A DNA stretch of 20,769 bases from a virus, in IMG/VR virus record IMGVR_UViG_3300025326_000238, positions 1-20,769 of that record, one strand, 5' to 3'. A model generated the notes under the pieces. The model had not been told where the DNA came from. It saw nothing but the letters and a program-made list of their open reading frames with translations, and searched no databases. Both the position numbers and the translations under genes were made by a program. Positions 1 to 20,769 of the stretch are shown here, piece by piece (within the stretch, counting starts at the first letter, position 1; each line of letters opens with the position of its first letter).

Positions 1-54
1 TCCAGGCCACGCTAATTGCGCCCGATCACGTGCCTCCTTGGCGGGATGAGCCAC
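1..54 (-). CDS. possible start of a further leftward gene (partial)
   Basis: After the stop of the preceding gene at 74, a GTG at 54 opens a frame that stays open for 18 codons to the window edge, beginning MAHPAKEARDRAQLAW. An in-frame TGA lies two codons upstream, so the gene could not start earlier. There is no convincing Shine-Dalgarno sequence, only a weak GTGGA about 10 bases upstream. Its place directly after a virion-region gene would fit another structural or assembly gene, but this is inference from position and the piece is too short to identify. Confidence 0.3.
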   Translation of the reverse strand, partial: MAHPAKEARDRAQLAWPG

Positions 55-73
55 GTTGTATCAATCCACTGAA

Positions 74-442
74 CTACGTAGGGTCAGCGATTTCCACGTC
101 CCAGACCGGGAAGTCAACCGTATTCCCAGAGGTCAAAGCCTGCGATGTACAAGTGGTGACGTAGAGCAATCGCGTCGCATCACAGAGGGCTACATGCGTT
201 GCAGTCCCAGAAGTCCCCACAGAAACCCCGGTCTTGGTTGCCATACGCACCTTGCGCCCGTTGGTATCACCGTTAGAAATCGTGTAGTCCGTCGCCGGTG
301 TCATAGCCGTTGACGCAAGCGAATAGGTACTCACGGCCTGAGCGCGTGTAGTAGGTTGAGTCCCACAGGCTGTCATCTGGTTAGCATTATCCAAAACCAG
401 AAAGGCACCATCCAGTACATCGTCATGCACTATCTTTGCCAT
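74..442 (-). CDS. conserved phage protein of the head/structural region
   Basis: A 122-residue protein starting MAKIVHDDVLDGAF, with an AAAGGAG ribosome binding site 7 bases before the ATG. The layout (N-terminal helix, a segment with TACGTQPTTRAQAV, then a Gly/Thr-rich beta-strand half with THVALCDATRLLYVTTCTSQ and ending in WDVEIADPT) matches a type of short protein I recall from the structural region of tailed phages, usually annotated as hypothetical. It lies after terminase, portal and a small ORF, so a role in the virion (for example capsid decoration) is plausible but inferred. No catalytic motif, signal peptide or membrane segment is visible. Confidence 0.75.
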   Translation of the reverse strand: MAKIVHDDVLDGAFLVLDNANQMTACGTQPTTRAQAVSTYSLASTAMTPATDYTISNGDTNGRKVRMATKTGVSVGTSGTATHVALCDATRLLYVTTCTSQALTSGNTVDFPVWDVEIADPT

Positions 443-587
443 CTTCGTTCTCCTTTTGCTTGATTTGTGACATTACATCCACTGTACTGTTCTGGATTTC
501 CAACGTCTGTTTCTCTCGCGGCTTTCCTTCAGCGTTCAATCCCTTCCCATACTTTCGATCCAGCTCCTCCTCATTTGTCATAGTCAT
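423..587 (-). CDS. small charged phage protein, 54 aa
   Basis: This short frame begins MTMTNEEELDRKYGKGLNAE and ends KENEDGKDSA. The first ATG has GAGG six bases upstream; a second in-frame ATG lies two codons later. It overlaps the last codons of the portal gene by 17 bases and the start of the next gene by 20 bases, the compact coupling used throughout this strand. The protein is strongly charged (Glu/Lys rich) and lacks hydrophobic segments. No family is recognised. A small accessory head protein would fit the position, but that is a guess. It fills what would otherwise be a 128-base gap. Confidence 0.6.
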   Translation of the reverse strand: MTMTNEEELDRKYGKGLNAEGKPREKQTLEIQNSTVDVMSQIKQKENEDGKDSA

Positions 588-2457
588 AGATTACCTCACT
601 GTCATGTCCCAGGAGCTGACCCTTCTTATCCCGACGGACTTTGGACTGTTCTCTATGTCCCGTGAGCTTCGGAGGGCGAGCATCCACATTCACCACTGGA
701 GCAGCCTGTTTAGGAACACTCACTTGAATTGTTGGAGGAGCTGCTTTCACCTCCACGTTCACTATAGGAGCGGGTTGCTCAGGGACATTCACCACAACCG
801 GAGGTTGCACCAATTTCACTTCAGGCTTGTAATCCACCTGATCGGTGTGGATCGTCAACCCATCCAATCCACCCTTTTCTTGCCGGCCAGCCACAAGAGC
901 TAGAATGGCCTTCAAGAAATCATCGTTCCGCTGGGAAACTACAGCGCGCAGATCCTCCCGCAATCCCTTGATCTCATCGCGTGTCTCTTTGTCCATGTCT
1001 CCATCCTCTACTACTTTACCATTGCCGTAATGAGGTACTTCTACTCCGGGATAATCCCCCCAAGCACCTGTCGCATGGAAGATTTCTTTCACTTCCATCG
1101 CGGACTTCGCCTGTTCTAGCTGTCCCTCTATGGATCTTTTGAGAGTTTTCGGAACATGGCTGGTATTGAAGACCCTGAACGGTTGTCCTCTCTTCACTCG
1201 ATTGACCGCGAACCGCTCGAACTGGCGCATCTCTTCCTGAAACTCTCCTCGTCCATTCGTCCGCGGTTGCTGTGCAAAGACCGGGAACTCTCTCTGCTTC
1301 GGCTCTTTAGCAGGTTCTACTTCCAATTCTTCGGCAGCCGATACAGGATCTTCGATCCCCTCCCTTACCAGGGTAGCGTGTCTCTCCGCCTCGGATTTCT
1401 TGTCCTCTGCCATCACATCCAACTTATCAAATCGCCAGCGCATCCTGAGGCTCGGATCGAACTCGCGGAATAGCTCTCCTTCTAGCACCCCAGAGAGATA
1501 TTCACATCGAGGCTTCATCGTTCCTGTCTGAAGAAACCTCATCTGCTCCTTAGCAGTAGCGTAGTTCGCTGCCTCCCACGCGCCAGCGAGGGCCGGAGGG
1601 ACTCGAAAGACTGCGCAGATATCCCTTCGTACTTCATTCAACAACTCACCCAATGCGAGGTCCTTCGTGGGATATCCGATGATATTCGGCTTCATCCCGT
1701 GGGTGGTGAAGCCTGCTTTATGCTGTTGGCTCTTTCCAGAGAATCTACGCTTCCACCAATCCACCATCTTGTCTAAAGTGGACTCGTCTACATTCTGGTC
1801 GGTGGAGAATACCAAGGGGGGAACTGCGTAGTTCTTGAAGAACGCTGCAGTGTACTCGGCGGTGTTAATCCCAGCACTTGCAGCCGCCATCGCGACTGAT
1901 AGTTTAGAGAGTCCTCCCAAGTCATTGGAGGGATGATACTCCCGGAAGTAGACTACATCCTTCCGTTGGAATAGTCTCTCGTACTGCTGTGCTCCGGGAA
2001 CTCTCTGGATGAATCCCTGAATGCCTGTGCTATCTGCCTTGAGCTGCATCGTGGTGGGGTTGAGGCGCATCAAGCCTTTGGGTTTACCTGTCCCTCCACC
2101 GCGGACCTTCTCCCAGTAAGCTACCCCGTAAATATCCATATCGTTCTCTAGCGATCTAGCTAGATCGTTCCAGTTCATCTCTGGATTGACTTCATGCAAG
2201 AGGGTGACTAGAGGATGGTCGTCACTGAGAGGACTATCCTTATCCTCCCAAGGAGTGATTTCCCATTCAAGCCCTGCTAGTGCATCTGCTCTAAGAGTGA
2301 TGCACGCATATGCCCACACACTTGCTGTGTATATCTTCGCCAGTTCAGATAGGGAGGTCTCATCCCGCTCCCAGATCTTATCGGCTTGCCAACCTGGGAT
2401 AGATACGATGGCCTTGAAGTCTTGTCCATTGATCTTCCCGAGGTTGATTACGCCCAT
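571..2457 (-). CDS. portal protein, HK97/SPP1-type family, with long C-terminal extension
   Basis: The portal forms the dodecameric ring at the capsid vertex through which terminase pumps DNA and to which the tail joins. Residues 1 to about 390 show the phage_portal pattern: an SVWAYACITLRADALAGLEWEI segment near residue 47, a region with GKPKGLMRLNP, and RRDICAVFRVPPALAGAWE followed by NYATAKEQMRF. At 628 residues it is longer than typical HK97-family portals (about 400-500). The extra C-terminus has a charged helical part (RDEIKGLREDLRAVV) and a low-complexity tail with repeated VVVNVPEQPAP / IVNVEVKAAPP / VVNVDARPP units. The start overlaps the end of the large terminase by 10 bases, as expected in a packaging operon. 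Confidence 0.93.
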   Translation of the reverse strand: MGVINLGKINGQDFKAIVSIPGWQADKIWERDETSLSELAKIYTASVWAYACITLRADALAGLEWEITPWEDKDSPLSDDHPLVTLLHEVNPEMNWNDLARSLENDMDIYGVAYWEKVRGGGTGKPKGLMRLNPTTMQLKADSTGIQGFIQRVPGAQQYERLFQRKDVVYFREYHPSNDLGGLSKLSVAMAAASAGINTAEYTAAFFKNYAVPPLVFSTDQNVDESTLDKMVDWWKRRFSGKSQQHKAGFTTHGMKPNIIGYPTKDLALGELLNEVRRDICAVFRVPPALAGAWEAANYATAKEQMRFLQTGTMKPRCEYLSGVLEGELFREFDPSLRMRWRFDKLDVMAEDKKSEAERHATLVREGIEDPVSAAEELEVEPAKEPKQREFPVFAQQPRTNGRGEFQEEMRQFERFAVNRVKRGQPFRVFNTSHVPKTLKRSIEGQLEQAKSAMEVKEIFHATGAWGDYPGVEVPHYGNGKVVEDGDMDKETRDEIKGLREDLRAVVSQRNDDFLKAILALVAGRQEKGGLDGLTIHTDQVDYKPEVKLVQPPVVVNVPEQPAPIVNVEVKAAPPTIQVSVPKQAAPVVNVDARPPKLTGHREQSKVRRDKKGQLLGHDSEVIYDYDK

Positions 2458-3746
2458 GCGAAGCTCGGCTCTCCCTGTAGCATCAACTCAGTGAAGCCCC
2501 ACACGCACGCATCCATTCTATCCGGGGAGTCATCCCCTGGCACCCATGTACACTGTTGATCCTCTAATTCGGGATAGGTCCCAACATGATGAATCTTGCC
2601 TTGCTCATAAAGAGCGGCTATGGGTTCGGCTCGGGTGTACTTGCCTCTACTCGCACGGATACGCTTGATGCTCACCCCAACTCCCATGTTCTTAGCCGTG
2701 GTGCGGACAGTGTACTCCACCATCTCCCCACCGTTGTTGTCCTCTGCCACGATCAGGTTAGCTTTGTGGTTCACGTAGGCATTCACCACTGCAGTAGCCC
2801 ACTGTTCAGGCGTCCCTGTTAGGGTCCTGTCATCAACCACATACCCCTCATCCCCCAGCTTCCCACATACGACGATTCCGGTTTGGTTAGCTTCATCACT
2901 TGAAGTGACCGCGGGGTCCACCCCGATGACCACCCTTGAGAGTTCGGGAGCTGTCTTTACTCGCCCGTCTTCGATGTGAAACCTGCGCCACAAGGCTCCT
3001 GGAGTATCCTCTAGGAGTTCGGCGTAGAGTTCCTGCCTTCCTAGTCTCGTCCCCTCGTACTGTCTTAGGATCTGATCCTTGAACGGTCCTGCTAGGTTGT
3101 GGATGTTCTCGAAGGTCGATCCCTTGGTAACAACAACATCCTGCCCGTCTCTTGCTACCAAGTCTCTAATGTGCTTAGTAGGTCTAGGGGTGGTTGTTGC
3201 AATCACCTGAGGATTCAATCCTACCCGCATCCCCAGCATGAGCATGTCCCACGCCTCGGGATACCTCCAAGCTGCTAACTCATCAGCCCATGCCTTTTCG
3301 TGCTGTGGTCCCCTCAATTGATCGGGTTTGTCCCCCGTGAAGGTTGTGGCTACCGCTCCATTAGGCCAGGTGATACGTCGCTTGGTGGGTTCGTAGTGTG
3401 GTCGATTCCAGGGTGGACACACCGAGAGAATGCCTGTCTCTCCCTCAACCATCACATCTCTTACATCGGAGGCAGTCCTACCAATGAGTGCTATTCGTTT
3501 GACTCCCTTTTCTACCTGATCGCGGGTCCACTCTGCGCCGGTCCTAGTCTTCCCCCATCCTCGGCCAGTCAAGATCAACCAGATAGTCCAATCACCCGGA
3601 GGGGGAAGTTGCTTCTCCCGCGCCTTGAGTGTCCATCTATACCTTATCTCAAGAGCTAGTTCCCTAAGTCTGTCCTGCTTTTCCTTCGGCAACGAGCGAA
3701 GCAAACTCTCGGACAACTTCGGAATCTGTGAGGTATCTATGCTCAT
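2448..3746 (-). CDS. terL: terminase large subunit (ATPase-nuclease)
   Basis: This is the motor that translocates phage DNA into the prohead and cuts it. The 432-residue protein has a Walker A motif GRGWGKT at residues 61-67 and a Walker B-like AWADE at 152-156. The C-terminal RNase H-like nuclease domain has its acidic residues in VIGVDPAV (D277), VAEDNN (E335/D336) and DRMDAC (D412). Length and motif order match Terminase_6-type large subunits. It overlaps the small subunit gene by 83 bases. The ATG at 3746 has only a weak ribosome binding site, so a slightly later start is possible, but every motif is downstream of that. Function is confident; the DNA-end type (cos or pac) cannot be told. 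Confidence 0.95.
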   Translation of the reverse strand: MSIDTSQIPKLSESLLRSLPKEKQDRLRELALEIRYRWTLKAREKQLPPPGDWTIWLILTGRGWGKTRTGAEWTRDQVEKGVKRIALIGRTASDVRDVMVEGETGILSVCPPWNRPHYEPTKRRITWPNGAVATTFTGDKPDQLRGPQHEKAWADELAAWRYPEAWDMLMLGMRVGLNPQVIATTTPRPTKHIRDLVARDGQDVVVTKGSTFENIHNLAGPFKDQILRQYEGTRLGRQELYAELLEDTPGALWRRFHIEDGRVKTAPELSRVVIGVDPAVTSSDEANQTGIVVCGKLGDEGYVVDDRTLTGTPEQWATAVVNAYVNHKANLIVAEDNNGGEMVEYTVRTTAKNMGVGVSIKRIRASRGKYTRAEPIAALYEQGKIHHVGTYPELEDQQCTWVPGDDSPDRMDACVWGFTELMLQGEPSFAWA

Positions 3747-4230
3747 GCTCTATCTTGCCTGAAAGCTCCAACCGATCTGTAAAGGCTTGATGATGCTTCC
3801 CAAGAAGCTCAAGTGCCCGTTGTGCATCGTGCAGGGTAAGCTCTAGGCTGGTGTACTCGAACTGATCCCCCTTCTCTGAATACTTCACTGTGGTCTTAGC
3901 CCGAATGCTTTTGATGAGATGCCCATTCTGTCTCACGAATTCAGGATCGAAGGCCATGCGGTCTCCATCAGGGTTGATCACCAAGAAGTTAGCAATGGAG
4001 GCTGTGGCTTGCTCTTCTAGTCGTGCAAGTATCTCATCGAGGCTGAGGGCCCGCTGCTTGAACTCGTACTCTATCGCATCCTTGATGTTGGGTTTTCTTA
4101 TGTTCTCATGACCAATGAGAGTGGCAGACTTGACTGAGTAGCCAGCCCTGATAGCAGCCTGCGTTGCATTGAAGTCTTTGGGATACTCAAGCACAAAGGC
4201 CCGCTGTTTAGCGGTAAGCGTAGGGGTCAC
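3664..4230 (-). CDS. terS: terminase small subunit (Terminase_2 type)
   Basis: The small subunit recognises phage DNA and hands it to the large subunit. The 188-residue protein opens with LTAKQRAFVLEYPKDFNATQAAIRAGYS, the helix-turn-helix start typical of Terminase_2 proteins. Next comes SATLIGHENIRKPNIKDAIE, then a helical middle (RALSLDEILARLEEQA) and a C-terminal beta/oligomerisation region. The start codon is GTG with no strong ribosome binding site. It is immediately upstream of the large terminase gene and overlaps it, and 44 bases separate it from the methyltransferase gene. Confidence 0.92.
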   Translation of the reverse strand: MTPTLTAKQRAFVLEYPKDFNATQAAIRAGYSVKSATLIGHENIRKPNIKDAIEYEFKQRALSLDEILARLEEQATASIANFLVINPDGDRMAFDPEFVRQNGHLIKSIRAKTTVKYSEKGDQFEYTSLELTLHDAQRALELLGKHHQAFTDRLELSGKIEHEHRYLTDSEVVREFASLVAEGKAGQT

Positions 4231-4237
4231 GCTATCA

Positions 4238-4280
4238 ATCTAGCATAGATATGGGGGGAACGCAAGAAGTGTTGCTAGAT
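4238..4280. repeat. inverted repeat between methyltransferase stop and terS start
   Basis: Perfect 8-bp arms ATCTAGCA (4238-4245) and TGCTAGAT (4273-4280) flank a 27-base spacer. The pair spans the only real gap among the leftward genes of this part and reaches just into the end of the methyltransferase gene. Within it, reading leftward, an extended -10-like TGCTAGATT sits 17 bases after a weak TTGCGT, so it may overlap a promoter for terS. It could also be a terminase recognition element or a weak transcript-end hairpin. There is no T-run to support a terminator. Confidence 0.35.
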
Positions 4281-4955
4281 CGGAAGTAACATTTGCATCT
4301 GGGCTTCGGCTATCCGCTTCTGAGCGACAGCGAAATGGCCGGGGTCGATCTCTATGCCGATAAAGTTTCGTCCAGTCTTAGCACAAGCCACACCAGTCGT
4401 ACCGCTGCCCATGAAGATATCAAGAACCGTATCGCCGGGCCGAGTGCTAATTTCAACTAACCATTGAACAAGCTCAAGCGGCTTCTCGGCTGGGTGTCCA
4501 TTCGGTTTTGTTGCCGTCCACATACAGCGCCGAATATCGGGGATGCCCCTGTTGGCGATGGCGAAGTCGTCTCCGATCCATAATGCCACGAATTCATAGG
4601 AAGGGCGAAGCCCAGCATGTCCACCGGGACCAATCCAGATCTTATCCCAAACAAGAAGCGACTCAATTGGCCAGGAAATGTCGTCGGCTGCTTTCTGGAA
4701 GGTCACAAATGATCGCCAATTCAGGAACGACCATAGGCATCCTTTCCCAAGCATAAGACTACGGCAGCGCCTAATCCATTCGGCATACCAGAAAGACGAG
4801 TTGATCCGGTCGCCCCAGGGGTTGAGTTTGCCTTGGCCGTCAGACTTCGTATTGATACTATAAGGCGGGTCGGTCACTACTGCATCTGCGCATCCAGCAG
4901 GCAACGTCTTCATCACCTCTAGACAGTCACCCAATCGTAGGTCTACCGTCGTCAT
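4275..4955 (-). CDS. orphan DNA methyltransferase, beta class (N6-adenine or N4-cytosine)
   Basis: The enzyme should transfer a methyl group from S-adenosylmethionine to an exocyclic amine of A or C in DNA. The catalytic motif DPPY is at residues 29-32. A variable region likely to carry target recognition follows, then HPAEKP at 154-159 and the SAM-binding FMGSGTTG at 181-188. Catalytic motif before SAM motif is the beta-class order (N6_N4_Mtase family). At 226 residues it is compact but complete. No restriction enzyme is adjacent, so it is probably an orphan phage methylase for protection from host restriction or for marking DNA next to packaging. A GGGGAAGG ribosome binding site precedes the ATG, which overlaps the previous stop (ATGA). 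Confidence 0.92.
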   Translation of the reverse strand: MTTVDLRLGDCLEVMKTLPAGCADAVVTDPPYSINTKSDGQGKLNPWGDRINSSFWYAEWIRRCRSLMLGKGCLWSFLNWRSFVTFQKAADDISWPIESLLVWDKIWIGPGGHAGLRPSYEFVALWIGDDFAIANRGIPDIRRCMWTATKPNGHPAEKPLELVQWLVEISTRPGDTVLDIFMGSGTTGVACAKTGRNFIGIEIDPGHFAVAQKRIAEAQMQMLLPI

Positions 4956-5641
4956 TGATACCTTCCCCTCGCCATCTCAATCTCCCTCCCCGCTGTCCCA
5001 TCTGCATTGAATCTCGCCTCGGCTTGATCGGGTCTCTTGAGGTAGATCCCTAGTGGTATTCTCAGATGGTGGAAGGTCTCATTGTGTGCTGCTAGTCTGA
5101 GCCAGAATTCGTAGTCTCCTGCACTCTGAAATGAGGCATCAAAGGGGCCGTACTTATCATGCAGTGACTTCCTCCACATCGGCTGAGGTCCTAGAAAGCA
5201 GTGCTTCATGAGTTCATCGAATCCTCCCTCGGCCCATTTGAAGTATCCCGTCCTCCAAGCAAGATCAAAGCCTCCTGTGAGGTCCTCTACGATATCCACG
5301 TCGGCATAGGCTACTGCATGGTTGGGATTCCGGTCCAATGCGGAGGCTAAGAACTCAATCGCATAACCGGCTAGTCGATCATCACTGTTCGCATTCGTGA
5401 TGTATTCTCCTCTTGCTGCTTCAACGCCAAGGTTCCAAGCCCCGTATATAATGGGGATGTCTGGGGTGTCGATCAATACATCCTCGCCATTCAACATCCC
5501 TTCGGCTATCCTCAGTTCTTTGGATTTCTCTTGTGCCACTACAACGATCTGGGGGCGGAGCGTCTGTTGCTGGAGATTTAGGATACGCCCCTCGATATAG
5601 GGTTCGGCATAGTAGGCTGAGACGATGGAAGAGACTTTCAT
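4952..5641 (-). CDS. GT2 family glycosyltransferase
   Basis: A 229-residue GT-A-fold enzyme expected to move a sugar from a nucleotide-sugar donor. It begins MKVSSIVSAYYAEPYIEGRI, the usual GT2 first strand and helix. The metal/donor-binding acidic cluster is NANSDDR (SDD at 86-88), and the catalytic-base region is GDYEFWLRLA at 175-184. A GPQPMWR segment at 151-157 matches the acceptor-side loop of many GT2 enzymes. The start was set at the second Met because its ATG overlaps the stop of the 41-residue gene upstream (ATGA); another ATG lies five codons earlier. No membrane segment is seen, so it is probably soluble. Substrate is unknown. Confidence 0.88.
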   Translation of the reverse strand: MKVSSIVSAYYAEPYIEGRILNLQQQTLRPQIVVVAQEKSKELRIAEGMLNGEDVLIDTPDIPIIYGAWNLGVEAARGEYITNANSDDRLAGYAIEFLASALDRNPNHAVAYADVDIVEDLTGGFDLAWRTGYFKWAEGGFDELMKHCFLGPQPMWRKSLHDKYGPFDASFQSAGDYEFWLRLAAHNETFHHLRIPLGIYLKRPDQAEARFNADGTAGREIEMARGRYQ

Positions 5642-5763
5642 AACCAGATATACCATCCTTCTGGTATCAATCCCTCCGCTAAAAGCCGGAATGCGAATTC
5701 TCTAGGGATAAACCATCCTCCCTTGAAGTCAGAGGAACAGACATTAACATAGTCAAGCATCAT
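5638..5763 (-). CDS. 41-residue coupled small protein, unknown
   Basis: This short gene sits between the FkbM and GT2 genes. Its ATGATG start overlaps the FkbM stop and has GGAGG just before it. Its TGA overlaps the GT2 start as ATGA. The protein begins MMLDYVNVCSSDFKGGWF and is rich in aromatic residues (several Trp, Phe, Tyr), ending in PEGWYIWL. I recognise no family. The double coupling and good ribosome binding site argue that it is translated. A role as a small partner of the flanking glycan enzymes is possible but unproven. Confidence 0.6.
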   Translation of the reverse strand: MMLDYVNVCSSDFKGGWFIPREFAFRLLAEGLIPEGWYIWL

Positions 5764-6443
5764 CGCCTCCCAAACAGCGTGCTGTGATCCGGCCAGATCG
5801 TCCCCAGCTTGTATCGCTCTACCACCATCTTCTCTCGGTTCACCCAATCCAGTTTGTAGCCGTCATCCTTCAACAACCTCGCTAGGTTATCCTGCGCATT
5901 TGGATTAGTCTGGTTCCCTGAATGCGCCTCGATAATCCATGAGTCCACATTGCAGGTCGCTAACCCATCGGGAACCACGGTGTACTCCGCCCCTTCGATG
6001 TCCAGCTTCACCACTTTAGGATTCAGGTCTGCCAATCGAATGGAATCAACCTCTATCCCCTCTCCGAATGAAATGGCCCCATTGGATTGTCCGTCATAGT
6101 TGATCTTCCCGGTCTGATTCCAGAATGCTGCACACCTAAGACTCATCCCACGATGGAGGCAGTTCAGGAACATGTTGACTTCTGCTATATCCAGATTAGC
6201 GATATGAGGATCCACCATGATGAGCTGCTTGGGTGACTTCTGAGCCAAGACTAAAGAGTAATGCCCATGATGACATCCCCCATCTATGACTACTCTCCCC
6301 TTGAGGGGGATATTCTCCGCCACCCATTGGTATTCCAAAAGAATGTAGGATTTAGGAGGCTCGTACCAATCTCGCGCGAGTGGTGTCGCGATGAAGAAAT
6401 CTAGATTCCTAAATCCATGCTGAATGATGTAAGGTTCAAACAT
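5760..6443 (-). CDS. FkbM-family SAM-dependent methyltransferase
   Basis: FkbM-type enzymes O-methylate sugars and small molecules. From the Met at 6443 the protein has 227 residues. The SAM-binding motif I is VVIDGGCHHG (about 51-60), an acidic strand-2 end is IMVDPH (75-80), and the family signature is VDSIRLADL followed by VVKLDIEGAE (132-153). The start at 6443 was chosen because GGAGG lies six bases upstream. Extending to 6509 would overlap the preceding gene and use a start with no ribosome binding site. Between GT2 genes and a nucleotidyltransferase, it most likely caps or decorates a glycan; this is inferred from context. Confidence 0.88.
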   Translation of the reverse strand: MFEPYIIQHGFRNLDFFIATPLARDWYEPPKSYILLEYQWVAENIPLKGRVVIDGGCHHGHYSLVLAQKSPKQLIMVDPHIANLDIAEVNMFLNCLHRGMSLRCAAFWNQTGKINYDGQSNGAISFGEGIEVDSIRLADLNPKVVKLDIEGAEYTVVPDGLATCNVDSWIIEAHSGNQTNPNAQDNLARLLKDDGYKLDWVNREKMVVERYKLGTIWPDHSTLFGRR

Positions 6444-6471
6444 CTCCATCCTCCAATGCCCCGTCCTCAAT

Positions 6472-7101
6472 TCAAAATGACGCTTTGAAGTGTTTGGATA
6501 CCAGCTCACGATAACTCTCGAAGTCCGCTATGTCGTAGTAGTAGTCCATCTGGAAGGTCTCATGCGGGGTCAGTTCTAAGGCTAGATTGAACGCCTCAGT
6601 ATGCTCCGTAAGATAGGTCTCTCGAAGTATCTGCATCGCTGAGTAGGGCCATCCCAATAGCCCCCAGGCTTTCTTGGGAAGTCCTTCATTCTCGGGATTC
6701 TTGTCGTCGATCATCCCGTTCCAGACACCAAACTTATGCCCCTCAGTCGTATCGAACAGCCCTATCATGAACTTGCTCTCGTCTATCTCCTTGGGGAAAT
6801 CTGAAAATAGAGTATCTGGCATCGCAAAGAGGTAGTAGTCCGCTTTCAATGTGACTGACTTGATCGCCGCTAGAAGATTGGTCCCTTGCTGGACGACTAG
6901 ATAGACGTTCCCGAATGGCGCTAGCTCCCAGGAATGCGCCGCGATCTTCTGGGGATTCGTTATCACCACAACGTAGTCACATCTTGCCATCAGAATACGG
7001 ACGGTCCTTCGGAGGAAGGATTCTCCCTCGTAGGGTAACAATTCTTTGAGGGTCCCCCCGAAGCGTTCTGACTTACCCGCGGCTGGGACAATACCAATCA
7101 T
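6472..7101 (-). CDS. NTP_transferase-type sugar nucleotidyltransferase
   Basis: Such enzymes join a sugar phosphate to an NTP to make an activated sugar. The 209-residue protein starts with the nucleotide-binding loop MIGIVPAAGKSERFGG (compare the G-x-G-x-R loops of RmlA/GlmU relatives), followed by LKELLPYEGESFL. A metal-binding-like AMPDTLF lies at 93-99, and a near C-terminal YYYDIADFESYREL (187-200) matches the D-I-x-T/D-x-x-D/E-Y ending of this superfamily. It is short and lacks an acyltransferase or hexapeptide domain. The ATG overlaps the stop of the 93-residue gene (ATGA) and has no clear ribosome binding site. Donor sugar unknown; a regulatory or inactive relative cannot be excluded. 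Confidence 0.82.
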   Translation of the reverse strand: MIGIVPAAGKSERFGGTLKELLPYEGESFLRRTVRILMARCDYVVVITNPQKIAAHSWELAPFGNVYLVVQQGTNLLAAIKSVTLKADYYLFAMPDTLFSDFPKEIDESKFMIGLFDTTEGHKFGVWNGMIDDKNPENEGLPKKAWGLLGWPYSAMQILRETYLTEHTEAFNLALELTPHETFQMDYYYDIADFESYRELVSKHFKASF

Positions 7102-7379
7102 GGCCGGGAAAAATCATAATGAACGTGACTTCCTAAACAATCCTCGGGCCATTTCAAAAAGCCATCTGGAACACGCCCCAGGAAATCTTCCTCCGATTCC
7201 AGATAACCGCGCCTTGGATCGGCCCATCCGCCATACGTCCCATTGTAAGTTCCAAGAAAGTTATGCAAGGCACAACGGCATTTTCTGTCCACTTGTTCAA
7301 CCCAGTCTTCATGTGAGGAATATCCACCTTTGAGAACTATGTCATAGGGTTTCCAGGTAGGATCACTATAGTTGTTCAA
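7098..7379 (-). CDS. 93-residue protein of unknown function, probable TTG start
   Basis: The frame between the GT2 and nucleotidyltransferase genes most simply starts at a TTG at 7379, which overlaps the GT2 stop as TTGA, and ends with a TGA overlapping the next ATG. The protein begins (M)NNYSDPTWKPYDIVLKGG and has many Trp, Tyr and Gly residues plus a Cys pair (KCRC). A longer in-frame start exists at 7499 but would run deep inside the GT2 gene. I recognise no family. Mature aromatic-rich composition and coupling suggest a real accessory protein of the glycan cassette. Confidence 0.6.
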   Translation of the reverse strand: MNNYSDPTWKPYDIVLKGGYSSHEDWVEQVDRKCRCALHNFLGTYNGTYGGWADPRRGYLESEEDFLGRVPDGFLKWPEDCLGSHVHYDFSRP

Positions 7380-8017
7380 TCGAAGACTGTCCAATCTTCC
7401 TGCTCCCCGATCTTGAGATTGTGCTTCGCTTCCAGATAGGCTTTGTTCTTCAGCCGGATTCCCTCGTAGCCTGGGATCTCCCATCTCGTCTTCCCCCAAT
7501 GGTGCTTTACCGGAATGGATGACTTCTCAATCCTGAAGCCTAGCTTTGCGGCCCTGAAACAGTAGTCCGCATCATCAAAGCCGCAGATCTCAAAGTTCTC
7601 ATCGAACAGCCCGACCTCATTACGGACCTCACGGGGGATGGCGAATAGCCACAGTCCTAACCACCTCATATCTTTATGGATGATGAGCTGGTTCCCCCAC
7701 AAAGTATCAGGAGTCATCCAGGCTAAGGATTCACGGATTGAACCTGTAGCTGTGATGTCATTGTTCAGGATGATGTACCAATCAGATTCCAGTTGACTAT
7801 CCGCTGAAGCAATCCCGAAGTTGATCGCCTTGGAGTAACAGACTCTTTCCAGAGATTGGATGATGTGTGCTCCCTTCTCTTGGGGATACGGAGGATCGGA
7901 GGCGTTGTCTATTACGAAAAGATCTATCCCCGGATCAAAGGAGAGGATGGATCTTATGGCAGGACGGGTGAACTCCTCCCATTGGTTGATGCCGACGAGG
8001 ATTACGACGGTGTTCAT
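7376..8017 (-). CDS. GT2 family glycosyltransferase (rhamnosyl-type layout)
   Basis: A 213-residue GT-A-fold glycosyltransferase. The first strand MNTVVILVGINQWEEF leads to the donor-binding VIDNAS (35-40). The DxD-equivalent is NND (85-87) inside WYIILNNDI, and the catalytic-base region is GFDDADYCFRAAKLG (146-160). A HH pair at 172-173 follows, as in WbbL-like GT2 enzymes. It lacks membrane helices. The ATG overlaps the stop of the upstream helical gene (ATGA). With the second GT2, the nucleotidyltransferase and FkbM gene it forms a small glycan-building set; donor and acceptor are unknown. Confidence 0.9.
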   Translation of the reverse strand: MNTVVILVGINQWEEFTRPAIRSILSFDPGIDLFVIDNASDPPYPQEKGAHIIQSLERVCYSKAINFGIASADSQLESDWYIILNNDITATGSIRESLAWMTPDTLWGNQLIIHKDMRWLGLWLFAIPREVRNEVGLFDENFEICGFDDADYCFRAAKLGFRIEKSSIPVKHHWGKTRWEIPGYEGIRLKNKAYLEAKHNLKIGEQEDWTVFD

Positions 8018-8325
8018 TCGTTGGCGTTTTCCATCGCTTCATTCGCCAACTCCACTATTGCTTCACCAAACATGACGCTGGCATTTCCGATGCCATCAAG
8101 GTCTTTCGCAAGAGATCCAATGATGTCCAACAGTTCAAGCACAAATGAACGCCATTCTGGATGAATAGGTGCCATGATCTGTCGGCACAAAGGAAGAACG
8201 ATATTGACCCGCCGCGTGTGAGTCAAGATGTGATCATGAATCCGTGTCATCTCATCCATTGCTGGTTTGAGTCGGTCAGAGAATTCTACAAACGCCTCCG
8301 CTTTCACTTGCCCCAGTTCGTCCAT
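8014..8325 (-). CDS. 103-residue helical protein of unknown function
   Basis: This protein begins MDELGQVKAEAFVEFSDRLK and is predicted by composition to be almost wholly alpha-helical, with an amphipathic C-terminal half (LLDIIGSLAKDLDGIGNASV). GAGAGG lies five bases before the ATG. The gene overlaps the end of the large glycosyltransferase gene by 22 bases and the start of the GT2 gene by four. No family is recognised. Its position suggests an accessory or scaffolding role for the neighbouring enzymes, without direct evidence. Confidence 0.7.
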   Translation of the reverse strand: MDELGQVKAEAFVEFSDRLKPAMDEMTRIHDHILTHTRRVNIVLPLCRQIMAPIHPEWRSFVLELLDIIGSLAKDLDGIGNASVMFGEAIVELANEAMENANE

Positions 8326-9728
8326 GAGTCCCTCTCGAATACATCAAGTGCAGAATTCGGCGTCAGATTGATTATTCGCCGTCCGTCTGCCTCGAATGCC
8401 CCTCTCGCCATCTGATACGCCTCTGCGCTTTTCTCCAGATCCGGCGCGTGCCACTTCGTCCCATCGGAGAAGTAGGACTCATCCGCATGATTCTTGTCAG
8501 GCCCTTGCGCAACAAGCTCCTGATTTGGATTTCCCTCAAACGAATACCGATGGTCAACCCCTACCAAGAGAATCATAGAGAAGCCCATCCAGTAAGCAAT
8601 TTGAAGACAGACGAACGTAACCGTGTGCCCCTCGTAAAGTCCTAATGTGGGATCGGGGAAGAACTTCCTATCCGCTAAGGACTGGATGGGGACTACCGCG
8701 GGTTGTTCCTTGATCGGATTCCCTCTTAAGTAATTCGCCGCCAGGAAGAACCTCCGCACCCTCCCCTTGTACTTCTGGATCATCCCAGCCCCGAATTGAT
8801 TTAGGACAAGGGGATTCACCGAACAGTAATAGGTTGGATAAAAGCCTTCCAAGTGCCTGATGGCATAGATGCGGTTAGTCCCGAATGAGGAATGCTTTTG
8901 AAGGAACTCAACCGGGATCTCCTTGAGAGAAGGTCCGTTGCCAATGACGATGCAAGTCTCTCCCTTATGGGAATCCTTCAGTTCGGCCCACTTTGAATTG
9001 TCCTCTTGGAACCACGGCTCCGGATTCATACGTGCTTTCTCGTCTGGGATCAATAGATTCTGTCTCATCAGCCAGGGCTTCTCGTCAATCCAGAGAATGT
9101 CCTGATGAGGGGGAACGATCCTCATATCACAATAGAGTTTGATCCCCGCAGCTCTACAGATTTCAGAGAAGTACCAATCCTCTCCCAAGAAGGTATCCGA
9201 AGAATCCTCGTACTTCATTCGGAACCAGGGATAGTGAAAGCCCTTCTCCTCCAGTTCCATGAACACCTTACGCCGAATGCAGATTGCTGCGGACCCAATG
9301 ATGTCCACTTCCAAGAGACCGGGCTTCCATTCGACGGGTTGTTTGAGATCCTCCCCATCTAAGACATACGCCTGGGGATCGTAGGGTTCTCCCCTCCTGA
9401 ATGCCAAAGCACCCACCACTGGCATATCATCTTCAATCAACCGTAAGACAACATCATGAGGCTGTAAGTGGTCTGTATCTAACATGATGAGGGCAGATTC
9501 AGGATCAGTAGTGATGTCCATGAACTTCTTGGCTATTCGGTTTCTGGAAACATCAACCCGCGCGTATGGGTGTCTGATTCGCCTGACGCCATGCAGTGCG
9601 CAGAATGCTGCCACATCCTCCCGCGCATCAGTAGCCTCAGCGGAAATAGACCGTTCATTGAGAACGGCATACCAATGCTGAGGCTTGTTCTCTAACTTCC
9701 GATGTGATCTGCGGGTTCGTTTACTCAC
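8304..9728 (-). CDS. two-domain protein: GT-A glycosyltransferase fused to DUF115/MptE-like (sialyltransferase-like) domain
   Basis: A 474-residue protein with two halves. Residues about 18-215 look like a GT-A glycosyltransferase: SALIMLDTDHLQPHD with a DTD metal motif (84-86), a PVVGALAFRRGEP strand, DIIGSAAICIRRKVF and GEDWYFSEICRAAG. Residues about 255-460 carry CIVIGNGPSLKEIP (259-272), SFGTNRIYAI, and ILLVGVDHRY (386-395). That set is shared by DUF115/MAF-type proteins and resembles the GNGPSL loop of GT42 sialyltransferases. DUF115 proteins are linked to glycan (often nonulosonate) transfer in other bacteria. The start is GTG, overlapping a tiny upstream ORF. It heads the glycan cassette, and no membrane segment or signal peptide is seen. 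Confidence 0.82.
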   Translation of the reverse strand: MSKRTRRSHRKLENKPQHWYAVLNERSISAEATDAREDVAAFCALHGVRRIRHPYARVDVSRNRIAKKFMDITTDPESALIMLDTDHLQPHDVVLRLIEDDMPVVGALAFRRGEPYDPQAYVLDGEDLKQPVEWKPGLLEVDIIGSAAICIRRKVFMELEEKGFHYPWFRMKYEDSSDTFLGEDWYFSEICRAAGIKLYCDMRIVPPHQDILWIDEKPWLMRQNLLIPDEKARMNPEPWFQEDNSKWAELKDSHKGETCIVIGNGPSLKEIPVEFLQKHSSFGTNRIYAIRHLEGFYPTYYCSVNPLVLNQFGAGMIQKYKGRVRRFFLAANYLRGNPIKEQPAVVPIQSLADRKFFPDPTLGLYEGHTVTFVCLQIAYWMGFSMILLVGVDHRYSFEGNPNQELVAQGPDKNHADESYFSDGTKWHAPDLEKSAEAYQMARGAFEADGRRIINLTPNSALDVFERDSWTNWGK

Positions 9729-9780
9729 ATCTCGGCCCCGGAAGAATCCAAGCTAGAAATCGAAGCAACCATTCCTTCAT
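9721..9780 (-). CDS. possible 19-residue peptide ORF
   Basis: A tiny frame, MKEWLLRFLAWILPGPRCE, starts with an ATG that overlaps the stop of the 33-residue membrane ORF (ATGA). It ends over the GTG start of the large glycosyltransferase gene. It could be a real amphipathic peptide or simply a coupling device that carries ribosomes to the GTG start, which lacks a strong ribosome binding site of its own. Evidence is only positional. Confidence 0.25.
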   Translation of the reverse strand: MKEWLLRFLAWILPGPRCE

Positions 9781-9878
9781 GGCCCACTACTCAAAGAACG
9801 ATACGCCACATAGATCGTCCCGGCAAAGAAGATAGCCCATGCTAACCATAGAATAAACGCGCTAACTTTTTGCTTCAC
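9777..9878 (-). CDS. 33-residue single-pass membrane protein, GTG start
   Basis: A GTG at 9878, inside the end of the ribbon-helix-helix gene, opens a frame coding (M)KQKVSAFILWLAWAIFF and ending AYRSLSSGP. A positively charged start is followed by about 20 hydrophobic residues, a clear single transmembrane segment, then a short polar tail. It fills the gap between the regulator and the glycosyltransferase operon. There is no strong ribosome binding site; translation would be by coupling. It might anchor the glycosyltransferases to the membrane, or be a lysis-type peptide, but neither is shown. Confidence 0.45.
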   Translation of the reverse strand: MKQKVSAFILWLAWAIFFAGTIYVAYRSLSSGP

Positions 9879-10023
9879 GCTTGCTCAGTTTGAGATAGGC
9901 TTCCTTGATGAGCTGCCGTAGTACCGCAGACATAGAACGGTCCTGGTCCTTGGCTAGCTCAAGAAGCATTCGGCGGTCTTCGGGGTCGGTTTGGAACGTG
10001 GTGAGCTTCAGTTCGGCTTCCAT
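9862..10023 (-). CDS. ribbon-helix-helix (Arc/MetJ-like) DNA-binding protein
   Basis: From the ATG at 10023 this is a 53-residue protein. It has a short beta strand (ELKLTTFQTD), a helix (PEDRRMLLELAKDQ), a turn and a second helix (SMSAVLRQLIKEAYLKL), the size and pattern of a ribbon-helix-helix repressor that binds DNA as dimers through the paired strands. A TTG seven codons upstream lies inside the -10 box and cannot be the start. It is the first gene of the leftward operon, beside a palindrome formed by two -35 boxes, so autoregulation and control of the divergent promoter pair is a reasonable inference. The ATG is about three bases from the expected transcript start. Confidence 0.75.
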   Translation of the reverse strand: MEAELKLTTFQTDPEDRRMLLELAKDQDRSMSAVLRQLIKEAYLKLSKREAKS

Positions 10024-10032
10024 CCTAGAGGG

Positions 10033-10060
10033 ATTATAGACCAATTACTTGACTTGTCAA
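10033..10060 (-). promoter_or_regulatory. near-consensus sigma-70 promoter for the leftward operon
   Basis: Reading leftward, a perfect TTGACA (complement of 10055-10060) is followed by 16 bases and a perfect TATAAT (complement of 10033-10038). The expected start, an A near 10026, lies three bases before the ATG of the ribbon-helix-helix gene, so the mRNA would be leaderless or nearly so. No other promoter of this quality was seen on this strand, so it may serve the whole glycan/packaging block, probably under repression. Confidence 0.85.
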
Positions 10061-10061
10061 G
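10048..10061. promoter_or_regulatory. palindromic operator candidate made of back-to-back -35 boxes
   Basis: CTTGACTTGTCAAG is a perfect inverted repeat (CTTGAC and GTCAAG with TT between). The left half is the -35 box of the rightward promoter and the right half is the -35 box of the leftward promoter, directly adjoining. A dimer binding here would block or switch both promoters. The ribbon-helix-helix protein encoded next to it is the obvious candidate ligand; this is inference. Confidence 0.6.
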
Positions 10062-10077
10062 GGTTTGGGTGTACGAT
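10049..10077 (+). promoter_or_regulatory. rightward sigma-70 promoter for the early operon
   Basis: TTGACT (10049-10054), a 17-base spacer and TACGAT (10072-10077) give a good sigma-70 promoter. The expected start near 10085 leaves a leader of about 24 bases to the ATG at 10109, with AGGAG at 10098-10102. A direct repeat GTGTAC (10069-10074 and 10079-10084), spaced exactly one helical turn (10 bp), overlaps the -10 box and start region and could be a second regulator site. Confidence 0.75.
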
Positions 10078-10108
10078 AGTGTACAGTAGACACTGAGAGG
10101 AGAACACC

Positions 10109-10288
10109 ATGAACCCACGAATTGAGTACCAAGGCTACACCATTGTCGTACACTCTCCAGAGCCTCATTGGTACATGGCTGAGATCCTGCGCAACGACAA
10201 GTCCCTTGGAATGACACGCCCCTACTACACCGTAGACGCCGCAAGGGGTGATGCCCTAATCGTGATCGCCAAGTTGAACAGGAAGTAG
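10109..10288 (+). CDS. 59-residue early protein, unknown
   Basis: First gene of the rightward operon, with AGGAG six bases before the ATG. The protein begins MNPRIEYQGYTIVVHSPEPH and continues WYMAEILRND with a C-terminal helix DAARGDALIVIAKLNRK. The pattern (short beta strands from YQGYTIVV and YMAEIL, then a helix) is like many small phage early proteins of a beta-beta-alpha kind. No family can be named. Being promoter-proximal, it would be among the first made after infection or induction. Confidence 0.75.
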   Translation: MNPRIEYQGYTIVVHSPEPHWYMAEILRNDKSLGMTRPYYTVDAARGDALIVIAKLNRK

Positions 10289-10342
10289 CTCGGCCCTCCC
10301 GCCTGCTTCCAAACTCTTTGGAGGCAGGAAGGCTAGACCGAG
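10289..10342 (+). ncRNA. structured intergenic RNA hairpin
   Basis: Immediately after the stop codon, CCTGCTTCCAAA (10302-10313) and TTTGGAGGCAGG (10317-10328) form a 12-bp stem, with one G-U pair, around a CTC loop. An outer CTCGG (10289-10293) / CCGAG (10338-10342) can close the whole element. The 3' outer strand runs into the AGGAG ribosome binding site of the next small ORF. There is no T-run, so it is not a standard intrinsic terminator. It may protect the 3' end of the upstream message, act as a processing site, or control the downstream ORF. Confidence 0.5.
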
Positions 10343-10351
10343 GAGAACCCA

Positions 10352-10402
10352 ATGTCTCAGCATACAGCAGGACCAATTGAACTGAGTGATGGCACGTCCT
10401 AA
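10352..10402 (+). CDS. possible 16-residue peptide ORF
   Basis: A strong AGGAG (10341-10345) lies six bases before an ATG that opens MSQHTAGPIELSDGTS and a stop. It is placed between the hairpin and the next gene. The good ribosome binding site is the only support. A small hairpin, AGCTTG-AAC-CAAGCT (10407-10421), follows it. It may be a leader peptide for the downstream gene or chance. Confidence 0.3.
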   Translation: MSQHTAGPIELSDGTS

Positions 10403-10443
10403 TTGCAGCTTGAACCAAGCTTCGCCCTACCAAGGAGACTGAC

Positions 10444-10878
10444 ATGAAACCCCTAGATTTCGCCTATGATGACGGAGGACGCCAAGAAGCTGGATATATC
10501 GGCTATACGGGCGATTGTGCCTGCCGAGCTGTGGCTATTGCCTTGCAACGTCCCTACCAAGAGATCTACCGAGAACTGTCCTCATATGCTCAACTCGAAC
10601 GGCCGCGCGGGCGGGGTCGTCGATCACATGCTAGAACTGGCTACCACGCTCGAACGCTGCGCAAATACCTCGCTGACCACGGGTGGAATTGGCATCCCAC
10701 AATGCAGGTAGGTCAAGGCTGTCAGACTCATCTCCGCGCTAATGAATTACCAAGAGGCCGTCTCATCACACAGGTGAGTAAACACTACGTCGCAGTCATT
10801 GACGGCACGATGCACGATATATCAGATCCCAGCCGCAATGGTACACGCTGTGTATACGGCTATTGGAGTCAATCATGA
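10444..10878 (+). CDS. conserved phage protein with papain-like Cys/His layout
   Basis: A 144-residue protein with AAGGAG before the ATG. It carries TGDCACRAVAIALQRPYQEI (C25 at the start of a long helix), a middle RTGYHARTLRKYLADHGW, LPRGRLITQVSKHYVAVIDG (H114, D120) and SRNGTRCVYGYW near the end. The Cys-at-helix-start plus His-on-strand plus Asp order resembles papain-like cysteine hydrolases. I recall similar proteins as uncharacterised members of phage early regions. Activity is not proven, and a role in modifying host proteins early in infection is speculative. Confidence 0.7.
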   Translation: MKPLDFAYDDGGRQEAGYIGYTGDCACRAVAIALQRPYQEIYRELSSYAQLERPRGRGRRSHARTGYHARTLRKYLADHGWNWHPTMQVGQGCQTHLRANELPRGRLITQVSKHYVAVIDGTMHDISDPSRNGTRCVYGYWSQS

Positions 10879-11078
10879 AACCCCTTGATGAACGTCTCAG
10901 GAATCTCAAACTCATCCGCCCTCCAGCTCTCTATACCTTCTTGGAGCAGTGCGCGGACCAAGCTACCTCCTTGCAGATCCAGGTCCGTTGTCTCCAGAAG
11001 GCCAATGCAGAGCTTGTGGATCAACTCAACTCACTCTATTGGGTCCGAGAAAGAGAGCACATGGATGTCCCCTTCTAG
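10875..11078 (+). CDS. 67-residue coiled-coil early protein
   Basis: The ATG at 10875 overlaps the previous stop (ATGA) and has GGAG six bases upstream; a TTG four codons earlier is less likely. The protein begins MKPLDERLRNLKLIRPPALY and its second half (LQIQVRCLQKANAELVDQLN) has the heptad pattern of a short coiled coil. No family recognised. Its first four residues match the start of the preceding protein (MKPLD), probably by chance. Confidence 0.65.
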   Translation: MKPLDERLRNLKLIRPPALYTFLEQCADQATSLQIQVRCLQKANAELVDQLNSLYWVREREHMDVPF

Positions 11079-11145
11079 ATCAACCCTCGTCATCGTGGTT
11101 CTCTGGGCCCTGTTCATCATCTTTGGGATATTGGAGGCGCAATGA
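11065..11145 (+). CDS. 26-residue membrane peptide
   Basis: The frame MSPSRSTLVIVVLWALFIIF followed by GILEAQ has one clear transmembrane segment after a short positively charged start. It overlaps the end of the coiled-coil gene and its TGA overlaps the next start as ATGA. The ribosome binding site is weak (GAGAG about 9 bases upstream). Such peptides are common in phage early regions and are usually missed; function unknown. Confidence 0.45.
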   Translation: MSPSRSTLVIVVLWALFIIFGILEAQ

Positions 11146-11372
11146 CCCCCGACGTTCCGCACCAGTGGATTCTCGATAAGCTGACCGCCCTTTGCCTCAT
11201 GGGTGAAATGGATAAAGAGGAAGTAGACAGAATCTATGCCCTGTTTGTCCAGCGCTTCCCAGATGAAGTGGCACACATGAAGCTGGAACTAGCAATCCTT
11301 CGTGGATACTCGCCTTTCATGGACCTCGAACAGCAAGGGGATAACTACATCACGGAGTCAGCACGTGAGTAG
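11142..11372 (+). CDS. 76-residue early protein, unknown
   Basis: GGAGG precedes the ATG by five bases and the ATG overlaps the membrane peptide stop. The protein begins MTPDVPHQWILDKLTALCLM and appears mainly helical and acidic (MDKEEVDRIYALFVQRFPDE). No domain recognised. It overlaps the next gene by eight bases. Confidence 0.7.
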   Translation: MTPDVPHQWILDKLTALCLMGEMDKEEVDRIYALFVQRFPDEVAHMKLELAILRGYSPFMDLEQQGDNYITESARE

Positions 11373-11583
11373 CTTCACCGCCAAGTTCCCCGGTAGGTGC
11401 GGTATCTGCCGTATGCGTATCCGCAAAGGAGATGAAGTCGTTTGGATCCCACCTACCAACATCGAACTTCCTGATCCCTACGACTACGAGAAGCAACAGG
11501 GAGGCGGGAAGAAACTCATGACTACCAAACTCGTGCACGCATCCTGTCAGCGCATCATGGAAGGAAAGGAAGCAGATGAGTGA
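11365..11583 (+). CDS. small zinc-ribbon phage protein (CxxC...HxxC)
   Basis: The likely start is a GTG at 11365 with GGAG seven bases upstream, overlapping the previous stop, giving 72 residues. The protein begins (M)SSFTAKFPGRCGICRMRIRK with C12 and C15, then GDEVVWIP, and ends LVHASCQR with H58 and C61: a single zinc-binding knuckle. This FTAKFPG-CxxC-...-VHxxC form is a familiar small phage protein type. Its role is unknown; nucleic-acid or protein binding is likely. Confidence 0.75.
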   Translation: MSSFTAKFPGRCGICRMRIRKGDEVVWIPPTNIELPDPYDYEKQQGGGKKLMTTKLVHASCQRIMEGKEADE

Positions 11584-11827
11584 CCCGTGGAAGATGACAA
11601 GGCTGCTTTTTGATGATTTGCGGGCTCCTGTTGTCGTTCGTGATGATCCCGTTCGTGCGGCCAAACACCTCCGAGAATTGTTGGCCGACGCCGATGCGCT
11701 GCTGGCCCTAGTCATTCCAGCCCAGGAAGCCTTTGACTACTTCGAGGCCGACTATGACCAGCCCGAATGGTTTATGGCCCTTGAACGAGCATTGTCGCAT
11801 CTATCCCCGCATCTGAAAGGCGAATGA
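11576..11827 (+). CDS. 83-residue acidic helical early protein, unknown
   Basis: AAGGAAG precedes the ATG, which overlaps the previous stop by eight bases. The protein begins MSDPWKMTRLLFDDLRAPVV and has an Ala/Leu/Asp-rich helical centre (LRELLADADALLALVIPAQE) and acidic C-terminal part (YFEADYDQPEWFM). No family recognised. Confidence 0.7.
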   Translation: MSDPWKMTRLLFDDLRAPVVVRDDPVRAAKHLRELLADADALLALVIPAQEAFDYFEADYDQPEWFMALERALSHLSPHLKGE

Positions 11828-11828
11828 C

Positions 11829-12737
11829 ATGAACGAGGAATCTACCGACATCGTAGCTGTCCCCAATCAGGTTCAGTTAGGGACGATCCAGATGCGGCCC
11901 GAAGAAGTGATCGAACGGGCCTCTCAGATCGCCACGCAACTAGCCAAGATTATCAAGGATCGGCAGCTCTCAACTCGCATTCGGGACAAGGATCACGTCC
12001 GAGTGGAGGGCTGGACTACCCTGGGGGCCGTCCTGGGCGTCATCCCAAGAGAGCGGCAGACCACGAGGACCGAACAGGGATTCGAATCCTACGTTGAATT
12101 GATCCGTACCTCGGATGGTCTTGTAGTCGGAGGCGCTTCCGCTATCTGCTCTTGGGCCGAACCAAGATGGTCCAAGGCCGATGACTACGCGGTCAGGTCA
12201 ATGGCTATCACCAGAGCTACAGGGAAAGCCTACAGGCTGGGCTTCTCTTGGATCATGGTCCTAGCTGGTTACTCACCTACTCCAGCCGAGGAGATGGATC
12301 AGGTCATCGAAGGAGTGGTGAAAGAGACCAGCCCAAAAGCCAGTACGTCTCAGTCGTCAGCGGAAGCGGCCCAGCTTGGCAGAACCACGAAGCCGATGGA
12401 AACTGGTACGCCGAAAGCAGAGCCGACATCGCTGACTGGTACTAGGCAGAAGAACCAATGGCCTGATGCCCAGAAGATTCTCAAAACCCTAATGCAAGAT
12501 GGCCTGATCGACTCAGTTGAACACGCCGTGGGCATCCTGAACCACTCCGTGTTCATGAACGTGGCTGAGGGGAAGCTGGAGCTGTACGACATCGCCGTCT
12601 ATCTCTGCGGATGGCAGAGCCTACCCGAAAATCTCAGCACAAACGACAAGGCCGAACTCACCAATGAGAAGTACCTAGCCGGTGCCCCGAAAGAGTGGGA
12701 AGACGCCGCCAAGCATATCCTGGGGATGAAACTATGA
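11829..12737 (+). CDS. probable single-strand annealing protein (Erf/Rad52-like)
   Basis: Phage annealing proteins pair complementary single strands for recombination and end repair. In this 302-residue protein the core is DHVRVEGWTTLGAVLGVIPR (55-74), a strand pair SYVELIRTSDGLVVGGAS, and KADDYAVRSMAITRATGKAY (116-135) followed by LAGYSPTPAEEM. The S-M-A-x-T-R-A helix followed by LAGY/F-x-x-TPAEEM is shared with phage Erf/Rad52-type relatives I recall. Residues about 165-215 are a low-complexity Ser/Thr/Lys linker, and the C-terminal part is a separate small helical domain. The location in the early block with RNA ligase, nucleases and a replication initiator fits. A single-base gap separates it from the upstream stop. 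The family name is not certain. Confidence 0.6.
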   Translation: MNEESTDIVAVPNQVQLGTIQMRPEEVIERASQIATQLAKIIKDRQLSTRIRDKDHVRVEGWTTLGAVLGVIPRERQTTRTEQGFESYVELIRTSDGLVVGGASAICSWAEPRWSKADDYAVRSMAITRATGKAYRLGFSWIMVLAGYSPTPAEEMDQVIEGVVKETSPKASTSQSSAEAAQLGRTTKPMETGTPKAEPTSLTGTRQKNQWPDAQKILKTLMQDGLIDSVEHAVGILNHSVFMNVAEGKLELYDIAVYLCGWQSLPENLSTNDKAELTNEKYLAGAPKEWEDAAKHILGMKL

Positions 12738-13066
12738 GTGACGCACTCTTCGCCATCGGACTGACCGAAGCAAAAGCGGCGGCTGAGAAAGAGACGACGC
12801 TTCAGGCTCAGATGGATGCCGCAATGAAACTGATGCAACATCACTGGATGATCTTGGACGAGGACTTGCAGTTCCGTTGCGCGGTTGGCGCACTGCTCAT
12901 GATTGTGGATGAACAGACACAAGAGACGATCAAAGAGGAAATGGCGTCCCTCAAAGCACTATCGGCCTTGATGTCTGGAATCCCAGTAGACATGGAGCGT
13001 GTCACCGTTCCACAGAACCCATTGGGACTCATGAAACGATGGAAAGAGCTCAAGGTTCAGCCATGA
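12734..13066 (+). CDS. 110-residue helical early protein, unknown
   Basis: Starts ATGA over the annealing-protein stop with GGGGA seven bases upstream. The protein begins MSDALFAIGLTEAKAAAEKE and is helical, with QMDAAMKLMQHHWMILDEDL and a second helix EQTQETIKEEMASLKALSAL. No motif recognised. Coupling to the annealing protein suggests a recombination accessory role, by context only. Confidence 0.7.
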   Translation: MSDALFAIGLTEAKAAAEKETTLQAQMDAAMKLMQHHWMILDEDLQFRCAVGALLMIVDEQTQETIKEEMASLKALSALMSGIPVDMERVTVPQNPLGLMKRWKELKVQP

Positions 13067-13260
13067 CCACCAATGGCAGGAAGCGCCGCCTCGGAATGTC
13101 CCCCGAAGGACGGAGGATTCTACAGATGCGGAATGAAGCCATCTGGAAAGGATGGTCTGAGGGAGGCAAGTCATTCGGGACGCTGGCTTTGGAATTCCAA
13201 TTGGCGAGGTCCACGATCCAAAAGATCGTGGAACAGCAACGCAAGGGAAAGGAGCAGTGA
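13063..13260 (+). CDS. small helix-turn-helix protein
   Basis: A 65-residue protein whose ATG overlaps the previous stop. After a basic start (NGRKRRLGMSPEGRRILQ), residues about 28-57 read WKGWSEGGKSFGTLALEF and LARSTIQKIVEQQ. This is a homeodomain-like helix-turn-helix of the resolvase/transposase type, with the recognition helix at STIQKIVEQQ. Probably a DNA-binding regulator of phage genes; no enzymatic domain is attached. Confidence 0.7.
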   Translation: MTTNGRKRRLGMSPEGRRILQMRNEAIWKGWSEGGKSFGTLALEFQLARSTIQKIVEQQRKGKEQ

Positions 13261-13261
13261 G

Positions 13262-13450
13262 ATGGACATTTACAGAGTGAAATGCAGCAATACACAGATA
13301 CTCGGAGAACGACGGGAGTACATTGTTCTCGCCAAGACTCTAGGCGATGCTGAGGTCAAGGCAGTCGCCAAGATGAAGCAAGAGTTGAAGGGCGAGCGGG
13401 GCGTGAATTACGCATACGAAGCTGCCCTTCTTGGCCCCTTGACGAAATAG
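13262..13450 (+). CDS. 62-residue early protein, unknown
   Basis: AAGGAG lies eight bases before the ATG. The protein begins MDIYRVKCSNTQILGERREY and continues IVLAKTLGDAEVKAVAKMKQE, a beta-beta-alpha small protein of a type frequent in phages (strand YRVKC, strand YIVLAKT, helix GDAEVKAVAKMK). Function unknown. Confidence 0.7.
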   Translation: MDIYRVKCSNTQILGERREYIVLAKTLGDAEVKAVAKMKQELKGERGVNYAYEAALLGPLTK

Positions 13451-13558
13451 CATCTAGACTCGTCCATGTCGTCTAACGCTGGACCGGCCTCTGGCCCCGG
13501 TGCAACCTCCAAGGTTGTTCCCCTCTCAACCGGGGCCCAGGAATCATAGGAGGACATC
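13451..13558 (+). ncRNA. intergenic RNA with nested perfect hairpins
   Basis: This 108-base gap holds no gene. GGCCCCGGT (13493-13501) pairs perfectly with ACCGGGGCC (13529-13537). Inside, CAACC (13503-13507) and GGTTG (13513-13517) close a five-base TCCAA loop, leaving a pyrimidine-rich TTCCCCTCTCA bulge. It ends 12 bases before a strong AGGAGG ribosome binding site. No T-run follows, so it is not an ordinary terminator. A structured leader, a processing/stability element or a small RNA are the options. Confidence 0.5.
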
Positions 13559-13918
13559 ATGGGATACATGCGACACCACACTATCATCGTTAGTAGTTGG
13601 GATGCCGAGGCTATTGAGTTGGCACACAAACAGGCCAAGGAAACACTGACCAAACTTGTCTCGCCCATCATGGGACCATTCACGAATGGCTATGCTTCAT
13701 TCTTCGTGGCCCCCGATGGCAGCAAGGAAGGCTGGGAGACATCGGATACCCACGATCTGCAACGGGCTGTATTTACTGAGTGGCTCAACACACAGCGATA
13801 TGAAGATCGTTCATCATGCTTTGCTTGGGTAGAGGTTCAATTCGGCGATGACGAATTGGAAACCCGCATCGTCAATGACAACGATGCACTTATTCGTGAT
13901 CGAGGTCTCAAAGAATGA
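13559..13918 (+). CDS. 119-residue conserved-looking phage protein, unknown
   Basis: A perfect AGGAGG precedes the ATG. The protein begins MGYMRHHTIIVSSWDAEAIE and continues with helix AHKQAKETLTKLVSPIM, then GYASFFVAPDGSKEGWETSD and a C-terminal strand CFAWVEVQFGDDE. This alternation of strands and a helix is like a small alpha-beta sandwich seen in many phage early proteins with the phrase FFVAPDGSKEGW; the family is not named with confidence. The strong ribosome binding site implies high expression. Confidence 0.75.
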   Translation: MGYMRHHTIIVSSWDAEAIELAHKQAKETLTKLVSPIMGPFTNGYASFFVAPDGSKEGWETSDTHDLQRAVFTEWLNTQRYEDRSSCFAWVEVQFGDDELETRIVNDNDALIRDRGLKE

Positions 13919-14097
13919 CCCTCTGGCACATCATCCGCTTCACCACCATACGCCACCTGTGGCTTGTCATTCTCACATGCAATCCAGCCAATAAGCAGAG
14001 CTTGTGGACTGAGAGATGGGTGGCAGTCAAACAACGGAATGCAGTAGCATGGGATCCCAATGAGTTGCATCGCTTCTTGAAGGGAGAATTGCAATGA
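13915..14097 (+). CDS. 60-residue basic protein, unknown
   Basis: Coupled at both ends by ATGA overlaps, with GAGG nine bases upstream. The protein begins MTLWHIIRFTTIRHLWLVIL, a hydrophobic and basic N-terminus that could be membrane-associated, followed by a polar WTERWVAVKQRNAVAWDPNE part. No family recognised. Confidence 0.6.
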   Translation: MTLWHIIRFTTIRHLWLVILTCNPANKQSLWTERWVAVKQRNAVAWDPNELHRFLKGELQ

Positions 14098-14708
14098 GGG
14101 AGTACGAGAAGATACAGTCTATCTACAAACGGGACGACAAGACTCACCGTTTCATAGATGAGCAATGGTCTACGCCTGAGATCGCCTATCTTGCTGAATG
14201 CGAATGGGAGTGGACCGAAAAAGTGGACGGGACGAATATCCGTGTTGGTTGGAATGGGGCTATCGTTGAGTTGGGAGGGAGAACGGCGGCTGCACAGATA
14301 CAAGCCAGCCTGATAGCACGATTGCAAGAGTTGTTTCCCTCAACTATCTTCGCCGCCTATCCAGCTGGCATCGTTCTATATGGCGAGGGGTACGGCGCAA
14401 AAGTCCAGAAAGGCGGAGAGAACTACAAGGCCAATGGCGTTGACTTTGTTCTGTTTGATGTGCTGGTCGGAGACTGGTGGCTTTTGCATGAGGATGTGGA
14501 GGATGTAGCCCGTCAACTGGGGATTGCTACGGTGCCCGTCATCGGAAGGGGACCTATCTCCCAAGCCGTTGATATTGTGAGGGGCGGATTTCCATCGAAG
14601 TGGGGAGCATTCCCAGCAGAGGGATTGGTATTACGCACCCCCGTTGGACTTTGCGGTAGGAACGGCCATCGTGTCCTTGCGAAACTAAAGACAAAAGACT
14701 GGGCTTGA
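14094..14708 (+). CDS. RNA ligase, Rnl2/RNA_ligase family
   Basis: The enzyme should seal nicks or join RNA ends through a covalent lysyl-AMP intermediate. The adenylation motif I is EKVDGTN, with the nucleophile K43. Motif III is LYGEGYGAKVQKGG (E98), motif IIIa is VLFDVLVGD, motif IV is EGLVLRT (176-182) and motif V is LAKLKTKDW (196-203). At 204 residues it is a minimal nucleotidyltransferase domain without an extra C-terminal domain. GGGAG precedes the ATG, which overlaps the previous stop. Phage RNA ligases usually repair tRNAs cut by host defence, but no tRNA or polynucleotide kinase gene is visible here. A structured RNA lies directly downstream. Confidence 0.9.
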   Translation: MREYEKIQSIYKRDDKTHRFIDEQWSTPEIAYLAECEWEWTEKVDGTNIRVGWNGAIVELGGRTAAAQIQASLIARLQELFPSTIFAAYPAGIVLYGEGYGAKVQKGGENYKANGVDFVLFDVLVGDWWLLHEDVEDVARQLGIATVPVIGRGPISQAVDIVRGGFPSKWGAFPAEGLVLRTPVGLCGRNGHRVLAKLKTKDWA

Positions 14709-14730
14709 CACACAAGCAGGATGAGGCCAC

Positions 14731-14759
14731 TTGACAGGCTGGCAGGATAAGATGATAAT
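14731..14759 (+). promoter_or_regulatory. strong sigma-70 promoter ahead of the replication gene
   Basis: Perfect TTGACA (14731-14736), a 17-base spacer and GATAAT (14754-14759) give a near-consensus promoter, with the expected start around 14766. Just upstream, GCTTGACACACAAGC (14703-14717) is an imperfectly spaced inverted repeat (GCTTG / CAAGC) that could be an operator. The promoter lies after the RNA ligase stop and implies separate control of the replication block. Confidence 0.8.
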
Positions 14760-14765
14760 GAGTGC

Positions 14766-14889
14766 ACAATATAAGGCCCCGCCGTGGGCCAAAGGCCAGG
14801 GATGAACCGCCTCCTGGGCGGTTCGCAGTTTTCCCTAAACCCTGGCCGGGAATACGGCGAACTGCGGGCCGACCAAGAGGCGGTTTTTC
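14766..14889 (+). ncRNA. structured RNA leader with competing helices and a possible pseudoknot
   Basis: About 120 bases between the promoter and the GTG of the replication gene are packed with perfect complements. Nested helices: GGCCC (14775-14779) with GGGCC (14866-14870); CGCCGT (14780-14785) with ACGGCG (14854-14859); GGCCAGGG (14794-14801) with CCCTGGCC (14840-14847); and the hairpin AACCGCC-TCCTG-GGCGGTT (14805-14823). CGCAGTT (14824-14830) can pair with AACTGCG (14860-14866) as a pseudoknot. Alternatives include AACCGCCTC (14805-14813) with GAGGCGGTT (14877-14885), which would hide the AAGAGG ribosome binding site, and TTCCC (14831-14835) with GGGAA (14848-14852). This looks like a regulatory RNA or switch; no known class was recognised. 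Confidence 0.6.
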
Positions 14890-15468
14890 GTGCCTAGCAA
14901 ATACTGGATCAAGCTCTACCACGAAATCATTGACGATCCGAAGATGATGCGTATGCCGGATGAGATGTTTGCCAAGACAATCAAGCTCTTCCTCCTAGCT
15001 GGAGACCACGACCAAGACGGCGAGCTACCTTCGCCAGAGGATATTGCGTGGCGCTTGCGTTACGATCCCAGTGACGTTGATGTAACGCTTCGTTACTTAG
15101 AGCGTAACGGCATCATTTCACAGAACGGATCTGGGGCATGGTGCATAAGCAAGTGGGCAGATAGGCAAGGCCCCATATCTGGCGCTGAGAGGGTCCGCAG
15201 ACACCGTATATCCCGTAGAAACGAACCTGTAACGAATCGTTACACAGAATCAGATCAAGAATCAGATACAGAAGAGATGAGATCAACATCCACAAGCGTT
15301 ACAGACCTGTTCCACTTCGGAGTTCCGCTAGACGCTGCACGACAGTACGTTGAGAGAGTGGGAGAAGAGAGAGCGAGAGAACTTAATACTCTTTTGTTCA
15401 AGGGAAAGATGGACAAGACCATCCGATCACCCAAAGCATACGCACTCAAAGTAATCTCAGAGGAGTAG
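14890..15468 (+). CDS. probable replication initiator/replisome organiser with winged helix
   Basis: A 192-residue protein read from a GTG, with AAGAGG nine bases upstream. The N-terminal domain (about residues 1-95) begins (M)PSKYWIKLYHEIIDDPKMM and continues FLLAGDHDQDGELPSPEDIA, VDVTLRYLERNGIIS and WCISKWADRQ. This is the winged-helix layout of phage replisome organisers and DnaD/DnaT-like loaders. A charged linker (about 95-130) leads to a small helical C-terminus (GVPLDAARQYVERVGEERAR). Seven hexamer repeats lie inside its coding region, as with lambda-like O genes that carry the origin. No helicase or primase gene is in the window, so it presumably recruits the host helicase. Family assignment is by pattern. 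Confidence 0.65.
   Translation: MPSKYWIKLYHEIIDDPKMMRMPDEMFAKTIKLFLLAGDHDQDGELPSPEDIAWRLRYDPSDVDVTLRYLERNGIISQNGSGAWCISKWADRQGPISGAERVRRHRISRRNEPVTNRYTESDQESDTEEMRSTSTSVTDLFHFGVPLDAARQYVERVGEERARELNTLLFKGKMDKTIRSPKAYALKVISEE
15058..15302. repeat. iteron-like array of CGTTAC/GTAACG hexamers (candidate replication origin)
   Basis: Seven copies: CGTTAC at 15058, 15091, 15238 and 15297, and GTAACG at 15082, 15104 and 15229. Two pairs form dyads with the same 3-bp spacing: GTAACG-CTT-CGTTAC (15082-15096) and GTAACG-AAT-CGTTAC (15229-15243). The latter sits in the 17-bp perfect palindrome TGTAACGAATCGTTACA (15228-15244). The copies fall in more than one codon phase, so codon preference does not explain them. 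I noticed only one other copy in the window, at 19527. Placement inside a replication initiator gene suggests an origin. Confidence 0.65.
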
Positions 15469-15510
15469 GTGGAGATACCGCGCCTAAAGACAACCCTAGA
15501 CAGGAGAAGG

Positions 15511-15753
15511 ATGATGCACACACGAAACCCTAATGTCAATACAGTCTGGAACTTGCTTGCCCCTTACATTGCATCAGAGAATCCGCCCGATCTAGGCAAT
15601 GAGGAACAGGCCGAACTATTGATAGCGAATGTCCTGCCTACTGTTTGGGATCTGATGCTGGCCGTTGAGAAGGAATTGGACAGCATCAAGCAAGCCCTAA
15701 GCGAAATCTACCATATCTGTGAATACGAGTACCCGGAGCTGCTGGATATATAG
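15511..15753 (+). CDS. 80-residue acidic early protein, unknown
   Basis: AGGAGAAGG lies right before an ATGATG. The second ATG (15514) has the better spacing and matches the layout of the next gene, while the first keeps one more residue. A GTG at 15469 is a weaker alternative. The protein begins MMHTRNPNVNTVWNLLAPYI and has a helical acidic core with ELLIANVLPTVWDLMLAVEK, ending in EYEYPELLDI. No family recognised. Confidence 0.65.
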   Translation: MMHTRNPNVNTVWNLLAPYIASENPPDLGNEEQAELLIANVLPTVWDLMLAVEKELDSIKQALSEIYHICEYEYPELLDI

Positions 15754-15784
15754 CTAGCCCCTGCGCCTACAAAGGAGAAGGACG

Positions 15785-15979
15785 ATGACCTTTGTTGAAC
15801 GTGCTGATTGGATTGATGTGAAAGAAGGCCAAACCTCGGGCGTCATTCGGAGGATGGGGCGCGTCAAGCCGTGCGCTAATTGCGGGAAGTTGACACCGTT
15901 CTTCGACGAATACCGAGATCGTCGCATCTGTTCCAAGAAATGTCTGATCGAGGATCGCGAGAAGAAAGGATGGAACTGA
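15785..15979 (+). CDS. small zinc-finger protein (CxxC...CxxxC)
   Basis: A 64-residue protein with AGGAG seven bases before the ATG. Residues VKPCANCGKLTPFFDEYRDR and RICSKKC give Cys at 30, 33, 49 and 53, a treble-clef-like zinc site of the type found in phage zinc fingers (CxxC then CSxxC). An acidic N-terminus (FVERADWIDVKEG) precedes it. Nucleic-acid binding is likely; specific role unknown. Confidence 0.72.
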   Translation: MTFVERADWIDVKEGQTSGVIRRMGRVKPCANCGKLTPFFDEYRDRRICSKKCLIEDREKKGWN

Positions 15980-16008
15980 TGCCAGTGAGTAGCCCATCAG
16001 GAGGAACG

Positions 16009-16287
16009 ATGCACACCCACGTCTGGCGACACTTCAACCAGGACATCCCGTTCCTATGCCGATTGGGGGACTGCGCGGCACAACTGACTTGGGAGGAAGC
16101 CGAGCGCCGCTTGAATGCCGTGGAGATGCTGCCTGTTGAGAAGGCGAAGGAGATTATCGAGGGCGTCTTGAAACTGGCCCATTTTGTAGGCGATGTGATA
16201 GATGACGATGAGTTGAAGACTATCGCCATTAACCCAAACAAGGATCTGTTGGCCTACGCCAGCATCTTAGAAGGGGAGACGACATGA
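16009..16287 (+). CDS. 92-residue early protein, unknown
   Basis: The best start is the ATG at 16009, with GGAGG four bases upstream. An in-frame ATG at 15979, overlapping the previous stop and with its own AAGGA, would add ten residues. The protein begins MHTHVWRHFNQDIPFLCRLG and continues DCAAQLTWEEAERRLNAVEM, then helix KAKEIIEGVLKLAHFVGDVI. Two Cys and several His near the start may bind a metal. No family recognised. Confidence 0.65.
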   Translation: MHTHVWRHFNQDIPFLCRLGDCAAQLTWEEAERRLNAVEMLPVEKAKEIIEGVLKLAHFVGDVIDDDELKTIAINPNKDLLAYASILEGETT

Positions 16288-16814
16288 GTGAGAAGTTGAC
16301 GCGTAAATACAGCGAGATCGTGGGAACTACATTTGTTGGCGGTGAATGGCAAGACCACGATTTGTTGTCTGTCATTGGCGACCTTGAATCTGAGCTCGCC
16401 CAAGCCCAGGCCGACGTGGAGGCGCTGCGAACTGCCATTGCGGACCTTGGGGAGGAGTGGGATAAGTCTAGCATTCATCAAGAAATCCACACAACAAGTC
16501 TAGGCTGGTTCATACGGCTGTGTCGGGAAGTCTCCCTCTCCCGAGCACTTGAGAGGAACAAGCAGATGAATGAGAAGCTGAGTCTGCACGATCATGGCAA
16601 TTGCGAACTATGCGATCAGCTCGAATCCGAACTCGCTCTACTGAGAAGGGCGGTGAAGGAACTGGATCATGACTTGCACCGCAAATGCAAGGTCATTGCA
16701 ATTCTGCAGAATGGGGGACAGGTCGGGCCCGCCGCGGGCGCTCCACATCTGCCGCTAGACGTACTGGAATTCATCAAGGAGCAGGAAGGTGCTAGTCTGG
16801 CTGAAGACCGCTAA
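16284..16814 (+). CDS. 176-residue coiled-coil protein, unknown
   Basis: GGGGAG precedes the ATG, which overlaps the previous stop. After MSEKLTRKYSEIVGTTFVGG the protein contains two heptad stretches (LLSVIGDLESELAQAQADVE and DQLESELALLRRAVKELDHD) split by a HGNCELCDQ motif, so it is likely a coiled-coil dimer, perhaps with a Cys/His metal site. No enzymatic motif. Function unknown. Confidence 0.7.
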   Translation: MSEKLTRKYSEIVGTTFVGGEWQDHDLLSVIGDLESELAQAQADVEALRTAIADLGEEWDKSSIHQEIHTTSLGWFIRLCREVSLSRALERNKQMNEKLSLHDHGNCELCDQLESELALLRRAVKELDHDLHRKCKVIAILQNGGQVGPAAGAPHLPLDVLEFIKEQEGASLAEDR

Positions 16815-17055
16815 CGGGAAGGTAGCTCATGGCTGGGATCTCCGCTGGCCCAGACAGAGGAAGTTCGTCTCCCTCTGCTATCAATGGCGGGAGTGGGATG
16901 AGTTGGGCAGACCTGCAACAAGGAAGTGTCGGAGCTGTCAGAGAGTGTTCAAGCGGTTTCAGAAGAGAAGTAGGGGATTGAATCTCGAAATGCCTGTAGC
17001 GTGGTTCAATGCGGAGTGGAGATATGGAACCCATACACAGAGCCATTCTGAGTGA
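16789..17055 (+). CDS. small zinc-binding phage protein, GTG start
   Basis: AAGGAG lies seven bases before a GTG, giving 88 residues and a 26-base overlap with the previous gene. The protein begins (M)LVWLKTANGKVAHGWDLRW and has H14, C30 (FVSLC), then TRKCRSC (C47, C50) followed by a basic run KRFQKRSRG. The H...C...CxxC layout matches small phage proteins with a TxxCRSC knuckle. Probably nucleic-acid binding. Confidence 0.65.
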   Translation: MLVWLKTANGKVAHGWDLRWPRQRKFVSLCYQWREWDELGRPATRKCRSCQRVFKRFQKRSRGLNLEMPVAWFNAEWRYGTHTQSHSE

Positions 17056-17380
17056 ACTCGGCGTCGGGAAGTTCCACTCCCTCTCTAGGGATGAACTCCG
17101 CCTCCGTGTTGGGTATTGGATGGATCGGGAAGTCTCCGACCGAGAGCTACGAGCGGCGATTGAGTGGCTTAGGGCTAACGATCCTCGTGGTGCTTGGATC
17201 ATCTCAGACTCAGCATGGCAGGGCTATTGGTTCGGGGAGTCCATCGAAGAAGTCAAGGAACACTGTAGAGTAACCAGGAACACAGCTTACACGCTGTTCA
17301 GGAGAGCACGACAGCAGGTGAAGTTGGCTGAACTAGCACTTAGAGAAGTCCGCGTAGAACAACTGGAGATGGCGATATGA
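17024..17380 (+). CDS. winged-helix-like regulatory protein, 118 aa
   Basis: The ATG at 17024 has GGAG seven bases upstream and is preferred over one five codons earlier. The protein begins MEPIHRAILSELGVGKFHSL with SRDELRLRVGYWMDREVSDRE and AIEWLRANDPRGAWIISDSA-like segments: helix-helix-wing architecture with a G-A-W-I-I-S strand. A second helical part follows (SIEEVKEHCRVTRNTAYTLF). This resembles small winged-helix proteins of phage early regions that sense or bind DNA. Specific function unknown. Confidence 0.68.
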   Translation: MEPIHRAILSELGVGKFHSLSRDELRLRVGYWMDREVSDRELRAAIEWLRANDPRGAWIISDSAWQGYWFGESIEEVKEHCRVTRNTAYTLFRRARQQVKLAELALREVRVEQLEMAI

Positions 17381-17682
17381 GCAAGCTGCTTAGTGAATAT
17401 CTCAACGAGTTCGCCTCTGCACATGGCTTGCGGATGGCGAACGCCGGCTTACCTAGCGGCTACGATACTATCATGGGCTTTGCTGAATTGGCGATCAAGA
17501 TGCAGACTGAGAACGCCGAACTGAAGCGGCGGGTGGACATAGTAGAAGCACAACTCAAGATGGTCTGCGAGTCTGAGGAAATCCATCATCCAGATTGTCC
17601 ACAGTTCACTGGCCCCTACGATCTTGGAGAACTAGAGCCAGCATGTATCTGTGGGCTGGATCAGATGTTGGCCCATGACTAA
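17377..17682 (+). CDS. 101-residue early protein with Cys/His cluster
   Basis: GGAG precedes the ATG and ATGA overlaps the previous stop. After MSKLLSEYLNEFASAHGLRM a helical coiled-coil-like part (MQTENAELKRRVDIVEAQLK) leads to EIHHPDCPQFTGPYD and ACICGLD, giving H70, H71, C74, C90 and C92. A short C-terminal metal site is likely. Similar HHPxC...CxCGL tails occur in small phage proteins, but no function is known to me. Confidence 0.68.
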   Translation: MSKLLSEYLNEFASAHGLRMANAGLPSGYDTIMGFAELAIKMQTENAELKRRVDIVEAQLKMVCESEEIHHPDCPQFTGPYDLGELEPACICGLDQMLAHD

Positions 17683-17887
17683 CTGGCACGCCTCCTACTT
17701 CCACCCCAAGCCCGCGGAATATCCCTCCGATCTCCTCCCCCATCAAGTGGAGTGGATTCGGGTGAACCAGTCGTATATCGACGCTGGATCTTCTGAGGAC
17801 ATGCGGGAACTCTGTAGTTCCTTTCATGGGAAAGAGGAGCTGTGTAGGTATGTGGCGAGGAAGGGGAGGAATAGCTGTGGGAGGTAG
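17675..17887 (+). CDS. 70-residue early protein, unknown
   Basis: Overlaps the previous gene by eight bases and the next by eleven. The protein begins MTNWHASYFHPKPAEYPSDL and continues LPHQVEWIRVNQSYIDAGSS with a basic C-terminus (LCRYVARKGRNSCGR). Two Cys and several His are present without a clear zinc pattern. The ribosome binding site is weak, so it is probably coupled. No family recognised. Confidence 0.6.
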   Translation: MTNWHASYFHPKPAEYPSDLLPHQVEWIRVNQSYIDAGSSEDMRELCSSFHGKEELCRYVARKGRNSCGR

Positions 17888-18194
17888 CAAATTCAAGAAT
17901 ATCCCGAAGCGGGTTGACGGCATCCTGTTCCAGAGTACCAAGGAAGCCCGGCGCTATACCGAACTCAAGGCGCTCCAACAGGCGGGCGTCATCAGCGATC
18001 TGGAGACGCAGCCCAAGTACCGCCTTGACGTGAATGGTGTCCATATCACGAACTACTTTGCGGACTTCAGGTACTTCGACAAAGAGCGCCAGCAGCAGGT
18101 AGTTGAGGACGTAAAAGGTGTCCGCACTCAAATCTACATTCTGAAAAGCAGGTTGATGGAGGCCATTCATGCGATTGAAGTTGAAGAAGTCTGA
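17877..18194 (+). CDS. DUF1064 family PD-(D/E)XK-type nuclease
   Basis: The GTG at 17877 has GGGGAGG seven bases upstream and is preferred over an ATG at 17826 inside the previous gene. The 105-residue protein begins (M)GGSKFKNIPKRVDGILFQS with the family's FQSTKEARRYTELK segment. It has ITNYFADFRYFD (catalytic D), VVEDVKGV (E/D-x-K) and the trailing YILKSRLMEAIH. This is the DUF1064 pattern, a small nuclease fold proposed to cut branched DNA in phages. In the recombination/replication block, a junction-resolving role is plausible but inferred. Confidence 0.85.
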   Translation: MGGSKFKNIPKRVDGILFQSTKEARRYTELKALQQAGVISDLETQPKYRLDVNGVHITNYFADFRYFDKERQQQVVEDVKGVRTQIYILKSRLMEAIHAIEVEEV

Positions 18195-18891
18195 CGCACC
18201 GCTCCAGATCAGATTCCGATGTCACTATTGCGGCTGCTGGGATTTGGTAAACCGGAGTCAACTCAATCACTACAAAGGTGCAGGGACATTCTGTTCTCGC
18301 CAATGTGCCTTCTCTTACTATCGGGAACATCCCGAAGAAAGGCAAAACTACAACAACGGTAGGACCATTGACGGTAATGGATACGTCCTGATGAGAGATC
18401 CGAGAATTCCCAAGAACGAGCCAGTGATCCGCGTGCGTGAACATCGGTTGATTATGGAGCAACACCTTGGACGCAGGCTCGATGGCTGGGAGCACATTCA
18501 TCATAAAAACGGCAACAAGATCGACAATCGAATTGAGAATCTCGTCATCATGGACGAGGCCAGTCACCATCTCTTACATAGCGACGACAGTCCAATGTGG
18601 GGAAAGCCAGCAGGATGGTTGGAATGGGACTTCTCGGTAGAACCCGAAACATGGATAAATCCGAAAGAAATCATTCTCGATCCATTTATTGAACTAGATA
18701 TTGTAGATCTATATCTTGACGGGCTTGGCATGGCCCGCATTGGCAAACTTTACGGGCATTCTCGCGAGCTAGTTAAGAGGGTTCTGCGGGATTATGGAAT
18801 TCCTTTTCGAAAGTGGGGCAGACACCGTGGCACTTGGTCGGAAGAGGCTTACGAAGCCCTGAGGTTGAGGGCGCAGGAGGTGAAGAAGTGA
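18169..18891 (+). CDS. HNH homing-type endonuclease with N-terminal zinc finger and C-terminal HTH
   Basis: A 240-residue nuclease with GGAGG six bases before the ATG. Residues 18-46 hold a zinc finger (CHYCG then FCSRQC). The HNH_3 core is VREHRLIMEQHLGRRL, then EHIHHKNGNKIDNRIENLV (about 108-126), with metal-binding H110/H111 and N120. Residues about 177-214 (IVDLYLDGLGMARIGKLYG) look like a helix-turn-helix for target recognition. These features fit a free-standing homing endonuclease. It overlaps the DUF1064 gene by 26 bases and appears intact. Confidence 0.9.
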   Translation: MRLKLKKSDAPLQIRFRCHYCGCWDLVNRSQLNHYKGAGTFCSRQCAFSYYREHPEERQNYNNGRTIDGNGYVLMRDPRIPKNEPVIRVREHRLIMEQHLGRRLDGWEHIHHKNGNKIDNRIENLVIMDEASHHLLHSDDSPMWGKPAGWLEWDFSVEPETWINPKEIILDPFIELDIVDLYLDGLGMARIGKLYGHSRELVKRVLRDYGIPFRKWGRHRGTWSEEAYEALRLRAQEVKK

Positions 18892-19127
18892 ACCGATCAG
18901 AAGCACACATGGCCGCAGCAAAGTATCTAGCTCAGAACGCCGCAATGAAGTCACAGATCAGATGGTTTCGGAAGATGTTGCGAGAGTTTGTCTGGCTCTA
19001 TCAACACGAATCGCCCAATGATCTCGGTTCATTTACGGAGATCCAGCGGCATGAATGGGTGATGCGACGGGATGCCGCAATAGCCACAGTCTTAAGAAAC
19101 TTGAAATACAGAGCGAGGAAGAAATGA
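18888..19127 (+). CDS. 79-residue basic helical protein, unknown
   Basis: The GTG start overlaps the HNH stop (GTGA) and has GGAGG seven bases upstream. The protein begins (M)NRSEAHMAAAKYLAQNAAM and appears helical throughout, with QIRWFRKMLREFVWLYQHES and a basic C-terminus LRNLKYRARKK. Not recognised. An association with the HNH gene is only positional. Confidence 0.65.
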   Translation: MNRSEAHMAAAKYLAQNAAMKSQIRWFRKMLREFVWLYQHESPNDLGSFTEIQRHEWVMRRDAAIATVLRNLKYRARKK

Positions 19128-19312
19128 CTCTCCGCGAAGGTCTCTTATGGCAGTTCAACATCTTGAAAATCTCGACCTGGAGAAAATTCCGAAGGGCCAC
19201 ATGGGGCATTCTATGGTGCGCCATTCGCGGATATCATCTGTGGCATGGTGGCGGGATAAGGGACTTTCGCTGTCTGATGTGTGGCGAACGATACAAGGAT
19301 GGAATGCCATGA
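19124..19312 (+). CDS. 62-residue protein with zinc-knuckle-like C-terminus
   Basis: GAGG lies five bases before the ATG, which overlaps the previous stop (ATGA). The protein begins MTLREGLLWQFNILKISTWR, has a Trp-rich hydrophobic middle, and ends RDFRCLMCGERYKDGMP with H38, H41, C50 and C53 as possible zinc ligands. Its first ten residues (MTLREGLLWQ) are identical to those of the next protein, though the codons differ. Confidence 0.65.
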   Translation: MTLREGLLWQFNILKISTWRKFRRATWGILWCAIRGYHLWHGGGIRDFRCLMCGERYKDGMP

Positions 19313-19338
19313 CCCTCCGCGAAGGTTTACTTTGGCAG
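19124..19338 (+). repeat. tandem start-segment repeat (19124-19153 and 19309-19338)
   Basis: The first 30 bases of two consecutive genes encode the same ten residues. ATG, CTC CGC GAA GGT and TGG CAG are the same in both copies, while the Thr and Leu-Leu codons differ synonymously. Differences only at silent positions indicate selection on the peptide after duplication rather than a recent copy. Confidence 0.6.
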
Positions 19339-19530
19339 CTCCGAAAAGGCCTCACCCAGGAAGCCGTGGAGGAGGCCAAGAGAGTCTACTTCTCCAAGTA
19401 CGGGAGTGAACCTAGAGAAGTTCTTTGTTCGCAGGCGCACTCACCCATTCCAGGAGTAACCCAGGATCGAGGCATACCCTTGGGCGTATTGCTTTTGACA
19501 TTCTCCCAAGAGAGGCCAGATGGGGCGTAA
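19309..19530 (+). CDS. 73-residue paralogue sharing the MTLREGLLWQ start
   Basis: AAGGA precedes the ATG by nine bases and the start overlaps the previous stop. Residues 1-10, MTLREGLLWQ, repeat the start of the upstream protein. Next comes a helix LRKGLTQEAVEEAKRVYFSK, then a Pro/Gly-rich C-terminal part (SPIPGVTQDRGIPLGVLLLT) of different character that may be out of its original frame or degraded. Function unknown. Confidence 0.6.
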   Translation: MTLREGLLWQLRKGLTQEAVEEAKRVYFSKYGSEPREVLCSQAHSPIPGVTQDRGIPLGVLLLTFSQERPDGA

Positions 19531-19583
19531 CGGGTTTGGTATAGGGGAAAGACAATCTCCGATAACCACCTTGGATGCCAACC

Positions 19584-19611
19584 TTGACATCCGTAAAGTT
19601 ACGAGTAGAAT
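19584..19611 (+). promoter_or_regulatory. sigma-70-like promoter for the second HNH gene, with palindromic spacer
   Basis: Perfect TTGACA (19584-19589), 16 bases and TAGAAT (19606-19611, five of six consensus) lie in the roughly 120-base gap (19531-19650) after the preceding gene. The spacer contains the inverted repeat CGTAA-AG-TTACG (19592-19603), a possible operator. A start near 19618 would leave a leader of about 33 bases to the ATG at 19651. Apart from this, no other feature is seen in the gap. Confidence 0.6.
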
Positions 19612-19650
19612 TGGCGTGTGGCAAAGACCCGCTCGTTGTACGGAAGCATC

Positions 19651-20115
19651 ATGCTTGAGCGTCAAATCTGTCCGAAATGCGGGGAGTGGTGTCTTATCAA
19701 GCAGGGTAAAACAGCCTGTTGTGATGAGATTGCTGAGACTACGGCCAAGCGTCGTGCTCAGAGAATGTCAGGCGGATCAGGCGTTCGCCACATTCCAACA
19801 AAGGACGAGCGTAACCGCATTCTCTGGAAGCAGAAGCAATCATGTTTCTACTGCGGTAGGTACTTTGGGTCGGCGGTATTTCGCAATGGCAATATCATCC
19901 TGCTCAGGCTAGAATGGGATCACTTCGTACCGTTCTCTTTTACGCTTGCCCGACAGAACTTCGTCGCCGCTTGTCATATTTGCAATCGGATCAAGGCAAG
20001 CATGGTGTTCGAAACACCAGAAGAAGCTAGGCAATATGTCTCCAAGACGCGCGAGGCGAAAGGCTACAGCGAAGTGCCTAAAGTGTGGCCTGGAGTATCA
20101 GAAGAAGAGGAGTGA
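19651..20115 (+). CDS. HNH endonuclease with zinc-finger Cys pairs
   Basis: A 154-residue nuclease. MLERQICPKCGEWCLIKQGK has a CxxC pair (C7, C10) with further Cys at 14, 23 and 24. The HNH core is SCFYCGR (C65, C68), LEWDHFVP (D90, H91) and ACHICNRIK (C108, C111), ending in an acidic tail. This is the classic HNH domain with structural zinc. The start at 19651 follows GGAAG and lies downstream of a likely promoter; a GTG at 19618 would sit at the transcript start. Own promoter plus nuclease type suggests a mobile homing endonuclease or a phage-specific HNH; the target is unknown. Confidence 0.85.
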   Translation: MLERQICPKCGEWCLIKQGKTACCDEIAETTAKRRAQRMSGGSGVRHIPTKDERNRILWKQKQSCFYCGRYFGSAVFRNGNIILLRLEWDHFVPFSFTLARQNFVAACHICNRIKASMVFETPEEARQYVSKTREAKGYSEVPKVWPGVSEEEE

Positions 20116-20197
20116 CCAACGCTACTGTAGTACATCCTGTCGCGTCAGGGCATGGCAACTCCGAACATTCATTCGCAAGAGCGAGGTTGGTGAGTGA
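20036..20197 (+). CDS. 53-residue zinc-finger protein overlapping the HNH gene
   Basis: A frame inside the HNH 3' end opens MSPRRARRKATAKCLKCGLE and continues YQKKRSDQRYCSTSCRVRAW with Cys at 14, 17, 31 and 35. The CxxCG...RxDQRYCSxxCR pattern is a well-known zinc ribbon of small phage proteins. It overlaps HNH by 80 bases in another frame. Only 82 bases are unique, but these hold the second Cys pair. The N-terminus is very basic. AGG lies four bases upstream of the ATG. Confidence 0.7.
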   Translation: MSPRRARRKATAKCLKCGLEYQKKRSDQRYCSTSCRVRAWQLRTFIRKSEVGE

Positions 20198-20430
20198 TCT
20201 CGAAGGCCGATCTCTTGAGAATGTACGAGGACATGGGTTCTTGGCACAGATTGGGACACGATATGGACATTCCCGCCATGACACTGTGGCGCTATGCCAA
20301 CGACCCCGACTATGAACCAAAGCGTAAGGACATCCGAATGAAACTAGATCTAGACCCCGCTTACCATGTCTTCTATGTCCGCCAAATACGCAATGCTGGG
20401 GGCCGCTTCGCAAAGGTGAACAATGGGTGA
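20194..20430 (+). CDS. 78-residue HTH-like early protein, GTG start
   Basis: The GTG overlaps the previous stop (GTGA) and GAGG lies seven bases upstream. The protein begins (M)ISKADLLRMYEDMGSWHRLG and continues HDMDIPAMTLWRYANDPDYE and PKRKDIRMKLDLD. This matches small phage helix-turn-helix proteins in which a G-SW-x-x-L/V-A helix precedes the recognition helix (here PAMTLWRYAN) and a P-x-x-x-x-I/V-R-x-x-L tail. Probably a DNA-binding regulator. Confidence 0.68.
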   Translation: MISKADLLRMYEDMGSWHRLGHDMDIPAMTLWRYANDPDYEPKRKDIRMKLDLDPAYHVFYVRQIRNAGGRFAKVNNG

Positions 20431-20656
20431 CCGATACTTCCTCACGGTCCTCTGTCCAGAGTGCGGAGCCAAGCACTTGGATGTGTACTATGCCCCCACT
20501 TGTGAGATCAATACCTTCCGGTGTCCTTGTGGGAACATTATTGATCTGGAGGAGTACAGCGGGATTTCCTATGAAGACGCCAGCAACGCCTCTGAGATCA
20601 AGGCAATCGCAGATGGTTGGCTTCTTAGTGACGGACATCGTGCGGGACACGGATAG
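20423..20656 (+). CDS. 78-residue zinc-ribbon protein
   Basis: AAAGG lies six bases before the ATG, eight bases before the previous stop ends. The protein begins MGDRYFLTVLCPECGAKHLD with C11 and C14, then RCPCGNII with C34 and C36, a compact zinc ribbon (another Cys at 27). The C-terminal part is acidic (DLEEYSGISYEDASNASEIK). Unknown role, probably nucleic-acid or protein binding. Confidence 0.7.
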   Translation: MGDRYFLTVLCPECGAKHLDVYYAPTCEINTFRCPCGNIIDLEEYSGISYEDASNASEIKAIADGWLLSDGHRAGHG

Positions 20657-20659
20657 CCA

Positions 20660-20769
20660 ATGATCCGCCTCCTCCCCATCTTCCTGCTGCTCGCGGCCTG
20701 CTCCGTTCAGGTTCAACCTCTGCCTACAGTTCATCCTCAGGCAATAGAGACCTTAGCCCCTGATGAAAG
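20660..20769 (+). CDS. lipoprotein, partial at window edge
   Basis: The ATG at 20660 opens a frame to the end of the window. It encodes MIRLLPIFLLLAACSVQVQP, a signal peptide of about 13 residues with lipobox LAAC and a Pro-rich start of the mature part (LPTVHPQAIETLAPDE). It should be cut by signal peptidase II and lipid-anchored. A short phage lipoprotein could be an outer-membrane spanin (Rz1-like) or a superinfection-exclusion protein; the rest is needed to tell. The ribosome binding site is weak. Confidence 0.65.
   Translation, partial: MIRLLPIFLLLAACSVQVQPLPTVHPQAIETLAPDE

Follow-up and report, generated by a model that had tools for sequence, protein, structure and literature searches.

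A putative two-state RNA leader before a phage replication initiator, and the recurrence of its crossing-helix plan in uncultured phages

Introduction

In the attenuators of the plasmids pT181 and pIP501, the leader of the replication gene adopts alternative anti-terminator and terminator folds in a manner that depends on a counter-transcript. The P4 CI RNA is itself derived from a leader and, through pairing on the same strand, governs early termination ahead of phage replication genes (PMC4825925); CI has been published to act in trans on seqA and seqC. In T4, hairpins that sequester the ribosome binding site (RBS) limit expression of the homing endonucleases I-TevI, segB and mobE (PMC2988022), and the gene 32 operator is a pseudoknot near the 5' end of the mRNA, the relatives of which diverge in sequence (PMC535899).

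Here we describe a leader in the window, which is the whole 20,769-nt stretch of viral DNA that was analysed (IMG/VR record IMGVR_UViG_3300025326_000238), together with leaders of the same plan in other phages. The literature yielded no description of this plan, in which a promoter is followed by arms a, c, a' and c'. Like the pT181 and pIP501 attenuators, the window has a replication-gene leader with alternative folds, but it has no opposing sigma70-like promoter within 14300-15500. The P4 CI RNA and the c4 antisense RNA of P1/P7 resemble the leaders studied here in combining leader pairing, premature termination (predicted for our leaders) and replication genes; however, the present leaders have interleaved cis arms (a/a' and c/c'), share no sequence with those RNAs, and match no Rfam family, c4 included. 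The nearest precedents are the T4 endonuclease RBS hairpins (PMC2988022) and the gene 32 pseudoknot (PMC535899). The former are likewise RNA structures, and they curb the expression of mobile nucleases of phages, but they are single and depend on promoter choice, whereas each leader here is served by a promoter of its own and has two helices that cross and compete. The gene 32 pseudoknot also lies close to the 5' end of the mRNA of a phage replication protein and is also divergent in sequence, but it is about 28 nt long and nucleates the binding of SSB, whereas our leaders extend over roughly 100-170 nt with helices of 8-29 bp.

Results

The leader region lies between an RNA-ligase gene (14094-14708) and a replication gene (14890-15468, plus strand). 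Its promoter, of the sigma70 type (TTGACA-17-GATAAT, plus strand, 14731-14759, matching the consensus at 11 of 12 positions), is present where the preliminary description had placed it, and neither strand has another sigma70-like site within 14300-15500. Antisense control was set aside on the absence of a minus-strand site in this interval, in a search that covered sigma70-like promoters. The replication gene starts with GTG and encodes a 192-aa initiator which, judged from its sequence, is a diverged Phage_rep_org_N/DnaD-like protein: the match to Phage_rep_org_N is weak (21.3 bits, cut-off 23.3), and replication-initiation and DnaD-like PHROGs provide support (best 2.9e-8). Two iteron-like palindromes (GTAACGNNTCGTTAC) within the gene, at 15082-15096 and 15229-15243, may be the origin to which the initiator binds; a pattern count that allows mismatches puts them no higher than chance. 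The ligase gene directly 5' of the leader (Pfam RNA_ligase, 3.8e-18) has relatives in phages at no more than 33-50% identity. Elsewhere in the window, a minus-strand gene block (4952-9728) separates packaging from early genes; its translations resemble sugar- or methyl-transferases, and most are kept in a cousin phage at about 54-64% identity.

The plus-strand leader contains a series of complementary arms. Arm a1 (14775-14785) pairs perfectly with the two parts of a1' (14854-14859 and 14866-14870), between which lies d' (14860-14866), and arm a2 (GGCCAGGG, 14794-14801) forms eight perfect base pairs with a2' (14840-14847). Arm c (AACCGCCTC, 14805-14813) has two potential partners: a local one at 14817-14823, in a hairpin that extends over 14804-14824, and c' (GAGGCGGTT, 14877-14885), with which it forms 9 bp. 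Arm d (CGCAGTT, 14824-14830) pairs with d', and TTCCC (14831-14835) with 14848-14852. The Shine-Dalgarno-like AAGAGG (14875-14880) is situated 9 nt 5' of the GTG and mostly within c', and a terminator-like TTTTT run (14884-14888) follows at the end of the hairpin formed with c'.

Every helix named in the preliminary description proved to be perfect (14775-79:14866-70, 14780-85:14854-59, 14794-801:14840-47, 14805-11:14817-23, 14824-30:14860-66, 14805-13:14877-85 and 14831-35:14848-52), and together they make up two folds with no pair in common. The early fold consists of the outer helices 14775-85:14854-70 and 14794-801:14840-47 and the hairpin 14805-11:14817-23, while the late fold is a long hairpin composed of 14805-13:14877-85, 14820-30:14860-70 and 14831-35:14848-52. 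A pseudoknot had also been proposed from the pairing 14824-30:14860-66. The pairing exists, but it is not independent evidence of a pseudoknot because it extends to 14820-30:14860-70 within the competing long hairpin.

The suggestion of a bistable leader, with an alternative helix over the Shine-Dalgarno sequence of the replication gene, was supported by both the helix and the folding tests. Perfect helices 7 bp or longer number four in the leader, compared with 0.76 in shuffles, and this count was reached by one of 500 shuffled sequences. By nearest-neighbour energies, which leave out pseudoknots, proteins and kinetics, the minimum free energy (MFE) of 14766-14895 is -70.1 kcal/mol, whereas dinucleotide shuffles give -49.9 +/- 3.8 (z -5.3, 0/200). 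In a 120-nt scan of the whole window the leader region had the best z-score on each strand. For 14766-14889 the MFE is -63.0 (z -4.4); when every MFE pair is excluded, the best remaining fold still reaches -57.9 (z -5.5), and each of the two values is better than all 500 shuffles. Calculated MFEs of the growing transcript favour the early fold up to about 14881 and switch once 14885 is reached, and in the calculated full-length ensemble the Shine-Dalgarno sequence is almost wholly paired. The 9-bp stem 14805-13:14877-85 running into TTTTT (14884-14888) constitutes a predicted intrinsic terminator, with a loop too long for a simple terminator scan; as this late stem also includes the Shine-Dalgarno sequence, it would be expected to terminate transcription, to mask the ribosome site or to do both.

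Searches for relatives of the RNA itself gave little. Exact-motif scans of viral contigs for homologous leaders returned unrelated loci only, and blastn against phages and plasmids returned chance matches only. Rfam at E<=10 returned nothing for the window leader but one chance-level fragment, with no match to the c4 family, and nothing at related leaders, the lone int-alpA match (L277:3240-3305) lying elsewhere. The preliminary description had recognised no known class, which these results uphold, also at the related loci. Its term riboswitch-like did not fare as well: there is neither an Rfam family nor a homologous leader, and across relatives both loops and helices change in sequence under one folding plan. 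Neither a curated Rfam match nor a conserved aptamer core among same-plan leaders indicates riboswitch membership. Ribozymes (HDV-like, twister and others) were considered on account of the motif GGCGAA and rejected, as the Rfam search at E<=10 turned up no relevant match. A search of the window for a possible target in trans found neither a complement nor a copy of the leader 11 nt or longer.

First searches with Rep protein seeds found nothing; relatives were found with a degenerate N-terminal pattern (WIKLYxEIxDDPK), followed by alignment. About 50 related Rep loci were identified in viral contigs, most of them inside operons that lack a leader, and at eight, including the window, a promoter and leader directly precede rep. 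The seven others have unrelated leader sequences and the same plan: a is close to where the RNA is expected to begin, c (often preceded by b) lies within the a:a' loop, and a', b' where present, and then c' follow just ahead of the ribosome site or a U-run, with helices a:a' and c:c' crossing. Helix b reaches significance in several leaders without being universal. L184 has a, b and c helices of at least 9, 10 and 14 bp, and L142:1838-1943, the clearest example, with a 14-bp a, a 13-bp c and TTTTCTT, heads an operon that has rep in third position. On the Rep tree the leader is scattered, requiring eight changes for eight members, and shuffled labels do as well, as expected of a mobile or often lost module. 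The cousin phage G003 (terminase 68%) has no such Rep within its 30.8 kb.

Crossing helices were enriched at promoters. Among the 1801 distinct promoters in the contigs collected to that stage, crossing pairs with scores of at least 46 occurred at 13, compared with one in shuffled sequences and two at random positions, and scores of at least 60 at six, compared with none in either control. Nested pairs scoring at least 46 were found at five promoters, in no shuffled sequence and at three random positions, and none reached 55. Tested singly, each of 13 elements had a crossing score that no more than two of 2000 shuffles attained (0-2); weakest of the 13 was the window, with a score of 47 (2/2000). 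A promoter-free scan for crossing helices was noisy (37 versus 25 in shuffles) and was taken as a lead only. In the Rep-derived set, 12 of 13 full leaders favoured c:c'.

A second, independent set of loci came from a scan of the collection in which only TATAAT and TGTCNAGG...CCTNGACA were fixed and c was left unconstrained, giving 42 loci. Nearly all loci with TGTC[GT]AGG have a strong c:c' crossing a:a' (0-1/200 shuffles), c' beginning 9-18 nt past a', while most TGTCAAGG loci have no strong c:c' crossing a:a'. The TGTCAAGGGG repeats recovered by the same scan mostly lack c:c' and were set aside. Promoter-proximal stems of the form TGTCAAGGGG...CCCCTTGACA, with no crossing second helix, occur in L280, L281, L282, L296, L299, L303-L306 and L316, several of the copies lying upstream of the same small gene.

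Partial transcripts of the pattern set favour a:a' in 20 of 20 cases and full leaders c:c' in 15 of 20, and a clear U-tract is present in 11 of the 20. The two free N positions of the pattern are complementary in all 34 distinct elements. Mismatches within helices comprise 20 G.U and 3 A.C, an excess that argues for selection on the transcribed strand, with a ratio that may be inflated by the entry of some elements through a GU-tolerant filter. The leaders of L278 and G024 differ little from the start of a to the ribosome site, and two of the differences amount to a compensatory C-G/G-C swap in c:c', although the initiator proteins behind them are unalike.

A covariance model, R1, trained on 24 of these leaders, finds members outside the training set (e.g., L264, L184 and two in L293). 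The window leader lacks the TGTC[GT]AGG/CCT[AC]GACA first stem and was not recovered by R1 at E values up to 10, and was therefore filed under the architecture rather than the sequence subgroup. It has crossing helices with a sigma70-type promoter directly 5' and a ribosome site directly 3', and it is calculated to fold in the same order, with a:a' favoured in the partial transcript and c:c' once the leader is complete. Its a helix has an interruption and begins 15 nt after the -10 element. The check by homologues put forward in the preliminary description was applied to same-plan leaders, the window RNA itself being without a sequence homologue, and in these the complements are maintained.

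Combining the Rep relatives and the pattern scans, we arrive at about 35 distinct promoter-leader units that share a single plan. Replication initiators follow the leader in the window, G024, G040, G042, G044, G046, G047, G050, L278 and L315; TnpB in L286, L292, L294 and L313; HNH, LAGLIDADG, GIY-YIG and endonuclease VII nucleases in L283, L288, L253, L285, L309 and L291; and DNA methylases in L151, L241 and L290. The remaining leaders precede unknown early genes. Both G040 and L293 have two different leaders apiece.

Discussion

We consider it probable, on the folding model, that the window leader is a co-transcriptional two-state switch before the replication initiator, and one case of a recurrent phage architecture in which a promoter is followed by a, (b), c, a', (b'), c' and a ribosome site. 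While RNA polymerase progresses, a:a' is calculated to be able to form first, enclosing c, and this fold would leave c' and the Shine-Dalgarno sequence exposed and the gene on. Once transcribed, c' would be available for pairing with c, and in the window the resulting helix, which holds the Shine-Dalgarno sequence and the end of which is the U-run, would stop transcription, translation or both. The amount of initiator would be set by the balance of the two folds, and sequence change would be tolerated while the arms still match. Our preferred guess is that this balance is tipped by RNA competition, or by the rate of folding or elongation itself, rather than by a small molecule. The topology is kept with little sequence conservation, which argues against a ligand aptamer and for pairing as the working part. 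About 30 other uncultured phages have the same plan ahead of genes for replication, nucleases and methylases, which points to an undescribed kind of RNA on/off switch.

The preliminary description had suggested a protein- or RNA-responsive switch, which is possible, and several alternative readings can be weighed against the data. Trans pairing has the appeal of requiring nothing beyond self-complementarity and of being similar to the P4 CI RNA. By analogy, a terminated leader, with c:c' formed, its 5' a arm free and a' in the loop, could pair with a or a' of new leaders, block a:a' and cause these to terminate too; the resulting self-reinforcing off state would also silence superinfecting or extra genome copies, as an immunity RNA comparable in its role to P4 CI RNA or P1 c4 RNA. 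Poor sequence conservation, the scattered distribution on the Rep tree, the position of a near the expected RNA start and the frequent U-tract at the end of c' would fit, as would the P4 precedent, in which a processed leader RNA brings about termination before replication genes (PMC4825925). However, multiple distinct leaders per genome and targets such as nucleases and methylases are atypical of immunity and suggest a broader regulatory use, no integrase was found in most of the leader-bearing contigs searched (contigs that may be incomplete), and the window has no complementary copy elsewhere. We regard this explanation as unlikely. Similarly doubtful is the wider proposal that these leaders are an undescribed, widespread family with interleaved helices (a b c a' b' c') whose terminated members re-impose termination on identical transcripts, a self-reinforcing and sequence-private silencing over replication, mobile-nuclease and methylase genes.

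A protein of the phage or of its host, such as an SSB or the gene product itself, might instead fix one fold by binding the a stem or a pseudoknot, as the structural operator near the 5' end of T4 gene 32 mRNA would suggest (PMC535899) and as the conservation of the TGTC[GT]AGG stem in one subgroup might indicate; yet about half of the Rep-derived set, the window included, lacks that stem, and the downstream products differ so widely that a common autoregulator is not expected, making this reading quite unlikely. The position of the leader and its alternative folds over the Shine-Dalgarno sequence would also suit a metabolite riboswitch of an unknown class, but the same-plan leaders have no conserved aptamer-like core and belong to no Rfam class. 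Relatives that keep the folding plan and exchange loop and helix sequences are ill-fitting for a ligand-binding aptamer, and we give this explanation hardly any credence. Dyads that merely resemble RNA helices could belong to a DNA-level element, such as an origin, recombination or repressor site, and the adjoining initiator and the iteron-like palindromes within rep agree with that; however, in the leaders examined the element follows the promoter and precedes the ribosome site, on the coding strand, the G.U versus A.C bias is strand-specific, and each dyad differs in sequence, so that this account too is very improbable.

If the two-state switch is right, one RNA device controls initiators, TnpB, homing-type endonucleases and methylases in phages of poorly known hosts, and its specificity is mainly self-complementarity. 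The plan would have been missed by sequence homology searches and Rfam, which are blind to it, and is found by topology. It provides a directly testable model of how interleaved helices could set expression without a ligand, within 100-170 nt, with one promoter and one reporter.

Some further observations concern the history of these elements. Several c' arms, those of L154, L278, L253, L151 and L241, start with GATGG, a hint that these leaders, dissimilar in other respects, may share an ancestor. G003 carries a crossing leader of its own (L123:4815-4560, minus strand), with an 11-bp a and a long GU-containing second helix, followed by another strong hairpin and a small unknown gene. The two leaders on the L293 contig (L293:8004-8137 and L293:13598-13725) share the plan, differ in their c arms and precede genes whose products begin alike (MGR..GKLLVI-like), as would be expected had the leader been duplicated along with the mobile gene.

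Follow-up and report, generated by a model that had tools for sequence, protein, structure and literature searches.

A putative iteron array inside a phage replication initiator gene and its covariation with residues of the encoded protein

Introduction

In phage lambda, the iterons of ori-lambda are located within the O initiator gene, between the parts encoding the DNA-binding and partner-binding regions, and lie beside an AT- and purine-rich stretch. Origins embedded in this way have been described in a few model phages, and both the specificity residues of initiators and the joint change of origin and initiator have been hard to study. In phage SPP1, the gp38 protein binds direct repeats accompanied by an AT-rich DNA unwinding element (DUE) both inside gene 38 and at oriR (PMC6316719). 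An origin was also proposed inside the initiator gene ORF20 of phage 80alpha (PMC5499656), and the sequence record of this phage (DQ517338) has a putative origin annotated there.

Here we describe a hexamer array inside the initiator gene of a metagenomic virus. As in the oriL/oriR system of SPP1, where gene 38 contains repeats and a DUE (PMC6316719), the repeats lie in the virus's own initiator gene beside an AT-rich candidate DUE. We propose, with a probability of about 85%, that the hexamers serve as iterons for the protein whose gene contains them and that they mark the phage replication origin.

Results

Initiator gene and its product

The window, i.e. the whole stretch of DNA analysed, comprises a whole record of a metagenomic virus (20,769 bases) and contains terminase and portal genes of tailed phages. 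The initiator gene is located at 14890–15468 on the plus strand and encodes 192 amino acids. It is directly preceded by a gene with an RNA-ligase domain (PF09414; 14094–14708). The protein matches phrog_3926, 'replication initiation protein' (E = 2.9e-8), which establishes its homology to phage replication-initiation proteins. Two further matches fall short of their cut-offs, namely PF09681 (21.3 bits against a gathering score of 23.3, E = 2.7e-4) and TIGR01714 (20.8 bits against the NCBIfam cut-off of 49.8, E = 3.3e-4). Judged by these scores, the protein is a distant relative of Phage_rep_org_N that lies below the curated cut-offs and is thus no filed member. Among 27 close relatives, phrog_3926 is matched by 26 and PF09681 by ten (E ≤ 0.01).

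The first-pass annotation had compared the gene with the lambdoid O genes. The presence of iterons inside an initiator gene is indeed common to both, but the protein is Phage_rep_org_N/DnaD-like and not detectably a lambda O: it has no Pfam match to Phage_rep_O at E ≤ 1, and an O-like PHROG is matched, weakly, by one of the 27 relatives.

The AlphaFold2 model, built with the 27 relatives, has a mean pLDDT of 78.9. It predicts a confident winged helix at residues ~5–93, a basic helix at 98–110 (pLDDT about 86–87), a disordered linker, of low confidence at 111–136, and a short helical C-terminal part. A Foldseek search returned generic winged-helix matches only, none of them at E ≤ 0.001. The basic helix, GAERVRRHRISRR, is encoded at 15181–15219 (plus strand); it contains the conserved R101 and R106 and, in the window, V102 and H105. 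The helix prediction and the covariation described below point to it as the putative iteron-reading element.

A long hairpin is predicted just upstream of the GTG start of the initiator gene (14805–14885, plus strand; −57.9 kcal/mol, z = −6.1), and none of 200 shuffles reached an energy as low. Its 3' arm contains the purine-rich sequence AAGAGGCGG. The hairpin could possibly serve in translational control or as a terminator. Inspection by eye of the region upstream of the nearest relative (L081) revealed no such hairpin. An Rfam search gave no match.

Hexamer array in the window

A scan of the entire window places seven copies of CGTTAC or its complement GTAACG within 245 bp, at 15058–15302. 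Putative iteron 1 is located at 15058–15063 (plus strand), iterons 2 (15082–15087, minus) and 3 (15091–15096, plus) are the left and right halves of a GTAACG-N3-CGTTAC dyad at 15082–15096, and iteron 4 is found at 15104–15109 (minus). Iterons 5 (15229–15234, minus) and 6 (15238–15243, plus) form the second dyad, at 15229–15243, which sits in a 17-bp perfect palindrome, TGTAACGAATCGTTACA, at 15228–15244; iteron 7 follows at 15297–15302 (plus). The count, the two dyads and the palindrome agree with the first-pass annotation. The only further copy in the 20.8 kb is located at 19527 on the minus strand. The array spans the 245 bp such that half of it falls within winged-helix codons, an arrangement in which most relatives differ. 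Between iterons 6 and 7, the linker-coding stretch 15244–15296 (plus strand) is rich in AT (0.62) and purines (0.68) and is a candidate DNA unwinding element.

Dinucleotide shuffles give 3.5 chance copies of the hexamer per 20.8 kb, or ~0.04 per 245 bp, and other hexamer classes reach at most four copies in any 245 bp of the window. Among 200 windows simulated by an order-2 Markov model, none had seven copies of any hexamer, and the best count, six, was seen in four of them. When the protein was held fixed and codons were drawn from the phage's own usage (20,000 draws), the gene had 0.78 copies on average and five at most. Permuting only the synonymous codons of the gene itself raises the mean to 2.2 CGTTAC copies, and the window gene alone falls short of significance by this test once all hexamers are corrected for (p = 0.195). 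Such a permutation is too conservative, because the sites themselves shape the linker peptide; nevertheless, because the single-gene test is not significant, the evidential weight is put on the relatives.

Two other expectations for the array fared less well in the window. The copies had been said to use several codon phases; five of the seven are in phase 0, with one each in phases 1 and 2, and the statement holds rather for the family, where sites occur on both strands and in all three phases. The GC skew, suggested as a check, lends no support to an origin at the array: its sign changes at ~11.5 kb, away from the array and close to the switch in gene direction at about 10–10.4 kb.

Conservation of the array in relatives

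A plain protein search of viral_contigs returned no close relative of the window protein, and relatives were reached via an alignment of four weak phage matches. They were gathered by protein alone, blind to the motif, from viral contigs and many, mostly Firmicutes, genomes. In the resulting sample of 77 initiator genes (non-redundant at 70% identity; 2080 hexamer classes), CGTTAC is the most over-recurrent hexamer, with at least three copies in 20 of the 77 genes (0.4 expected), and CGTGAC is the second (14 of 77; 0.35 expected). At least three copies of CGTTAC were found in none of 140 neighbouring ORFs of the same loci. Absence of the array from relatives that keep the protein had been named in advance as grounds for abandoning the origin proposal; the array is kept. 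Repeated sites within the initiator gene that are conserved in relatives are one of the features expected of an iteron origin embedded in such a gene.

The sites of the relatives are located mostly at codons 105–150, just after the basic helix and 200–400 bp inside the gene. A common arrangement is GTAACGTTAC, in which two sites share the CG (45 cases); the other is direct repeats 10–11 bp apart. The 60 bp after the arrays exceed the gene in AT content in 57 of 60 genes (mean excess 0.108), and their purine fraction is 0.72 versus 0.60. By composition only, a candidate AT-rich unwinding element thus lies next to the arrays of the family.

On the 30.8-kb contig of the phage with structural genes closest to those of the window (L020/G003; terminase ~68%), no initiator homologue could be detected and no array is present. 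The initiator was likewise not found when phages related by their terminase were searched over their entire records. Kinship by terminase is no guide to the replication module. In the order of the host of L168, some genomes contain up to nine copies of the initiator gene each (G659, G660, G667, G668, G683, G687 and G703 are multi-copy genomes), which suggests that many prophages or other elements use this initiator.

Further repeats were also observed. The freshwater/proteobacterial branch (L105–L157) has neither such a basic helix nor a CGTNAC array; GATATC/ATATCA words (TTGATATCAA-like) recur in many of its genes and are candidate iterons of this branch. Arrays of 10–12 TCTGAA/AGACTG words are present in the initiator genes L091:1995-2792 and L101:1986-2927, where the basic helix differs (EINKRYY, ESNRAYY). 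The Streptococcus/Brochothrix phages Javan207, Abc2, BL3 and Javan35 (L379, L380, L382 and L384) have ADRIRKYR- or ERKKRYR-type helices together with TGTACA- or GGACA..TGTCC-type repeats, and a similar code may apply to them. Two arrays of CGTTAC in non-coding DNA (L004:5367-5687 and L013:3489-3755; 11 and 13 sites) precede GATAAGATAAG-like runs; no initiator homologue was detected in the stretches examined there.

Covariation of basic-helix residues with site spelling

Sixty genes could be typed by their sites as T (CGTTAC) or G (CGTGAC). Covariation with type is confined to three residues of the basic helix, with z = 17.8 at position 102, 16.2 at 105 and 7.2 at 98, and the remaining positions of residues 4–115 have z ≤ 2.5. 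Residue 102 is V (20), Q (8), A, I or M in T-type genes and K (19) or N (3) in G-type genes; residue 105 is H or Y in the former and mostly Q in the latter. Columns 102 and 105 also have the highest mutual information with type when the window's clade and the Firmicutes clade are analysed separately; these clades are about 28% identical, and they agree in which residues accompany which spelling. On a tree built from residues 1–92 only, the spelling changes at least eight times on supported branches. Residue 102 follows the type in 7.8 of eight independent pairs, and in no pair does it change the opposite way (p = 0.008).

In short, V102 with H or Y105 accompanies CGTTAC, and K102 with Q105 accompanies CGTGAC. 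A rule was recorded before new genes were obtained, and the held-out genes were less than 70% identical to the earlier ones. All 17 held-out genes that were both called and typed were predicted correctly (6/6 and 11/11). In genes that the rule left uncalled, Q102 pairs with CGTTAC and N102/Y105 with GTGACG. Named phages, taken without a redundancy filter, agree with the rule: Listeria phage LMC and Javan242 are T, and P282, PH15, phiRgPS_6 and phi6229 are G. Exceptions include four genes with V at 102 and fewer than three CGTTAC (L171, L089, L098 and L232) and two K..Q genes without CGTGAC (L209 and L363, the latter with five copies of GGGACA); L079 and L256 fit the rule poorly.

Several phages constitute natural experiments. 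The staphylococcal phages P282 and 71 are identical at 103 of 104 winged-helix residues; P282 combines RK..QR with CGTGAC, and phage 71 combines RQ..YR with CGTTAC. Phage phi6229 has a split initiator gene, with three sites kept in the non-coding gap. Phage 055SW001 (RV..YR) has no array within its initiator gene; its cluster of GTTAC sites is intergenic, at a distance of 13 kb, and lies beside an AT-rich run.

The strict covariation at three helix residues and the 17 correct held-out predictions support the earlier proposal that the gene's own product binds the sites, and the CGTTAC copies are very probably its landing sites; binding by the initiator is, on this comparative evidence, strongly supported. 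Specificity appears to reside in the basic helix that follows the winged helix, which corrects the first-pass annotation. The recognition helix of the winged helix was also considered as the specificity determinant and was rejected, as it has no covarying column and is common to P282 and 71.

The same correlation would arise if basic-helix codons and array were merely inherited jointly as a recombination cassette while another part of the protein set the specificity. The helix codons and the array are commonly within ~100 bp of each other, P282 and phage 71 resemble a cassette exchange, and, owing to this physical closeness, cassette inheritance does add to the correlation. However, residues 99–101, 103, 104 and 106–115 are equally linked and stay at z ≤ 2.5, the residue-spelling pairing recurs in both distant clades, and P282 and 71 have the same winged helix with different sites. 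As the whole explanation of the covariation, joint inheritance therefore seems improbable to us.

Discussion

Origin or other function of the sites

Origin function is suggested by architecture and by analogy with SPP1, 80alpha and lambda, because the sites lie inside the initiator gene and are followed by an AT- and purine-rich stretch, as in SPP1 and as proposed for 80alpha. The sites could instead form an autoregulatory operator through which the gene's product shuts off its own transcription, with no origin involved. The binding evidence would be identical, and the sites are located within the transcribed gene. Yet the arrays lie 200–400 bp inside the gene, away from the promoter, an AT- and purine-rich stretch follows them in 57 of 60 genes, the array of 055SW001 is 13 kb from the gene, and in the comparable initiator system of SPP1 such sites are proven origins (PMC6316719). 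We accordingly hold the operator explanation to be unlikely.

A different phage regulator, such as a CI/Cro-like repressor, could use the dyads as its operators. Look-alike dyads at repressor genes also turned up in the DNA-pattern scan, and an unrelated group of prophages (L002 and L005–L012) has GTAACGaaaCGTTAC dyads on either side of a cI-like repressor gene. Because GTAACG-N3-CGTTAC dyads occur in that setting too, the dyad alone is not diagnostic of an origin. The window sites, on the other hand, are in the middle of a coding gene, and site spelling in the family covaries with the initiator's own residues, which makes a foreign repressor very unlikely here. The least credible explanation treats the repeats as chance or as a side effect of the peptide they encode (VT..RY, NVT), in line with the five of seven copies that share a codon phase and encode VT or RY and with the 2.2 copies that survive synonymous-codon permutation, but it is contradicted by family sites on both strands and in all phases, by their recurrence in 20 of the 77 genes, where 0.4 would be expected, and in no control ORF, and by arrays kept in the non-coding gap of phi6229 and in intergenic DNA of 055SW001.

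Proposed mechanism

The preferred reading is an iteron origin recognised by the product of its own gene. The array, its conservation, the covariation and the held-out predictions were established by computation. From the covariation we infer physical binding, and from the architecture and SPP1 an origin function; the position of the helix in the groove, the opening of the strands and the loading of the helicase are likewise proposals. Just past the winged helix, the basic helix 98–110 (A-E-R-V-R-R-H-R) would insert in the major groove so that residues 98, 102 and 105 point towards the bases. V102 and H105 would select T at position 4 of CGTTAC, K102 and Q105 of relatives would select G at this position (CGTGAC), and the conserved R101 and R106 could make the contacts common to both spellings. 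In either orientation, several monomers would load onto the array, the adjacent AT- and purine-rich stretch (15244–15296) would melt, and the initiator together with a helicase loader would bring in the helicase. Loading of several monomers beside an AT- and purine-rich stretch is the general pattern of iteron origins.

We also lean towards a broader reading, in which a large group of phage initiators combines a bZIP-like basic helix with a winged helix and follows a simple residue-to-base code: V, I, Q or A at 102 would specify CGTTAC and K would specify CGTGAC, with H/Y and Q, respectively, at 105. The helix and its matching array would be mobile between phages as a cassette, so that origin specificity could change while the rest of the initiator stays unchanged. 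Given a few residues, the rule reads the spelling of an origin in phages and prophages from a wide set of hosts. It finds an origin candidate outside the gene, in 055SW001, and predicts which phages and satellites can replicate on each other's initiator. In the open-access literature we found no CGTNAC iteron family, no such residue code and no bZIP-like phage initiator; older specialist papers may have escaped this search, and the priority of the code is not certain.

Comparison with known systems

Lambda O differs from the window protein in its family, as judged by Pfam, and in its iteron. The 80alpha ORF20 is another kind of protein with repeats of another kind, and its sequence shows neither a start resembling PF09681 nor a basic helix nor a CGTNAC array. 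SPP1 has a second origin elsewhere in its genome, and the remote array of 055SW001 recalls its oriR (PMC6316719). The origins of SPP1 were proven experimentally, whereas that of the window is a candidate.

The basic region of eukaryotic bZIP proteins has the register N-x2-A-A/V-x2-S/C-R, in which positions 0, 3, 4, 7 and 8 read the bases. The window's 98-x2-R101-V102-x2-H105-R106 appears to fit this register, the covarying residues 98, 102 and 105 corresponding to positions 0, 4 and 7 and the conserved R101 and R106 also falling in register, and GTTAC and GTGAC resemble bZIP half-sites. Unlike bZIP proteins, the window protein has no leucine zipper, and its helix is modelled to stop at residue 110. 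We note this likeness as a resemblance and claim neither membership nor homology.

The Phage_rep_org_N initiators of Firmicutes phages (such as VEsP-1, phiEf11, P282 and phage 71) differ from the window protein in several respects: it is only ~28% identical to that of VEsP-1, is shorter, falls below the curated cut-offs and has part of its array in winged-helix codons. They share with it the N-terminal winged helix, the basic helix and a linker, with CGTNAC iterons in the corresponding part of the gene.
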